In this document: positions 1 through 64,000 of the stretch, piece by piece
Numbering within the stretch: position 1 is the first letter of the stretch
How the letters are laid out: each line of letters begins with the position of its first letter
Assembly (NCBI RefSeq): GCF_024347135.1
Contig: NZ_AP024907.1
Coordinates: forward strand, 2,967,001 to 3,031,000
DNA from: Vibrio spartinae
Lineage (GTDB): Bacteria; Pseudomonadota; Gammaproteobacteria; Enterobacterales; Vibrionaceae
Direction of reading: 5' to 3'
Length of the DNA: 64,000 bases
Made by a program: the position numbers and the translations under genes
Notes under the pieces: model-generated
Told to the model about the DNA's origin: nothing
Databases searched by the model: none
The model's input: the letters and a program-made list of their open reading frames with translations, nothing else

Positions 1-798
1 ATAAGGCCGGCCTTCATCTAAGTTCAGGGTAATATAAACACCCTTCTTATCAGGAGAAATTGAGACTTGAGTCGAATCAACCTGAAATTTCAGATATCCG
101 CGATCAAGATAAAATGACTTGAGTTTTTCCAAATCACCAGCAAGGATTTGCTTTTGATATTTATCTGAGGATAAGAAGTTCCACCATGAAACATCAGCAT
201 TCAGATCAAAACGTGCCAGTAACTCTTCATCACTAAACACATGATTACCAATAAAATTAATCTGTTGAATCTTGGCAGAAACACCTTCGGTAAACACAAA
301 TTTGAGGTCGGCCCGGTTACGCGGCAACGGTGTAACAACCGCCTTTACGGTGGCATTATATTTCCCGACACTGTAATAGAAATCTTCCAGACCTTTTTCG
401 ATGTTACTCAGCGCAGTACGATCAAGCGCTTCGCCAACCCGCACACCCGAAGCTTTGAGGTTCTCGGTCAACTGTTCATCTTTAATTGCTTTGTTACCGG
501 AGAAAGAGACACTGGAAATCGTTGGCCGCTCTTTCACTTGAACGACTAACGTACCATTATCCCGAAAAACTTGAATATTTTCGAAGTTACCGGATGAATA
601 GAGTGCCTTGATTAAATCGGCAATGTCCTGAGAGCCCACCGTGTCTCCGACACGAATAGGCATTTTCAATAATGCAGCGCCAAGCGTGACACGTTGCAAT
701 CCATCAACTTGAATGTCCTGAACAACAAACCGCTCGGCACCGTAAACAGACATACTGCTGACAAGCGCTGTTGTCAGGATAAGCTTTTTTATCGCCAT
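1..798 (-). CDS. bamA: Outer-membrane assembly factor BamA (partial, N-terminal part)
   Basis: BamA is the central subunit of the BAM complex, which folds and inserts beta-barrel proteins into the outer membrane. Only the first 266 codons are in the window; the gene runs off the left edge, so the barrel is not visible. The ATG at 796-798 opens a Sec signal peptide ([15 protein letters not shown], cleavage expected after the VYG near residue 20). POTRA repeats follow, with [12 protein letters not shown] at residues 26-37 typical of POTRA1. It lies 51 bp downstream of rseP on the same strand, the usual order in gamma-proteobacteria, and is probably cotranscribed with it. Identification is firm from sequence and context. 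Confidence 0.96.
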
Positions 799-849
799 CG
801 TTATTCTAATTATTCCTTTGTACAACCATGCCTAATCAATGCAGATTCA

Positions 850-2208
850 TCACAGGCGTGTAAAATCATTAAACATGGCGATTGCCATGAGTGAAAAAAT
901 AATTGCGCCACCGATTCGGTACCCAATCTCTTGTACCTTTTCCGGAACAGGATGTCTGGTAATCGCCTCAATTGCAAAAAACATCAGATGTCCGCCATCC
1001 AACATCGGAAGTGGCACTAAATTGATGATTCCCAGATTAATGCTAATAAGTGCCAAAAATCCTAAGAAATAAACCAATCCATATTCTGCTGTTGTTCCTG
1101 CACCTTTCGCGATGGAAATCGGCCCGCTTAAATTATTCAGCCCGACATCACCAACCAACAGTTTTTTCAACATACTGAGGGTCAGATTAATCACTTGTCC
1201 CGTTTTTTCAACGGCCTTCGGAAGTGCCTCAAAAACACCGTATTGTAAATTATAACGATAATTTGCTGGCCACTCATCCACTGTTGGAGAGATTCCTGCA
1301 AAACCGATGGTTCGCCCATCCGATAATGTTTTAGCGTTCGGAATCATTGTGATATCAAGATGTTGTCCATCTCTTAACACCGACAGTTCCAAAGTTTTAT
1401 TCGGACTGTTTTGTACCGACTGAACCAACTGTTGCCACGAAGACACGTCTTTACCGTCGATAGCGACAATCTTATCACCTTTTGTTAATCCGGCGACAGC
1501 CCCTGCACCTTCGTCAATCACCTGTTCCAAAACCGTTGAAACCTTCGGTGAATACGGCTTAAAACCAAGAGCCTTCATTGGAGACTCTTTTTCTGGATCA
1601 AAGTTCCATGTTGACAGATCAAGATGCAAAATTTCTTGGTGGCCAATGGCATCAGGTTCGCGGACTGTGAGTGTCATTTGCGCATCACCAATATGAGAAA
1701 TGAGTGCCATATTGACCGATTCCCAGTTCCCGGTTTTAACCCCAGATACCGACTGAATTTCCATACCGGAACGTAATCCGGCATCCGCGACAATCGATGT
1801 GGGCGCGACTTCGCCAATGACCGGTTTTACCGCAGGAATACCAATACAATAAACGGCCCAATAGGCGAAAACAGCGAACAGAAAATTGAAGACTGGGCCA
1901 GCGGCAACAATTGCGGTCCGTCTCCATAAATTTTTCTGGTCAAAAGCCAGATGTTGCAAGTGTTCCGGAACATCAGCAACCCGACTATCGAGCATCTTCA
2001 CATATCCCCCTAACGGGATCACTGAGATGCTATATTCAGTTCCATCTTTGGCGATACGACGCCAAAGAGAACGCCCAAAACCGATTGAAAATTTCTCGAC
2101 CTTGACACCGCAACGCCGTGCAACCCAGAAATGACCAAATTCATGTACGGCAACCAATATTCCCAATGCCAGAATGAATGAAATGAGGTTCCACAGAATA
2201 CTGTTCAT
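850..2208 (-). CDS. rseP: RseP, inner-membrane site-2 zinc metalloprotease
   Basis: Intramembrane protease that cleaves the anti-sigma factor RseA in the sigma-E envelope stress cascade and removes remnant signal peptides. The 452-aa product has the zinc motif HEFGH at residues 22-26 in the first membrane helix, two central PDZ domains (roughly residues 115-200 and 220-300), and the third zinc ligand in the LDG motif at about 403-405, followed by a C-terminal membrane helix. Length matches the family. Its ATG overlaps the dxr stop codon as ATGA (2205-2208), which points to translational coupling. bamA follows. RseP and BamA belong together functionally, since RseP activates the response to BAM substrate misfolding. 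Confidence 0.97.
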
Positions 2209-3413
2209 AACGAATACTCTTTAACTAATTGCTGTGCCGACTGTCGCGCGCTCTTATCGAGCGCCAGTAAAGATTCCAAATCCATGACAGAGGCAGCGCT
2301 TGTTGCACACACCTTTGACAAAACGCGCTCATTAATCACGGCAATATCTGTAAAACGAATCCCACGATTTAAAAATGCATCAACCGCAATTTCATTCGCG
2401 GCATTCAGTGATGTTGTCGCGTGTTGCCCCTCGTAACAAGCATCAATCGCCAACTGTAAACAAGGATAGCGCGCCATATCAGCCTGCATAAATGTCAGCT
2501 CACTCAACTGAGAAAAATCAAGTGGTGCTACGCCCGACGAAAGCCGCTGTTCAGGATAACCCATCACATGAGCGATCGGTGTTGCCATGTTTGGTTCTCC
2601 CATCTGAGCAATCACACTGCCATCACGATACTGAACCATAGAATGAATCACAGACTGAGGATGAATCAGGACCTTAAGTTGATCGCGCGAAGTATTAAAT
2701 AACCATTTCGCTTCAATATACTCAAGCCCTTTATTCATCATGGTGGCTGAATCAACAGAAATCTTCGGCCCCATAGACCAATTAGGATGAGCGATGGCCT
2801 GCTCTGGTGTAACATCAGAAAGTGTATGAACCGGCGTATAACGAAACGGCCCGCCAGAACCGGTTAACAAGAGATGAGAGATGCCACTCTCGGCCAGATT
2901 GCACCGGCCTAAAACTTGTTGGCAACTCGGTGGGAGTGATTGAAAAATGGCATTATGCTCACTGTCAACGGGAAGTAACTGAGCACCGAACTCTTCAACA
3001 GCATTGATAAATAACTGACCGGACATCACTAAGGCTTCTTTATTTGCCAGTAACACCCGCTTTCCGGCTTTAATCGCAGACATTGTCGGTAGCAATCCGG
3101 CAGCACCAACAATCGCAGACATCACTGTATCGACCTCATTGAGTGCCGCGACATCACACATTGCCTGTATACCGGACAAGACCTCCGTTTTCACAGCGTC
3201 TGTCTGTAAACGTAATCGTAGTTGATGAGCGGCCTGCTCTGATGCCATCACAGCATATTGCGGTTGCCAGCGACAGCACAGTTGGTACATTTTCTCAACA
3301 TCACTGCCGGCAACTAAAGCAACGACAGAGAATCCTTCGGGATTTTCTTCCATGACCCGAAGTGTACTGGCACCAATGGAGCCTGTTGCTCCTAAAATGG
3401 TTAATTTACGCAT
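2205..3413 (-). CDS. dxr: 1-deoxy-D-xylulose 5-phosphate reductoisomerase
   Basis: Converts DXP to 2-C-methyl-D-erythritol 4-phosphate with NADPH, the committing step of the MEP isoprenoid pathway, in the cytosol. The start is placed at the ATG giving [14 protein letters not shown], the standard N-terminus (402 aa); an in-frame ATG 33 bp upstream is less likely, although neither start has a clear Shine-Dalgarno sequence. The NADPH-binding GATGSIG is at residues 8-14. Metal-site segment [11 protein letters not shown] and substrate-loop GSGGPFR are present, with [16 protein letters not shown] further on. It overlaps rseP by 4 bp. Upstream uppS acts later in isoprenoid metabolism, so the cluster links isoprenoid, lipid and envelope synthesis. 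Confidence 0.97.
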
Positions 3414-3475
3414 AAAAGAAATCGTATCACTCTTTTGGGACATCATTGCAAAACCCGAACTGCACCAGCGACCTG

Positions 3476-4318
3476 CTACACCTGAAAGTACAGGAATGCA
3501 AATACAGGGAATGCGGCAGTCAAACTATCAATGCGGTCTAAAATACCACCATGCCCGGGAATAATATGACTACTATCTTTAATTCCTGCGACACGCTTAA
3601 ACATACTCTCGACCAAGTCACCGAGTACAGAGAAAATAACCGTTAATAAAATCGTCACTAACATCATGCTCGTACTCGAGAAGTGCAATTCAAACCATTC
3701 CACCAACCCAAAAGCAACGAGACATGCAGCCACAACACCACCGATCAAACCTTCGATGGTTTTATTCGGGCTAACTTCTGGCGCCATTTTATGCTTTCCA
3801 AAAAATCGGCCAGAAAAATAAGCAGCACTATCTGCCACCCAAACAATCATACAGACAAAAAGAACCAGCTTTGCACCGTGATATGGATCAACGGATACTC
3901 CTTCCGTTCTTAGCAGTAAAACACTCCAGAAAAATGGAATGAGTGTGAGTAGCCCAAATAGATGTTTAAGTCCTTTCGAATGCTCCCAAAGGGGTCGGGA
4001 TTTTGGATAAGAAACCGCAAGATAGCTTGCAACAAACCACCACAGAAAACCACTCCATAACAGAACTTGGTAAGGCAGTGGAAGAGCATGGTTCATCGAA
4101 AAATTTTCAGGCAAACACCACCAACTAAAGCCACCGATTAAGACGGCTGGCAACAGTGAAATAAGACGAGCATCTAAACTAATAAATTGTGTCCATTCCC
4201 AAAAACCAAGCAGCGCTAACAGAGCCAATACAGCGATGAAAATACCCAACGGTAATTTAAAAATCCCTAATATAACTAGGGGAGCCAACACCAAGGCGGT
4301 AATAATTCTCAGCTTCAA
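3476..4318 (-). CDS. cdsA: Phosphatidate cytidylyltransferase (CDP-diglyceride synthase)
   Basis: Integral inner-membrane enzyme that makes CDP-diacylglycerol from phosphatidic acid and CTP, the precursor of all the main phospholipids. The 280-aa product has about eight hydrophobic segments and carries the family signature [11 protein letters not shown]...[11 protein letters not shown] at residues 238-264 near the C-terminus, with the acidic metal-binding residues intact. The start appears to be TTG (codon 4316-4318), 11 bp after uppS, with AAGG a short distance upstream; no nearby ATG gives a better N-terminus. Cotranscription with uppS upstream and dxr downstream is likely. Confidence 0.94.
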
Positions 4319-4329
4319 ATCCTGAACCT

Positions 4330-5085
4330 TTATCTCTTATCCATCATTGCTTTAATTTGTTCACCGGTACACCCAAAACGTCGTTCACGATTAACAAACC
4401 AAGTCATTGCTTCAATTAAGCTTTCTTCATTAAAATCTGGCCAGAAGGTCGGTGTAAAATATAACTCAGCATAAGCAAGCTGCCACAACATAAAATTACT
4501 GATCCGACATTCACCACTCGTTCTAATTAACAAATCAACATTTGGTAAATCGGACATCGTCAGATGTTGAGCCAGAATACTTTCAGTAATGTCGGCAGGT
4601 GTCAGAACGCCTGTCGCAACTTTTTCAGCGACTTGCCTTGCGGCTTGAGTAATGTCCCACTGCCCACCATAGTTTGCTGCTATATTCACGACCATTCCGG
4701 TGTTCTGAGCCGTCAACATTTCTGTCTGAGCAATTTTATCCTGTAAGCGAGAATTAAAGCGAGAGGTATCACCAATGACTCGTAGTCGAAGATTATTTTT
4801 GTGAAGTTTCTTTGCTTCTGTAGACAAAGCTGTAATGAATAACTCCATCAGTACCCCAATTTCATCTTCAGGACGTCGCCAATTTTCACTACTAAAAGCA
4901 AATAAAGTGACCGCCTGAATGCCAAGTTGGGCAGATGTCGTTATCGTTTTTCTTACTGCTTTGACACCATTTTTATGTCCAAAAACTCTCGGTTTTCCCC
5001 TCGCTTTGGCCCATCGTCCATTACCATCCATAATAATAGCAATATGTTGAGGAAGTGCTTCAGACGAGAGTTGTGATTTTTGCAT
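4330..5085 (-). CDS. uppS: Undecaprenyl diphosphate synthase (cis-prenyltransferase)
   Basis: Condenses eight isopentenyl diphosphates onto farnesyl diphosphate to make the C55 lipid carrier for peptidoglycan and O-antigen. The start is placed at the ATG giving [14 protein letters not shown] (251 aa); a TTG seven codons upstream is possible, and neither has an obvious ribosome binding site. The catalytic DGNGRW is at residues 20-25. The diphosphate-binding segment [11 protein letters not shown] begins near residue 188; a Cys sits where many homologues have Gln or His, but the flanking Arg and Glu are kept. The frr terminator lies just upstream, so uppS probably heads a new transcription unit with cdsA, dxr, rseP and bamA. 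Confidence 0.96.
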
Positions 5086-5121
5086 AAGAAACGAATTGAT
5101 TTTCAATAGAATATGTCAAAC

Positions 5122-5154
5122 AAAAAGGCGCTGTAATGGCTTTGCTCAGCGCCT
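5122..5154 (-). terminator. Rho-independent terminator after frr
   Basis: On the minus strand an 8-bp perfect stem, AGGCGCTG pairing with CAGCGCCT around a 13-nt loop, is followed directly by a run of T. It lies 23 bp past the frr stop codon, before uppS. Confidence 0.8.
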
Positions 5155-5176
5155 CAATTATATATGGAAATACCAA

Positions 5177-5734
5177 TTAAACTTCCATCAACTCTTTTTC
5201 TTTTGCAGCAAGAACTTCATCGATATTCTTCACCGCAACATCAGTCAATTTTTGGATGTCGTCTTGGGCTTTATGTTCTTCATCTTCTGAAATGTCTTTA
5301 TCTTTCAATAAATTTTTCAGCTCAGTGTTAGCATCACGACGAATATTACGAACCGCAACCCGTCCACCTTCTGCTTCTCCGCGAACAATTTTAACCAAAT
5401 CACGACGACGTTCTTCCGTCAACGCTGGCAGGGGTACGCGAATGACAGTACCGGCAGACATTGGGTTTAATCCCAAGTCCGACATCATAATGGCTTTTTC
5501 TACTTTGGGTGCCAATTCTTTGTCAAAAACTGTAATTGCAAGTGTTCTTGAGTCTTCGGCAATGACGTTCGCAATCTGATTCAATGGTGTTGGTGCGCCA
5601 TAGTATTCTACGGAAATGCCAGAAAGCAAACTGGGATGGGCTCGCCCGGTACGAACTTTAGATAGGTTATTTTTGAGCGCGTCTACACTCTTGTCCATTC
5701 TCTCTTGAGCGTCTTTTTTGATTTCATTAATCAC
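5177..5734 (-). CDS. frr: Ribosome recycling factor
   Basis: RRF splits post-termination ribosomes together with EF-G. The product is 185 aa, the universal length, with the conserved N-terminus ([19 protein letters not shown]), the central [10 protein letters not shown] segment and the C-terminal helix rich in Lys and Glu. The start is GTG at 5732-5734: an AAGGTGA ribosome binding site lies just upstream, and the overlapping ATG two bases earlier hits TGA at once. It follows pyrH by 34 bp and is probably cotranscribed with it. A hairpin terminator follows. Confidence 0.97.
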
Positions 5735-5768
5735 ATTATCACCTTAATTCTTACTCAACCTATAAAGA

Positions 5769-6506
5769 TTACAATGAAGCCTTGTTGTTTATGAATGTCC
5801 CTTCAGCTTCACCCATCACAATACGACGCAGAGCTCCAGGTTTATTCATATTAAAGACTCGGATTGGCATTTGATGATCTCTGGCAAGCGTAAAGGCTGC
5901 CAAGTCCATGACCCGTAGTTCCTTTTCAAGGACATCGTTATAAGTCAGCCTATCATACAGCTCTGCATCAGGGTTTGCTACCGGATCCGCACTATAAACA
6001 CCATCAACTTTTGTGGCTTTGAGCACAACATCAGCTTCAATTTCAATACCGCGTAAACATGCAGCAGAATCGGTTGTGAAGAAAGGATTACCTGTTCCTG
6101 CTGAAAAGATCACCACGCGCCCCTGACGAAGCTGGCTGATCGCATTGGCCCAGTTATAATCATCACACACGCCATTCAGTGGAATAGCAGACATCACTCG
6201 GGCATTGACATAGGCTCGATGCAATGCGTCACGCATCGCCAGCCCGTTCATGACAGTTGCCAGCATCCCCATATGGTCACCAACAACACGATTCATCCCT
6301 GCTTTGGCAAGTCCTTCGCCACGAAACAGGTTGCCACCACCAATCACAACACCGACCTGAACGCCTAACTCAACCAGTTCTTTCACTTCCTGAGCCATCC
6401 GATCAAGCACGGTCGGGTCAATACCAAAGCCTTGCTCGCCTTGCAGAGCTTCACCACTGAGTTTTAACAAAATACGTTGATATGCAGGTTTCGGATTCGT
6501 TGTCAT
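5769..6506 (-). CDS. pyrH: UMP kinase
   Basis: Phosphorylates UMP to UDP for pyrimidine nucleotide synthesis; a hexameric enzyme of the amino-acid-kinase fold, activated by GTP and inhibited by UTP in related bacteria. The 245-aa product has the phosphate-binding KLSGEAL at residues 15-21, the glycine-rich [12 protein letters not shown] and the UMP-binding [14 protein letters not shown] region. Length is normal for the family. A terminator separates it from tsf upstream, while frr follows closely, the common tsf-pyrH-frr arrangement. Confidence 0.97.
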
Positions 6507-6616
6507 GGTGTCTTTACCTTCTCAAGAAAGTTATTCATCGATTAATGGTCATGAATAGATGCTTGCAGACAATTATAAACACATATTCATCACAATTAAT
6601 GATGGTTTCATTCGTG

Positions 6617-6642
6617 AAAAGACCGTAGCAATAGCCACGGTC
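6617..6642 (-). terminator. Terminator of the rpsB-tsf operon
   Basis: Stem GACCGT pairing with ACGGTC, extended by two GC pairs across one mismatch, with a four-base loop region. On the minus strand it is followed by TTTT. It lies about 27 bp after the tsf stop. Confidence 0.7.
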
Positions 6643-6668
6643 CTTTTAATCGCTTCACGAATCAGAAA

Positions 6669-7511
6669 TTAACCTTTCTGAGCCAGTGCAACTTCTTCAG
6701 CAAAACTTAGGCTTTCTTTCTTTTCAATACCTTCACCGACTTCAAGACGGACGAACGCAGAAACAGAAGCACCTTTTTCTTTCAAAATTTCGCCGACAGA
6801 TTTCTTAGGTTCCATCACGAAAGCCTGACCAGTCAGAGAAATTTCGCCTGTGAATTTCTTCATCCGGCCTGCAACCATTTTCTCTGCAATTTCTTTTGGC
6901 TTACCTTCATTCATCGCGATTTCGACTTGAACATCACGCTCTTTTGCAACAACGTCAGCAGGTACATCGTCTGGTGTCACATACTCAGGGCTAGATGCAG
7001 CAACGTGCATTGCAATGTGCTTGAGTGTTTCAGTGTCGCCTTCACCAGCAACAACAACACCAATTTTTTCGCCATGACGATAAGACGCCATCGCTGAACC
7101 TTCAATATACTGAACACGACGGATAGTGACGTTCTCACCGATTTTTGCAATCAGTGCAACACGCGTGTCTTCAAATTTAGCCTGTAGCTCTTCTACAGAT
7201 GCTTTAGAAGCGAGGGCTTCAGCAGCCACTTCATGGGCAAATGCGCTAAAGTTTTCATCTTTCGCAACAAAGTCAGTTTGGCAGTTCACTTCAAGAAGAG
7301 CGGCAATGCCTTCACCTTCTTTGATAATGATAGTGCCTTCGGCCGCCAAATTACCTGCTTTTTTAGCAGCTTTAGCAGCACCACTTTTACGCATGTTTTC
7401 GATTGCAAGTTCAACGTCGCCGTCTGTTTCAACAAGCGCTTTCTTACATTCCATCATACCTGCGCCAGTACGCTCGCGCAGTTCTTTTACTAGAGCAGCA
7501 GTAACAGCCAT
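6669..7511 (-). CDS. tsf: Translation elongation factor Ts
   Basis: Guanine nucleotide exchange factor that releases GDP from EF-Tu. The 280-aa product has the N-terminal UBA-like domain (residues 1-50, with [13 protein letters not shown]) and the diagnostic [10 protein letters not shown] at residues 79-88 that inserts into EF-Tu, followed by the core and the coiled-coil region. GAGGAAT precedes the ATG. It follows rpsB with a 130-bp spacer containing two hairpins, which may set the ratio of S2 to EF-Ts. Cotranscription with rpsB is the general rule in this group. Confidence 0.98.
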
Positions 7512-7550
7512 TCTCTATTCCTCGATTGATTCTGGATATGGTAAAAATTA

Positions 7551-7622
7551 GGGGCCAGTTTTCGGCCCCCAATGTTAACTATAACCTAGTCGATGTGTCA
7601 CAGATGTTGCACATCGGACTAA
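7551..7622 (-). other. Two hairpins in the rpsB-tsf spacer (possible attenuator)
   Basis: Reading the minus strand, the first hairpin (7588-7622) pairs TAGT and CGATGTG with their complements across one bulged base. The second (7551-7569) is a perfect 6-bp GGGGCC/GGCCCC stem followed by TAATTTTT. The second looks like a weak intrinsic terminator, which could reduce transcription into tsf. The structures are seen in the sequence; the attenuator role is inference. Confidence 0.5.
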
Positions 7623-7641
7623 GTGTGACTCAGAGCCGCAA

Positions 7642-8367
7642 TTATTCAGCTTCTACAAAACCATCTTCAGCAAGAGCAACAACGTCTTTGTTACGGCCTT
7701 CGCTGATAGATGAAGCAGCAGCATTCAGATAAAGTTGAACTGCACGGATTGCATCATCATTACCTGGGATAATATAGTCAACACCATCTGGATTAGAGTT
7801 CGTATCAACGACTGCGAATACAGGGATACCCAGATTGTTCGCTTCTTTAACTGCGATGTGCTCATGATCAGCATCAATGATGAACAGAGCGTCTGGTAAA
7901 CCACCCATATTTTTGATACCACCAAGAGATTTCTCTAGCTTCTCCATTTCACGAGTACGCATCAGAGCTTCTTTCTTAGTGAGTTTGTCGAAAGTACCGT
8001 CTGTTGATTGCGCTTCAAGGTCTTTCAGACGCTTGATTGACTGACGAACGGTTTTCCAGTTCGTTAACATACCACCTAACCAGCGATTGTTAACATAGTA
8101 TTGGTTGCTTGCTAATGCAGCTTCTTTTACAGATTCAGATGCAGCGCGCTTTGTCCCTACAAACAGAACTTTTCCTTTTTTCTCACCGATTTTTGCCAGC
8201 TCAGCCAGCGCTTCGTTGAACATTGGAACAGTTTTTTCTAGGTTAATGATATGAACACGACTACGAGCACCGAAAATGAAAGGCTTCATTTTTGGGTTCC
8301 AGTAACGAGTCTGGTGACCAAAGTGAACACCAGCTTTCAGCATATCGCGCATTGATACAGTTGCCAT
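7642..8367 (-). CDS. rpsB: Small ribosomal subunit protein S2 (uS2)
   Basis: S2 is a 30S subunit protein that assembles late and needs S1-related contacts. The start is the ATG at 8365-8367 ([20 protein letters not shown]), preceded by GAGGAT; this gives 241 aa, the usual length, whereas the open frame runs 58 codons further upstream through the untranslated leader. The conserved [17 protein letters not shown] and [14 protein letters not shown] segments are present. It is first in the operon with tsf and is transcribed divergently from map. In E. coli S2 represses its own mRNA through the leader, and a similar leader is visible here. Confidence 0.98.
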
Positions 8368-8562
8368 ATTTTCATCCTCTATGGGGTTAGGCCTCCACAT
8401 CCCCCATGCATCCGACCTTTGAACTATTTCAACAAAGGCACCCCGGAACACGTGTCGGAATGTGTGTGATTTAAAGAAGTAAATGGAAAGAATGCAAATA
8501 GACTCATACCTCTTGTGTGAGATAGGAATCGACTCTGTCATTCCGGCGCGCTTTATATCATA
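8368..8562 (-). promoter_or_regulatory. rpsB promoter and structured S2 autoregulatory-type leader
   Basis: On the minus strand overlapping TATGAT and TATAAA (8552-8562) are followed at once by the GC-rich GCGCGCC (8545-8551), the discriminator type of stringently controlled ribosomal promoters. This predicts a leader of about 175 nt. Within the leader a hairpin CCTTTG...CAAAGG is followed by ATGGGG...CCCCAT flanking GATGTGGAGGCCTAA, close to the start codon. E. coli rpsB is known to be repressed by S2 via a conserved leader; equating this leader with it is inference. The -35 element is not clear. The rest of the divergent spacer, up to map at 8730, shows nothing else assignable. Confidence 0.55.
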
Positions 8563-8729
8563 TTTTACGGCTTACTGGCTAGAAAAAAATATCATTCCCC
8601 ACGGGTGCACCGCTTGATGTACAGGTTTATCATGTTGCATCGATGTTGCCAGCTTGCGCTCCTGCCAGCGCTTGTTAAAATAAGCTATCAGCACGATACA
8701 GTGCCTATCAAATAAAATAGAGATTACCG

Positions 8730-9572
8730 ATGTCTGTAAATATAAAAACCGCAGAAGAAATAGAAAAGATGCGTGTTGCCGGCCAGCTTGCGGCAGATGT
8801 ACTCGAAATGATTGAACCTCATGTCAAACCCGGTGTAACGACAGAAGAACTGGATCAAATCTGCCATCGGTACATCACAGAAACCCAACAGGCCATTCCT
8901 GCACCGCTCAATTATCATGGCTTCACAAAATCCATTTGTACGTCCATCAATCACGTTGTCTGTCATGGTATTCCGGCAACTGAAGATAGTATGTACGGTC
9001 AAATTAAACGTCCGGCAGTGCTGAAAGATGGTGACATCATCAACATTGATATCACCGTTATTAAAGACGGATACCACGGTGACACTTCCAGAATGTTCTT
9101 GGTTGGCGATGTCTCTCCGGCAGATAAGCGTTTGTGTATGGTGGCACAAGAAAGCCTTTATCTGGCAATGAAAGTGGTGAAACCCGGCATCCAGTTGGGT
9201 GAAATCGGCACTGCTATCGAAAAGTACATCAAAACGAACAATAAAAATAATCCACGGATGAAGTTTTCTATTGTGAAAGATTACTGTGGTCACGGTATCG
9301 GCGCCGGATTCCATGAGGAACCACAGGTTGTTCACTATAAAAACGGTGACAGAACTGTACTGCAACCGGGAATGACATTTACTATCGAGCCGATGATCAA
9401 TGCGGGTAAGTTTAGCTGCCGTCTGGACGAAGAAGACGATTGGACAGTCTATACCGCAGATTGCAAAAACTCAGCGCAGTGGGAACATACACTCCTCGTC
9501 ACCGATACGGGTTGTGAAGTGCTCACCTTACGCAAAGACGAAACGATTTCCCGTCATTTACACAATATCTAA
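8730..9572 (+). CDS. map: Methionine aminopeptidase, type I
   Basis: Removes the initiator methionine from nascent proteins with small second residues. All five metal ligands are recognisable: the two Asp in NIDITVIKDGYHGDTSRMF, His in CGHGIG, Glu in TFTIEPM and Glu in SAQWEHTLLVT. The substrate His is in SINHVVCHGIP. The 280-aa product is about 16 residues longer than the E. coli enzyme, partly through a Lys/Asn-rich stretch (KTNNKNNPRMK) before the CGHG motif. It is transcribed divergently from rpsB and is followed by glnD on the same strand, a common arrangement. Confidence 0.97.
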   Translation: MSVNIKTAEEIEKMRVAGQLAADVLEMIEPHVKPGVTTEELDQICHRYITETQQAIPAPLNYHGFTKSICTSINHVVCHGIPATEDSMYGQIKRPAVLKDGDIINIDITVIKDGYHGDTSRMFLVGDVSPADKRLCMVAQESLYLAMKVVKPGIQLGEIGTAIEKYIKTNNKNNPRMKFSIVKDYCGHGIGAGFHEEPQVVHYKNGDRTVLQPGMTFTIEPMINAGKFSCRLDEEDDWTVYTADCKNSAQWEHTLLVTDTGCEVLTLRKDETISRHLHNI

Positions 9573-9582
9573 ATCAGAATCA

Positions 9583-9623
9583 GCCTGCATGTCGTGATGC
9601 CCTCGGATATTGCAGGCACTTTT
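9583..9623 (+). terminator. Possible terminator after map
   Basis: A 7-bp perfect inverted repeat GCCTGCA/TGCAGGC with a 21-nt loop, followed by ACTTTTCTT. It starts 11 bp after the map stop. The long loop and interrupted T run make it weak. Confidence 0.4.
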
Positions 9624-9769
9624 CTTCCGCGAAGAGATACGACTCACCACTCAAAACGCTATAAACTCGCTTCATCATGGCTGTTTTTTCCAATTGGACG
9701 CGAAGGGAAAAGGTAGGCTTCTGAATATATCTTTGATAGATTCATATTCATAAACAAGATGTATGTCGC

Positions 9770-12409
9770 ATGGATGCTACTAATATGCATGTTCAATCCC
9801 CACTTACACTACAAGATAAACAACTGACGCTCGCCTCGCTGAAAAATCAGCTGGAAATGTTTGCTGATGAGCAAAAACAGCAATTTCTGGATGCTCACTT
9901 AGTACCGGATTTAGTTTATGGCCGAGCAGAATATATGGATCAATTGCTGCAACGTTTATGGCAGTCTTACAATTTCCATCAGATCGACGAACTCACCTTG
10001 ATCGCGGTCGGTGGTTATGGCAGAAAAGAACTTCATCCGTTGTCAGATATCGATATTTTAATTCTTTCCAAACAAAAGCTTCCGCCCCAGGTTCAGACAC
10101 AGATCAGCAAATTCATTACACTTCTCTGGGATTTAAAACTTGAAGTCGGTCATGCCGTCAGAACCATTGCAGAGTGCAGTTTGATTGGCCGTGAAGATTT
10201 AACCGTCGCAACAAACCTACAGGAAGCCAGAAGGCTCGCCGGTTGCGAAGAGATATTTCATCAACTTAAACTCATCATTCTGTCAGAATCGTTCTGGCCG
10301 ACAGAGACGTTCTACCGAGCCAAAGTTGAGGAACAGAAAGCACGTCACGCCCGTTATCACGATACCACTTATAATTTAGAACCCGATATCAAATCAACGC
10401 CCGGTGGATTGAGAGACATTCACACGCTCAGTTGGATAGCCAGACGACATTTCGGGGCAACCTCATTATTCGAAATGAGTAGCCACGGTTTCCTCACTGA
10501 TGCCGAATACCGGGAGTTGGCTGAATGTCAGGAGTTTTTATGGCGGATACGTTTTGCGCTGCATCTAGAACTCAAACGCTACGATAATCGCCTAACGTTT
10601 GCCCATCAGGCTCAAGTTGCTGAACATCTGGGTTTTCAGGGAGAAGGCAACCATGCTGTTGAGATGATGATGAAAGAGTTTTACCGCACACTGAGACGGG
10701 TGGCTGAACTCAATAAAATGTTACTCAAGCTCTTTGATCAGGCTATTCTGGATGAAGACAATACTTCCCTGCCGACAATTATCAATGACCATTTCCAAAA
10801 ACGTGGCAACCTGATCGAGCTTCGGACCGAAGGACTTTTCCAACAATATCCGGAAACGATTCTGGATATGTTCATCCACATTGCGAACGATTCTCAGATT
10901 GAAGGCGTTGCCCCGACGACCATGAGACAACTCAGAACAGCCCGACGCCGACTCAGTTATTTTTTACACACGCTCCCTTCAGCCCGAGAGAAGTTCATGG
11001 AATTGGTCCGGCATCCGAATGCGCTGACCAAAGCTTTCAGTCTGATGCATCGTCATGGCGTCTTATCCGCGTATCTGCCGCAATGGAGTCACATTGTCGG
11101 ACAAATGCAGTTCGACCTCTTTCATGTTTATACTGTCGATGAACACAGTATTCGTTTGCTCAAACATATCCGGATTTTCAGTGATCCCAAAAATCATGAA
11201 CATCATCCGATCTGCTGTGAAATTTACCCTCGCTTGCAAAAGAAAGAACTACTGATTATCGCGGCTATCTTCCATGATATCGGTAAAGGACGTGGCGGTG
11301 ACCATTCAGAAATTGGGGCGGTAGAAGCCTATGATTTCTGTATTGAGCATGGTTTATCAAAGCCCGAGGCAAAATTGGTATCATGGCTGGTGCAAAATCA
11401 TTTACTGATGTCGGTAACCGCACAGCGACGCGATATCTATGATCCGGAAGTGATTATCGAGTTTGCGAAAACAGTACGTGATGAAGAATATCTTGAGTTT
11501 CTCGTCTGTCTGACCGTTGCGGACATTTGTGCAACAAATCCGGAATTGTGGAATAGTTGGAAAAGAACCTTACTGGCGGAACTGTTTTATTCGACCCAAC
11601 GGGCACTTCGCAGAGGTCTGGAGAACCCGGTAGATGTCAGAGAGCGAATCCGACACAACCAGCAACTCTCTTCAGCTTTATTAAGAAAAGAAGGCTTTAG
11701 TCTGCAAGAGATTGATTCGTTATGGCAACGTTTCAAAGCAGACTATTTCTTACGCCATTCGCATAAACAAATTGCTTGGCACTGTACGCATATGTTGCGC
11801 CACCAAGCACCAGATGAACCGCTGATCTTAATCAGTAAGAAAGCCACCCGTGGCGGCACGGAAATTTTTGTTTATACCAAAGATCAACATGCACTGTTTG
11901 CTACAGTTGTCGCTGAACTTGACCGCAAAGGCCTGAATGTTCATGACGCTCAGATCATGACCAGTAAAGATGGTTACGCACTCGATACATTTATGGTGCT
12001 GGACCAAAATGGAGATACCATTGATGCGGAGCGCCATCAAACACTGACATCTCATATCCACCGGGCTATCGGACAAGGAACGCCAGCCCTGCATAAAACC
12101 CGCAGAACCCCCAGTAACTTAAAACACTTCACGGTCAAAACGCAGGTTGATTTTCTGCCGACCAAGAGTAAAAAACGCACACTCGTTGAATTTGTAGCAC
12201 TGGATATGCCGGGGTTACTGGCAACGGTCGGTGCAACATTTTCTGAACTGGGATTTGATATTCACGGTGCCAAAATCACGACCATCGGTGAAAGAGCTGA
12301 AGACTTATTTATCATTACCAGTACCACACATGGCAAGCTGAGCATTGAAGAACAAGAAAATCTGAGGCAGGTTTTAATCGAAAATGTAGATGTGCTTATG
12401 CCCCACTAA
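9770..12409 (+). CDS. glnD: Bifunctional PII uridylyltransferase/uridylyl-removing enzyme
   Basis: Nitrogen sensor: at low glutamine it uridylylates PII proteins, and at high glutamine it removes UMP, controlling glutamine synthetase and the Ntr system. The 879-aa product shows the nucleotidyltransferase motif GGYGRKELHP at residues 81-90 with Asp93 and Asp95, a central HD hydrolase domain (FHDIGKGRGGDHSEIG near residues 500-515) and two C-terminal ACT domains (about 700-780 and 805-879) that bind glutamine. The start is the first ATG; no strong ribosome binding site is visible, and an ATG five codons later is possible. Domain order and length are standard. Confidence 0.97.
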   Translation: MDATNMHVQSPLTLQDKQLTLASLKNQLEMFADEQKQQFLDAHLVPDLVYGRAEYMDQLLQRLWQSYNFHQIDELTLIAVGGYGRKELHPLSDIDILILSKQKLPPQVQTQISKFITLLWDLKLEVGHAVRTIAECSLIGREDLTVATNLQEARRLAGCEEIFHQLKLIILSESFWPTETFYRAKVEEQKARHARYHDTTYNLEPDIKSTPGGLRDIHTLSWIARRHFGATSLFEMSSHGFLTDAEYRELAECQEFLWRIRFALHLELKRYDNRLTFAHQAQVAEHLGFQGEGNHAVEMMMKEFYRTLRRVAELNKMLLKLFDQAILDEDNTSLPTIINDHFQKRGNLIELRTEGLFQQYPETILDMFIHIANDSQIEGVAPTTMRQLRTARRRLSYFLHTLPSAREKFMELVRHPNALTKAFSLMHRHGVLSAYLPQWSHIVGQMQFDLFHVYTVDEHSIRLLKHIRIFSDPKNHEHHPICCEIYPRLQKKELLIIAAIFHDIGKGRGGDHSEIGAVEAYDFCIEHGLSKPEAKLVSWLVQNHLLMSVTAQRRDIYDPEVIIEFAKTVRDEEYLEFLVCLTVADICATNPELWNSWKRTLLAELFYSTQRALRRGLENPVDVRERIRHNQQLSSALLRKEGFSLQEIDSLWQRFKADYFLRHSHKQIAWHCTHMLRHQAPDEPLILISKKATRGGTEIFVYTKDQHALFATVVAELDRKGLNVHDAQIMTSKDGYALDTFMVLDQNGDTIDAERHQTLTSHIHRAIGQGTPALHKTRRTPSNLKHFTVKTQVDFLPTKSKKRTLVEFVALDMPGLLATVGATFSELGFDIHGAKITTIGERAEDLFIITSTTHGKLSIEEQENLRQVLIENVDVLMPH

Positions 12410-12426
12410 GTGGGGTTACCCCCACT
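12401..12426 (+). repeat. Three mutually complementary heptamers at the glnD stop codon
   Basis: CCCCACT, AGTGGGG and a second CCCCACT follow each other within 26 bp. The middle element can pair with either neighbour, giving two mutually exclusive 7-bp hairpins. The glnD TAA (12407-12409) lies inside the first. There is no T tract, so it is not a normal intrinsic terminator. Confidence 0.6.
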
Positions 12427-12549
12427 CAAACCGAGTATCAATAGAGCGATCTATACCACAACTTTCAAGGCAAAATAGGAACATGCGCTACCTCAACCGA
12501 GAATAGGCTGATACATTGATATGATTACTAGCCATCAGAGAGATAGCCT

Positions 12550-12933
12550 ATGTTCCCACACCTCAGCAATCTGGGAATCAATGATCCCACCCAAATAGAA
12601 CGCTACACCGTCCGTCAGGAAGCCCTGAAAGATGTGCTGAAGATTTATTTTCTTAAGCAAAAAGGAGAGCTGTTTGCGAAAAGTGTGAAGTTCAAATACC
12701 CGAGACAAGTGAAAAATGTACTGGTCGATGGGGGGAGTCAACAATACAAAGAGGTCACCGAAATCAGTCGTAATCTCACATTAGTCATTGATGAACTCAA
12801 CCACATCACAACCCCAGAGCAACTCTCCGAACAAGACCTGAAAGAAAAAATACTCAGTGATCTGCGCCATCTGGAAAAAGTCGTCACCAGTAAGATCCAC
12901 GAAATTGAAAATGATTTAATGAAATTAAAATGA
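12550..12933 (+). CDS. DUF3461 family protein, function unknown
   Basis: A 127-aa soluble protein that I recognise as the DUF3461 family of gamma-proteobacteria from its N-terminus ([19 protein letters not shown]) and the Lys/Arg-rich middle ([14 protein letters not shown]). It has no signal peptide or membrane segment. The C-terminal part, after about residue 80, is rich in Glu, Lys and Leu and is probably helical ([21 protein letters not shown]). No catalytic motif can be named and no function is known to me. It sits after glnD with a 140-bp spacer and ends at a strong terminator shared with convergent pgpA. Confidence 0.85.
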
Positions 12934-12938
12934 TGTGT

Positions 12939-12966
12939 AAGGTTCCCGCTTGGGAACCTTATTTTT
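12939..12966 (+). terminator. Strong terminator between DUF3461 gene and pgpA
   Basis: A 9-bp perfect stem AAGGTTCCC/GGGAACCTT with a four-base loop, followed by ATTTTT on the plus strand. It lies between convergent genes and may also slow minus-strand transcription from pgpA. Confidence 0.88.
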
Positions 12967-12981
12967 CATCGCCAGCGTATT

Positions 12982-13485
12982 TCAGCCAAACCATCCGATA
13001 CCAAAACCGATCCCAGCAAGCACAACCCCGGCCATCACACCGGCGAGCACGTCATCAATCATGATGCCGAATCCCCCAGCAACATGCTGATCCAGCCAAC
13101 GAATCGGCCATGGTTTAACCATATCGAAAAAGCGAAATAACACAAAACCGAGAGCGATCCATGACCACTCGCCACTCCCCTGAACCATATAGGGAACGAC
13201 TAACATGGTGATCCAAAAACCAACAAATTCATCCCAGACGATCGAACCATGATCATGAACACCCATATCGTCTGAAGTCCGCTGACAAATTTTTATGCCA
13301 ATCAACGTCGCGAAGAGCGTGATGGCCACATAGATCCCAAATGGCAGCTGAGACAACAATAGATAAAATGGAATTGCGGCCAGCGTTCCCATTGTGCCGG
13401 GAATCACCGGGGATAAACCACTGCCAAATCCTGTCGCCAGTAAATGCCAAGGATTGCCAAGACTTAGGCGCTCTGTGGGTTTCAT
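12982..13485 (-). CDS. pgpA: Phosphatidylglycerophosphatase A
   Basis: Inner-membrane phosphatase converting phosphatidylglycerol phosphate to phosphatidylglycerol. The start is the ATG at 13483-13485 (MKPTERLSLGNPWHLLATGFGSG, 167 aa) with AGGAGAAG at proper spacing; the open frame extends one TTG codon further. The N-terminal segment with GFGSGLSPVIPGTMGTLAA is the family hallmark, and DDMGVHDHGSIVWDEFVGFW carries the acidic active-site residues, with further Asp in the FFDMVKPWP and MIDDVLAG segments. It starts 3 bp after the thiL stop, the widespread nusB-thiL-pgpA order. Confidence 0.95.
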   Translation of the reverse strand: MKPTERLSLGNPWHLLATGFGSGLSPVIPGTMGTLAAIPFYLLLSQLPFGIYVAITLFATLIGIKICQRTSDDMGVHDHGSIVWDEFVGFWITMLVVPYMVQGSGEWSWIALGFVLFRFFDMVKPWPIRWLDQHVAGGFGIMIDDVLAGVMAGVVLAGIGFGIGWFG

Positions 13486-13488
13486 CAA

Positions 13489-14466
13489 TTACTTCTCCTG
13501 CTGAAAATGATCATAACCGGCTAACTCCCACAACAAGGGATTGCCTTCATGATGTAATTCCCACTGTCCTTGAGACCGAATTTGTCCAATGCAAGTTAAC
13601 GGTGTATTACAGTGAGACAGCGCACTTACCAATGAACCTTTGTTTTCGTCCGGAATGGTAAAACAGAGTTCGTACTCTTCACCACTTGTTAATGCATACT
13701 GTTGTGCTTTAACCATATCACCGCCCACATACTGTCGCAGTGCTTCAGAAATAGGCAGGCGACTTACGTCAATACTGGCTCCCACCCCTGACCCCGTCAG
13801 AATATGTTGGATGTCACTAATCAAACCATCAGAGATATCAATCGCGGCTGAAGCCTGTTTTAACAATGATTGTCCGGCAAGAATTCTGGGGGTCGCAAAG
13901 TAGTGACGCTTTTCGAGCTCCCGGCTCACATCATCAAGTGTTTGCTCCGCAGATAAAATCAGTTCTAACCCAGCTTTACTATCTCCCAGCGTTCCAGTCA
14001 CATAAATCCAGTCCCCGACCTTTGCGCCATTGCGAGTTAAGGCTTGCGCTTCTGGCACGAAGCCATGTACTGTCAGCGTAATACTCAGCGGCCCTCTGGT
14101 GGTATCACCACCAATCAGTTGAATATTGTAGTAACTTGCTAACTCAAAAAAGGCATCACAAAACCGACTCAACCACACTGAATCCGTTTCAGGTAACGTC
14201 AAAGCCAGCGTACACCATGCTGGTGTCGCTCCCATCGCGGCCAAATCACTTAAATTAGACACCAGCGCTTTATGTGCGATCCAAGCCGGATCAGTCTCAG
14301 GAAGAAAATGGGTCCCAGAGACCATCGTATCTGTACTGATCGCAAGCCGGACTTGCTCGGGTACTTTGACAATCGCGCAATCATCGCCAATACCAAGCTG
14401 AACATCTTTACGCTGTGTTTGTCGTTGCTTAAAGAAACGATCAATTAAACCAAATTCACCAGTCAT
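13489..14466 (-). CDS. thiL: Thiamine-monophosphate kinase
   Basis: Phosphorylates thiamine monophosphate to the cofactor thiamine diphosphate, using ATP. The start is set at the ATG giving MTGEFGLIDRFFKQ (325 aa), the family norm; the open frame continues 13 codons upstream. The Mg-ATP motif GIGDDCA is at residues 25-31, and the second conserved acidic segment IGGDTTRGPLS and C-terminal SGEEYELCFT are intact. It is the second gene of nusB-thiL-pgpA, but a terminator hairpin sits between it and nusB, so part of its transcription may begin locally. Confidence 0.96.
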   Translation of the reverse strand: MTGEFGLIDRFFKQRQTQRKDVQLGIGDDCAIVKVPEQVRLAISTDTMVSGTHFLPETDPAWIAHKALVSNLSDLAAMGATPAWCTLALTLPETDSVWLSRFCDAFFELASYYNIQLIGGDTTRGPLSITLTVHGFVPEAQALTRNGAKVGDWIYVTGTLGDSKAGLELILSAEQTLDDVSRELEKRHYFATPRILAGQSLLKQASAAIDISDGLISDIQHILTGSGVGASIDVSRLPISEALRQYVGGDMVKAQQYALTSGEEYELCFTIPDENKGSLVSALSHCNTPLTCIGQIRSQGQWELHHEGNPLLWELAGYDHFQQEK

Positions 14467-14506
14467 AAATTTTCCTGAATATGGAGAGATGATAATATCA
14501 TGCACA

Positions 14507-14534
14507 TAAAAAAGGCCAGCTTCTCGCTGACCTT
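14507..14534 (-). terminator. Terminator after nusB
   Basis: On the minus strand AAGGTCAGC pairs with GCTGGCCTT (one mismatch, five-base loop) and is followed by six or more T. It lies between nusB and thiL, so it may act as a partial stop inside the operon. Confidence 0.7.
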
Positions 14535-14556
14535 CTTATTTTAATCGCTTTCTGCG

Positions 14557-14602
14557 TCTTACGAACACTTATTTCTTAAGAACACTTATTTCTTACGAAC
14601 AT
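14557..14602 (-). repeat. 17-bp tandem repeat spanning the nusB stop codon
   Basis: TCTTACGAACACTTATT (14557-14573) is followed directly by TCTTAAGAACACTTATT (14574-14590, one difference) and by a partial third copy, TCTTACGAACAT (14591-14602). The copy nearest nusB contains the last codons of the gene, so the 3' end of the coding sequence appears to have been duplicated downstream. Confidence 0.85.
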
Positions 14603-15053
14603 GAGGCGCTGCTTTATCCAGCACACCATTGACAAATTTATGGCTATCTTCTGCTGCAAAAGATTTTGCTAATTCAATGGCTTCATTGATTACGACTTTA
14701 TAAGGCACATCTCCACGACGCGTCATCTCATACATCGCCAAGCGAAGCAAAGCTAGTTCCATCATATCCAGATCTTGCATCGGACGAGAAGCATAGGGAC
14801 GAATTTTGCTATCTAGCTCAATATGGTTCTGCACGACACCGGTGAGCAAATCGCGAAAATACTCAACATCGGTTTCAGGCGCGCGAAGTGCTGGCTCCGT
14901 TGAGTGATGCTCTTCTTCATCATATTTATCACTAGAGAGAAACTGAGCCTCAATCGTTGAGACATTCTCACGGGTAATTTGCCAAGAATAAATAGCCTGT
15001 AAAGCAAACTGGCGTGCATTACGACGAGCGGCTGGTTTCACATGAGCCCCCAT
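14586..15053 (-). CDS. nusB: Transcription antitermination factor NusB
   Basis: Binds boxA RNA with S10 (NusE) and promotes antitermination of rRNA operons. The 155-aa all-helical product has the standard N-terminus ([20 protein letters not shown]) and the C-terminal core ([28 protein letters not shown]). An acidic stretch around residues 40-55 ([14 protein letters not shown]) is an insertion seen in vibrios compared with E. coli. Its ATG overlaps the ribH stop by one base, so translation is probably coupled. The gene ends inside a 17-bp tandem repeat. Confidence 0.96.
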
Positions 15054-15523
15054 TAGGAATCAATTGCGGAAAGAACATTAATCATTTCAAGTGCGCTCAG
15101 TGCAGCCTCTGCACCTTTATTACCAGCCTTGGTCCCTGCGCGTTCTATCGCTTGATCGATGGTATCGACAGTTAAGACACCAAAAGCGACAGGTAAGCTA
15201 TACTCAAGAGAAACCTGAGCTAAGCCTTTATTACACTCATTACAAACATAGTCAAAGTGCGGTGTTCCGCCTCGGATCACGGTCCCAAGAGAGACGATCG
15301 CATCAAACTGACCGGTTTTTGCAACTCGCTGTGCGACAAGCGGCAGTTCAACGGCACCCGGACAACGAACAACCGTAATATTCTCATCACTTACCTGACC
15401 GTGACGTTTCAACGTGTCAATTGCACCGGAAAGTAAACTTTCATTAATAAAACTATTAAACCGTGAAATGACAATCGCAATTTTCGCGTGAGGTGCCGGG
15501 AGACCTCCCTCAATCACTTTCAT
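15053..15523 (-). CDS. ribH: 6,7-dimethyl-8-ribityllumazine synthase
   Basis: Condenses the pyrimidinedione from the RibD branch with 3,4-dihydroxy-2-butanone 4-phosphate, the penultimate step of riboflavin synthesis; it forms 60-mer or pentamer shells in the cytosol. The 156-aa product has [30 protein letters not shown] and [15 protein letters not shown] with the catalytic His. AAGGAAAG precedes the ATG. It follows ribBX by 139 bp and overlaps nusB by one base. Confidence 0.97.
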
Positions 15524-15662
15524 AAACTTTCCTTAAAACTCTGTTCATCAGCGAGAATCGGCGGATTCTAGCATAGTTCCATGATTAATTTCTAATGGTA
15601 TTTCTGAAGACGTCAGGAAACAGATTCCCTGTTTTCATCCAAGCGCCTCCCTCTCAGATGAC

Positions 15663-16772
15663 TTACTGACTGATATACTCAACAACATTCAGTCCAAACC
15701 CACCCAATGCATGATATTTTTTATTCGCGGAGGAGAGCAACTTCATATCAGTGACACCCAAGTCAGCAAGGATTTGTGAACCCACACCGACACGGCGGGA
15801 TGTCCCTTGTTTTTTTGCCATCGCAGGCGCTTCACCTTTATCCTGTAACTCAAACATCTTGACCCGATGAATAATCAGTTCCGAAGACTCTTCATTGCCG
15901 AGCAAAACTAACACACCACCTTCAACACTAATACGTTTCATCGCATCTTCAATACTCCAGCTCCGATCGGTATTCCGATCACTATGCAGGACATCCGTGA
16001 ATGTGTTGATCAGGTGAACTCGGACAAGAGGAGCATCCTGGCTCTCTTGCTCTTTGACCAATGCATAATGAACTTGATTATCGATGACATCACGATAAGT
16101 GATTAAATCGAATTCACCATAAGCAGTTGGCAACTGACAAGTTGCAACACGCTCAATGGTTGTTTCCGTGTTGTTCCGGTATTCAATGAGGTCAGCAATC
16201 GTCCCGAGCTTAATTTGGTGCTTCTCGGCAAATACTTCCAGATCGGGACGTCTTGCCATGCTACCGTCTTCTTTAAGAATCTCGACAATTACCGAAGCCG
16301 GTTCAAAACCGGCTAATCTTGCCAAGTCACACCCGGCTTCAGTATGTCCGGCACGAATCAATACGCCACCATCTTGCGCGGCAAGAGGGAAAATATGGCC
16401 CGGTTGAACAAGATCAGAAGCCTTTGCATCAGGCGCAACCGCAGCCTGCACAGTCCGGGCACGATCACCGGCCGAAATCCCCGTAGTAACGCCTTCAGCA
16501 GCTTCAATCGAAACCGTAAAATTGGTGGTAAACTGGGCGTTATTATCTTGAACCATCGGCGCCAGTCCCAAATGCTGACAACGCTCTTTAGTCATCGTCA
16601 GACAAATCAGCCCCCGCCCATGCGTTGCCATAAAATTAATCGCTTCTGGTGTAATATGCTCTGCGGCAATAATCATATCACCTTCATTTTCACGATCTTC
16701 ATCGTCCATCAGGATAACTATTTTACCCTGACGAATATCTTCGATAATTTCTTGGGGGGTGCTAATTGCCAT
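15663..16772 (-). CDS. ribB: RibBX: 3,4-dihydroxy-2-butanone 4-phosphate synthase with a degenerate GTP cyclohydrolase II domain
   Basis: The N-terminal half (residues 1-205) is an intact DHBP synthase that makes the four-carbon riboflavin precursor from ribulose 5-phosphate: [10 protein letters not shown] at 23-32, HGRGLIC at 51-57 and RAGHTEA at 140-146. The C-terminal half (about 206-369) aligns with GTP cyclohydrolase II but lacks its active site: where the enzyme has a zinc site with three Cys, here the segment is [20 protein letters not shown] (residues 250-269) with no Cys, and the LRQEGRGIG loop is absent. It is therefore often annotated ribBA, but is better called ribBX; a separate ribA is expected elsewhere. 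It sits between ribE and ribH. Confidence 0.92.
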
Positions 16773-16853
16773 CGTTCTTATCCTCGGTACTGAATTTAGT
16801 CTATTGTTCTGTATGATGCTTCAATGCAACCGCAAGCAACAAGTTGTTATCAT

Positions 16854-17513
16854 TCAAGCAAAACCATTCTGCTGCAAAAATTCCAAGGTCATGGAACCGC
16901 TCTGTTCATGCTTATCAGTATCTCCGGCACTCAGTAAGCGCTCCAAATAGCGAGCCATGACATCGACTTCAAGGTTCACTTGTCGCCCGACCCGAAATGA
17001 GTGAATGGTGGTTTCTGACGATGTGTGGGGAATAATCGTCAGTTTAAAAGCGTTGTGGCGTAATGCATTGACGGTCAGACTAATCCCATCCACAGTGATA
17101 GAACCTTTTTCCGCCACATAACGGCAAATCTCTTCCGGTAAAGCAATCCAAAATTCAATCGCTCGCCCGACCTGAGCGCGCTCAATAATCTCACCAACCC
17201 CATCGACATGACCGGAGACAATGTGTCCGCCAAACCGAGTCGTCGGTAACATTGCTTTTTCCAGATTGACTCGATCGCCCGCCTGGGCATGGGCAAAACT
17301 CGATTTATTGAGTGTTTCCAACGATAAATCAGCGGTATAACTTCTTTCCGTCATCTCAACAACCGTCAGACACACACCGTTGGTCGCAATGCTATCACCC
17401 AATTTCACGTCTGACATATCCAGAGAACCGACTTCGACCTGAATGGAAACATCTTCACCTTTCGGGGTAATCGCGGTGAGAGTCCCGATAGATTCAACAA
17501 TACCAGTAAACAT
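16854..17513 (-). CDS. ribE: Riboflavin synthase, alpha subunit
   Basis: Dismutates two lumazines to riboflavin and the pyrimidinedione, the last step of the pathway. The 219-aa product consists of two similar lumazine-binding domains (about residues 1-95 and 96-200), starting MFTGIVE as in nearly all homologues, with the repeat signature SIATNGVCLTVV in the first and GSITVDGISLTVN in the second. It lies 10 bp after ribD. The symbols ribE and ribC are both used for this gene in different species. Confidence 0.96.
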   Translation of the reverse strand: MFTGIVESIGTLTAITPKGEDVSIQVEVGSLDMSDVKLGDSIATNGVCLTVVEMTERSYTADLSLETLNKSSFAHAQAGDRVNLEKAMLPTTRFGGHIVSGHVDGVGEIIERAQVGRAIEFWIALPEEICRYVAEKGSITVDGISLTVNALRHNAFKLTIIPHTSSETTIHSFRVGRQVNLEVDVMARYLERLLSAGDTDKHEQSGSMTLEFLQQNGFA

Positions 17514-17523
17514 GATGTTACTC

Positions 17524-18645
17524 TTATATTTGTACTTTGGGGGAATGATACTGCGGTATCACAGTCATACGAATGTCGGGGCCAACCCGAACCACATCAG
17601 CGATATCGAGCTGAAATACATCTTGCATCGATTCAAAACCAAACCGACCAAACAATCCTCTTCCGTCACTGCCCATTAATTTGGGAGCCAGATAGAGAAT
17701 AATTTCATCGACTAACTGCTGTGACAGCAATGCCTGCGAGAGTGTCGCCCCCGCTTCAACCCAAAGATGATTGATTTGATGCTTGTCAGCTAATTGGCAT
17801 AGCAGAGCACGGAGGTCGAGTTTTCCTGTTGAGTCAACAGCAACACAAATATCCGCGTCGTCCTGCCCGACAGTCAATACAGCCCCGTCGCCATCATACA
17901 GTTTCAGTCCGGCATGTAAGCGGTGGTGCTGATCTAAAATGATTCGTACCGGTTGACGCATCTCAGCCAATGGATACCGCTGACCAACCGATTCAGGGAG
18001 CGCGTGATGCCGAACTGTCAGGGCCGCATCATCTGCAATCACCGTTTGGCTGGTTGACAAAATTGCACTGGCTTTGGCCCGAAATTTTTGCACATCAGCC
18101 CGGGCTTCCGAAGAAGTGATCCATTGACTGACACCGTTTGCTAAAGCAGTCTGCCCGTCAAGGCTGGCAGCCATTTTCAGCTGAACCCATGGCATCCCGG
18201 TTTTCATTCGTTTGAGGAAAGTAGGATTGAGTGCGTTTGCATCTGCTTCCAGTAATCCAGTCAGGACTTCAATGCCTGCGGCTTGCAGCATCGCAATTCC
18301 TCGGCCGGCCACTTGCGGATTTGGATCTTGCATCGCACAAATAACTTTGACTACGCCAGCCTGAATCAAACCTTCAGCACAAGGGGGCGTTCGACCATAA
18401 TGAGAACAAGGTTCCAGTGTCACGTAAGCGGTTGCGCCTTTCGCTTGCGCGCCAGCCTGCCGCAACGCGTGAACTTCCGCATGAGGGCCACCAGCCTGCA
18501 CATGATAACCTTCCCCGACGACCTGACCGGCTTTCACCAGCACACAGCCTACATTAGGGTTGGGCGTTGTGGTGTAAACACCTCGCTTTGCTAATGCGAT
18601 CGCTTTTGACATCATTTGATAGTCAAACGCGCTAAAAACACTCAT
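17524..18645 (-). CDS. ribD: Bifunctional riboflavin deaminase/reductase
   Basis: Carries out deamination and then side-chain reduction of the GTP cyclohydrolase II product. The deaminase zinc site is clear: HAE at residues 55-57, and Cys80 and Cys89 in PCSHYGRTPPC. The reductase domain occupies about residues 147-373. The start is taken as the ATG at 18643-18645 (MSVFSAFDYQMMSKA, 373 aa); one TTG codon precedes it in frame. It follows nrdR by 12 bp and precedes ribE by 10 bp, so nrdR-ribD-ribE are probably one transcript. No FMN riboswitch was seen in front of any rib gene here. Confidence 0.96.
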   Translation of the reverse strand: MSVFSAFDYQMMSKAIALAKRGVYTTTPNPNVGCVLVKAGQVVGEGYHVQAGGPHAEVHALRQAGAQAKGATAYVTLEPCSHYGRTPPCAEGLIQAGVVKVICAMQDPNPQVAGRGIAMLQAAGIEVLTGLLEADANALNPTFLKRMKTGMPWVQLKMAASLDGQTALANGVSQWITSSEARADVQKFRAKASAILSTSQTVIADDAALTVRHHALPESVGQRYPLAEMRQPVRIILDQHHRLHAGLKLYDGDGAVLTVGQDDADICVAVDSTGKLDLRALLCQLADKHQINHLWVEAGATLSQALLSQQLVDEIILYLAPKLMGSDGRGLFGRFGFESMQDVFQLDIADVVRVGPDIRMTVIPQYHSPKVQI

Positions 18646-18657
18646 CAATACAGCCTT

Positions 18658-19107
18658 CTAGTCTTCCAGTCTGGCAATTTCTTCACCAAATTCCCGAATA
18701 TCTTCGAAACTCCGGTAAACCGAGGCGAAACGAATGTAAGCGACTTTATCAAGCTCTTTCAGCTGTTCCATCACTAAGTTACCAATCAAGTCACTAGGGA
18801 CTTCTCGCTCACCCGTCGCTCGCAGCCGTGACTTAATCGTACTGATGGATAGGTCAATGGCATCAGCACTGACCGGCCGCTTTTCCAGCGCCCTCAGCAT
18901 ACCATTGATCATTTTATCTTCATCAAATGGTTCACGGTTACCATTTGACTTAATCACTCTGGGCATCACCAGCTCTGCGGTTTCAAATGTTGTAAACCGC
19001 TCATGACAAGCCAGACACTGTCGGCGACGACGCACTTGGTGTCCATCGGCAACCAAACGCGAATCGATCACTTTCGTATCATTTTCCGAACAAAAAGGAC
19101 AATGCAT
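18658..19107 (-). CDS. nrdR: Transcriptional repressor NrdR
   Basis: ATP/dATP-sensing repressor of ribonucleotide reductase genes. The 149-aa product has the zinc ribbon Cys3, Cys6, Cys31 and Cys34 (MHCPFC and CLACHERF), followed by an ATP-cone domain (about residues 49-139). GGAGG stands six bases before the ATG. It is the first gene of nrdR-ribD, its usual partner in proteobacteria. No nrd gene or paired NrdR boxes occur in the window, so its targets lie elsewhere. Confidence 0.97.
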
Positions 19108-19162
19108 AACACCTCCACTCCAATGAGAGTGAGTTTAACGGAATTGCTAACAGGAGGGAAAG

Positions 19163-19182
19163 AAAAAGGGGCAAAAATGCCC
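19163..19182 (-). terminator. Terminator of the proBA operon
   Basis: On the minus strand GGGCA pairs with TGCCC around a loop of T, followed by C and TTTTT. It lies about 37 bp after the proA stop and before nrdR. Confidence 0.75.
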
Positions 19183-19218
19183 GCTTCTCACACAATCCAT
19201 TTGATTCATCTAAAAATA

Positions 19219-20469
19219 TCAACTTCTGGACAAATAATCGGCTCGGCCGACCCACTTATAACTGGTGAGTTCTGCGAGTCCCATGGGGCCCCGGGCATGT
19301 AATTTCTGCGTTGAAACAGCGACTTCAGCACCTAAGCCAAACTGAGCACCGTCAGTAAATCGCGTTGAAGCATTCACATACACCGCCGCAGAATCGACAG
19401 CATTAATAAATTGTTCAGCATGATCGAGTCTGTTAGTCAAAATCGCATCCGAGTGACTCGCATGATGCTCTCGCATATGTTGAATCGCTTGCTCGAGATC
19501 CGCCACAACTTTTACACCCAGCGTATAACTTAGCCATTCGGTATCAAAGTCACCATCCTGAGCCGTCCTCAGAGATGCAGCGCCCGTCAGACCGGCCTGT
19601 GCTGATGCATCGGCAACAAAAGTCACCTTATCATTCAAACGCTGCGCCAATTGGGGTAAAAACTCAGCGGCGATCTGCTGATGAACCAATAATGTATCTA
19701 AGGCATTACAGGCAGATGGACGTTGTACTTTAGCATTTTCAATCACATCCAGAGACCGATTCAGGTCAGCACTAGCGTCGATAAACATATGGCTGATACC
19801 AAATCCACCAATAATCACGGGTATCGTACTATTTTCCTGACACATTTTGTGTAGTCCGGCACCACCGCGTGGAATAATCATATCGACGTATTGATCCAGC
19901 TTCAGGAGCTCGCTGACCAAGGCTCGGTCCGGATTCTCAATATATTGAACCGATGCAGCCGGTAATCCGGCTTTTTCCAATGATGATTGAATGACTTTAA
20001 CCAGTGCCATATTTGAGTTGAACGTCTCTTTTCCGCCCCGCAATATACTCGCATTACCGGTTTTCAAACATAGCGCGGCAATATCGATCGTCACATTGGG
20101 ACGAGCTTCATAAATGACGCCAACAACGCCCAACGGCACACGACGCCGAGAAAGAGACATGCCATTTTCCAGAATGCGACGATCCATTTCCTGACCCACA
20201 GGGTCCTGTAGACCAACCACATTCCGGACATCACTGGCAATGTCGGCTAAACGCTCGGTGTTGAGTAATAACCGATCCAACAAAGCGTCACTTAATCCCG
20301 ACTGGCGCCCCAGCTCAATATCCTGTGCATTCGCTGCCAAAATGGCATCACGGTTTGCTTCAAGCGCATCGGCAATCATGGTTAAAGCTCGGTTTTTATG
20401 TGCCGTTGTTGCTGTTGATAATTGAAAAGCGGCTTCTTTCGCGGCTTTTCCCGTCAATATTAGGTCCAC
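19219..20469 (-). CDS. proA: Gamma-glutamyl phosphate reductase
   Basis: Reduces gamma-glutamyl phosphate to glutamate 5-semialdehyde with NADPH, the second step of proline synthesis. The 416-aa aldehyde-dehydrogenase-fold protein carries the catalytic Cys in [16 protein letters not shown] and the segment [20 protein letters not shown] near the C-terminus. The start is GTG (20467-20469) with GGAAG at good spacing. It follows proB by 14 bp; the two enzymes pass the labile intermediate between them. A terminator follows. Confidence 0.97.
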
Positions 20470-20483
20470 GCTATACTTCCTTT

Positions 20484-21623
20484 TTATTCCTGAATTACGA
20501 CCATATCATCCCGATGTACGACTTCGGAACCATAATCATGCCCCAGCAGTTCATTAATTTCTTTACTATGTTTTCCCTGAATAATCTCTAGATCCTGACT
20601 GGAATATGAAGAAATTCCCCGGGCAATCACCTGCCGTGACTGATTGAGAATAATTGCCACATCGCCTCGGGAAAACACACCATAAATGCTGATAATCCCT
20701 TTCGCCAGCAGACTACTTCCCTGAGAAACAACCGCGTTCACAGCACCATCATCAATCATAATTTCGCCAGATGCTGCCGGCCCGGCCAGAATCCAACGTT
20801 TGCGATTCTCCAACGCTTCTTCCAATGGTAAGAAACGCGTACCTTGAGGATGTTCGCTCAATGAATCCGAAATCACATTCGGCGCCCGCCCTGATGCAAT
20901 AATCACTTCAATACCAGCCCGACGCGCAATATCTGCGGCTTGTAACTTGGTTGCCATACCGCCGGTTCCGAGTGTCGTACCGCTTCCCCCGGCAATTTTC
21001 CGTAGCGTATCATCAATTTTTTTGACTTCCCGAATCAACTCAGCGTTTGGATTTTTTCGCGGGTCAGCCGTAAATAGTCCGGCTTGATCGGTTAAAAGCA
21101 GGAGCTTATCTGCACCACATAATATGCCGACTAACGCGGATAGATTGTCATTATCGCCGACTTTAATTTCAACGGTTGCCACAGCATCGTTTTCATTCAC
21201 TATCGGGATAATGTCATGCGCGATTAACGAATTCACGGTATCTCGTGCATTTAAAAAACGTTCACGATCTTCTAAATCAGCACGTGTCAGTAACATCTGG
21301 CCGATTTTGAGATCGTAAATTGAGAATAGAGACTCCCAAGTCTGGATGAGTTGACTTTGACCGACGGCTGCCAGCAATTGCTTACTTGCGATCGTATTCG
21401 GCAAAGCCGGATAGTCAAGATGCTCCCTTCCGGCTGCTATCGCCCCCGAAGAGACTAAGACAACTGCATGTCCCTGACGCTTCAGCGCAGCACACTGCCG
21501 GACAAGCTCTACCATTTGTGCCCGGTCAAGCGCTAACGTTCCGCCAGTCAGCACACTGGTTCCCAACTTGATAATAATTGTTTTTGATTGTCGTTCGTTT
21601 TCAGGTTGTTCTATCGCCATCAT
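20484..21623 (-). CDS. proB: Glutamate 5-kinase
   Basis: Phosphorylates glutamate in the first, proline-inhibited step of proline synthesis. The product (379 aa from the ATG at 21621-21623; a second ATG follows directly and a TTG precedes) has an N-terminal amino-acid-kinase domain with [10 protein letters not shown] and [11 protein letters not shown], and a C-terminal PUA domain (from about residue 285, [12 protein letters not shown]). ProB and ProA with 14 bp between them form the standard proBA operon. Confidence 0.96.
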
Positions 21624-21690
21624 CAATCATACGATCTAAGTAGAAAAGGAGAGATTCTTTTTAGCAATCAAAAGGGCAATTCACAAGTAG

Positions 21691-21715
21691 AAAAAGGTGC
21701 AACCGCACCTTTTTT
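21691..21715 (-). terminator. Terminator between crl and proB
   Basis: GGTGC/GCACC stem with an AACC loop, flanked by A on one side and T on the other, so it can work on both strands; for minus-strand crl the T tract is at 21691-21695. Confidence 0.82.
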
Positions 21716-21741
21716 AACAGAATGAGAAAATAAGATGAGAA

Positions 21742-22134
21742 TTATTTATCGACCAACAAAGGATCACAGGTGGCGAGCTCATAGCCAAATTTCTCATTGA
21801 GTAACGTTTCAAGCTTTTCGTGGAACGCTTTTTGAGTTCGGTGAACTTCTGCTAGAGCCTGAAGTTGAGGCTCTTCAAGGACCCAGTTGCCGGCGTGATC
21901 ATACCGCCCAATGGCATATTTTGCTTCAAACCGCTGTTCATCCGAGTGTGATAATGACATCCACCACCCCCAAAATTCCCTCACTTCCGGTGATTTTTTA
22001 TCATCGACGCAAACCGCCAGACAATCAAACTGATAAGTGCCACTCTGATATTGTTCTTCTCTCAAATATGGTCCTAACAATTTAAAGGCTGCATTTAGTC
22101 GGTGGAAGGTTGGTTCCTTACTCAATTCTGGCAT
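21742..22134 (-). CDS. crl: Sigma factor-binding protein Crl
   Basis: Small cytosolic protein that binds sigma-S and favours RNA polymerase holoenzyme assembly in stationary phase. The 130-aa product is the family length and shows the family segments FDCLAVCVDDKKSPEVREFWGWW (here split around residues 40-62) and EAKYAIGRYDHAGNWVLEEPQ. AAGGAGT stands before the ATG. In E. coli crl is also adjacent to proBA and close to frsA and gpt, so the order is conserved. It has its own terminator. Confidence 0.95.
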   Translation of the reverse strand: MPELSKEPTFHRLNAAFKLLGPYLREEQYQSGTYQFDCLAVCVDDKKSPEVREFWGWWMSLSHSDEQRFEAKYAIGRYDHAGNWVLEEPQLQALAEVHRTQKAFHEKLETLLNEKFGYELATCDPLLVDK

Positions 22135-22217
22135 TTCAGCACTCCTTTTTTACAGAATTGCATGTCACTCTAAAGATCAACAAAACGCATATCTTGTAAA
22201 TAAAATAGCACAAAAAT

Positions 22218-23462
22218 TCACTGAATTAGTTCATCTTCGAGCCAGTTTATCGCCAAATCGAGGGCTTGCTCATATCCGTGAAATAATGTCTTTGACTTAA
22301 TCTCTTTCGACTTCCCGCCAGCACTATAATATGCAACCATTTGATTATCTGAAAGCGGTGATACCGGATCGCCCTCCAATCCCAGAGCCAAAATAGGCGT
22401 TTTTGTTTTTCTACCGGTAAGAAACCCTTGCGCTTTCAGTGACCACGCTCGTAACTGCATGGATAAACTCTCAATATCGACCACATTTTTCCCTAATCGA
22501 GATGCCAGCACATCTAAATACATCTTCGGCATCCGTTTTAATTTTTCAGGAGAAGACAGGATATCATGCACCGGAGCTCCCAAAGCGATACAGGCTCTGA
22601 TTTTACTGGATTCAACAAATGACAGCCGGATCATCGCATTGCCGCCAAAACGAAAGCCGATTAATCCGACGCGGTGGTGATCGACCCAAGGTAAACGAGC
22701 CAGCTGATTCAGAACGGTTTGATGAAGCGCGGAGGTATCTTCGGTTAAAGGCCACTGCGAGTTATACCCAATGGATGGCATATCAACCGTCAACATCGCA
22801 ATATCCCGCTGTGCCAGATAATCTCGGAATAAGCGCCACATATCGGTTTGCAGACTATCAAGACCGGCCGTCACAATGACAACGGGCTGGGGACGCTCAG
22901 TATGTGATAAGTGCAGATGGGCAATGATGTTCTTGTTCTTATACGGAAACTCCAACTGTTTCACAACGTATCCAGAGCGTTTCGCAGCTTCCGTATAAGC
23001 GGTGTTTGCCAATGCCTGTGCCTGGATGGCAAGCGTGTCATTCTTCAGATGAGGATATCCGGCGATACTAAAACATAAGGATGCGGCAAACATGCGCTCA
23101 GCCGCAGCTTCGCCCTCAAGCTGATCTGATTCATGTTGATAACGGGTACCCAATTTATTCCATTCATAAGCCCAGTTGCCTTGCCGATATCCCATCACCG
23201 TATCCAACCATTCATCAACAGTTCTGGAATGCGATGAAGATGCGATCCGCGCTAAAACTTCTTCCTGATCAATCGAATCAATGCCCTGCCATGCCCATTG
23301 CATGCGTCTTAATGTCCGATACCAAGCGCCCTCAATTTTCTGAGTCACAAATCCTTGACTACTTGACATGTACTGAGTCAATGCAGAAGTTTCTTTAGCC
23401 TGTTTATGGTTATCAAACAATCGCTCAGAAAGGTTTTCACTGTTCTTGTTACTCTTAAGCAT
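22218..23462 (-). CDS. frsA: FrsA-family alpha/beta-hydrolase-like protein
   Basis: FrsA (fermentation-respiration switch protein) binds enzyme IIA-Glc in related bacteria and was also studied in Vibrio vulnificus as an alpha/beta-hydrolase-fold protein. The start is placed at the ATG giving MLKSNKNSENLSERLFDN (414 aa, the usual length); the open frame reaches 24 codons upstream through the gpt terminator, which rules that start out. The region where hydrolases carry the G-x-S-x-G nucleophile elbow reads IGFRFGGNAM, with no serine, as is normal for this family. Its exact role remains debated. It lies between crl and gpt, as in E. coli. Confidence 0.92.
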   Translation of the reverse strand: MLKSNKNSENLSERLFDNHKQAKETSALTQYMSSSQGFVTQKIEGAWYRTLRRMQWAWQGIDSIDQEEVLARIASSSHSRTVDEWLDTVMGYRQGNWAYEWNKLGTRYQHESDQLEGEAAAERMFAASLCFSIAGYPHLKNDTLAIQAQALANTAYTEAAKRSGYVVKQLEFPYKNKNIIAHLHLSHTERPQPVVIVTAGLDSLQTDMWRLFRDYLAQRDIAMLTVDMPSIGYNSQWPLTEDTSALHQTVLNQLARLPWVDHHRVGLIGFRFGGNAMIRLSFVESSKIRACIALGAPVHDILSSPEKLKRMPKMYLDVLASRLGKNVVDIESLSMQLRAWSLKAQGFLTGRKTKTPILALGLEGDPVSPLSDNQMVAYYSAGGKSKEIKSKTLFHGYEQALDLAINWLEDELIQ

Positions 23463-23498
23463 AAATGGGGACCACTTCCGAAAACGTTTAAATTCATC

Positions 23499-23526
23499 AA
23501 AAAAAAATGGTCCGTAACCGGACCAT
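23499..23526 (-). terminator. Terminator after gpt
   Basis: An 8-bp perfect stem ATGGTCCG/CGGACCAT with a four-base loop. On the minus strand it is followed by about nine T. Strong, and placed 34 bp after gpt. Confidence 0.9.
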
Positions 23527-23560
23527 TTTCTCAAATTAGCATCAATTCATATGAAAAGAT

Positions 23561-24025
23561 CTATTTCAGCTTACGATTCACTGGCTCAACATAGGATAGT
23601 ACAGTATCCCAAGGTTGTTCAATCCATGTCTCCTGAGCGACATCCACGATGTATTCGTCAACTAAATCTTTACCGGCCGGCTTAGCGCACACGGTCACAA
23701 GTTTAGCTTTTGGATACAACTCGCGAATTTTACGGGCTGTATCACCGCTATCAACTAAGTCATCGACAATTAAATACCCTTCACCATCATGCTCAGGTGC
23801 TTTCAGCACACTCATATCACGCTGATGGTCATGGTCATAGCTGGAAATACAGATAGTATCGACGTAACGAATACCCAATTCTCGGGCAAGAATTGCTGCT
23901 GGTACAAGTCCACCACGGCTCACCCCTATCAGACCTTTCCACTGTTCTGCGGGCATTTGGCGCTCGGCAAGCTGACGACAATACATCTGCATATTATCCC
24001 AGGTAATCAGGAATCTTTTGCTCAT
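23561..24025 (-). CDS. gpt: Xanthine phosphoribosyltransferase
   Basis: Salvages xanthine and guanine to XMP and GMP with PRPP. The 154-aa product has the PRPP-binding signature [16 protein letters not shown] and the flexible-loop region of the E. coli Gpt type. It lies only 38 bp after the NCS2 purine permease on the same strand, so the two should be one transcript linking purine uptake to salvage, controlled by the PurR-like box in front of the permease. A strong terminator follows. Confidence 0.96.
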
Positions 24026-24063
24026 TATTTTCTATCCAATTTTTTATATAAAATCTAAATTCG

Positions 24064-25353
24064 TTAACCTGCGATATATTTTACAACAAAAATCGCAGCC
24101 ATGAACCACACGCTGAGTGAAACACTACGTGACTTGCCACTTAAAAGTTTAATCATTGCATATGAGATAAACCCTAAAGAGATACCTTCTGCAATTGAAG
24201 ATGTGAGAGGCATCATTAAACAAGTCACGACAACGGGTGCAGCCTCAGTGAGATCACGCCAGTCAATACTCACCAACCCAGATAGCATCAAAATAGAAAC
24301 ATAAAGGAGCGCACCTGCGGTTGCGTAGGCGGGAATCATCCCTGCAAGAGGCGCAAAGAATAAAGCAAACAGGAAGAGAATTCCAACAACAACAGCCGTC
24401 AATCCAGTTCGTCCGCCAGTCGCAACACCAGCAGCACTTTCAATAAAAGAGGTCGTATTCGATGTTCCGAACAATGCACCTGTAACCGTTGCTGAAGAAT
24501 CAGCCAATAACGCCCGGTTCAGACGAGGAATTTTTCCATCTTCACCAATCAGATCTGCTTTTTGAGCAACACCCACTAATGTTCCGGCAGTATCAAACAG
24601 ATCCACGAACAAGAATGCAAATACAACCGAGATCATCCCAACATCTAATAACGCTGAAAAATCTAGTTGTAAAAATGTCGGCGCAATACTTGGTGGCATC
24701 GAAACCACGCCAGCCCAATGGACATCACCAAGCATCAAGCCAATTGCACTGATCGCCAGAATAGAAATCATCACACCGCCTTTGACGTTGCGATAAACCA
24801 GAGCGATCGTGAGGAAGAAACCGAGAGCGCCTAAGACACAGTGAAGCGAGGTAATATTGCCAAGAGAAACCAGTGTGGCTGGGTTATCAACGATGATGCC
24901 TGCATTTTTTAATGCAATAAAAGCAAGAAATAAACCGATACCCGCTGAAATCCCGGTCCTTAAAGACATCGGAATCGAATTGATAATCCATTCTCGAATC
25001 TTAAATAAACTCAGTATGATGAACAATACGCCTGAAGCAAATACCGCAGCCAAAGCAACCTGCCACGTATACCCCATACCAAGCACAACGGTATAGGTGA
25101 AAAATGCATTCAGCCCCATTCCCGGTGCCAGCGCAATCGGATAATTAGCGATAAATCCCATGATGAAGCAACCAACAGCTGCTGCCAAACAGGTTGCAAC
25201 AAAAACGGCGCCCCGATCCATTCCTGTATCGGCTAAGATCGCTGGATTAACAAAAATGATATAAGCCATGGTCAGAAAAGTCGTAATTCCCGCAATGACT
25301 TCTGTTCGCATGGTTGTACCATGTTCACTCAGTTTAAATAGCTTCTCGAGCAT
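24064..25353 (-). CDS. NCS2-family purine permease (adenine/guanine/hypoxanthine type)
   Basis: Inner-membrane proton-coupled nucleobase importer of the AzgA-like branch of NCS2, which takes up adenine, guanine or hypoxanthine; the exact substrate cannot be read from the sequence. The start is the ATG at 25351-25353 (MLEKLFKLSEHGTTMRTE, 429 aa) with AGGAAC before it; the open frame continues 25 codons upstream. About 12-14 membrane segments are evident, with hallmark segments PIALAPGMGLNAFFTYTVV and DLFDTAGTLVGV. It heads a two-gene unit with gpt and has a PurR-like operator just downstream of its promoter. Confidence 0.92.
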   Translation of the reverse strand: MLEKLFKLSEHGTTMRTEVIAGITTFLTMAYIIFVNPAILADTGMDRGAVFVATCLAAAVGCFIMGFIANYPIALAPGMGLNAFFTYTVVLGMGYTWQVALAAVFASGVLFIILSLFKIREWIINSIPMSLRTGISAGIGLFLAFIALKNAGIIVDNPATLVSLGNITSLHCVLGALGFFLTIALVYRNVKGGVMISILAISAIGLMLGDVHWAGVVSMPPSIAPTFLQLDFSALLDVGMISVVFAFLFVDLFDTAGTLVGVAQKADLIGEDGKIPRLNRALLADSSATVTGALFGTSNTTSFIESAAGVATGGRTGLTAVVVGILFLFALFFAPLAGMIPAYATAGALLYVSILMLSGLVSIDWRDLTEAAPVVVTCLMMPLTSSIAEGISLGFISYAMIKLLSGKSRSVSLSVWFMAAIFVVKYIAG

Positions 25354-25373
25354 GATGGTTCCTATATAGATAC

Positions 25374-25411
25374 AAGTAAACGGTTGCGTAAACGATTGGG
25401 AGGCGATTATA
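25374..25411 (-). promoter_or_regulatory. Promoter -10 and PurR-like operator of the permease-gpt unit
   Basis: On the minus strand ACGCAACCGTTTACTT (25374-25389) matches the PurR consensus ACGCAAACGTTTGCGT at 13 of 16 positions, including both CG-centred cores. A perfect TATAAT lies at 25406-25411. This puts the operator at about +10 to +25, where a bound repressor would block transcription. The -35 element is weak. E. coli PurR is known to repress purine transport and synthesis genes. Confidence 0.75.
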
Positions 25412-25578
25412 GAGAGTAAAGACGGCAAATTCTAGCGTAATTCATATAAAAACTGACCTAATAGTCAAGTTTATGAAACCTTGTAAATATTCCTATTTAC
25501 GCGACAAAAGTCATCAAAAATGCACGGGGCATCCGCATGACGAACCGAGTCAGCCCAGACAATATCATGCAAAAGGAT

Positions 25579-25609
25579 AAAAAAACGCCACTTCATGTGA
25601 AGTGGCGTT
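25579..25609 (-). terminator. Strong intrinsic terminator of a candidate small RNA
   Basis: An 11-bp perfect stem AACGCCACTTC/GAAGTGGCGTT with a four-base loop, followed on the minus strand by seven T. No gene lies upstream of it on this strand within the gap, so it must end a non-coding transcript or a leader. Confidence 0.88.
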
Positions 25610-25812
25610 GGAAAGAGATCAAAATCTTCCAATAAAAATTAGGGGTGAACAAAAATGTCCGAGCTGCAAGTTTCCATCGTGTCCAATTCTACAACAGACC
25701 ATCAAAGCAAATTGGTCTAGTCAGAGTCCCGAATCTCTCCCCATCAATTTCGCAGGGGGAACGCTTCATTCAGGCAACTCAATAAATGGGTTAAATAGAA
25801 GCATAGCAAACA
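25584..25812 (-). ncRNA. Candidate small RNA of about 230 nt, unassigned
   Basis: On the minus strand a promoter-like TTGTAA (25841-25846), 16-bp spacer and TATATT (25819-25824) predicts a start near 25812, and a strong intrinsic terminator ends the transcript at about 25579. The RNA can form a hairpin TTCCCC...GGGGAG, and an AGACCA...TGGTCT hairpin whose arm overlaps an alternative CCAATT...AATTGG pairing. No minus-strand open frame over 60 codons lies in it. It does not resemble 6S, Spot 42, GcvB, Qrr or CsrB as I know them, and it is not a recognisable purine riboswitch. The downstream permease has its own promoter, so an independent RNA is more likely than a leader. Confidence 0.5.
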
Positions 25813-25860
25813 GTATTGAATATACCATAAAGAAAATTTATTACAACAATGACGAAATAA

Positions 25861-26168
25861 AAACAAGAAAATCGAATGACAGCGACTTTTTTATTGAGAT
25901 ATATGTAATTTAATTACCAAAAATAGACCGTATTGTGAAAATTTACTTCTTAAGTGTAAGAATTGTAATCAATGAGACCCATATCTGGTTTTTAAAAAAA
26001 CATGTCTCATGCTATCCCCTGCATGATGAGGGTGATATTCTCTTGCTATCGGCTGGTGCGCATGGTCTTCAGTACAAACGAATTCTCCAGTACCGGCGAG
26101 CATTAAGCACCAACTCAGTTTGATTTGATCCACTTTTCATCGACCACCTTGTGGAACAGGAGTCTTCA
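25861..26168 (+). other. Intergenic region upstream of pepD
   Basis: AT-rich, with no convincing open frame. It holds a 7-bp inverted repeat ATGAGAC/GTCTCAT around a poly-T/poly-A loop, and nearer pepD an outer GGTGC/GCACC pair (26055-26059 with 26107-26111) enclosing GTAC/GTAC. It probably contains the pepD promoter and leader, but no element can be named with confidence. Confidence 0.3.
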
Positions 26169-27650
26169 GTGTCAGAATTCCAATCCGAAATTAGTCATCT
26201 TTCACCCTCTCTCGTCTGGACGTTTTTCGATAAAATATGTTCTATCCCGCACCCTTCATATCATGAAGAAAATCTAGCTCAATACATTATCGGATGGGCT
26301 CAGGAACAATCACTCGATGTCAGGCGCGATCCAACGGGTAATATTTTTATTAAGAAACCAGCGACATCAGGCATGGATAACCGTAAAGGTGTCGTGCTAC
26401 AAGCGCATCTGGATATGGTGCCACAAAAAAATGAGGAGACGGTTCACAACTTCGCACAGGATCCAATTCGTCCTTATATTGATGGTGACTGGGTCACCGC
26501 TCAAGGCACGACTCTCGGTGCAGACAATGGTATCGGGATGGCAACCTGTCTTGCTGTTTTGGCTTCAGACAATATCCAACATGGTCCTCTAGAAGTGTTG
26601 TTAACGATCAATGAAGAAGCTGGCATGACCGGCGCATTTGGTCTGGAACCGGGTTATCTGGAAGGAGAGATCTTGCTGAATACCGACTCAGAACAGGAAG
26701 GTGAAGTTTACGTCGGGTGTGCCGGTGGAATTAACGGCTTACTCGCGTTTGATATTGAACGCAGTCAAGTTCCGGCAAACCATGTAGTCCGTAAACTCCA
26801 GCTCAAAGGCCTCAAAGGCGGCCATTCTGGTTGCGATATCCATCTCGGCCGAGGCAACGCCAATAAACTATTCGCTCGATTTTTGGCACAACATGCCGAG
26901 CCCCTAGCGTTACGCCTGATTGATTTTCAAGGCGGCTCACTGAGAAATGCCATTCCTCGTGAAGGTTTTGTTACCTTATGTCTCCCTGAAGAAAATGTCT
27001 CCAAACTGACTGAAGCATTCCAACGCTTCACGGCAACGATTCGTCAGGAACTGGCACAAGCTGAAGGTAATATCATTACCGAATGCCATGACGTTGAACT
27101 GGATCAGGAGCAGCACCAGGTATTTGATTTATCGACTCAGCAACGTTTCATTGCGACACTCAATGCAAGCCCAAATGGGGTGCTTCGTATGAGTGATGAT
27201 TTCTCTGGTGTGGTCGAAACCTCACTGAATCTGGGGGTCGTCAAAACGGATGAAACAACAATTTCGATCCTCAGCTTGGTCCGTTCTTTAATCGACTCTG
27301 GTCGTCAACAGGTAGAAAGCAGTCTGAGATCGATAGCCGAACTCGCAGATGCGAAAGTCGATTTCTATGATGCTTACCCGGGTTGGAAGCCTGACACGAA
27401 TTCAGCCATTATGGCCATATTCAGAGAACAGTACGAAAATATCTATGGTCATAAGCCGAATATCATGGTGATTCACGCAGGCCTTGAATGTGGCTTATTC
27501 AAGCGTCCATACCCGGATATGGATATGGTGTCGTTCGGTCCGACGATTAAATTCCCACATTCCCCGGATGAAAAAGTGCAGATCAGCACGGTTCAGCAAT
27601 TCTGGGAACAAATGATCGTTATGCTGAAAAGTATCCCTGAAAAAGATTAA
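26169..27650 (+). CDS. pepD: Aminoacyl-histidine dipeptidase (peptidase D, carnosinase)
   Basis: M20-family dizinc dipeptidase that cleaves Xaa-His and other dipeptides in the cytosol. The metal ligands are recognisable in VVLQAHLDMV (His), TTLGADNGIG (bridging Asp), LLTINEEAGMTG (catalytic Glu pair), LLNTDSE (Asp) and VIHAGLECGLF (His). The start is placed at GTG 26169-26171 (493 aa), because AGGAG lies six bases in front of it; an in-frame GTG six codons earlier has no ribosome binding site. The following residues match known PepD N-termini. In E. coli pepD is also next to gpt, in divergent orientation as here. Confidence 0.95.
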   Translation: MSEFQSEISHLSPSLVWTFFDKICSIPHPSYHEENLAQYIIGWAQEQSLDVRRDPTGNIFIKKPATSGMDNRKGVVLQAHLDMVPQKNEETVHNFAQDPIRPYIDGDWVTAQGTTLGADNGIGMATCLAVLASDNIQHGPLEVLLTINEEAGMTGAFGLEPGYLEGEILLNTDSEQEGEVYVGCAGGINGLLAFDIERSQVPANHVVRKLQLKGLKGGHSGCDIHLGRGNANKLFARFLAQHAEPLALRLIDFQGGSLRNAIPREGFVTLCLPEENVSKLTEAFQRFTATIRQELAQAEGNIITECHDVELDQEQHQVFDLSTQQRFIATLNASPNGVLRMSDDFSGVVETSLNLGVVKTDETTISILSLVRSLIDSGRQQVESSLRSIAELADAKVDFYDAYPGWKPDTNSAIMAIFREQYENIYGHKPNIMVIHAGLECGLFKRPYPDMDMVSFGPTIKFPHSPDEKVQISTVQQFWEQMIVMLKSIPEKD

Positions 27651-27659
27651 GTCCGAAAT

Positions 27660-27683
27660 GCCGTAGCGGAAAATCGCTACGGC
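27660..27683 (+). terminator. Hairpin after pepD, probable terminator
   Basis: A 9-bp perfect stem GCCGTAGCG/CGCTACGGC with a six-base loop, 10 bp after the pepD stop. The following sequence CATCCCCTTCTC is poor in T, so termination efficiency is uncertain. Confidence 0.45.
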
Positions 27684-27875
27684 CATCCCCTTCTCATATC
27701 GACTAAATCTAAGCAATCTATCCCATTGAAAATAAAAATAATCTAATGTCAACCTTCCGTGTTCAGCATCAATCATGATTATTTATCGTGACGGATAAAA
27801 TTTTTATTCGCTCAATATTGAAACTGCTGGTAATGTGCCCTCGGGTAAAGCCATATCTGTTTAAAAATTAAGCGC

Positions 27876-27938
27876 ATTTCTGTATAAGGTGCCCCCTAAG
27901 CGCTATGATTGCTGATGGGGGAACAGCCTTGCAGAAAT
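27876..27938 (+). promoter_or_regulatory. Nested inverted repeat upstream of rimB, possible structured leader or operator
   Basis: Four nested pairing blocks fit one hairpin: ATTTCTG/CAGAAAT (7 bp), AAGG/CCTT, CCCCC/GGGGG and AGC/GCT, separated by small internal loops. It ends 56 bp before the rimB ATG. A promoter-like TTTAAA then TATAAG (27883-27888) overlaps its left arm, so it may act as DNA rather than as a full RNA leader. It matches no riboswitch that I recognise. The rest of the 27651-27994 gap shows nothing else beyond the pepD hairpin. Confidence 0.4.
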
Positions 27939-27994
27939 AAAATTGCCCAGCGCCTTTCCTATCGATTCACGTCTATTAATCGAAGAACACAAAG

Positions 27995-28435
27995 ATGAAT
28001 GAAAAAATTATGATTGGCTGGAGAGAGACTCTCAGTCTCCCAGACTTAGGAATTCCCACCATCAATGCCAAGATCGATACTGGCGCAAAGACATCGTGTC
28101 TTCACGCATTTAAAGTTAAAGCCTTTAAAAAAGAAGGCGAACAATGGGTGCGATTCTGGTTACATCCCCGTCACAAGGACGATTCAGAAATTGTCATTTG
28201 CGAAGCGCCTGTGATCGACCGACGTATCGTCAGAAACTCCGGTGGCTATGAGGAAAAGCGTTATGTCATCCGCACAAAGATCAAGATTGGCACGGAGCAA
28301 TGGCCGGTCGATATTACACTGACCAATCGTGAAAACATGGCATTCAGAATGTTATTAGGCCGGACAGCGATGCGCCCAAAAATCGTCGTTGATCCGGATG
28401 CATCATTTCTACTGACCTCTGGTAATAACGTATGA
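27995..28435 (+). CDS. rimB: RimB-type retropepsin-like protease (DUF785/Zn_protease family)
   Basis: A 146-aa protein of the family labelled ATP-dependent zinc protease. The motif [17 protein letters not shown] near residues 22-38 is the DTGA motif of retropepsin-like aspartic proteases, which suggests the zinc label is wrong. In Pseudomonas, RimB cleaves the poly-glutamate tails that RimK adds to ribosomal protein S6. Here the gene overlaps rimK by 4 bp (ATGA), strongly supporting the same role. No signal peptide. The symbol follows the Pseudomonas operon and is inferred from family and context. Confidence 0.85.
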
Positions 28436-29337
28436 AAATCGGCATTCTTTCGAGAAACAGCTCGCTCTATTCAACTCAGCGACTGATTGAAGCGTGTAAA
28501 GAGCGGGGACATGACCACAAAGTGATCGATGCTTTACGCTGTTATATGAATATCAACTCAGAAAAACCGGAAATTCACTTTAAAGGAGAACAATTATCTG
28601 GGTTTGACGCCATCATTCCACGTATCGGTGCGTCTGTGACCTTTTATGGCACAGCAGTCTTACGTCAGTTTGAAATGATGGGGGTTTATCCGGTCAATGA
28701 ATCTGTCGCAATTAGTCGTTCCAGAGACAAACTTCGTTCCATGCAATTACTGTCCAGAAAAGGGATTGGTATGCCGATCACCGGATTTGCCAGCAAACCC
28801 GATGATATTAAAGACTTATTAAACATGGTCGGCGGTGCGCCGGTTGTGATCAAACTCCTTGAAGGAACCCAAGGGATTGGCGTCGTTTTAGCAGAAAACC
28901 GCAAAGCTGCGGAAAGTGTGATTGAAGCCTTTATGGGGCTCAAAGCACACATCATGGTGCAAGAATATGTCAAGGAAGCCGGTGGTGCTGATATCCGTTG
29001 TTTTGTGATCGGTGATAAAGTCATTGCATCAATGAAGCGCCAAGGTGCAGAAGGCGAGTTCCGTTCAAATCTGCACCGTGGCGGGACAGCAACACTGATC
29101 AAAATTTCTCCTCAAGAGAGAAAAACCGCCATTGATGCTGCAAAGATTATGGGACTCAATGTTGCCGGTGTTGACCTACTCCGCTCTTCTCGTGGCCCAC
29201 TGGTGATGGAAGTCAATTCATCTCCCGGTTTAGAAGGGATTGAACAAGCGACAGGTAAAGATATCGCAAGCATGATCATTGAGTTTGCCGAGAAGAATGC
29301 ACAATTGAGAACAACAAGGACACGGGGACGAGGATAA
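28432..29337 (+). CDS. rimK: Ribosomal protein S6 glutamate ligase
   Basis: ATP-grasp ligase that adds glutamates to the C-terminus of ribosomal protein S6, and in E. coli makes poly-alpha-glutamate. The 301-aa product has family segments [17 protein letters not shown] at the start, [19 protein letters not shown] for nucleotide binding, [17 protein letters not shown], and the metal site [15 protein letters not shown] near residues 258-272. Its start is coupled to rimB by a 4-bp overlap. The C-terminal tail is basic (TTRTRGRG). Confidence 0.97.
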
Positions 29338-29343
29338 TAACGC

Positions 29344-29403
29344 CCCTCAAGAGCCAAGTGGCAGACTCTTGAGGGAGCATCAGTGACTGAAGCGAGTCAC
29401 TGA
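29344..29403. other. Two hairpins between convergent rimK and an NSS transporter gene
   Basis: CCCTCAAGAG/CTCTTGAGGG (10 bp, 29344-29375) is followed five bases later by TCAGTGACT/AGTCACTGA (9 bp, 29380-29403). Both are perfect and neither has a T tract. Their place between convergent genes suggests transcription end signals or mRNA 3'-end protection. Confidence 0.55.
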
Positions 29404-29440
29404 CATCAGAATATCAATAGAAGCACGAGTCCCCTATATT

Positions 29441-30802
29441 CTACTGAGAAAATAGAGAAAACCACATCACAGCAGCAACAAAGATAGGGCAAACATATTT
29501 AATATATATCGGCCATAAACGTCCAAACCAATGTTGAGAAATGCCTGGGAACCCATGCTGAAGTTCCGTAATTTTAGCGCGATGACGCCAGCCCCATCCC
29601 CCGAGCAGACAGAACATCAAGGCTGCAAGCGGCTGTAGATACTGTGTCGCCATCACCACCACCACCCCAAAAAGTGCCGAGAAATGATAGAGCACGACCC
29701 CACTCAATAGTGCAATAGCCGCCCCCAGCGCCCAAGTTGTGCCACTCCGGCTGGTATTCCACCGCTCACTCACAAGCGTAACCGGGCATTCAAGCATTGA
29801 TATCGATGAAGTTAGCGCAGCAATCGTCAATAACAAAAAGAAGACGACAGCAAAAAATTGCCCGAAAATTCCCAAACTCTCAAACATCATGGGTAATACA
29901 CGGAAAACCAATGTATCGGAATTGAGTAAGCTTCCATCCGCAGCATAAATTTCAACGCCTTGTTTCATTGCTACAAACATAGCCGGCATGACAACCAATC
30001 CCGCAATAAAGGCAACCCCGGTATCAACCAGTGTGACACTTAACGCCATTTTGGGGAGATTCTCTTTTTTACTCAAATAAGAACCATACACCAGCATCGA
30101 ACAGCCACCGATAGTCAGCGAGAAGAAGCCTTGCCCCATCGCAGCAAGAATCAGGTCTTTATTCCATATTTTAGTGAAGTCTGGAATCAGATACTGCTTG
30201 AGTCCTTCAACGGCTCCGTCTTGCATCAAAATATAAATGAACAGTACGGCAAAGAGGACAAACAGAGCCGGCATCAAACGTGTCGACCATTTTTCGATGC
30301 CCTGTTTGACACCGCCCTGAACAATGAGAATTGTTAGAACATAGAAAATAACGGTTCCTAACAAGTTGCGTTCAACAGAGAAACCTTCTAACCACTGAGA
30401 AAGTTCTCCCCATCCCAATAACTGACAGAGAGCGGCCAGAAAGAAACAGATGATCCAGCCCCCAACGATGCTGTAAAACGTGAGTACGGCACAGGGAACG
30501 CTCAACCCTAACCACCCCACACCAACTGCAAATTTCTGGGTTTTCGGAGCAGAAGAAAGGGCACGCATACTATCGACTGGATTCGCTTGACCATGACGTC
30601 CTATCGCCATTTCAACGACCAACATCGGAAATGCAACAAAAGCAATCAGAACCAGATAGACCAATAGGAAAGCACCGCCGCCATTACTGGCAACCTGAGT
30701 CGGAAATCCCCAGATATTACCCAACCCCACCGCAGCACCGGAAGCCGAAAGAATAAAACCAAGTCGAGATGCGAAAAAATCACGCGAAGAAGATTGTGCC
30801 AT
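29441..30802 (-). CDS. Sodium-dependent transporter of the NSS (SNF) family
   Basis: LeuT-fold inner-membrane symporter that uses the Na+ gradient to import an amino acid or a related amine; the substrate cannot be assigned. The start is placed at the ATG giving MAQSSSRDFFASRLGFILSA (453 aa); an ATG three codons earlier is equally possible, and neither has a good ribosome binding site. The hallmark GAAVGLGNIWGFPTQVASNGGG region in TM1 (residues 24-45) with unwound Gly is intact, and about 11-12 membrane segments are visible. Upstream, TGTATCCGGTATACA (30881-30895) is an inverted repeat that could be an operator. A Na+ symporter fits a bacterium with Na+-NQR. Confidence 0.9.
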   Translation of the reverse strand: MAQSSSRDFFASRLGFILSASGAAVGLGNIWGFPTQVASNGGGAFLLVYLVLIAFVAFPMLVVEMAIGRHGQANPVDSMRALSSAPKTQKFAVGVGWLGLSVPCAVLTFYSIVGGWIICFFLAALCQLLGWGELSQWLEGFSVERNLLGTVIFYVLTILIVQGGVKQGIEKWSTRLMPALFVLFAVLFIYILMQDGAVEGLKQYLIPDFTKIWNKDLILAAMGQGFFSLTIGGCSMLVYGSYLSKKENLPKMALSVTLVDTGVAFIAGLVVMPAMFVAMKQGVEIYAADGSLLNSDTLVFRVLPMMFESLGIFGQFFAVVFFLLLTIAALTSSISMLECPVTLVSERWNTSRSGTTWALGAAIALLSGVVLYHFSALFGVVVVMATQYLQPLAALMFCLLGGWGWRHRAKITELQHGFPGISQHWFGRLWPIYIKYVCPIFVAAVMWFSLFSQ

Positions 30803-31021
30803 ACCACTCATACAACATATCAATAAACTAGTTGATGAGTACAATAATCAAAAAATTGGCTTTTCACAATCAAAAAAGCGTGTATCCGGTATACAACGCG
30901 CAAATGTTCCTATATTCAACTATAAATAAACATAAACAAACAATAAGTCTCTATTTTTTATCAGCTGATAGATACAACATCACGAGTGGCGGAAATGGGG
31001 GGGAACGCTGGTTATTTCAAA

Positions 31022-32086
31022 TCACCAATCAAAACTCATCTGCTCTTTTTCACTTTGTTCGACATTCAGCCCAACCGACAGACCAATAAGACGAATCCCC
31101 CGACCTTGTTGTCTCGACAACGCATCTCGCAATAATGCAGTAAAAAAGTCTTTATCTAATCGCTGTTGTTTATGCTCAACTGTCGTTTGCTTAAAATCAT
31201 CAAATTTCAATTTGATCCCTTGGCGGATGATGTCCTTTTCCGGGGATACTTTTTCAAGTCGAGTGACTAAATCTGGATATAATCGGTCAATCACGTCTAA
31301 ACATTCGGCTTCAGTATAAATATCCGCACTGAATGTCTTTTCAACACCGACGGACTTCCTCACTCGAGAAACTTCAACGGCTCTTTTATCGATGCCGTGA
31401 CACCTGTCCCACAGTGTTTGACCAAACCGGCCAAAATGTTTGACCAGTAGATGATGCTCATATGCTTTGACATCTTTGCCATAAAACAACCCTAACTTGT
31501 GTAATTTTTCTAATGTGACTTTTCCTACACCGGGAATCTTCCCCAAAGCCAACGCCTCAATAAAGGAATGCAAATCGTTCGGGGGAATCACACAAATCCC
31601 ATTTGGTTTATTTATATCTGAGGCCACTTTCGCAACAAATTTAATGGGAGCAACCCCTGCACTCGCAGTTAAATTCAACTCAGATTCAATGGTCTTTCTG
31701 ATATCTTGAGCAACCAACGTCGCAGAACCTTGAAACAGCGTAGTATGCGTTACATCCAAATAGGCTTCATCTAAAGATAGCGGTTCAATCACATCGGTAT
31801 ATCTGTTAAAAATTTCACGGATTTGCTGAGAAACAGCTTTATATTTCTCCATATTTCCAGAAATCACGGTTAGATGCGGACATAACCTGAGTGCATGCGC
31901 GGTTGGCATTGCTGAGCGAATGCCATATTGACGAGCCTCATAGCTACAGGTAGAGAGAACCCCGCGTCCAAACTGAGATCCTCCGATAGCCAATGGAATC
32001 CCTCTCAGACTGGGATTATCTCGCGCTTCAACCGCTGCATAATAACAATCAAGATCTATATGAATGATTTTATTCGTCATTGTCAT
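31022..32086 (-). CDS. dinB: DNA polymerase IV (Y-family, translesion)
   Basis: Error-prone polymerase that bypasses bulky and alkylated lesions. The 354-aa product has the catalytic Asp11 in IIHIDLDCYYAAVE and the Asp-Glu pair in SLDEAYLDVT, helix-hairpin-helix segments around LGKIPGVGKVTLEKLHKLG, and the little-finger domain. The residues after Cys14 are Tyr-Tyr, so a Tyr is the likely steric gate. The C-terminus ends in QMSFDW-type sequence (SEKEQMSFDW), resembling a beta-clamp binding tail. A consensus LexA box overlaps its promoter, which indicates SOS control as in E. coli. Confidence 0.97.
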   Translation of the reverse strand: MTMTNKIIHIDLDCYYAAVEARDNPSLRGIPLAIGGSQFGRGVLSTCSYEARQYGIRSAMPTAHALRLCPHLTVISGNMEKYKAVSQQIREIFNRYTDVIEPLSLDEAYLDVTHTTLFQGSATLVAQDIRKTIESELNLTASAGVAPIKFVAKVASDINKPNGICVIPPNDLHSFIEALALGKIPGVGKVTLEKLHKLGLFYGKDVKAYEHHLLVKHFGRFGQTLWDRCHGIDKRAVEVSRVRKSVGVEKTFSADIYTEAECLDVIDRLYPDLVTRLEKVSPEKDIIRQGIKLKFDDFKQTTVEHKQQRLDKDFFTALLRDALSRQQGRGIRLIGLSVGLNVEQSEKEQMSFDW

Positions 32087-32167
32087 TCTCGATACTTACA
32101 CTCAGTCACGTGTATTGAAAGGGCTATCAAATCAATATGCTCTGTTCGTTAGCTCATGAACAACACA

Positions 32168-32202
32168 TACTGTCATTATATACAGTATATGATTTTTCAT
32201 AA
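32168..32202 (-). promoter_or_regulatory. dinB promoter with embedded LexA box
   Basis: TACTGTCATTATATACAGTA (32168-32187) fits CTGT-N8-ACAG exactly with an AT-rich centre. On the minus strand TTATGA (32197-32202), a 16-bp spacer and TATAAT (32175-32180) form a good promoter whose -10 lies within the LexA box, so bound LexA would shut it off. It is 82 bp upstream of the dinB ATG. Confidence 0.9.
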
Positions 32203-32306
32203 CCTTTTTTAAAGGGTCATCAGTAAAAAGCTGATTGATGAAATGTCAGAAGGGAGCGAGTTCCGCCACTATCGAGATCGATATAAAAATGCAGTCATCC
32301 GCTGAA

Positions 32307-32341
32307 CATGATAAAGGCGGGAATCCCCCGCCTTTATCATG
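32307..32341 (-). terminator. 15-bp perfect inverted repeat after the EamA gene
   Basis: CATGATAAAGGCGGG and its exact complement flank a five-base AATCC loop. It lies 20 bp after the stop of the EamA gene. Only three T follow the GC core on either strand, so it may act in both directions or stabilise the 3' end. Confidence 0.65.
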
Positions 32342-32361
32342 GGTTTACAAAGTGAGTTCAA

Positions 32362-33291
32362 TTAAAATTCAGAACAAGGTTTAGGCCTGCGTTTCAACAA
32401 TCGAATTCGTGGCAGTAGCAGGCCGGTAATCACTATCGCAATCCCGATTAATTGTAACTGAGTCACAGCTTGGCCAAACATAAACGAGGTGAGCACAGAA
32501 AAGATCGGAACAAAGTTGAAAAACAGTGCTGCATCCGCTGATCCAAGGTGACGCACGCCATTTAACCACAGTAAATAACCGGCAACAGTGCCAAACACAC
32601 CAATATAAACGATTTCCGAGATCCCCAGTGCAGAACTATTCCACAGTTCAGCGAACGGATGCACTTCTGATGATATCAGACACATGATGCCAATCACTGA
32701 AGCACCGCTCAGCATACCGATAAAGGTATAGGGAATGACTGGTATCCAGCGACTAATCCCCTGACTACAATAGGTATAAAGACTCCAAGCAAGCATTCCA
32801 CCAAAGATCAACTGATCACCGTAATTCATCTGCATGGAGAGTAACGTTTCAAGATGTCCATTGGTGAGCACCATCAATACGCCGGTCAGACTGACGAGCA
32901 GACTAAAACATTGTACAAAAGACGGTAAAGTGCGCAGTGCTACACACGCGATTAGAGACGTCATCAGTGGGCTAAGCGCCATAATTAATGAACCGTTGGT
33001 CGCATTGGTCATCGCCAGACCGGTAAACAGACCAAGATTGAGACCACCAACCCCGACAATACTAACCGAAATAACCCAACACCACTGAAATACACTCAAG
33101 TGCATTTCTGGCATACGTTTAACCTTGAGATAGACCGCCAGACATGTAGCAGCAATAATAAAACGCCAGAACACTAAGGTGAGTGCATGCACCTCACCTA
33201 ACGCATGTTTACCAACGGGAAAGCTGCTCCCCCAAAAGAAGGTACAGATAATGAGAAGAACAGCTGCTTTCATGATTGAATGAGATTTCAT
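32362..33291 (-). CDS. EamA-type drug/metabolite exporter (DMT superfamily)
   Basis: A 309-aa inner-membrane protein with ten hydrophobic segments in two five-helix halves, the EamA (RhaT-like) pattern, starting with ICTFFWGSSFPVGKHAL in the first helix. Substrates of this family include amino acids, metabolites and toxic compounds; none can be chosen here. CGGAGTAACG precedes the ATG. It is divergent from a LysR-type regulator with a 93-bp shared promoter region, the usual layout for a regulator and its target exporter. Confidence 0.88.
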   Translation of the reverse strand: MKSHSIMKAAVLLIICTFFWGSSFPVGKHALGEVHALTLVFWRFIIAATCLAVYLKVKRMPEMHLSVFQWCWVISVSIVGVGGLNLGLFTGLAMTNATNGSLIMALSPLMTSLIACVALRTLPSFVQCFSLLVSLTGVLMVLTNGHLETLLSMQMNYGDQLIFGGMLAWSLYTYCSQGISRWIPVIPYTFIGMLSGASVIGIMCLISSEVHPFAELWNSSALGISEIVYIGVFGTVAGYLLWLNGVRHLGSADAALFFNFVPIFSVLTSFMFGQAVTQLQLIGIAIVITGLLLPRIRLLKRRPKPCSEF

Positions 33292-33317
33292 CGTTACTCC
33301 GAATGACTTGCCAAGAC

Positions 33318-33344
33318 TTATTGATTAGTGTATTGATTTCAATA
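33318..33344. promoter_or_regulatory. Candidate operator between the EamA and LysR genes
   Basis: TATTGATTTCAATA (33331-33344) is a perfect 14-bp palindrome, and ATTGAT also occurs 12 bp earlier as part of TTATTGAT (33318-33325). LysR-type regulators often bind such dyads in divergent promoters. TTATTGAT is also the perfect left half of the LuxR/HapR quorum-sensing consensus, but the right half is poor. Confidence 0.45.
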
Positions 33345-33384
33345 ATTAGATAAACAAGCAATTTTAAGACGGTAAATACCAATA

Positions 33385-34275
33385 ATGAAACCTAGCTATT
33401 CGTTAGACGACCTCCGCTGTTTTTGTTCTGTAGCACGTGCCGGTAGTTTCAAAGGGGCCGCCCAATCTTTAGGGATGCCTCTTTCCACTTTAAGCCGTCG
33501 TATTCGTCAGTTAGAGACGGATCTACAGCTTCGTCTACTCAATCGAGACGCTCACCGAGTTTCGCTGACCAGCACCGGTGAACGGTATTTTCAGCGCTCC
33601 GCCATGCTGTTTGATGAACTCAATGATATTGACGAAGATCTACATCGGGATAAATATCAGCCACAGGGAAAAATCCGGATTTCCGCGCCAATCAATGCTG
33701 GCTCACAATTTCTACGCGACATTTTTTATGATTTTTTACTGCAATATCCAGATATTCAGTTAGATCTGAGTTTTTCCAACTCTCTGATAGATATTGAAGC
33801 GGAAGGGATGGATGTGGTGTTTCGAGTCGGAAATCCAGTCGTCGACAATTGGATTGCGAGACCACTAAAGCATATCCATTTTATTGTGTGCTCTCATTTT
33901 GATTACAATATTTCCGACATAACCACACCAGAAAAGTTGTGTGGTCATCCCACCATCATTTGTCGTCCGATGATACCGTGGCAGTTAGTACATAAAGAGA
34001 GTCATGCAACATTTGATTATCACCCGCAGAAAGGAATAAGGCTGGAAGTAGATGAGATTTTGACGCTGGTTCACGCCATTAAAGCAGGACTCGGGATCGG
34101 ATACGTCCCAGATTACTTTGCACTACCGATGATAGCTCAGAGCAAGATCAAACATGTGCTACCTGACTGGCGCAGTCAAACTCGCACATTATTTATGCTA
34201 TATCGCGATCGTGACAACTTACCGATGCGAGTACGCTTGTTCATCGAATTTGTTATCAAGCATTTTGAGCGTTAG
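33385..34275 (+). CDS. LysR-family transcriptional regulator
   Basis: A 296-aa regulator with an N-terminal winged helix-turn-helix (residues 1-60: YSLDDLRCFCSVARAGSFKG and LSTLSRRIRQLETDL) and a C-terminal effector-binding domain (about 90-290). It resembles the large subgroup of LysR proteins that control neighbouring transport or detoxification genes. It is divergent from the EamA exporter, which is its most probable target, and it may repress its own gene. The co-inducer is unknown. Confidence 0.93.
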   Translation: MKPSYSLDDLRCFCSVARAGSFKGAAQSLGMPLSTLSRRIRQLETDLQLRLLNRDAHRVSLTSTGERYFQRSAMLFDELNDIDEDLHRDKYQPQGKIRISAPINAGSQFLRDIFYDFLLQYPDIQLDLSFSNSLIDIEAEGMDVVFRVGNPVVDNWIARPLKHIHFIVCSHFDYNISDITTPEKLCGHPTIICRPMIPWQLVHKESHATFDYHPQKGIRLEVDEILTLVHAIKAGLGIGYVPDYFALPMIAQSKIKHVLPDWRSQTRTLFMLYRDRDNLPMRVRLFIEFVIKHFER

Positions 34276-34520
34276 CTTCATCGCTAACAGAATACGAGTA
34301 TACGTTTCGCCTTGTGAATCTAAAAATTACCTAAAATGCCTTAAATTAAACGTTTGTACATGAAATTATCGGCGCTACTCTAAACTCATTGAATACTCTC
34401 ATATTTGCATAAATTTGCACTGACTTGTGGGCTGCTGCCAGAATTACAAATTTAATACTCCCTATTATGCATATTGCACTATAGGATGGGCAATCACTAA
34501 GTGCATACGGAGTGCCATTA

Positions 34521-35651
34521 ATGTTAAAAAAATATATGTATTTCGGATTAGTGTTGCTAGGTATAAGCAGTGGCGCTATGGCTCATTCTTTATATCCCAA
34601 CATGACGCCCCACGAGATCCCACAGGCAAAGTTAACGAGTAGTGAACTACCAAATGTTTTGATCAGTGATAACGCGTTTGTCTACCAGCCCCATTTTCGA
34701 CCATTTGATATCGGTAGTTTTTTAGCGGATACCCAACCTTCATGGCAGACACGCAAGGAATCACTGAAGCATTGGGCAGGAGCAACTGGTGTTGATCCCA
34801 GAGTTCTGTTAACAACGCTGATGGTTATTCATCCAAAACAAATACCGACAGCTAATGAGATTAAAGCCGTAGCAAATCAACTGTCACAGTATTTCTACTA
34901 TTACGATTCACGCAAATCACTTACCCAGAAAAATTACAACGCTGCCACTTTGGCGTTGGCACAACAACTACCTACGCTATCTGATTGGCATGACTGGCAA
35001 CGTCAATATGAACAGTGGTTCGGTCCGATCATCCCAACACAAGAAGCAAAGCAAAAAGTGAAACCAGCAGCACCGGCTCTTGCTCTCGCGCCTTCCCTTG
35101 CTGATGCGAATTCTGCCCTCGGTATCATCCAATGGCCATGGATGCAAGGCTATTCATGGATGCCTAATGGCCCACATTCAAATACTGGGAGTGGATATCC
35201 TTTATCATCGATAGATGTTTCCTATAATTGGCCAGATTGGGGAGAACCCACTTATAGTGTTACAGCCGCTCACGATGGTTATGTGACGGTCATGTCTCGT
35301 TGTCAGGTAAGAGTGACCAACCCCAGCGGATGGGCAACTAACTATTATCATATGGACTGGATTCAGGTAGAGGATGGCCAATGGGTAACCAGAGATACTG
35401 AGTTAGGTATTTATGCGAACCAACGTTCAACCGCACTTTGTGAAGGCGGCTCATCGACTGGCCCACATTTACATTTTTCTTTACTTTACCAAGGTCGCTT
35501 TCAATCTTTACAGGGCGTTCAGCTAGGTCCATACCAAATTCAAGTTGGCCGTTACAACTATGATAGTGATTGTCGATATAGCTGGTTATACGATACGCGA
35601 AATCGACGCAAAGTGTGCCTGTATCAAAGTGTTGATAACCCACCTCTTTAG
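34521..35651 (+). CDS. LasA-like secreted M23 metallopeptidase (staphylolysin family)
   Basis: Zinc endopeptidase of family M23 resembling Pseudomonas LasA, which cuts glycine-glycine bonds in elastin and pentaglycine bridges of staphylococcal cell walls. The start is the ATG at 34521 (MLKKYMYFGLVLLGISSGAMA, a Sec signal peptide cut after AMA), with CGGAG eight bases before; the product is 376 aa. Residues about 22-200 look like a propeptide; the catalytic domain starts near NGPHSNTGSGYP. Zinc ligands are His in PHSNTG, Asp in SSIDVSYNW and His in GPHLHFSL. Four Cys near RCQVRV, ALCEGG, DSDCRY and KVCLY should form the two LasA disulphides. Probable role: predation on or lysis of competitors. 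Confidence 0.9.
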   Translation: MLKKYMYFGLVLLGISSGAMAHSLYPNMTPHEIPQAKLTSSELPNVLISDNAFVYQPHFRPFDIGSFLADTQPSWQTRKESLKHWAGATGVDPRVLLTTLMVIHPKQIPTANEIKAVANQLSQYFYYYDSRKSLTQKNYNAATLALAQQLPTLSDWHDWQRQYEQWFGPIIPTQEAKQKVKPAAPALALAPSLADANSALGIIQWPWMQGYSWMPNGPHSNTGSGYPLSSIDVSYNWPDWGEPTYSVTAAHDGYVTVMSRCQVRVTNPSGWATNYYHMDWIQVEDGQWVTRDTELGIYANQRSTALCEGGSSTGPHLHFSLLYQGRFQSLQGVQLGPYQIQVGRYNYDSDCRYSWLYDTRNRRKVCLYQSVDNPPL

Positions 35652-35687
35652 AACTTCGGGTTACCCCACTTCATCAGAGGATAAATG

Positions 35688-35726
35688 TTAATGTCCAACC
35701 TCCACGCCGGGGAGATTGGACATTAA
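35688..35726 (+). terminator. Hairpin after the LasA-like gene
   Basis: TTAATGTCCAA/TTGGACATTAA (11 bp) with an inner CTCC/GGAG pair, 36 bp after the stop codon. No T tract follows, only ATAAATTT. It could be a bidirectional end signal. Just beyond it TTCAAG is repeated in tandem (35733-35750). Confidence 0.5.
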
Positions 35727-35926
35727 ATAAATTTCAAGTTCAAGTTCAAGTCCTCAAGATTGCTTCTCACTTAAAGGGGATTTGTTATAAAACGATACCT
35801 TTTGAGCATCACTTTTCATGCAGTCCCCTCTCAGGTGTGATCGCTCAATATTTAGCTTTGTAACCGCCTCAGAATACCTTTCAATATAACCGTTATTAGC
35901 AAAAGCCTCTCATATAATGCTTGAAT

Positions 35927-36994
35927 TCAGAACAGCGCCATTTGTTCCCCACAACGGGGAGGTAACCGGAAATGACTGCTATCTAATATACCGGATTCAC
36001 GCCGATCGAACCCGGATTTACGCCTTGCCAGATGGAAGCGTTGCCGAATGAAATCAGCATAGACGCCACTGCCGGTCATTCGTTTACCAAACTCACCTTG
36101 ATAAAGCTGTCCGCCATGCAGACTACGAAGGTGGCTAAGAACTCGCTCAGCTCGCAGAGGAAAATGGATGTGTAACCAATCTTCAAATAAAGGGGCAACC
36201 TCATGAGGTAAACGTAACATCACATATCCGACACGCTCGGCACCAGCTTCAGCACTCGCCTGTACGAGTGTCTCCATTTCATGATCGTTAATAAAAGGGA
36301 TCACGGGTGCGATCATCACGGTCACTGGTATATTTCTCTCGCTCAACGCTCGAATCATTTTCAAACGGACAGCTCCCGGAACAGCTCTGGGTTCAAGTCT
36401 GCGCGATAAGTCATTATCGAGCGTTGTTAAGCTGACACCGACATGAACCAGATGTTCTGATGCCATTGATTGCAATAGGTCGATATCCCTCAAAATCAAA
36501 GCGCTTTTCGTGATCAAAGAAATTGGCTGTTTATATTCATAGGCAATATTCAACAATTTCTGGGTGATCTTTAGTTCTTTTTCTATGGGTTGATAGGCAT
36601 CGGTATTGATACCAAGCGCAATGGGTTGACACTGATAATTCGGATTTCTGAGTTCTTTTTCAAAGATCTCGGGAGCATTGATCTTTGCTGTCAGACGTGT
36701 TTCAAAATCAATGCCGGGAGAAAGGTCCAGATACGCGTGTGTCGGTCGGGCAAAACAATAAATACAACCATGCTCGCAGCCTCGATAGGGATTCACCGAA
36801 AGACGGAACGGAATATCCGGAGACTGGTTCGATGTAATCAAAGTCTTTGCGTGTTCGTAGCGAACCTCTGTGTCCGGTGAAGACACAGAAGAAAAGCCAT
36901 CCTCTGCTTCGATAATGCGGACGTCAAAACGCCCGGGGATAGCAGACATCGTTCCACGACTTTGAAACCGCTTCTCTGATACATCGCGTGACAT
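35927..36994 (-). CDS. PA0069-family radical SAM protein (SplB-like)
   Basis: A 355-aa radical S-adenosylmethionine protein of the SplB/COG1533 group, homologous to spore photoproduct lyase and to Pseudomonas PA0069. The cluster motif Cys73, Cys77, Cys80 (RGCEHGCIYC) binds the 4Fe-4S cluster, followed by ARPTHAYLDLSPGIDFE and LITKS segments typical of this group. The reaction of PA0069-like proteins is not established to my knowledge; repair of DNA damage is a reasonable guess from homology. A near-consensus LexA box lies 15 bp in front of the ATG, supporting a role in the SOS response. The ATG (36992-36994) has only a weak ribosome binding site. Confidence 0.9.
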   Translation of the reverse strand: MSRDVSEKRFQSRGTMSAIPGRFDVRIIEAEDGFSSVSSPDTEVRYEHAKTLITSNQSPDIPFRLSVNPYRGCEHGCIYCFARPTHAYLDLSPGIDFETRLTAKINAPEIFEKELRNPNYQCQPIALGINTDAYQPIEKELKITQKLLNIAYEYKQPISLITKSALILRDIDLLQSMASEHLVHVGVSLTTLDNDLSRRLEPRAVPGAVRLKMIRALSERNIPVTVMIAPVIPFINDHEMETLVQASAEAGAERVGYVMLRLPHEVAPLFEDWLHIHFPLRAERVLSHLRSLHGGQLYQGEFGKRMTGSGVYADFIRQRFHLARRKSGFDRRESGILDSSHFRLPPRCGEQMALF

Positions 36995-37008
36995 AACAAC
37001 TCACAATG

Positions 37009-37024
37009 CTGTTTATACATACAG
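37009..37024 (-). promoter_or_regulatory. LexA box in front of the SplB-like radical SAM gene
   Basis: CTGTTTATACATACAG is an exact CTGT-N8-ACAG site with an AT-rich centre, 15 bp from the start codon at 36994. On the minus strand a TATAAA overlaps it, so the site would cover the promoter. The rest of the 36995-37301 spacer shows no gene or other named element. Confidence 0.82.
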
Positions 37025-37301
37025 TTAATCATAAGCAATATTTCTCTAAATCGCGATCTAATTTTTTGTTGTTAACCGCGTTATCGCAATCATGCCCGAC
37101 ACGACTGATATTGGGATAGGCAGGTGAACCGACAGATAGATACCGGTCAGAATGGGATGCATTGATACTTTCAGAAACAATCGAGGACAATATACAAATC
37201 AGAGAGGGTATAACAAAGTCAAATAGAGAGATCCAGAGCAGGATGCCGCTCTCAGTATGGAACCATTAAGAGCAGCATAAACATCGACAAAGTCAGCTCA
37301 A

Positions 37302-37535
37302 TTAAACAATACGGTCTTTGTTCCATTCAGCTAAACGGTCAGCTCTAGCTGCCGCTTTCGCTTCGCGTTTCTTGCGAGCGTCACAAGGTTCTGGACAGTT
37401 GCAGACTTTTTCAATACCGACAGCCCCCAAACCACCACAACTACCGCTCACCATTTTCTTTTGGAATATATATCCAACCGCCATTGCTGCAATCACAGCA
37501 ACAAACATTGCAAAAGTGATTAGGAAAGTACTCAT
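37302..37535 (-). CDS. nqrM: NqrM, Na+-NQR maturation factor (DUF539)
   Basis: A 77-aa membrane-anchored protein required for assembly of Na+-NQR, thought to deliver iron for the Cys4 Fe centre between NqrD and NqrE. It has one N-terminal membrane helix (residues 4-24) and four Cys (33, 45, 47, 51) in SGSCGGLG and KVCNCPEPC, the known NqrM pattern, followed by a basic, Ala-rich tail. GAGGTAT precedes the ATG. It stands 273 bp after nqrF, beyond the nqr terminator, and so is probably transcribed on its own. Confidence 0.93.
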   Translation of the reverse strand: MSTFLITFAMFVAVIAAMAVGYIFQKKMVSGSCGGLGAVGIEKVCNCPEPCDARKKREAKAAARADRLAEWNKDRIV

Positions 37536-37753
37536 ATTTATACCTCATTCACGGTTTAGACTGACGGGAAGCCATCCGGAGAGAACTTCTTTGCACCAAA
37601 TATCGTTTCACAATCACTACGACTTCAGTGACTCATCCACAAGCGAATCCCCTCTGCTTTGACCAAAACACCTCAATCTCACCAGCAACAAATCTTGTGC
37701 TCTCACTCATGAGAGATTCTGTCATTAACCATAACAAAATACAGCATTTGGAT

Positions 37754-37782
37754 AAAACAATGGCTGACTTTACAGTCAGCCA
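37754..37782 (-). terminator. Terminator of the nqr operon
   Basis: A 9-bp perfect stem TGGCTGACT/AGTCAGCCA with a four-base loop; on the minus strand TTGTTTTATCC follows. It is 27 bp past the nqrF stop. Confidence 0.75.
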
Positions 37783-37808
37783 TATCATACAGGGAATGAA
37801 ATGACAGC

Positions 37809-39032
37809 TTAACCGCCAAAGTCATCAAGAAGAATATTCTCTTCTTCGACACCCAGCTCTGTCAACATGTTAATGACAGCTGCATTCATCACTGGTGGTC
37901 CACACATGTAGTATTCACAGTCTTCCGGTGCTTCATGCTCCTTCAGATAGTTCTCATACAGAACGTTGTGAATAAAGCCAGTATAACCATCCCAATTATC
38001 TTCTGGTAATGGATCTGACAGAGCACAGAACCACTTAAAGTTCTCGTTCTCTTCTTGTAAAGCATCAAAATCTTCTACATAGAACATTTCACGCTTCGAA
38101 CGTGCACCATACCAGAAACTGATCTTACGCTGAGACTTCAAACGTTTCAGCTGATCAAAGATATGTGAACGCATTGGTGCCATACCTGCACCACCACCGA
38201 TAAAGACCATTTCAGCATCGGTATCTTTGGCAAAGAACTCACCAAACGGACCAGAAATTGTGACCTTATCTCCCTCTTTCAGAGACCAGATATAAGATGA
38301 CATTTGACCTGGCGGCACATTTGGATTATTCGGTGGCGGAGTTGCAACCCGAACATTCAGCATAATAATGCCAAATTCTTCAGGATAGTTTGCCATCGAA
38401 TATGCCCGAATGATGTCTTCGTCAACTTTCGACTCATAACGGAACAGATTAAATTTTTCCCAGTCAGAGCGATACTCTTCAGGAACATCAAAATCTGAGT
38501 ACTTAATATGGTGCGCTGGCGCTTCGATCTGGATATATCCACCCGCACGGAACGGTACAGACTCACCATCAGGGATTTGTAACTTAAGCTCTTTAATGAA
38601 AGTCGCTTTGCTATCATTAGAGATAACAGTACAGTCCCACTTCTTCACCCCAAAAATTTCTTCCGGCAATTCAACTTCCATATCTGCTTTTACGGAAACC
38701 TGACATGCCAGACGCTCACCTTCACGAGCTTCACCTTTGGAAATATGGCTTAATTCTGTAGGAAGAATATCGCCACCACCCGCTTTAACTTTTACTTTGC
38801 ACTGACCACAAGAGCCACCACCACCACAAGCGGATGATACGAAAATACCCGATCCCGCCAGTGCGCCCAGAAGTTTACCACCAGGGCTCGTGACGATCGC
38901 TTTCTCAGCATCGCCATTAATTAGAATCGTAATGTCACCTGTTGGAACTAGCTTAGATTTGGCGAACAAAATCACCAAAACTAAAACCAGTACAATCAGA
39001 GTAAACATCACTACACCAAGAATAATGTCCAT
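37809..39032 (-). CDS. nqrF: Na+-NQR subunit F (NADH dehydrogenase module)
   Basis: Entry point of Na+-NQR: oxidises NADH at FAD and passes electrons to a 2Fe-2S cluster. The 407-aa product has an N-terminal membrane helix (3-23), the ferredoxin domain with Cys69, Cys75, Cys78 and Cys110 ([15 protein letters not shown] and RLACQV), the FAD site RAYSMANYP and the NADH site [14 protein letters not shown]. It is the last gene of nqrABCDEF. Length and motifs agree with V. cholerae NqrF. Confidence 0.98.
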
Positions 39033-39064
39033 TGACTATTCCTTATTGCTGCGGTTTACCCGAC

Positions 39065-39661
39065 TTACAGTTGAACACCAGAGAATGACATAAAACCTAA
39101 CGCCATCAGACCGACCGTGATAAACGTGATACCAAGACCACGTAACCCGGGAGGGACGTCAGAATATTTCATTTTCTCACGGATACCTGCAAGCGCGACG
39201 ATCGCAAGCATCCAACCAGCACCGGAGCCAAAGCCATAAACAATTGACTCAACAAAATCATATTCGCGTTGTACCATAAACGATACACCACCAAAGATCG
39301 CACAGTTCACCGTAATGAGCGGTAAGAAAATCCCCAGTGCGTTATATAAAGGTGGGAAGAAACGGTCAAGCACCATTTCCAGAATCTGTACTAACGCCGC
39401 GATTACCCCGATGAAAGTGATAAAGTTCAAGAAAGTCAGGTCAATACCATCAACCAGTGCATTTTCTTTCAAAACGAGGTTATAAACCAAGTTATTGACT
39501 GGCACAGAAATGGTTAACACAACCGTAACGGCAATTCCCAAGCCAAATGCTGTTTTGACTTGTTTTGAAACAGCCAAAAACGTACACATCCCCAGAAAGA
39601 AAGCCAGCGCCATGTTTTCCAGGAAAATGGATCGTACGAGTAAACTAATATAATGTTCCAT
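39065..39661 (-). CDS. nqrE: Na+-NQR subunit E
   Basis: Integral membrane subunit with six helices, homologous to RnfA. Together with NqrD it holds the intramembrane iron centre through conserved Cys near [12 protein letters not shown] and [11 protein letters not shown]. The product is 198 aa, starting [19 protein letters not shown]. It starts 6 bp after nqrD and is 32 bp from nqrF. Confidence 0.97.
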
Positions 39662-39667
39662 TGTTCC

Positions 39668-40300
39668 TTACTCCTTCGCTTCCACTTGCTCTGGTTTGAA
39701 TACACGGATGCCCCAAATCAAGAAGCCAATCAAGAAGAATGCAGATGGTGCAAGTAGCATCAAACCGTTTGGCTGATACCAACCACCATTATTCACTAAT
39801 GGCAGAACTTCCATCCCAAAGATTTTACCCGAGCCAAATAACTCACGGAAGAAACCAACACTGATCAGGACAAAACCATAACCCAGACCATTTGCAATTC
39901 CGTCAATTAAAGAAGGAATTGGGGCTTCTTTCATCGCAAATGCTTCAGCTCGTCCCATAACAATACAGTTCGTGATGATCAAGCCAACAAAAACTGAAAG
40001 TTGTTTGGAAATCTCATAAAGATATGCTTTCAGAACCTGGTCAACCACGATTACCAACGAAGCAATAATTGCCATCTGGACAATAATACGCACACTGTTA
40101 GGGATGTGGTTACGAATCAATGAAACGAAAAAGTTAGAAAGCGCGGTTACAAACATGACCGCCACCGTCATAACAAATGCTGTTTCAAGCTTCGTTGTGA
40201 CCGCTAGTGCGGAACATACGCCAAGAACCTGCAATGCAATCGGGTTGTTGTCTAACACCGGTCCTAACAGACTCTTTTTCAGATCTTTCACAGTAGACAT
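39668..40300 (-). CDS. nqrD: Na+-NQR subunit D
   Basis: Membrane subunit with six helices, related to RnfE and to NqrE, lying across the membrane from it. Conserved Cys are found in [19 protein letters not shown] and [17 protein letters not shown], the two half-sites of the Fe centre. 210 aa. Its ATG overlaps the nqrC stop by one base. Confidence 0.97.
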
Positions 40301-41085
40301 TAGTTCAGACCTCCGTCACGGACTTTTGCCAAGAATGGACCAAAGCCCTTATCACCCAGCCAGAAGTCAAATTGATGCTGGACGCCCATACTAGTCAGAG
40401 TTGCACCTGACAGTGCATCAACGCCATGTATCGATCCTGCAGGTGCACCACCTTTGACGATCTTAATTGCTGGTTTATGATTTTCATCATAAAGCTTTTT
40501 ACCAACAAACTGTGCACGCCAGTTTGGGTTTTCCACTTCACCACCGAGCCCAGGAGTTTCACCTTGCTCATAGTAAACAATGCCATCAATTGTATTACCA
40601 TCTGTCTCTACTGCAACAAAGGCATACATCATTGACCATAGTCCTTTACCATGAATTGGCAGGATCAAACGCTGAATTTTACCACCCTGCTTCACAAGAT
40701 AGACCAAACCATAATCAGCTCTATAGCGAATTTGCGCTGGATCTTCAGATGTAGGCAGTTTCAGAGATTGTGATACCTCTTTTGAAGCCGCACGCTGATC
40801 ATAGTCAGACGCGGTTTGCCCCTCAGGAGTCTTCTCAACAAATTCACCGGTTTTAAAATTCACCAGTTTCGGTTCGATATATTGCGTATAAAGTTCTTTT
40901 ATACTACCGGATGACGTATCGACACCGGAAACTTCCAGAATCTTTTCCTGCTTATCCAAAACTGCATTGATTTGTTGCTTACTACGCAACCCTACAGCTG
41001 CCGTTGAAACGATGATTGAGCACACTAAGCTCAATACGATAACAACAAACAACGTTTTCTTAATGCTATCGTTATTGTTTGCCAT
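40300..41085 (-). CDS. nqrC: Na+-NQR subunit C (covalent FMN)
   Basis: Periplasmic-facing flavoprotein with one N-terminal membrane helix (about 10-33). FMN is attached by a phosphoester to the Thr of the SGAT motif (SGATLTS at residues 226-232, so Thr229); attachment needs the flavin transferase ApbE, encoded elsewhere. 261 aa. It overlaps nqrB by 14 bp and nqrD by one base, indicating tight coupling. Confidence 0.98.
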
Positions 41086-42322
41086 AGCGCGCTAATCTCC
41101 GTTTGACATTCTTTTCAACGACAATATGGTCGAATAATGGTGCAAAAAGATTCGAGAACAGAATCGCCAGCATCATTCCTTCCGGATAAGCTGGGTTTAC
41201 AACACGAATCAAAACACACATTGCCCCAATCAACATTCCATAAGCCCATTTACCTTTATCGGTAAACGATGCTGAAACGGGATCGGTCGCCATAAAGAAC
41301 ATACCAAAAGCAAATCCACCAAGAACAAGGTGCCAATGCCAAGGCATATTAAACATTGCGTTGGTATCTGAGCCAATAACATTGAACAGGGTTGAAAGCG
41401 CAATCATACCGACCATCACACCACCGATGATTCGCCATGAAGCAATTCCCATGTACACGATAAAAGCAGCACCAATAGCAAGCGCTAAGGTAGACACTTC
41501 ACCAATTGAGCCTGGAATATTGCCGAGGAATGCATCCATCCAAGAGATAGTCGCACCTGTGACATTATTAACCAATGCACTATGTCCACCTTGAGACCAC
41601 TGACTCAGTGCCGTTGCACCAGAGAAACCATCGGCAGCAGTCCAAACTACATCACCGGAGATCTGAGCAGGATAAGCAAAGAACAGGAATGCACGGCCGG
41701 CCAATGCTGGATTGAGGAAGTTACGCCCCGTTCCACCGAACACCTCTTTACCAACAACAACACCAAAGGTGATCCCTAACGCGGCCTGCCACAAAGGCAT
41801 GGTTGGCGGAACAATCAGTGCAAACAGAATTGACGTCACAAAGAAACCTTCGTTGACTTCATGTTTCCGCACAATACAGAACAAGACTTCCCAGAAACCG
41901 CCGACAATAAAGACGGTCAGGTAAATCGGAAGAAAATATGTCGCACCAAGCAACATCTTACTGCCCCAACCAGCCGTATCGGCCATTAGGGTGCCACCCA
42001 ATAGTTCGGTAAACCAGTAATGCCAGTTGCCATCAATCACACTGAGCAGTTGTTGCCCCTGATAGAGGTGATTCAATGCAGCAATTGCCTGACCGCCAGC
42101 GTTATACATTCCCCAGAACATTGCAGGGAAAACAGCTAACCAAACCATGATCATAATGCGCTTTAAATCGACGCTATCACGAACATGTGAGCTTTTTCTC
42201 GTCACCGTGCCTGGTGTATAGAAAATTGTCGCAGCCGCTTCATACAGCGAATACAATTTCTCATACTTGGCACCCGGTTCAAAGTGATGCTCGATGTCTT
42301 CAAAAAACTTTTTAAGACCCAT
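41072..42322 (-). CDS. nqrB: Na+-NQR subunit B (covalent FMN, riboflavin, Na+ path)
   Basis: Largest membrane subunit, about ten helices, carrying a covalent FMN on the Thr of SGAT ([10 protein letters not shown] at 231-240, Thr237), non-covalent riboflavin, and the quinone-facing part with NqrA; it is thought to contain the Na+ channel. 416 aa, starting [17 protein letters not shown]. It lies 5 bp after nqrA. Confidence 0.98.
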
Positions 42323-42327
42323 GGAAA

Positions 42328-43668
42328 TTACCCTTCCTTCTCAATCTTGTCGAGACACTCACGGAGTAACATGCCGTACTCGTATTTGCCTGGACACACA
42401 AAGGTACACAGTGAGAGATCTTCTTCATCGAGCTCTAAAATGCCGAGACGCTGAGCACTGTCAGTATCACCAGCACAGATATCGCGAAGGAGCAATGTTG
42501 GTTCCATATCAAGTGGCATTATTTTTTCATAATTGCCGATTGGAACCATCGCACGCTCACTACCATTTGTGGAGGTTGTCATATTGAAAAGCTGGCCTTG
42601 GAAAAGGTGTCCAAGGTACGAACGTGTGACGGAGAATTTATGTTTACCGGGAACTAACCAGCCAAACAGTTCTTTCTCACGCCCTTCTCGAAGCACTGAG
42701 ACTTGGAGATGATAACGACCAAGATAAGCATGAGGACCACTGGCTTTCACTCCGGAAAGGACTGAACCAGAAACCACACGGACTTCTCCGGGCATAATTT
42801 CGTTATCGATCAATTCGTCTAAACTAGCTCCAATCATCGTACGAACCAGACGTGGTTTATTTACAACCGGTCCGGCCAGAGACACAACACGATCAACGTA
42901 TAACTCTCCGGTCAAGAATAAATGACCGATAGCAATAACGTCCTGATAGTTGATACTCCAAGCTACATGGTTGAGATCCACAGGATAGAGGAAATGCATG
43001 TGTGTTCCGGGCAATCCAGCTGGATGCGGCCCTTCAAACACATGCTCTTCCACATTCGGTTGAGCCGAACGAGGTAAGCTCTTTCCTTGTTTACAAACGT
43101 AGACTTTACCTTCTGTCAAAACAGATAAAACGTCTAAACCTGCAACGAAAGCATCTGATTGTTCATTAATAATCAGTTGTGGATCAGCAGCCAAAGGATT
43201 GGTATCTATTGCCGTAACAAAGATAGCCTTGGTTGCAGAATCGATAGCAGGAACCTTGCTAAAGGGACGAGTACGTAACGCAGTCCACATACCGGAATCA
43301 ACCAGCTGTGTTCTAACTTGCTCGCGTTCCAAGCTTGCAAGTTGACTCGCGTCAAACTTATCGAATGTCTCCTGTGCATCACCAGCAACTTCAATCACGA
43401 CAGATTGAAGCACCCGTTTTGCACCACGGTTCACTTCGATAACTTTACCGCAGACCGGTGAAGTAAATTTAACCCCCGGATTCTTCTTATCTTCAAAAAG
43501 AATTTGAGCTTTCTTTACTTCATCACCTACGCGGACATGCATCGTAGGACGCATACCAACGTACTCTTCGCCAAGCAAGGCGACTTTGCTGATGGTTTTA
43601 CCATCACTTATCACCTGGGAAGGAGTTCCAGCAATAGGAAGATCCAATCCCTTCTTTATTGTAATCAT
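42328..43668 (-). CDS. nqrA: Na+-NQR subunit A (quinone-associated)
   Basis: Cytoplasmic subunit that binds ubiquinone with NqrB. The start is set at the ATG giving [14 protein letters not shown] (446 aa), identical in position to V. cholerae NqrA; the open frame begins four codons earlier with GTG. No Shine-Dalgarno sequence is visible and TAAAAT lies about 13 bp upstream on the minus strand, so the leader may be very short. It heads nqrABCDEF, which builds the sodium motive force that drives flagella and symporters in vibrios. Confidence 0.97.
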
Positions 43669-43735
43669 ACGCACTTGCACTATTTTATCGGGAAAAAGAT
43701 TCTTTAAAATTCTGTAAATAATTAATTGGCTTTGT

Positions 43736-43942
43736 TTAGTTATTCAGATCGGGGACAAACGCCGAGAAAACTAAATGAGCCCTAGACACGACACTGGTAT
43801 CCAGCCTTGATTTTTTTGCAACAAGGTCGTAAACCCTATTTAAAACACGTCTCTCACTCATGTGAGGCATATTATCAGACACGAGAGTGTACCATCTTTT
43901 AGGCATTTGATGCCATGATCTAGGCTGCTTTTCTTTCTTCAT
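43736..43942 (-). CDS. Possible small protein between bolA and nqrA, unknown
   Basis: A 68-codon open frame on the same strand as bolA and nqrA, starting ATG at 43940-43942. The product is basic ([20 protein letters not shown]) with a plausible amphipathic helix ([17 protein letters not shown]) and no signal peptide or membrane segment. I do not recognise it. Against it: no ribosome binding site, and several rare AGA/AGG codons. A TATATT lies about 13 bp before the ATG, so any message would be nearly leaderless. A 7-1-7 palindrome AAATTAT-C-ATAATTT lies at 43964-43978. The rest of the 43669-44132 gap holds the nqr promoter region. Confidence 0.35.
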
Positions 43943-44132
43943 TAGGGTGCAATATAATGCAAGAAATTATCATAATTTTGACGAATAGCACACTTATCTC
44001 AAGTCGTTTCAAAGATGTATATATTTAGTAAACATCTTGTTTAATCAAATAGATAGATGGATTAAAAGCACAAACGGCTATCACAGAGACAATCATACCT
44101 CATAACTGTCAATCCACTCAGTTCGCCACCAC

Positions 44133-44447
44133 TCAGCTCTCTTTATGACCGCCGCCATGACACATCGGGCTATCAGGCACCTGAGTATTTTGTCGCCACT
44201 GTTCTGGAGTATAGGTATAAATCGACAACGCATGAACCTGACCTGCTAATTCATCAGCTAAAACCTGATTCACAGCTCGGTGCTGTTCAATTAAACGCTG
44301 TCCATCAAACGAGGGACTGACAATCACAACTTTGAAATGGCTTTCAGATCCAGCTGGCACATTATGCATGTAACTCTCATTAAGCACTTGCAGGTGCTCG
44401 GGCTGGAATGCCTGATGTAACTTCGCTTCAATAATTTCTTGTATCAT
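44133..44447 (-). CDS. bolA: BolA family protein
   Basis: Small cytosolic protein that pairs with monothiol glutaredoxins in iron-sulphur trafficking and affects cell shape as a regulator in E. coli. The 104-aa product has the BolA fold signature with [22 protein letters not shown] and the conserved His in [16 protein letters not shown], and ends in a Cys/His-rich tail ([12 protein letters not shown]). It is upstream of nqr and divergent from rlmG, its neighbourhood in other vibrios. Whether its transcript reaches nqr is not evident. Confidence 0.94.
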
Positions 44448-44630
44448 GTACTTTCTCTCTCCGAGATCACCGGAAAAACGTGTTGAGCACAGATAAAAAT
44501 ACTCCGGTGAACCTGTGGCGACATATATTACTACTCTCTGACGTTCAGAAAAAGGTTTCAGTTTCTTGTTTGTGCTGCATTTGCGACAATAATCGACAAT
44601 TTAATAAACCGACACGCCTAATTGAAAACA

Positions 44631-45767
44631 ATGAAGACAGAATTATCATTAAACGAACGAACGCTGACATTGCACCGCTACCCTGAGCAGCATTATGAAA
44701 ATTTGCAGGCATGGGATGCCGGAGACGAATACCTCATTCGTCATGTTGAGGCCATGACGTTATCTCCGGGCAAGCATATCTTGATTCTGAATGATCATTT
44801 TGGCGCACTGTCATGTTGGTTTGCCCGGGATCATCAAGTCACCCTGATGAGCGATTCATACCTCTCCCATCAAGGGGTGCAACAAAATTTGACCCGCAAC
44901 GGTGATCATGCGATCAGCTGCCTGACAACAATCGCAGATCTGCCTACCGATATTGATTTGGTTTTATTTCAGTTACCCAAGAATAATCGCCACCTCATCT
45001 GGCAACTCAGTCAACTCCGCACCTATCTACCTAAAACCTGTCCAGTGATTGCGGTCAACAAGGCGAAAGATATCCATACCTCAACATTGCAACTGTTTGA
45101 ACAATATCTAGGTACCACGCAGACGTCACTCGCTTGGAAAAAACATCGCTTAGTGTTTGCCAGTGCGGATGCGCCCCTTCAGTCGGTATCCCCAGAGCTG
45201 ATCTGGGACGCAGAAATTGATCATCAATCGGTTCGGTTAGTCAATCTGCCCAATGTCTTCTCCGGAGAAAGTCTTGATTTGGGAGCGCGTTTTTTCCTTT
45301 GCCACATTCCAGAAAAACCAAATTGCAAGCACATTATCGATTTAGGATGCGGTAACGGCGTTCTCTCTATCAAAGCAGGACAACGAAACCCGCACGCAGC
45401 TTTAACCTGTATCGATGAAAGCTTCATGGCCGTCGAATCAGCCCGAAGAAATTTAAACTATCACTTCGGCAACCGCGCAAATATGCAGTGTATCGCGAAT
45501 AATTGTCTCGATGGTTTGGCCCCCGCATCCGCTGATTTGATTTTATGCAACCCACCTTTTCACCAGCAGAATACCATCACTGACCACATTGCCTGGCAGA
45601 TGTTCTGTGATGCAAAGCATGTTCTGGAAAAGAGAGGTGAATTATTAGTGATCGGTAACCGTCACCTCGGCTACGATGGAAAACTCACGAAAATATTTGG
45701 AAAATCTAACGTAAAAACTGTCGCGATGAACAAAAAATTTGTTATCTTACAGGCAACTAAACCGTGA
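44631..45767 (+). CDS. rlmG: 23S rRNA (guanine-N2-) methyltransferase RlmG
   Basis: Methylates G1835 of 23S rRNA with S-adenosylmethionine. The product (378 aa from the ATG at 44631; a TTG three codons earlier is possible) has a degenerate N-terminal methyltransferase-like domain (LILNDHFGALSCW) and an active C-terminal domain with IIDLGCGNGVLS and the NPPFHQ motif, the two-domain layout shared by RlmG and RsmC. The segment KAKDIHTSTLQLFEQYLGTT matches E. coli RlmG (YgjO) rather than RsmC. No clear ribosome binding site. Confidence 0.93.
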   Translation: MKTELSLNERTLTLHRYPEQHYENLQAWDAGDEYLIRHVEAMTLSPGKHILILNDHFGALSCWFARDHQVTLMSDSYLSHQGVQQNLTRNGDHAISCLTTIADLPTDIDLVLFQLPKNNRHLIWQLSQLRTYLPKTCPVIAVNKAKDIHTSTLQLFEQYLGTTQTSLAWKKHRLVFASADAPLQSVSPELIWDAEIDHQSVRLVNLPNVFSGESLDLGARFFLCHIPEKPNCKHIIDLGCGNGVLSIKAGQRNPHAALTCIDESFMAVESARRNLNYHFGNRANMQCIANNCLDGLAPASADLILCNPPFHQQNTITDHIAWQMFCDAKHVLEKRGELLVIGNRHLGYDGKLTKIFGKSNVKTVAMNKKFVILQATKP

Positions 45768-45972
45768 GCAGCTAAACTTCTGACCATGGGAGTCGGAGAA
45801 CTGAAGCACGAAGGATAAACGCTGAAATTTAGGTGTTTATCACGCCACTTCTCAATGTCGGCTCACACACGAATCGTATGACGTTTTTACACAAACCTAG
45901 AGTTCCATACAGACTTGGTTTTCCATACATATCTGTTAATGTGATTACTCGATTTTGAACAAGGAACCACTC

Positions 45973-46542
45973 ATGAAAAAACTGGTTATTGCAGCGACTG
46001 TCGCACTGCTTGCCGCCTGTTCAGGCCCACAGCAGCAACAAATCAACTTTGCCCCTCAACCGGCCCTCAGCCAGAGTGATATTGTGAAAGGAAAATCTTT
46101 TACCCTGATGAGTAAAGATGTCAGAACCTCTCAATATGTTGCGTTAGTTGATAGCGGCCGTGCACATATCGAACCGGTTCATGCGCGCCAGAATGTGCGG
46201 ATCGCGATTGAGAATGCATTGTCACAACAATTCTCTTCTCAAGGTTTTACAACCAGCGTCAATAGCGAAAACTCAATGACGGTAGAGATCCAAGAAGCAC
46301 TCGTTTCAGTGAAGCATTCGATGATGGAAAGTGAAATGAACGCAAGTGTTGTGCTTGAAATCACGGCTGAAACGCCAACCGGAAAATTAGTAAAAACTTA
46401 CCATGGTACCGCAAAGAAAACGTCAACATTTAGTGCATCGAATGATGATATCGAGATGGTCTTTAATGATGTCGTGAATAATGTTCTGAAAAAGATTGCC
46501 CAAGATGACGAGCTGAAAAACTATATGCGGGAGCACTTTTAA
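45973..46542 (+). CDS. yajG: YajG family lipoprotein
   Basis: A 189-aa putative lipoprotein. The start is the ATG at 45973 with AAGGAACC before it; MKKLVIAATVALLAACSG is a lipoprotein signal peptide with the lipobox LAAC and lipidated Cys16. The body has the YajG family features (FTLMSKDVRTSQYVALVD near residue 43). Its function is unknown, though in E. coli it also sits next to ampG. It overlaps the cyclophilin gene by one base. Confidence 0.9.
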   Translation: MKKLVIAATVALLAACSGPQQQQINFAPQPALSQSDIVKGKSFTLMSKDVRTSQYVALVDSGRAHIEPVHARQNVRIAIENALSQQFSSQGFTTSVNSENSMTVEIQEALVSVKHSMMESEMNASVVLEITAETPTGKLVKTYHGTAKKTSTFSASNDDIEMVFNDVVNNVLKKIAQDDELKNYMREHF

Positions 46543-47141
46543 TGCGTCGGTATCGCTTCTCAGCCATACTGGCCTGTTGCTTTTTTTCACTGTTTAGCCT
46601 CGGCGCGTCAGCATCCCCCAGTGTGGCATTTGAAACCACACTGGGTTCGTTTACAGTCGAATTGAACAGCGCACAAGCACCGGTCACAGTCAAAAACTTC
46701 TTGCGTTATGTTGAAAACGGCAGCTATGTCGGCAGTATTTTTCACCGGGTCATTCCCGGCTTCATGGTTCAAGGGGGGGGATTCAGCACCCAAATGGAAC
46801 GGCTGAAAACTTACCCGCCAATCGCTAACGAAGCCAATAACGGTTTGTCCAATCAAACCGGAACCATTGCAATGGCCAGAACTCAGGATCCAAACTCAGC
46901 TACCCGGCAATTTTTTATCAACCTGGTTGATAATGACTTTCTCAATTACGGAAAACGGCCACCGGGTTATGCGGTATTTGGTCGGGTCACGGCAGGGTTT
47001 GACGTGATTCAAAAGATTGGTCAGCAAAAAACGGGCGTCCAGAAATATATGAACGATGTCCCCGTAGAACCGATTATTATCACGCGTGTTTTTGTTGTCC
47101 CTGAAAAAGACACCACAGCAACGACGTCAACAGCACAATAG
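46542..47141 (+). CDS. Periplasmic peptidyl-prolyl cis-trans isomerase (cyclophilin)
   Basis: A 199-aa cyclophilin-type isomerase with a Sec signal peptide (cut after GASAS near residue 25), so a periplasmic PpiA-like protein. Active-site segments IFHRVIPGFMVQGGG and ATRQFFINLVDN are intact; as in other bacterial cyclophilins, the Trp of the human enzyme is not present. The start ATG overlaps the yajG stop (TAATG). It ends with a Thr/Ala-rich tail. yajG, this gene and ampG look like one operon. Confidence 0.92.
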   Translation: MRRYRFSAILACCFFSLFSLGASASPSVAFETTLGSFTVELNSAQAPVTVKNFLRYVENGSYVGSIFHRVIPGFMVQGGGFSTQMERLKTYPPIANEANNGLSNQTGTIAMARTQDPNSATRQFFINLVDNDFLNYGKRPPGYAVFGRVTAGFDVIQKIGQQKTGVQKYMNDVPVEPIIITRVFVVPEKDTTATTSTAQ

Positions 47142-47152
47142 AGGTTTATTCG

Positions 47153-48520
47153 TTGCAAAAATCATCATACACGTGGAAATCCACTGTTCAGAGTTATCTC
47201 GATAAACGTTTGGCATGGGTTCTCATGCTTGGATGTTCCAGTGGATTTCCTTGGGTATTAATCGGTTCCAATATGTCCGGCTGGCTAAAAGATGCTGGAT
47301 TTACCAATACGGATATTGGTTATTTCAGCAGTATTTTTGTCGCCTATTCAGTCAATTTTTTATGGTCCCCTCTCGTAGACCGAATTCATATCCCACTGGT
47401 GAGCCGATGGCTCGGGCAACGGCGTAGCTGGATTTTTGTCTGCCAGTGCATCATTTTGTTGTGCACACTGGCAATTGCTTCTTTTTCCAATCCCACCACT
47501 CATTTTATGATGACCTACGGGATCGCACTGGTGATCGCATTTGTCTCAGCAACTCAGGATATTGCGATTGATGCGTTTCGGATCGACAGCTTCAATAAAG
47601 CCGAAGAATCGAAGCTGCCTCAAGCTTCTGCAATGGCGGTCATCGGTTGGTGGACCGGTTATTCTCTACCGGGTTATCTGGCATTTACCAATGCCGATCA
47701 ATATGGCTGGAATACGATTTATTTTGGGATGGCTGCCGTCATGGTTGTGCTGATAATATTCACGCTGATGACCAAAGAGCCAGTCACCCACCGAGATCTT
47801 TTACAGCAAAAAGCGCAAGCGCGTCACCATCAGTATATTGAATCTCCGGCCCTCCTGTGGCTTTCTGTCACCGTAGTCGAACCGTTTATTGATTTCTTTA
47901 AACGGAACGGGATTCGGGTTGCATTAACGATCTTGCTCTTCGTGTTTTTGTTCAAAATTGGCGAAGCGTTTCTGGGCAAAATGTCGATTTCATTTTACCG
48001 GGAGGTCGGGTTCACCAATGAGCAAATTGGTTACTACTCGAAAATGATCGGTTGGTGGACAACGATGTTCTTCACGCTGATCGGGAGTATGGTGACAGTC
48101 CGATTCGGTATTGTAAAAGGCTTGATGATCGGGGGCATCGCCATGTCAGCCAGCAATCTGATGTTCGCATGGATTGCGCAGACCGGTCCGAATGAACACC
48201 TTTTTCTGGCAACCGTCATCGTCGATAACTTTACCACGGCTTTTTCAACCGTCGCATTTGTCTCATTCCTCACCTTAATGACCGGGCAAGCCTTTTCGGC
48301 AACGCAATACGCGCTATTAGCGTCTTTAGGCAATGCCGGGCGCACCGTCCTCTCGTCATTCAGTGGCGCGATGGTCGATTATCTGAACAACTGGCCACTA
48401 TTTTTTGTCCTGACTTCGGTTATGGTTGTCCCGAGTCTGATCATGCTTTATCTACTCCGGCATTACTTTACGGATCTGCTGGAAAAAGCAAAAGCATCCA
48501 GAAAACAGGACTGCATTTAA
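47153..48520 (+). CDS. ampG: AmpG muropeptide permease (MFS)
   Basis: Inner-membrane importer of GlcNAc-1,6-anhydro-MurNAc peptides released in cell-wall turnover, feeding recycling and beta-lactamase induction. The 455-aa product has 12-14 membrane segments with VLMLGCSSGFPWVLIGSNMSGWL at TM1 and ATQDIAIDAFRIDS in the TM4-5 region, diagnostic of AmpG. The start is TTG (47153-47155) with GAGG eight bases before; no ATG fits the family N-terminus. It is 11 bp after the cyclophilin gene. mltA, which releases such muropeptides, is 4 kb away. Confidence 0.94.
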   Translation: MQKSSYTWKSTVQSYLDKRLAWVLMLGCSSGFPWVLIGSNMSGWLKDAGFTNTDIGYFSSIFVAYSVNFLWSPLVDRIHIPLVSRWLGQRRSWIFVCQCIILLCTLAIASFSNPTTHFMMTYGIALVIAFVSATQDIAIDAFRIDSFNKAEESKLPQASAMAVIGWWTGYSLPGYLAFTNADQYGWNTIYFGMAAVMVVLIIFTLMTKEPVTHRDLLQQKAQARHHQYIESPALLWLSVTVVEPFIDFFKRNGIRVALTILLFVFLFKIGEAFLGKMSISFYREVGFTNEQIGYYSKMIGWWTTMFFTLIGSMVTVRFGIVKGLMIGGIAMSASNLMFAWIAQTGPNEHLFLATVIVDNFTTAFSTVAFVSFLTLMTGQAFSATQYALLASLGNAGRTVLSSFSGAMVDYLNNWPLFFVLTSVMVVPSLIMLYLLRHYFTDLLEKAKASRKQDCI

Positions 48521-48595
48521 AACAAGATTGCATTTAAATCAGGCTTGATTAGACTCGCTAATCGTTCGGAACAAATCAATGAGCCCCAATAAAGC

Positions 48596-49486
48596 ATGAA
48601 TATTCTGGTGATTGGCCCGGGAGCGATTGGCTCGCTTTGGGCCATCAAATTACAGCAAGACGGACATCAGGTCGCAGTGTTTGGCAGACAAACCGAGTCT
48701 CACTATCAATGTCGGTTCGGTGAACACAGCTACACATTCAGCAACCGTCAGATCAACGATATCAAACACGCTGATCTCATTTTGGTGACCGTTAAAGCCT
48801 GGCAGGCCACGTCAGCCCTTGATTCACTCGCCCGTCAGATCGATCCTGACACCATCATGATGCTCATGCACAACGGAATGGGGACTGTTGAGTCAATCCG
48901 CACTTTATTACCAACCAATCCAATCGTTCTGGCGACGACGACACATGGCGCTTTCAAGCCAGCGCCGACACAACTCTTCCATACCGGACAAGGTGAAACC
49001 TTCATCGGTGCTGCGAATGAGCAAGGTCATCGCTGTCAGTTTCTGTGCGATGTCTTACAACATGCATTCCCTGAGGTTCACTGGCACCCACAGATTGAAC
49101 ACGCCCTATGGCGCAAACTTGCCGTCAATTGTGTGATCAATCCCCTAACCGCCATCCATCAATGCCCGAATGGCAATTTAGCATTCCCCAGATACCAAGC
49201 CGTCATCTCTCGTCTGATTGCGGAAGTGGGCGCCGTCATGGCTGCTGAGAACATTCCGGTTCATCTTGAAGAATTAACCACTCATATTGACTGCGTCATC
49301 ACTGCTACATCGGAAAATAAGTCGTCGATGCATCAAGATGTTTACCACCGGAGAAAAACTGAAATAGACTTTATTACAGGGTATCTGCTCAGCCGTGCGA
49401 AAAAACATGGGATTGCAGTCCCAGAAAACGAAGCCTTATATCATCACATCAGGACATTGGAACAACAGTGGGAGTCACTCATATGA
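48596..49486 (+). CDS. panE: 2-dehydropantoate 2-reductase
   Basis: Reduces ketopantoate to pantoate with NADPH for pantothenate and CoA. The 296-aa product has the Rossmann motif VIGPGAIGSLWA at residues 5-16, HNGMGTVESI in the middle and the catalytic Lys in LWRKLAVNCVINPLTA. It overlaps yajL by 4 bp (ATGA), as panE and yajL (thiJ) do in many gamma-proteobacteria. Confidence 0.95.
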   Translation: MNILVIGPGAIGSLWAIKLQQDGHQVAVFGRQTESHYQCRFGEHSYTFSNRQINDIKHADLILVTVKAWQATSALDSLARQIDPDTIMMLMHNGMGTVESIRTLLPTNPIVLATTTHGAFKPAPTQLFHTGQGETFIGAANEQGHRCQFLCDVLQHAFPEVHWHPQIEHALWRKLAVNCVINPLTAIHQCPNGNLAFPRYQAVISRLIAEVGAVMAAENIPVHLEELTTHIDCVITATSENKSSMHQDVYHRRKTEIDFITGYLLSRAKKHGIAVPENEALYHHIRTLEQQWESLI

Positions 49487-50082
49487 GTTATAACATTTTA
49501 GTGCCCATAGCGACCGGCAGTGAAGAAATCGAAGCAATCACAATCATTGATGTCATGGTTCGGGCGGGTTATCACGTAGTAACCGCCAGTGCCGATCCGA
49601 CAGAACAACTGATGATGAAAGCCTCGCGAGGCGTGATGTTAACGGCGGAAACACCGCTGCGGCATGTCATACACCAACCGTTTGATGCCATTGTCCTGCC
49701 CGGCGGCCTTGCAGGTGCAGAGAACTTCCGCGACAATCCGCTCCTCATTGAGCAACTCAGACAACAAAAACAAGCCGGTCGTCTGGTTGCTGCGATCTGT
49801 GCTGCGCCGGCCATTGTATTCCAGCATCATCACCTGTTCCCGGAAGCACAGCTCACCTGTCACCCGAATTTTCAACAACAGATTCCCGATGCACAGAGAA
49901 GCACACAGCGTGTGGTTTACGATCGCTCGGCCAACGTGTTAACCAGTCAGGGGCCCGGAACTGCCTTAGAATTCGCACTGGAAGTGGTTCGTCTGCTCTC
50001 CGGAGAACAACACATGTGGCAGGTCGCTGAGCCGATGGTTCCGCCTGCTGAGATTACGCCAGTTCAACCGCTTAATACTTAA
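49483..50082 (+). CDS. yajL: YajL/DJ-1 family protein
   Basis: DJ-1/ThiJ/PfpI family protein; E. coli YajL protects against oxidative and glycation stress and is reported to act as a chaperone and deglycase, though that activity is disputed. The start is the ATG overlapping the panE stop (199 aa). The conserved Glu14/Glu15 in ATGSEEIEA and nucleophile Cys106 in VAAICAAP are present, matching the family elbow. csdA follows 15 bp downstream. Confidence 0.94.
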   Translation: MSYNILVPIATGSEEIEAITIIDVMVRAGYHVVTASADPTEQLMMKASRGVMLTAETPLRHVIHQPFDAIVLPGGLAGAENFRDNPLLIEQLRQQKQAGRLVAAICAAPAIVFQHHHLFPEAQLTCHPNFQQQIPDAQRSTQRVVYDRSANVLTSQGPGTALEFALEVVRLLSGEQHMWQVAEPMVPPAEITPVQPLNT

Positions 50083-50097
50083 TGAGTCGTAACCGTC

Positions 50098-51300
50098 ATG
50101 ACACTTGATATTTCGTCCGTTCGCCAACAGTTTCCGTCGTTAAACGATGCTGCTTATGTCTATCTGGACAGCGCTGCGACCACGCAAAAACCACAATGCG
50201 TGATTGACCGATTGTCTCACTACTATCAGCACCAGAATGCCAATGTTCACCGCGGTAGCCATCAGCTCACGGCCGAGGCAACCCAAGCATTCGAACAAGC
50301 TCGCTCATTGGTTGCTGACTTTATCGGTGCAGCTTCCGAACAGGAAATTATCTGGACAAGAGGCGCAACAGAATCCTTGAACCTGATTGCTCAGAGTTGG
50401 GGAAGAGCGAACTTGAGTGCAGGCGACGAAATTCTGGTGAGTGAAACCGAGCATCACGCGAATATCGTGCCGTGGCAACTAGTCGCGGAACAAACGGGGG
50501 CTCGGGTCATCAAGATTCCGATGACGGCACAGGGAGAGTTTGGCTGGGAGGCTTATACACAACGGCTCAATGCCAAAACCAAGCTGGTAGCAGTTGCGCA
50601 TATGACCAATGTCACCGGCACCCGGCTACCGTTAGAAGCGATTATTCCGCTGGCTCATCAAAACGGGGCTGTCGTCGTCGTGGACGGGGCACAAGGCATT
50701 GTTCATGAATCGGTCAATATGGTCGAGATGGACGCCGATTTTTATGTTTTCTCCGGCCATAAACTGTATGCGCCTACCGGCATCGGGGTTTTGTATGGCA
50801 AGAAACACCTATTAGATGCCATGCCGCCTTGGCAAGGCGGTGGCAAAATGGTCGAGAAGGTTTCTTTTGAGCAAACCACATTTACCGGATTACCCGGTAA
50901 ATTTGAAGCGGGGACACCTAACATCGCCGGCGCGATTACGCTGGCTGAAGCGATTCGTTGGTATCAGTCTTTTACAATCGAAGACCGAGAACAACACTTA
51001 CACCAATTACAACACGCGGCCTATCAGGCTCTAAGTCAGTATGAAGATGTCCGGGTAATAGGATACCAGCCCAACGCCAGTATTCTCAGTTTTGTGGTGG
51101 AAGGCGTTCATCATCAGGATGTCGCCACGCTCTTGGACCAACAAGGCATTATTGTCAGAGCGGGTCATCATTGTGCTCATCCTTGTATGGATGCATTGGG
51201 CATTCAGGGAACCATTCGTCTGTCTTTCGGGATTTATAACACCATCACAGATGTGCAAAAATTCATTGCCGCATTGGACAAGTGTCTGAGTTTTTTCTAA
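50098..51300 (+). CDS. csdA: Cysteine desulfurase CsdA
   Basis: PLP enzyme that removes sulphur from cysteine (or sulphinate from cysteine sulphinate) and passes it to CsdE. The 400-aa product has the PLP-binding Lys in SGHKLYAPTGIGVLYG, the phosphate-binding ETEHHANIVPW and the persulphide Cys359 in RAGHHCAHPCMD. It is of the SufS-like group II. It is convergent with csdE, an arrangement in which enzyme and acceptor are close but not in one transcript. Confidence 0.94.
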   Translation: MTLDISSVRQQFPSLNDAAYVYLDSAATTQKPQCVIDRLSHYYQHQNANVHRGSHQLTAEATQAFEQARSLVADFIGAASEQEIIWTRGATESLNLIAQSWGRANLSAGDEILVSETEHHANIVPWQLVAEQTGARVIKIPMTAQGEFGWEAYTQRLNAKTKLVAVAHMTNVTGTRLPLEAIIPLAHQNGAVVVVDGAQGIVHESVNMVEMDADFYVFSGHKLYAPTGIGVLYGKKHLLDAMPPWQGGGKMVEKVSFEQTTFTGLPGKFEAGTPNIAGAITLAEAIRWYQSFTIEDREQHLHQLQHAAYQALSQYEDVRVIGYQPNASILSFVVEGVHHQDVATLLDQQGIIVRAGHHCAHPCMDALGIQGTIRLSFGIYNTITDVQKFIAALDKCLSFF

Positions 51301-51332
51301 CGAGACAGAGCTCGGAACGCGCTGCCTGTCTG

Positions 51333-51764
51333 TCAGTGCTGACTCAGTATCTGGATTTGCCGGACGATAGCACGGAGGCCGTTGCCCCGGGATGGGCTGA
51401 GATGATTCAACAAGCCTAAACGGGAAAAATAGTCTTCAATAGGGAAAGCCGCAATCGCATCACGCGTTTTCCCTTGGTAAGCCGCCATCACAATCGCAAT
51501 CAATCCGCGGACAATTCTGGCATCGGAATCCGCACAAAAGAACCACTGGTCCTGTTCAGATTCAGCCACCAGCCAGACCTGACTCTCACAACCCGAGACC
51601 TGAATACGTTCAGATTTCAAGTCCTCCGGCATCGCGGGTAACCGTTTTCCCCACTGAATCACCTGACGATATTTATCTTCCCAGCCGTGAAGGTTTGCCA
51701 TGATTTGCTGCACATCATCAGCAGTGATTTCACGACCAAATGGCGACAACGGTAAATTAGGCAT
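51333..51764 (-). CDS. csdE: Sulfur acceptor protein CsdE
   Basis: SufE-like acceptor that takes the persulphide from CsdA. The 143-aa product (start at the ATG after GGAAGGGGAA; a GTG precedes by one codon) carries the acceptor Cys59 in IQVSGCESQVWL, and the family segments GWEDKYRQVIQWGKRLP and ALIAIVMAAYQGKT-like sequence. It follows tcdA by 16 bp; in E. coli CsdE works with CsdA and TcdA (CsdL) in forming cyclic t6A. Confidence 0.94.
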   Translation of the reverse strand: MPNLPLSPFGREITADDVQQIMANLHGWEDKYRQVIQWGKRLPAMPEDLKSERIQVSGCESQVWLVAESEQDQWFFCADSDARIVRGLIAIVMAAYQGKTRDAIAAFPIEDYFSRLGLLNHLSPSRGNGLRAIVRQIQILSQH

Positions 51765-51780
51765 CACATTTCCCCTTCCA

Positions 51781-52590
51781 TCACTGTTGATATTTGCGGA
51801 TCAGTTTTTCGACGATTTTAGCGGCTGCCACAAAGCCGAAGCTTGCAGTAACCATGGTTGCGGCACCAAACCCCGTGGCACAATCCATCCGCTTCGGACC
51901 TTCGGCTGTCGATTTCATCGCACAAACCGAACCATCAGCCTGCGGATATTTTAATTGTTCTGTTGAGAAGACACATTCAATACCAAACTTCCGTGCCGGG
52001 TTTTTCGGAAAATGATAATCTCGCCGTAAACGATCTTTCAGTTTCTTCGCCAGTGGATCCTGAATGGTCCGGGTCAAATCCGCGACCTGTATCTGGGTCG
52101 GATCGACTTGCCCGCCGGCGCCGCCAACCGTAATCACTTTGATCTTATTGCGTCGACAATAAGCTAATAAGGCGGCTTTTGCTTTGAGGCTATCAATTGC
52201 ATCCAGCACATAATCAAATTCAGGTTTCAGATACAAATGCTGATTGTCAGGAGAGATGAAATCATCAATCAAATTGACGCGACACTCGGGATTAATCAAC
52301 CGGATCCGCTCCGCCATCACTTCGATTTTGCTTTGACCAACCGTCCCTTGCATTGCATGGATCTGACGATTCACATTGGTCACGCATACATCATCCATGT
52401 CGATTAAAGTCAGTTCACCTATACCGGTTCTGGCCAACGCTTCTGCGCCCCACGAACCAACGCCACCCAGACCAATGACACAGACATGTGCCGCACGGAG
52501 AATCTCAACCGCATCATGACCATAAAGACGGCGGGTTCCGCCAAAACGCTGGTTGTAATCATCAGAAGCCAGCGTATCTAATTCACGCAT
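51781..52590 (-). CDS. tcdA: tRNA cyclic N6-threonylcarbamoyladenosine37 synthase TcdA
   Basis: E1-like ATP-dependent dehydratase that cyclises t6A37 in ANN-decoding tRNAs; it depends on the CsdA-CsdE sulphur relay in E. coli. The start is the ATG giving MRELDTLASDDYNQRFGG (269 aa, family length) with GGGGAATG before; the open frame runs 23 codons further. Adenylation motif VIGLGGVGSWGAEALAR begins near residue 38, and the C-terminal membrane-associated segment with GFGAATMVTASFGFVAA is present. tcdA-csdE are one unit. Confidence 0.95.
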   Translation of the reverse strand: MRELDTLASDDYNQRFGGTRRLYGHDAVEILRAAHVCVIGLGGVGSWGAEALARTGIGELTLIDMDDVCVTNVNRQIHAMQGTVGQSKIEVMAERIRLINPECRVNLIDDFISPDNQHLYLKPEFDYVLDAIDSLKAKAALLAYCRRNKIKVITVGGAGGQVDPTQIQVADLTRTIQDPLAKKLKDRLRRDYHFPKNPARKFGIECVFSTEQLKYPQADGSVCAMKSTAEGPKRMDCATGFGAATMVTASFGFVAAAKIVEKLIRKYQQ

Positions 52591-52631
52591 TACATTCCCC
52601 AAAGTCAAAACTATTTTGCCAAAGCATCTTG

Positions 52632-52663
52632 AAAAAGAAAGAGTGCGATTTATACGCACTCTT
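52632..52663 (-). terminator. Terminator after mltA
   Basis: A 9-bp perfect stem AAGAGTGCG/CGCACTCTT with a seven-base loop; on the minus strand TCTTTTTC follows. It lies between mltA and tcdA. Confidence 0.85.
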
Positions 52664-52693
52664 GCTCCAAAAGTCTAGAAAACCATCCGGAAA

Positions 52694-53797
52694 CTATTCT
52701 AACTTTTCTGGCGGTAAAGCCCACGGAGCCTGCGTCGGAGAGTTTTCTAACCCCAGTTTCCATACGCGTCCGAAATGACGGTAATGCCCGGCAGCGATCC
52801 CGGCTCGTTCGCCCATACCATGATAAAGGTCGAGATGATTATCTTTCACCGCACCGCCGGTATCGAGCACAATCAACAACCGCAACTCATGTGTTCCGCT
52901 CCAACTACCATCCGCATTGAGCAAGGGCACTTCGGCCAAGATCGGCGTTCCCATCGGAAAAATCCGTCGGTCCCCGGCAACTGAAGCCATCGGTAGCAGT
53001 TGAATACCGGCTGAACCGGTCACCGGTGCTGCGGCTTTCGGCTCAAAAAACACATAGGAAGGATTTTGTTCCAGCAAGGTTTTTACCTCATCTTCAGGAT
53101 GCGTCATGACCCAGTGCTTAATCGCTTTTAACGACATTTTCTCCCGTGGAATCTCGCCCTGGTCGATCAGCACTTTACCGATACTGATATAGGCTTTGTT
53201 GTTTTTCCCTGCATAGGCAAAATATTCCAGAGAATCATCATCCCCGAAATGGACAAACCCGCTGCCTTGTACCTCCATAATGAACGGATCAATCAGATTC
53301 GCTGAATAACCCAGTTCCAATCCCTGTCCGGTAAGCGCCCCTGCATAAATCTGCGCCCGGGTTGGGCAATCGGCCTCGCAGGCCGGTATGGCATACAACG
53401 GATAACGAAACACCTCATCAGGTGTATGACGCAGTTCAATCACCGGTGAAAAATAACCGGTAAACAAAACATTCCCCTGTTGATCGCCCCCTTGAAGCTG
53501 AGCCGCCTGAACCCCGTACTGTTGCAATTCTGCGGGATCGCCACTTTGTTGGATCCACTCTTTCAAATGTTCATAAAGCGGCTGATAAAGCATCGCCAGT
53601 GACGGGGAGTTTTGTACCACCAGCTCACTCTGAAGCGGAAATTCAGTAAAGTCCCGAGGTGTGTTGGAAGTAATGGTCTCAGTTCGGTTGAGATCATTTG
53701 ATAATGTGCCGTCGAGATACTGCTGAGCACGATCGGTCGGGTGCACACACCCATTGAGTATCACAGATGCCAGCATCAGGCCCAATATTTTTTTCAC
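52694..53797 (-). CDS. mltA: Membrane-bound lytic murein transglycosylase A
   Basis: Outer-membrane lipoprotein that cleaves peptidoglycan glycan strands to 1,6-anhydro muropeptides. The start is placed at GTG 53795-53797, giving VKKILGLMLASVILNGC, a lipoprotein signal with lipidated Cys17 (367 aa, close to E. coli MltA); the open frame continues ten codons to a TTG that would spoil the signal peptide. The catalytic Asp region VLDTGGAVKDNHLDLYHG and the 3D-domain are near the C-terminus. Its products are imported by AmpG. It is divergent from argA. Confidence 0.93.
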   Translation of the reverse strand: MKKILGLMLASVILNGCVHPTDRAQQYLDGTLSNDLNRTETITSNTPRDFTEFPLQSELVVQNSPSLAMLYQPLYEHLKEWIQQSGDPAELQQYGVQAAQLQGGDQQGNVLFTGYFSPVIELRHTPDEVFRYPLYAIPACEADCPTRAQIYAGALTGQGLELGYSANLIDPFIMEVQGSGFVHFGDDDSLEYFAYAGKNNKAYISIGKVLIDQGEIPREKMSLKAIKHWVMTHPEDEVKTLLEQNPSYVFFEPKAAAPVTGSAGIQLLPMASVAGDRRIFPMGTPILAEVPLLNADGSWSGTHELRLLIVLDTGGAVKDNHLDLYHGMGERAGIAAGHYRHFGRVWKLGLENSPTQAPWALPPEKLE

Positions 53798-53945
53798 AGT
53801 TCGTTTTCCATCATTTACGGTTGGCAAAGCATGACAAATTGATCCATCATCTGCAATCGACAGGACGGATATTTAAACGAAATTTATCAACTTCTGACGT
53901 GCAGACAATCATGGACAAAAAAGCAATAAAAAACACTTGCTCAAA

Positions 53946-53963
53946 ATTGAATAAAAAGTCATT
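53946..53963 (+). promoter_or_regulatory. ARG box (ArgR operator) in front of argA
   Basis: ATTGAATAAAAAGTCATT matches the ArgR half-operator pattern TGAAT-N4-ATTCA at nine of ten fixed positions, with an AT-only spacer. It is 33 bp upstream of the argA GTG and overlaps a possible -35 TTGAAT with CATAAA 18 bp on. E. coli argA is repressed by ArgR-arginine. A second, flanking box is not clear. Confidence 0.65.
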
Positions 53964-53995
53964 ATTTCAACATAAATAAACATGGACATTTTACT

Positions 53996-55339
53996 GTGAA
54001 GAACAGAAGTACTGCACTGGTTAAAGGCTTTCGCCAATCAACACCATACGTCAATGCTCACCGTGGGAAGACAATGGTCATCATGCTCGGTGGTGAAGCG
54101 GTCGCGGACAAAAATTTCACCAATATCATCAGTGATATTGCCCTGCTGCACAGTCTGGGGGTAAAGCTGGTCGTGGTGCATGGCGCTCGTCCGCAAATCA
54201 ATCAGATTTTGCAGGATCAAGCATGTGCAACGCCCTACTATAGGGGGATTCGGATCACCAATGAAAAAGCTTTACCACTGGTCATGCAGGCCGCAGGTCA
54301 GCTCCAGCTTTCAATCACCGGCAAACTCTCCTTAAGCCTGAATAATACACCGATGGCGGGAAACCAACTGAATATCGTCAGCGGTAACTTTGTCATTGCC
54401 CAGCCTTTAGGGATTGATGATGGAATTGACTACGGTCACAGCGGACGGGTGCGCCGCATCAATATCGACGGGATCAACCGGGCTTTAGAACAAGGCTCGA
54501 TCGTCCTGCTTGGTCCAATTGCCAGTTCGGTGACCGGAGAGTGTTTTAATCTGCTGTCGGAAGAAGTGGCCACGCAAGTCTCGATTCGTCTCAAAGCCGA
54601 CAAATTGATCGGATTTTGTTCCGAACAAGGCATTATTGATGAACACGGCAATGCGATTGCTGAACTGTTCCCGGCCGACGTCGAAGCCCTATTGAGCCGA
54701 ATGGAACCGGATCCCGAAGACGAAGAGCAGCAAGACAGTCATACCGGCAGAGTCCGTTTCCTCAGAGCTGCAATTTCAGCCTGTCGAGCAGGCGTCCCTC
54801 GCAGTCATTTAGTCAGTTACAAAGAAGATGGCGCCTTGATTCAAGAGCTGTTCTCTTTTGATGGTATCGGTACTCAAGTCGTGATGGCCAGTTCAGAACA
54901 GGTTCGTCAGGCCACCATCGATGATATCGGTGGTATTTTTGATTTAATCCAGCCACTGGAAGATACCGGCATTTTGGTGCGCCGCTCAAGAGAACAGCTT
55001 GAACAAGAAATTCATCGCTTTACCATTATTGACCGCGATGGGCTGATTATCGGTTGCGCTGCGCTTTATCCCTATGTGGAAGAGAGCATGGCAGAAATGG
55101 CATGTGTCGCCATTCATAATGAATACCGGGATAGTAACCGTGGACTGATGTTACTCAATCATATGAAAGGACAAGCGAAGAACATGGGGATCGAACATAT
55201 GTTCGTTCTCACCACGCATAGCCTGCACTGGTTCAGAGAACAGGGGTTTGTTGAGATGGACGTGAGTTCACTGCCAGCAATCAAACAAAACCTGTACAAC
55301 TACCAGCGCCGCTCCAAAGTTTTGAGTCTCGAACTGTAA
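53996..55339 (+). CDS. argA: N-acetylglutamate synthase
   Basis: Acetylates glutamate with acetyl-CoA, the first and arginine-inhibited step of arginine synthesis. The 447-aa product has an N-terminal amino-acid-kinase-like regulatory domain ([24 protein letters not shown]) and a C-terminal GNAT acetyltransferase domain (about residues 300-440, with [20 protein letters not shown]). The start is GTG (53996-53998), close to the family N-terminus; a five-codon frame ATG...TGA (53982-53999) overlaps it. An ARG box lies upstream. recD follows convergently. Confidence 0.96.
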
Positions 55340-55513
55340 CGGGCATGAAACGCAAGGCTTGGATGCAATCCATTATATGATGTGGTGACATCTAAGCCTG
55401 TTTACTATTTTATTGTCAGTCATGGCAAATACTTAAATTGCACTGAAACCAAATGGATAACAAACCGCTTTACTCTATTTTTAAATTGTGTAAAATTCAC
55501 CCGATCAATTAAG

Positions 55514-55547
55514 AAATACTGTTTTTGGGATAAATATCACAGTATTT
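55514..55547. repeat. Inverted repeat in the argA-recD gap
   Basis: AAATACTGT/ACAGTATTT, 9 bp each, separated by 16 bp. It resembles LexA half sites but the spacing is wrong for LexA (16 rather than 8). It precedes an AAGGTGA ribosome-binding-like sequence and the small frames at 55555-55796. Confidence 0.55.
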
Positions 55548-55613
55548 GTTCAAGGTGAACAGTAATGCAAGGATGCTTTTAGTCACTAAATTAGTCATTA
55601 AGAGCACAGAAAT

Positions 55614-55796
55614 ATGAGAACGGTTATCTGTAATTCACTCCAGAGCTTCTGGGACATGGGAGACCATCAGTTTTTAGAAGGCCATAATGTTCATTGCGTT
55701 TTTCCGATAAATGAACAAGTGAAAAACTTCATTTTGGAATGTCAGTCTCGTTATAAAATTCGCGCCATCACATTCACTTCACATCAATCTCCCTAA
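55614..55796 (+). CDS. Possible 60-aa protein in the argA-recD gap, unknown
   Basis: A 60-codon open frame starting MRTVICNSLQSFWDMGDHQF, with three Cys and no membrane segment or signal peptide. I do not recognise it. Codon use looks ordinary for the window. Its ATG overlaps the stop of an upstream short frame (GTG at 55555 or ATG at 55573, ending 55617) as ATGA, which would allow coupled translation; its own ribosome binding site is poor. A promoter-like TTTACT then TAAAAT stands near 55470-55495. The remaining part of the 55340-55845 gap shows only the inverted repeat at 55514-55547. Confidence 0.35.
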   Translation: MRTVICNSLQSFWDMGDHQFLEGHNVHCVFPINEQVKNFILECQSRYKIRAITFTSHQSP

Positions 55797-55845
55797 GATA
55801 AATGATGTACAGGTTAATTGCGTTTTTCGGAATGAACCCAAGCAG

Positions 55846-57930
55846 TCACTCTGCCATTTTTTCTCTTAACCCACTCACGCGCTGAGTTTTCACCCTGACC
55901 GCAGCCTGCAAGATTTTGGGGGAAGTGAAGAGTGCCAACTGCTTTCTCGCCCGAGTAATGCCGGTATAAACCAACTCCCGCGTCAAAAGCGGGGTATGAT
56001 CCGGTGGGAGCAGCAACAACGTAAAATCAAATTCGCTCCCCTGCGACTTATGGATTGTCATCGCATAAGCGGTTTCATGTTGCGGGATCCGGCTCGGCAG
56101 AAAACCCCGGACATGACCGTCAAATTGTTCAAAATAGACCTTCAGCCGCTCGTCCTGAGGATCGCGCATACAGATCCCGATATCCCCATTATATAACTCA
56201 AGATGGTGATCATTCCGGGTGATCATCACCGGACGACCTTCATACCACGGCTCATCATTTTTACGAATCAGTTGATGGCGGCTTAAGGCTCGTTCAACTC
56301 TCTGATTAACACCGGTGACACCAAAGTCACCGTCTCTAATCGCGCACAACAATCGACAGCGATGAAATAACCGCAGCACATATCCCGCTTTTTTCTCCGG
56401 AGTGGTGCCCTCAGCAATTGCGGATTGATCCGTAATTGCGTGCAAGTAATGCGCATACTCCGCCACCAGTGTCTGTAACATTTGATGATAACTTTCACTA
56501 TCCAACCCATGAATTTGCACATCGGTGTAGCTTTGTTGCATCACCTGAAATAGCTGGGAGACATCACCTGAATTCACCGCTTTGGCCAGTTGTCCGATCC
56601 CGGAGCGAGCATGAAAACGGTAACTTTTTTGTAATAGACACAAACTGTCCGCCAGTGCCGGCACCTCTTGATGAGGCAGTTGTGGCGCAAATTGGTATCC
56701 CGTTAACCGAGCCAGCTGAGTGATTTGACGCCGGCTATATCCCTGAGTCTGAAAGGCGCAGAGATCGCCTAACACCGCGCCGGCTTCGACAGAGGCTAAC
56801 TGATCTTTATCTCCCAGTAACACCAAGCGGGCATGATCAGGTAAAGCCATCAACAATTTATACATCATCGGTAAATCGATCATTGACGCCTCATCAACCA
56901 CCAGCAGATCAACATGCAGCGGATTGCGCTGATGATGGCGAAACTCGGCACGATTCGGAATTGCACCTAATAACCGGTGCAACGTACTTGCCTGAGTCGG
57001 TATCAATGCTTTCATCTCTGCGGGAATGGTCAATCGTTCAACCGCCTGACCGATAGATTCGGTCAATCGTGCGGCGGCCTTTCCGGTCGGGGCAACCAGT
57101 TTGATCACCAGCTGCTGCTGAACTGAATGATTTTGACTCACCAGTGCCGCCAGCAACCGTGCGACGGTGGTGGTTTTCCCCGTGCCCGGCCCACCGGAAA
57201 TCACCGCAAAACGACGACTTAACGCAATCGCGGCTGCGACCTTCTGCCAATTCAGACACACCGATTCCGGTATCAGCGTCTTCAGCCCCAAAAGTGCCGA
57301 ACAACTGGAGGCTTGCTGTAATAATTCATCAATCGACGCCCAGTCCAACGCAGATTCTTGGACAACATCGAGATATTCACAAACCAGACGCTGCCGTTCT
57401 CCTACAGATGACGCCTGTTGTAACGCCTCAAATAACGCGTCATAGGGACGAGGAAATAATTGATTCAACGTGTTGGCTAAAGATTCAGTTTGTGTCGTAT
57501 CATTCAGGACCGGTGATGACAACTTCTGCAAGCGCAACGCCAACTGATGCTCATAAAACCAATAACGCTGGAGATAAAGCCGTTTTCCATCAAAAATCAG
57601 CGGCAAGTAACTGCCCGGCTCACCTATCAATGGACAACGCGCAATCACCGCTAACCAATCGAGTGATTCAACACCCTCTCTGATCGCGTGCAACTCAGCA
57701 ACCGCATGACCGAATAATAATTGCGCCAGCGTCACTCGTCCTTGATCGTCCACCAACGGTACACAGATGTGTCCTCGGCCCAGTTCATAACTGACCAGCG
57801 CGGCTAACCAAGCCACCGCAGCCTGATCCTGTGAGCACTGGTGAGCAATAAAACGGGCAAATTGTTGATCCAACGGACGAATCACACGTTTTTCAGCTAA
57901 CGATGCCAGAGCCTGATCCAGTTGTATCAT
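55846..57930 (-). CDS. recD: Exodeoxyribonuclease V subunit alpha (RecD helicase)
   Basis: Fast 5'-3' helicase of RecBCD. The 694-aa product has Walker A GGPGTGKT at residues 246-253, Walker B VVDEASMIDLPMM and the motif-VI region AMTIHKSQGSEFDFTLLL. It is longer than E. coli RecD (608 aa), mainly in the region between the Walker motifs and the C-terminus, as seen in vibrios. Its ATG overlaps the recB stop by 4 bp (ATGA), so expression is coupled. No terminator is evident downstream. Confidence 0.97.
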   Translation of the reverse strand: MIQLDQALASLAEKRVIRPLDQQFARFIAHQCSQDQAAVAWLAALVSYELGRGHICVPLVDDQGRVTLAQLLFGHAVAELHAIREGVESLDWLAVIARCPLIGEPGSYLPLIFDGKRLYLQRYWFYEHQLALRLQKLSSPVLNDTTQTESLANTLNQLFPRPYDALFEALQQASSVGERQRLVCEYLDVVQESALDWASIDELLQQASSCSALLGLKTLIPESVCLNWQKVAAAIALSRRFAVISGGPGTGKTTTVARLLAALVSQNHSVQQQLVIKLVAPTGKAAARLTESIGQAVERLTIPAEMKALIPTQASTLHRLLGAIPNRAEFRHHQRNPLHVDLLVVDEASMIDLPMMYKLLMALPDHARLVLLGDKDQLASVEAGAVLGDLCAFQTQGYSRRQITQLARLTGYQFAPQLPHQEVPALADSLCLLQKSYRFHARSGIGQLAKAVNSGDVSQLFQVMQQSYTDVQIHGLDSESYHQMLQTLVAEYAHYLHAITDQSAIAEGTTPEKKAGYVLRLFHRCRLLCAIRDGDFGVTGVNQRVERALSRHQLIRKNDEPWYEGRPVMITRNDHHLELYNGDIGICMRDPQDERLKVYFEQFDGHVRGFLPSRIPQHETAYAMTIHKSQGSEFDFTLLLLPPDHTPLLTRELVYTGITRARKQLALFTSPKILQAAVRVKTQRVSGLREKMAE

Positions 57931-60900
57931 AAGTCGAGCTCCATCTGCCCTTCCTGCGTGGCTCGCATATGGTCATCTTCCCCGGCAAAAAAACGGTCTA
58001 ATGCGGTAATCAGTTCACACTTGGGACGATGGGCAAATACCCCCGACGAGGTCTGCCCATCCATGCCCCGCAAAAACAGATAATACACACCACCAAAATG
58101 TTGTTCATAGGTATAGTCAACCAAACGACTTGCCAAAAATCGGTGCAGTGCCAACGTATAAATTTGATACTGAAAATCATACCGATGTTCAACCATCGCA
58201 GCGTCGAGACGAGCGGGGCGATAATCTTCAGGTTGATTTCCTAAATGATTTGATTTCCAATCCAGCACGTAATATCGCCCCTGATATTCAAATACAAGAT
58301 CGATAAATCCCTTCAGCATCCCTTCGACCTGAGCAAAATTCAGCTCCCCGGCCTGAGCGGACAACGCATCATGTCGTTTCAAAATCCGGTTCAACAGGGG
58401 TGAACGTAATTTATCAATCGGCAACAGAAACTCCATTTCAACCAACCGCTGTTGCGCTGGAACCTGTCCCAAACGCAATTTTTTACCATCTAAGGGCGTC
58501 TGTAATACATGCGTAAGCATTTGCTGTAATACAGGCAGCCAAGACTCATCAAGCGCAGCCGACGCCATCAACGTTTGGATCACCCCGGTATTTGCCGGAC
58601 TATCCGGAGCCTCGGTAAATTCAATCTGCTCAAACAAACTGTGCAGAAACGTCCCTGCGGTTGCCCCTTTCGGAAATGTAAAAATCGTCTGTTCTTCCGG
58701 GTCGAACAGAGATTCGTCCGCTTCTCCGGCCGAATCGAGATCGAATCCCGGTTCTTCCTGCGTCGCATCGAGAAAAGCATGATGGCCGGATTGCTTGACC
58801 AGATTGGAATAACTGGTCATGCGCCACGCCCGCTCAATCGGATGTTGTTTCTGTTGTGCCGTCAATGTTTGTTGCGGTGCGTCAACGCGTGGCAAAGGCG
58901 ACTCGGGAAGTGACGGTGGTACATCAATAACCGTGTGTCCTTCACTATCACACTGCGATGCAATGCCCTGCTGCAACAATCCGGCATCACCGGGTTCGCC
59001 CTGTTGCAACAAATAACCGATTGCAGATAAATGAGCGCTGCTGGTCCCTTTCCCTGAACGCCCTTTCAACGGCGCAACCCCAACATAACACCCATATATT
59101 GAACGCGTTAAAGCCACATACAACAAACGTAAATCTTCAGCCAGACGCTCTCTTTCAGCTTTTGCGAGCGTCTCTTCTCGACGGGTGATATCCAGAACAA
59201 TTCGGTCCTGTTGCTCGTCGTAGTAACGCGCCTCTTTGGCCTCACGGAAGCTCATCACAAACGGGAGAAACACCAGATCATATTCGAGCCCTTTTGACTT
59301 ATGAATGGTGACGATTTGCACCAGATTTTTCTCTGACTCCAACCGCTGAATCGACGTTTCCGGATGTCCCCCCTGCGTCACATCAATCATCGACTGAGTC
59401 AGCCAGCGCAACAGAGCATGATCACTTTCGATTTCGGCCCCCGCTTGCTGTAACAGTTCTCCGATGTGCAAATAGTCCGTTAACAACCGTTCTCCGACTT
59501 TGAGTGCCAGCCAACGCTCAGCAAGATGGCGCTGATAGAGCACCGCCCGTAGCATCGGCAGAATACCGCGCTCTGACCAAATGGTCCGATACTGGCGAAA
59601 CTCCTGAACCACGCGCTCCCATAAAGATTCATTACTATTTAATGCATCCAAATCCTGAATCGCCAGTCCGAACAAGGGAGACGCCAGTGCAGCCCGGAGT
59701 GGGCGCTCCTGCTCCGGGGTCAACACCGCCTGTAACAACCGCTGAATATCCACTGCGATGTCACTGGCAAAAACACTCTCCCGATTCGACAAATAGACAC
59801 TGGCAATGTCCTGACGCGCCAGCGCTTCTTTGATAAGCCGTCCTTCACGCCCCGTCCGAACCAACACCGCAATGTTACCGGCCTGAATCGTTTTCTGCCC
59901 ATTCTTAGAACAGAGGCTCCCTTCCCCAGCATGCGCCGCCTGTAGAATCGTTTGGATTTGAGCTGCGGTAGCATTCGCCATGACTTGTTCGTATTCACCT
60001 TTGGTCATGACGGAATCCGGTGCAATATCATCCGGCCACCAGTAAGTCATGGCGGGTTGCACTTGCTGATGCAGTTGCCATTGGCGTTGCTGCGCTTCGG
60101 GTGGGGCGGCAACCTGAATGAACGGAATATCTGAATCATGGAGAAAAGGACTATCGGACGATGCAAACAATCGGTTTACAGCATCGATCATCGACTGTCC
60201 GGACCGCCAGTTCGTTGCCAGAGTAAAATGGGAACTCACCTGACGACGCGCTTTGATATAGGTGAAAATATCCGCCCCGCGGAACGCATAAATCGCCTGC
60301 TTCGGATCACCAATCATTAACAAGCCACATGCTGGATGCGGGGCGTAAATGTGGCTAAAAATATGGTATTGCAGCGGATCGGTATCCTGAAACTCATCAA
60401 TCATCGCGATTGGATATAAAGTGCGAATCCGCTGCGCTAACTGACCGGTACTATCAAGATCCAAGGCGGATGAAAGCTGAGACAGCAAATCATCAAACGA
60501 TAACCACTGCTGTTCCGATTTTGCTTTCGCCAACAAATGACGACAAGTGTCAATCGCATGCGCTTTCAAAGGCGCTTCAATTGACACCGGTGTCGCAAGA
60601 AATCGTTCAATTGTCTCAAATAATGGATGCTCCGGTGGTGTACCGGTTGGTGTTTTCTCATACAACACTTGTTGCGAAAAACGAGACAACTGTTCGGGAA
60701 CCCAGTAACTATGCGTCTCTGCTTCAGCCCATTGGGACACTTGCTCAATCCACTGTGGCCGGAATTTTTTGGTGTAAACACGTTTATTGACATCCGATTC
60801 AGCAATACACGCATCAATATCAGACTGATACTGTCGCCATTGCGCCTTCATCTCAACGATACGTTGCAAGTTATCTTGATGGAGTTGTTCAAGGCTGGCC

Positions 60901-61556
60901 TCCATCGCGCTGACGGACAGGGATAGTGCATGACCACTGAGATAAGGGCCGATTTGTGCCAGTAAACCGTTTGGTGTCGGCCATAAGTTACGGACTTCAG
61001 CTGCCAGCGCAACCGACAGCGGATAAAACTGTCGTCGCCAATAATCCGCCACTACCTGCGCTTTGAGACGGCTTTCATCCGTAATAAAATCGTGATGAAA
61101 GCTGCTCCCCGACTCAAACGCATTCTGAACGAGCATCCGCTGACAGAATCCGTGAATCGTATAAACCGCCATCGTATCCATCTCTCGCTCTGCCTGAAGC
61201 AAAACACTGGCAGCCTCAGCATGGTCAGGAATGTCATCGAGAAATGATTGCAGCAGCGGATCATCACTATGATGTCGGGCAAATGCCAGCCGGGCTTCAT
61301 GAATCCGGGCACGAATCCGTCCTTTCAACTCTGCGGTAGCCGCCTCAGTAAATGTCACCACTAAAATCTGATCCACCCGCAGCGGTGTCGCATGGCGCAC
61401 CTGTGCATCGCCATGTCCTAACAACAGACGCAAGTAGAGACCGGCAATCGTAAATGTTTTTCCAGTGCCAGCGGACGCTTCAATCAAGCGCATCCCATGC
61501 AGCGGAAATCGCATCGGTTCTAGCGGGATCATCGCATCAGATGCTGTGTGACTCAT
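57927..61556 (-). CDS. recB: Exodeoxyribonuclease V subunit beta (RecB helicase-nuclease)
   Basis: 3'-5' helicase and nuclease of RecBCD that resects double-strand breaks and loads RecA after Chi. The 1209-aa product has the Walker A ASAGTGKT at residues 27-34, the helicase motifs PIAMIDEFQDTDPLQY and IVTIHKSKGLEYDLVFLPF, and the C-terminal nuclease domain with GFIDLVFEYQGRYYVLDWKSN containing the Asp-Asp-Lys metal site. GGAGAA precedes the ATG. It is coupled to recD and follows recC after a 358-bp gap. Confidence 0.97.
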   Translation of the reverse strand: MSHTASDAMIPLEPMRFPLHGMRLIEASAGTGKTFTIAGLYLRLLLGHGDAQVRHATPLRVDQILVVTFTEAATAELKGRIRARIHEARLAFARHHSDDPLLQSFLDDIPDHAEAASVLLQAEREMDTMAVYTIHGFCQRMLVQNAFESGSSFHHDFITDESRLKAQVVADYWRRQFYPLSVALAAEVRNLWPTPNGLLAQIGPYLSGHALSLSVSAMEASLEQLHQDNLQRIVEMKAQWRQYQSDIDACIAESDVNKRVYTKKFRPQWIEQVSQWAEAETHSYWVPEQLSRFSQQVLYEKTPTGTPPEHPLFETIERFLATPVSIEAPLKAHAIDTCRHLLAKAKSEQQWLSFDDLLSQLSSALDLDSTGQLAQRIRTLYPIAMIDEFQDTDPLQYHIFSHIYAPHPACGLLMIGDPKQAIYAFRGADIFTYIKARRQVSSHFTLATNWRSGQSMIDAVNRLFASSDSPFLHDSDIPFIQVAAPPEAQQRQWQLHQQVQPAMTYWWPDDIAPDSVMTKGEYEQVMANATAAQIQTILQAAHAGEGSLCSKNGQKTIQAGNIAVLVRTGREGRLIKEALARQDIASVYLSNRESVFASDIAVDIQRLLQAVLTPEQERPLRAALASPLFGLAIQDLDALNSNESLWERVVQEFRQYRTIWSERGILPMLRAVLYQRHLAERWLALKVGERLLTDYLHIGELLQQAGAEIESDHALLRWLTQSMIDVTQGGHPETSIQRLESEKNLVQIVTIHKSKGLEYDLVFLPFVMSFREAKEARYYDEQQDRIVLDITRREETLAKAERERLAEDLRLLYVALTRSIYGCYVGVAPLKGRSGKGTSSAHLSAIGYLLQQGEPGDAGLLQQGIASQCDSEGHTVIDVPPSLPESPLPRVDAPQQTLTAQQKQHPIERAWRMTSYSNLVKQSGHHAFLDATQEEPGFDLDSAGEADESLFDPEEQTIFTFPKGATAGTFLHSLFEQIEFTEAPDSPANTGVIQTLMASAALDESWLPVLQQMLTHVLQTPLDGKKLRLGQVPAQQRLVEMEFLLPIDKLRSPLLNRILKRHDALSAQAGELNFAQVEGMLKGFIDLVFEYQGRYYVLDWKSNHLGNQPEDYRPARLDAAMVEHRYDFQYQIYTLALHRFLASRLVDYTYEQHFGGVYYLFLRGMDGQTSSGVFAHRPKCELITALDRFFAGEDDHMRATQEGQMELDL

Positions 61557-61914
61557 ACCCGTATTTTCTCCAAGTTAACTGTTGATTCAGCATGATGGAG
61601 TGTGATCTAAGCAATATAATTGACATAAATCGATTCACGCTGGTTATGCCTGACAAGAGAGTGCGATCTGACTCACGGATAACTAACCCTTTCATCATTA
61701 GTATCTCGTTCCAAGTTGAAGACATACTCAGTTGAGTGAAATGTCCAACTCACCGAATTATGGTCCCTCTGACCTGTGGTCGTACAGCAAACACCCTACA
61801 CAAAATAACGATTTTCTGGCGGCCACCCACTTTCTTCTGTCTTCTGTTTACCATCCGAGAAACTCTTTTTACTATCCGAGCCACTCGCATACATGCGTGA
61901 TGTCCTGAGCATCA
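61557..61914. other. Intergenic gap between recC and recB
   Basis: No convincing gene. E. coli has ptrA between recC and recB; here nothing of it remains. The gap includes overlapping short dyads ACTCAGTTGAGT and a direct repeat of an ATCCGAG-containing segment (near 61853 and 61875). It probably carries a recB promoter, but none stands out. Confidence 0.35.
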
Positions 61915-64000
61915 TCATTCATCAGTATCTGCTTTTACCCAAAGCATCGGGGGCTGTAAAACCTGTGCGGCATAAGCACGCACCATCTGACTTAAAGTGT
62001 CTGACCACTGTGGCCAGATGCGGGCAATATAAGCATTTTGCCCTTCACCGCCAACCGCACTAAAGTCATTACCGATAAAGGCATCTTGCATTTTCTTTGC
62101 TGCTTTTTCTTCATCTTCATGCCATTCCCGCTGACGATTGAAATTTGCTTCAATCCCAGCCAACGCAACTTGCGGAAAATAAGCTAAAGGATGATTCATT
62201 CCCTCGACGTAGAGCCGGACGAACTCATCCAAATAAGCTTGGGCTTGTTGGGCATCGATCTCTGGATAATAGAGGTGCTGAACCCCATTCTTACGCTCAT
62301 AACCGATAAGATGTGTCGGACATGATTCACCCATAACGGCCACAGCAAGATGATCCAGCCATGCTGACAAATAATCCTGCGCACGTATGCGACCGACCCG
62401 ATAGCGCACCAGACCGGATTGAAAATAGTGAGTCACCCAGCCAAGTAATTGGATTGGCCGCTCATCCCCCAACGCTGTGGTATAGAGATTTAGTTCACAG
62501 TCGGGCTGCGGTTGCTGACATAGTCCGTCGATGACCTCTGTCAGTGCGAGCGCTTGTTCATAATGCTCGCGAAATTCAAGTTCACCGAAAGCCCCGACAG
62601 GGAGTTGTCCTTGTGCCCGCTTTGATTGAATAAAATAATCAACCTGCTGCGCTTCTGACCGTTGCGTTTCTGACCGTTGTACAGTCATGTCTGCATGACT
62701 TTCCTGCCCCGCGGCACTGCGACGCGCATCAAGCAAGACGGCCACTAATTCATCTAACAGTTGATAGCGTGCCAGACCATTGAGTGAAAACGGCTCTTCA
62801 TCTTGCAATGACACCAACTCATTTTCAAACCAGACACGCAAACGACGATTGAAAAAATACTGAGCCGGCAAACGCCAAAAGCGTTGTAATTCGACAAAGT
62901 CCAGTTCTAATGGAAATGCCACATCCGCAAAAAAATCAGGTAATTGTGCCGCCTCAGCCATTGGCTCGGGTAACGCTGTTCCCGTTGCTGCCGGGAGCCA
63001 CTCTCTGGCATAACTACCGTGAGGGCTGGTAAATGCATCCGGACTGTACGGCACCATCGGGTGAGACAAAGTCATCTGTTGGACCAGCCGATCACCGGAG
63101 GTATCACTGGCAAGCGCTTGATCGCCATCCAGACAATAATTCTGATGGCAATACGCCACCAGCTCACTCACCAGAACCGATGGCAAACTGAGACTATTAT
63201 CTTGAACTGAACGTCCGACATAACTGATATACAGCCGCTCCCGGGCGGAGAGCAATGCTTCAAGAAACAGATAGCGATCATCATCCCGGCGTGAACGATC
63301 ACCGGGGCGAGCCTGCTCTGTCATTAAATCAAACCCTTCGGCTGGCACCGTTCGAGGGTAAACCCCGTCGTTCATCCCCAGTAAGCAAAGCACCCGGAAA
63401 GGAATCGAGCGCATTGGCATCAGGGTACAGAAATTGACTTGCCCGGCTAAAAAACGCTGACTGACCCGGGCATTGGATAACTGCCCGGTAAGATAGTGAT
63501 ATAAAATGTCCGGCGCAATCGGCGCTTCATAGTGAGCGTCCTGTAATTGTTCCTGCAGGTGACTGAGTGTATCGCGGATGTGCTGAAAGCTGACTTCCTC
63601 TTCCACCGAAGCAACAAAAAAATCATCAAGCAAAGCATGGAGTAACTCACGCCATTCGGCAACCGCCAACGTCTGTCGCAACTGCTGGCGGTAATCCCGA
63701 ACCCGGCTGATAAACGCAGCCAGTTTGCCGGCCAACTCAGCGTCAAGCCCCTGAATCTCGTTATACGGGGCAACATTGTGATCATCCAGTTCCAGCATGG
63801 TTGCTGAATCAGACATAGCATAGCCCGCGAGCATTCGGTCAATCCCGAACTCCCATGTGTTTTGTCGTGTCGGCGGTAAATCGAATTCACTCGCGGTCTG
63901 CTCATTCAGCCCCCAGCGAATGCCGGACGCTTCCACCCAACCCTTCGCCTGTAAAAATTCGGCTTCATTGATATCAAACCGCGCCATCATCGTCGGGGTT
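61915..64000 (-). CDS. recC: Exodeoxyribonuclease V subunit gamma (RecC), C-terminal part
   Basis: RecC recognises Chi and splits the DNA strands in RecBCD. About 695 C-terminal codons are present; the frame is open to the right edge and the start lies outside the window (the Met at 63988-63990 is internal, not the start). Family segments are clear: RFLAGQVNFCTLMPMRSIPF, CLLGMNDGVYPRTVPAEGFDL, GDRSRRDDDRYLFLEALL and SYAREWLPAA. The last part (residues after SLNGLARYQLL) is the degenerate nuclease-like domain that contacts RecD. The gene ends TGA TGA. Confidence 0.96.
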   Translation of the reverse strand, partial: TPTMMARFDINEAEFLQAKGWVEASGIRWGLNEQTASEFDLPPTRQNTWEFGIDRMLAGYAMSDSATMLELDDHNVAPYNEIQGLDAELAGKLAAFISRVRDYRQQLRQTLAVAEWRELLHALLDDFFVASVEEEVSFQHIRDTLSHLQEQLQDAHYEAPIAPDILYHYLTGQLSNARVSQRFLAGQVNFCTLMPMRSIPFRVLCLLGMNDGVYPRTVPAEGFDLMTEQARPGDRSRRDDDRYLFLEALLSARERLYISYVGRSVQDNSLSLPSVLVSELVAYCHQNYCLDGDQALASDTSGDRLVQQMTLSHPMVPYSPDAFTSPHGSYAREWLPAATGTALPEPMAEAAQLPDFFADVAFPLELDFVELQRFWRLPAQYFFNRRLRVWFENELVSLQDEEPFSLNGLARYQLLDELVAVLLDARRSAAGQESHADMTVQRSETQRSEAQQVDYFIQSKRAQGQLPVGAFGELEFREHYEQALALTEVIDGLCQQPQPDCELNLYTTALGDERPIQLLGWVTHYFQSGLVRYRVGRIRAQDYLSAWLDHLAVAVMGESCPTHLIGYERKNGVQHLYYPEIDAQQAQAYLDEFVRLYVEGMNHPLAYFPQVALAGIEANFNRQREWHEDEEKAAKKMQDAFIGNDFSAVGGEGQNAYIARIWPQWSDTLSQMVRAYAAQVLQPPMLWVKADTDE

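Follow-up and report, generated by a model that had tools for sequence, protein, structure and literature searches.

A PA0069-family radical SAM gene of Vibrio spartinae with a conserved LexA-type box and a putative clamp-binding tail

The gene and its product

The window analysed here is the whole stretch of 64,000 nucleotides taken from Vibrio spartinae. It carries a radical SAM gene preceded by a LexA-type box, and a dinB gene with a box of its own. The features used in the text are:

35927..36994, minus strand: PA0069-family radical SAM gene (open reading frame of 355 aa starting with ATG; NF033668, PF04055)
36755..36778, minus strand: codons of the [4Fe-4S]/SAM cluster motif CX3CX2C, residues 73-80
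35930..35944, minus strand: codons of QMALF, residues 351-355, a putative beta-clamp-binding motif (by motif comparison with the consensus of PMC13254535)
37009..37024, no strand assigned: LexA-type box, exact match to CTGT-N8-ACAG, 14 bp before the ATG
31022..32086, minus strand: dinB, DNA polymerase IV (NF002677, 496.8 bits against 256)
32170..32185, no strand assigned: second exact CTGT-N8-ACAG, 83 bp before dinB

A sequence-only reading of this DNA had called the product a PA0069-type radical SAM protein with CX3CX2C at residues 73-80, and the family searches bear this out. The NF033668 profile matches residues 12-355 at 463.3 bits (cut-off 360), the PF04055 domain scores 62.9 bits against a threshold of 29.5, and C73, C77 and C80 are invariant in all 83 aligned rows. 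NF033668 itself is filed in NCBIfam as a hypothetical equivalog. The nearest relatives among the matches listed come from Vibrio gazogenes (95 %), V. ruber and V. rhizosphaerae; distant radical SAM relatives, with ~25 % identity over half of the protein, turn up in Acidianus two-tailed viruses (phage matches H67-H70). The nearest solved fold is, by a clear margin, that of spore photoproduct lyase (SPL).

The LexA-type box and its conservation

The exact CTGT-N8-ACAG at 37009-37024 and its overlap with TATAAA were both verified in the sequence; on the coding strand the box is CTGTATGTATAAACAG, with the TATAAA inside it. It does lie just upstream of the ATG, but 14 bases can be counted between them and not the 15 first given. 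The window holds four exact matches to the motif against 0.68 expected. Two of these were set aside, one at 11133 inside glnD (identified by family search) and one at 46017 inside an open reading frame whose best NCBIfam match falls below cut-off. Genome-wide there is no enrichment, with 74 forward matches compared with 78 for the reversed pattern. As the exact motif is not rare in this genome, the motif alone is weak evidence, and conservation was taken as the evidence instead.

Comparison of the upstream regions of orthologues, as the sequence-only reading had proposed, gave an exact LexA-type box at 69 of 80 loci. These loci are the best 80 of the listed matches, scanned from -200 to +60 of the start equivalent; 68 of the boxes fall within that interval and one (L067) lies at -206. 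Within the interval, CTGT-N8-ACAG is exact at 56 loci and GTTC-N7-GTTC at 12. The assignment of a LexA motif to each lineage is general background, and wherever the title of the record tells the lineage the box type fits it: gamma and beta loci have CTGT-N8-ACAG, alpha loci have GTTC-N7-GTTC, and no locus has both. Controls gave 0/79 for an equal stretch downstream and 0/80 for reversed patterns, and the remainder of the 80 loci contains 4 and 6 matches to the two motif types in 592,440 bases. The alpha-type box is present at 10/10 loci titled Alphaproteobacteria and the gamma type at none; ten is the non-circular count, since a longer alpha list had been drawn from loci with the alpha box. 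Outside these ten, the alpha box also occurs in L054, titled Proteobacteria bacterium, and in L070 (NZ_VCCH02000001.1), which is titled Mycobacterium sp. KBS0706 and is alphaproteobacterial by protein and box, so that it is probably mislabelled. Among the loci titled Pseudomonas, 25 of 26 carry the exact gamma-type box. An exact box is absent from 11 of the 80 loci; two of these (L027, L056) have a one-mismatch box before the start, and by eye L016 has a one-mismatch box upstream and L024 a form with a six-base spacer.

Of 398 genomes sampled from the phylum, 171 have a family member that scores above the curated cut-off. From the matches listed in that sample, one genome per genus was drawn for 72 genera, with class membership following the ‘same class’ and ‘same phylum’ labels of the database. 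An exact box was found in 55 of the 72, comprising the gamma type in 17/26 genomes of the window's class and the alpha type in 38/46 genomes of other classes, the two motif types never crossing between classes; reversed-pattern controls gave 2 and 1 of 72. Six of the 17 genera lacking an exact box belong to families f14 and f24, and five of the 17 have the motif of their own class with one mismatch. Only one of the 72 stretches is the DNA of one of the 80 loci (L134 is L029), the other 71 being distinct. Thirteen genera with a locus already at hand were kept out of the 72 and scanned separately as 30 loci, all of which have the alpha type (reversed controls, 0 and 4 of 30).

Two further observations concern lineages with other motifs. 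One PA0069 orthologue without CTGT-N8-ACAG (L133) has TTAGTAATAATACTAA upstream, which we take to be the LexA motif of the Xanthomonas/Xylella type. Among four actinobacterial loci of the Rv2578c type, GAAC-N4-GTTC is exact near the start in L090 and L198 and has one mismatch in L089; it was not found in L199, where a five-base-spacer form can be seen by eye. The earlier claim that the link is conserved across distant gamma-proteobacteria thus stands but understated its reach: as judged from the boxes, the LexA link spans the alpha, beta and gamma Proteobacteria and probably extends, on four loci only, to the Actinobacteria. Where the LexA motif differs between lineages the box differs with it, which places the gene near the common core of the SOS response, and the PA0069-family gene is almost certainly under LexA control. 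It is scarcely credible that the palindrome at 37009-37024 arose by chance and plays no part in regulation, for although the genome shows no excess of the exact motif, the box is conserved across the Proteobacteria with its type switching with lineage.

Vibrio carriers and the dinB connection

The gene is rare in Vibrio, being detected at E 1e-50 in 7 of 196 sampled genomes, that of V. spartinae included. All seven carriers have an exact box in which the anchors are kept and the cores vary, so the presence of the box in close orthologues, on which the first reading partly hung, was confirmed. Among the matches listed for the 398-genome phylum sample, the order has no further representative. 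In the tree, the Vibrio genes lie among Marinomonas-type sequences (P0006 and P0014 are named Marinomonas), and this suggests a likely gene transfer that brought the box along.

In V. spartinae, dinB with its own box lies ~5 kb from the PA0069-family gene, and the window DinB ends in EQMSFDW, which also resembles a clamp-binding motif. A closer arrangement is found at one locus (L087 of genome G156, positions 448-2565), whose PA0069-family protein is identical on the tree to P0010, named V. quintilis. There a dinB 57 % identical to that of the window starts 15 bp after the stop codon of the PA0069 gene, and the one exact box lies before the first gene of the pair, making an apparent two-gene SOS operon as far as gene order and box can tell. 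A search of the loci with the window DinB as query found a nearby dinB in L087 and in no other. Nor is the neighbourhood conserved more widely: leaving out open reading frames that overlap the gene, neighbour clusters occur at 22 of the 80 loci at most, nearly all of these Pseudomonas. A link with ImuA and the mutasome was considered and dropped because co-occurrence with the PA0069 family in the phylum sample is not tight. ImuA was not found above cut-off in the V. spartinae genome, and eight listed Vibrio genomes have ImuA above cut-off and no PA0069 match; matches below cut-off, mostly weak, were not counted as ImuA.

The C-terminal tail

The protein ends in QMALF, a clamp-type motif that the sequence-only reading had missed. 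The motif for binding the beta sliding clamp has been described as QL[S/D]LF, with Q-phi-x-[LM]-[FL] and Q-phi-x-[LM]-x-[FL] as its revised forms (PMC13254535). Two forms were used here, a stricter Q[LMVIF]x[LMVI][FLYIM] required at the exact end and a relaxed Q..[LMFI][FLWYIM] allowed anywhere in the last 15 residues. The stricter form ends 67/80 of the locus orthologues, 29/30 of the phylum loci and 57/120 listed relatives, compared with 0/120 spore photoproduct lyases. The relaxed form is present in all 110 locus orthologues (80/80 and 30/30) and in 118/120 listed relatives, as against 2/120 spore photoproduct lyases; the two relatives that lack it have QWSLGF and QGCLPF, which come close to the six-residue form. 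Neighbouring open reading frames, which are stop-to-stop frames and in many cases not real genes, have it in 13 of 1617 cases, or 11 of 1392 when those overlapping the gene are removed.

The published strict form Q[LIVA]x[LM][FL], again in the last 15 residues, is found at 39/80 loci and 29/30 phylum loci, and the window protein misses it by the Met at position 2. Clamp motifs with Met are known, QMSLL of MutS being one. With Met allowed at position 2 the counts become 66/80 and 30/30, with 3/1617 for neighbouring open reading frames (stop-to-stop frames). Q351 is kept in 82/83 aligned rows and L354 in 81/83. Searches of the open-access literature for ‘clamp-binding motif’ together with ‘radical SAM’ found nothing.

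On this evidence the tail very probably binds the beta clamp. It is unlikely that the motif is conserved instead for folding, through packing against the protein core. Residues 331-350 are predicted with fair confidence (pLDDT 83-86) and F342, in the segment just before the motif, is invariant (83/83), which makes it probable that part of the tail is packed, but the pLDDT falls to 67 over the last five residues. The motif also slides in position among relatives (QLALFS, QLSLFDDGRG, QMDMFA), the variants permitted are those of clamp motifs, and six-residue clamp-like forms occur, as in P0011 and P0012; these points speak against the folding explanation. F342 may serve to dock the tail on the protein core.

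Proposed function and its alternatives

The features described above can be assembled into a mechanism. LexA bound to the box, which lies over the promoter, would block transcription, as expected from established SOS biology, and DNA damage would release the gene through RecA-triggered cleavage of LexA. The product, to judge from its fold and CX3CX2C motif, would be a radical SAM enzyme with an SPL-type partial barrel that makes a 5'-deoxyadenosyl radical. Its last five residues, if the motif is read correctly, would bind the beta sliding clamp, and the clamp would bring the enzyme to primer-template junctions and to forks stalled at lesions; there it might reverse or rearrange a DNA lesion. 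Such an enzyme and the clamp-bound DinB polymerase would be counterparts, the enzyme providing direct reversal, and in one Vibrio their two genes appear to share an operon. On balance we favour a radical SAM enzyme that is induced by SOS, tethered to the clamp and active on damaged DNA, this being a joint judgement on component claims that are not independent; a DNA lesion as substrate, taken separately, is likely. The sequence-only reading had also proposed a damage-related role behind a conserved LexA-type box: the box proved conserved, and the role is likely.

SOS genes can act on targets other than DNA, for example in cell division. The enzyme could be SOS-induced yet act on RNA, tRNA or protein, for instance as a modification enzyme at times of damage, and radical SAM enzymes of similar fold do act on peptides, RNA or cofactors. 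That no neighbour family is shared beyond 22 of the 80 loci would suit such a role, but DNA is indicated by the clamp motif, by the SPL-like fold and by the dinB directly behind the PA0069 gene in L087, and we regard this alternative as rather unlikely.

Somewhat less probable again is that the protein is a spore photoproduct lyase working in a non-sporulating bacterium, where the same chemistry would split the 5-thyminyl-5,6-dihydrothymine that UV forms in dry or dense DNA. The fold speaks for it, as does an hhalign match to SPL with a probability of 62 and an E value of 7.5e-5 over 68 columns, and published SOS control of splB homologues has been read in this way. The homology to SPL claimed at first holds for the fold and fails for the family and the key residues. 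PF20903, the SPL Pfam family carried by the listed SPLs, has no match in the window protein at E up to 1, and no SPL was retrieved from the PDB by sequence or even with a profile. The SPL residues C140 and Y98 are each invariant in 18/18 SPLs; we take C140 to be the hydrogen-donor cysteine and presume that Y98, the Tyr after the third cluster Cys, has a functional role. Beyond the cluster, no Cys is invariant in the 83 rows. A forced full-length hhalign pairs C140 with the region of C122 at zero confidence, and a run with -glob aligned only 4 columns; from strand order, residues 129-130 are the likelier counterpart of C140. C122 is Cys in 53/83 rows and Pro, Val or Ala in 30/83, and 129-130 have no Cys at all, so the donor is not conserved under either pairing. 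The Y98 position is Phe in 66/83 rows, including the window protein, and Tyr in 17/83. The clamp-type end, moreover, is all but confined to the PA0069 side of the comparison, as the counts given above for SPLs indicate.

Returning to a clamp-tethered enzyme acting on damaged DNA, the lack of a conserved SPL-type cysteine donor means that the substrate radical must be quenched differently from SPL, and that an SPL assay is probably the wrong assay for this family. Tentatively, the family may represent another class of radical SAM enzymes for DNA repair, next to SPL and distinct from it, SOS-induced across the Proteobacteria (and probably the Actinobacteria), held by the clamp at the fork and mending a lesion through radical chemistry that does without the SPL cysteine donor. 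The clamp-type tail offers a concrete and cheap handle on where the enzyme works.

Comparison with known systems

PA0069 of Pseudomonas aeruginosa, presumably under LexA control, belongs to the same family as the window protein (NF033668, 463 bits). PA0069 together with LexA was not found in the open-access literature searched, where PA0069 occurs as a strain name and in a microarray list (also of PA0669 and PA0670), in neither case with a function. No function for the family was found in the open-access literature searched, although it occurs in 171/398 sampled genomes.

The closest precedent is the splB of alpha and beta Proteobacteria, predicted to be LexA-regulated in two groups whose LexA motifs diverge markedly (PMC3323433). 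Like the gene studied here, it is SplB-like and has a LexA site across lineages that differ in their LexA motif. The two are probably the same gene family, since the PA0069-type genes of Burkholderia and Sinorhizobium carry such boxes. That paper reports the SOS trait as unobserved in gamma-Proteobacteria and terms the enzyme a photolyase (PMC3323433), whereas here the boxed gene is found in the gamma class and SPL chemistry is doubted. Other reports describe SOS control of a splB homologue in Bacteroidetes (PMC8565304) and SplB-like enzymes linked by neighbourhood to SOS genes (PMC3765255). The regulation is therefore not new in kind, and the novelty first attached to an SOS-induced splB-like gene must be given up, having been published for alpha and beta Proteobacteria (PMC3323433) and Bacteroidetes (PMC8565304). 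Within the open-access literature searched, four points appear to be new: the gamma extension, the definition of the family, the absence of the SPL residues and, most of all, the clamp-type tail. If the proposed function is right, the use of ‘splB photolyase’ as a label in the SOS literature should be reconsidered.

The actinobacterial Rv2578c family (NF038135) is related, with GAAC-N4-GTTC exact or with one mismatch at 3/4 loci and with all four proteins ending in QxxL[FL], like the PA0069-family tail. It forms a separate branch of the tree, to be read with a warning of long branches, and the window protein scores 225.2 bits against NF038135, below the cut-off of 430. A Streptomyces member of the Rv2578c type is described as an annotated putative SplB (PMC12924846).

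SPL itself (Geobacillus, PDB 4fhc) resembles the PA0069-family protein in fold. The PA0069 family differs in having no PF20903 match, no conserved donor cysteine and mostly Phe in place of Y98, and in possessing a clamp-type tail, and its gene is not a spore gene.

DinB and other clamp clients share with the PA0069 family the combination of a box and a C-terminal clamp-type motif. DinB, however, is a lesion-bypassing polymerase, whereas the PA0069-family protein has a radical SAM fold, and if the proposal is correct the latter would couple direct lesion reversal, rather than bypass, to the replisome.
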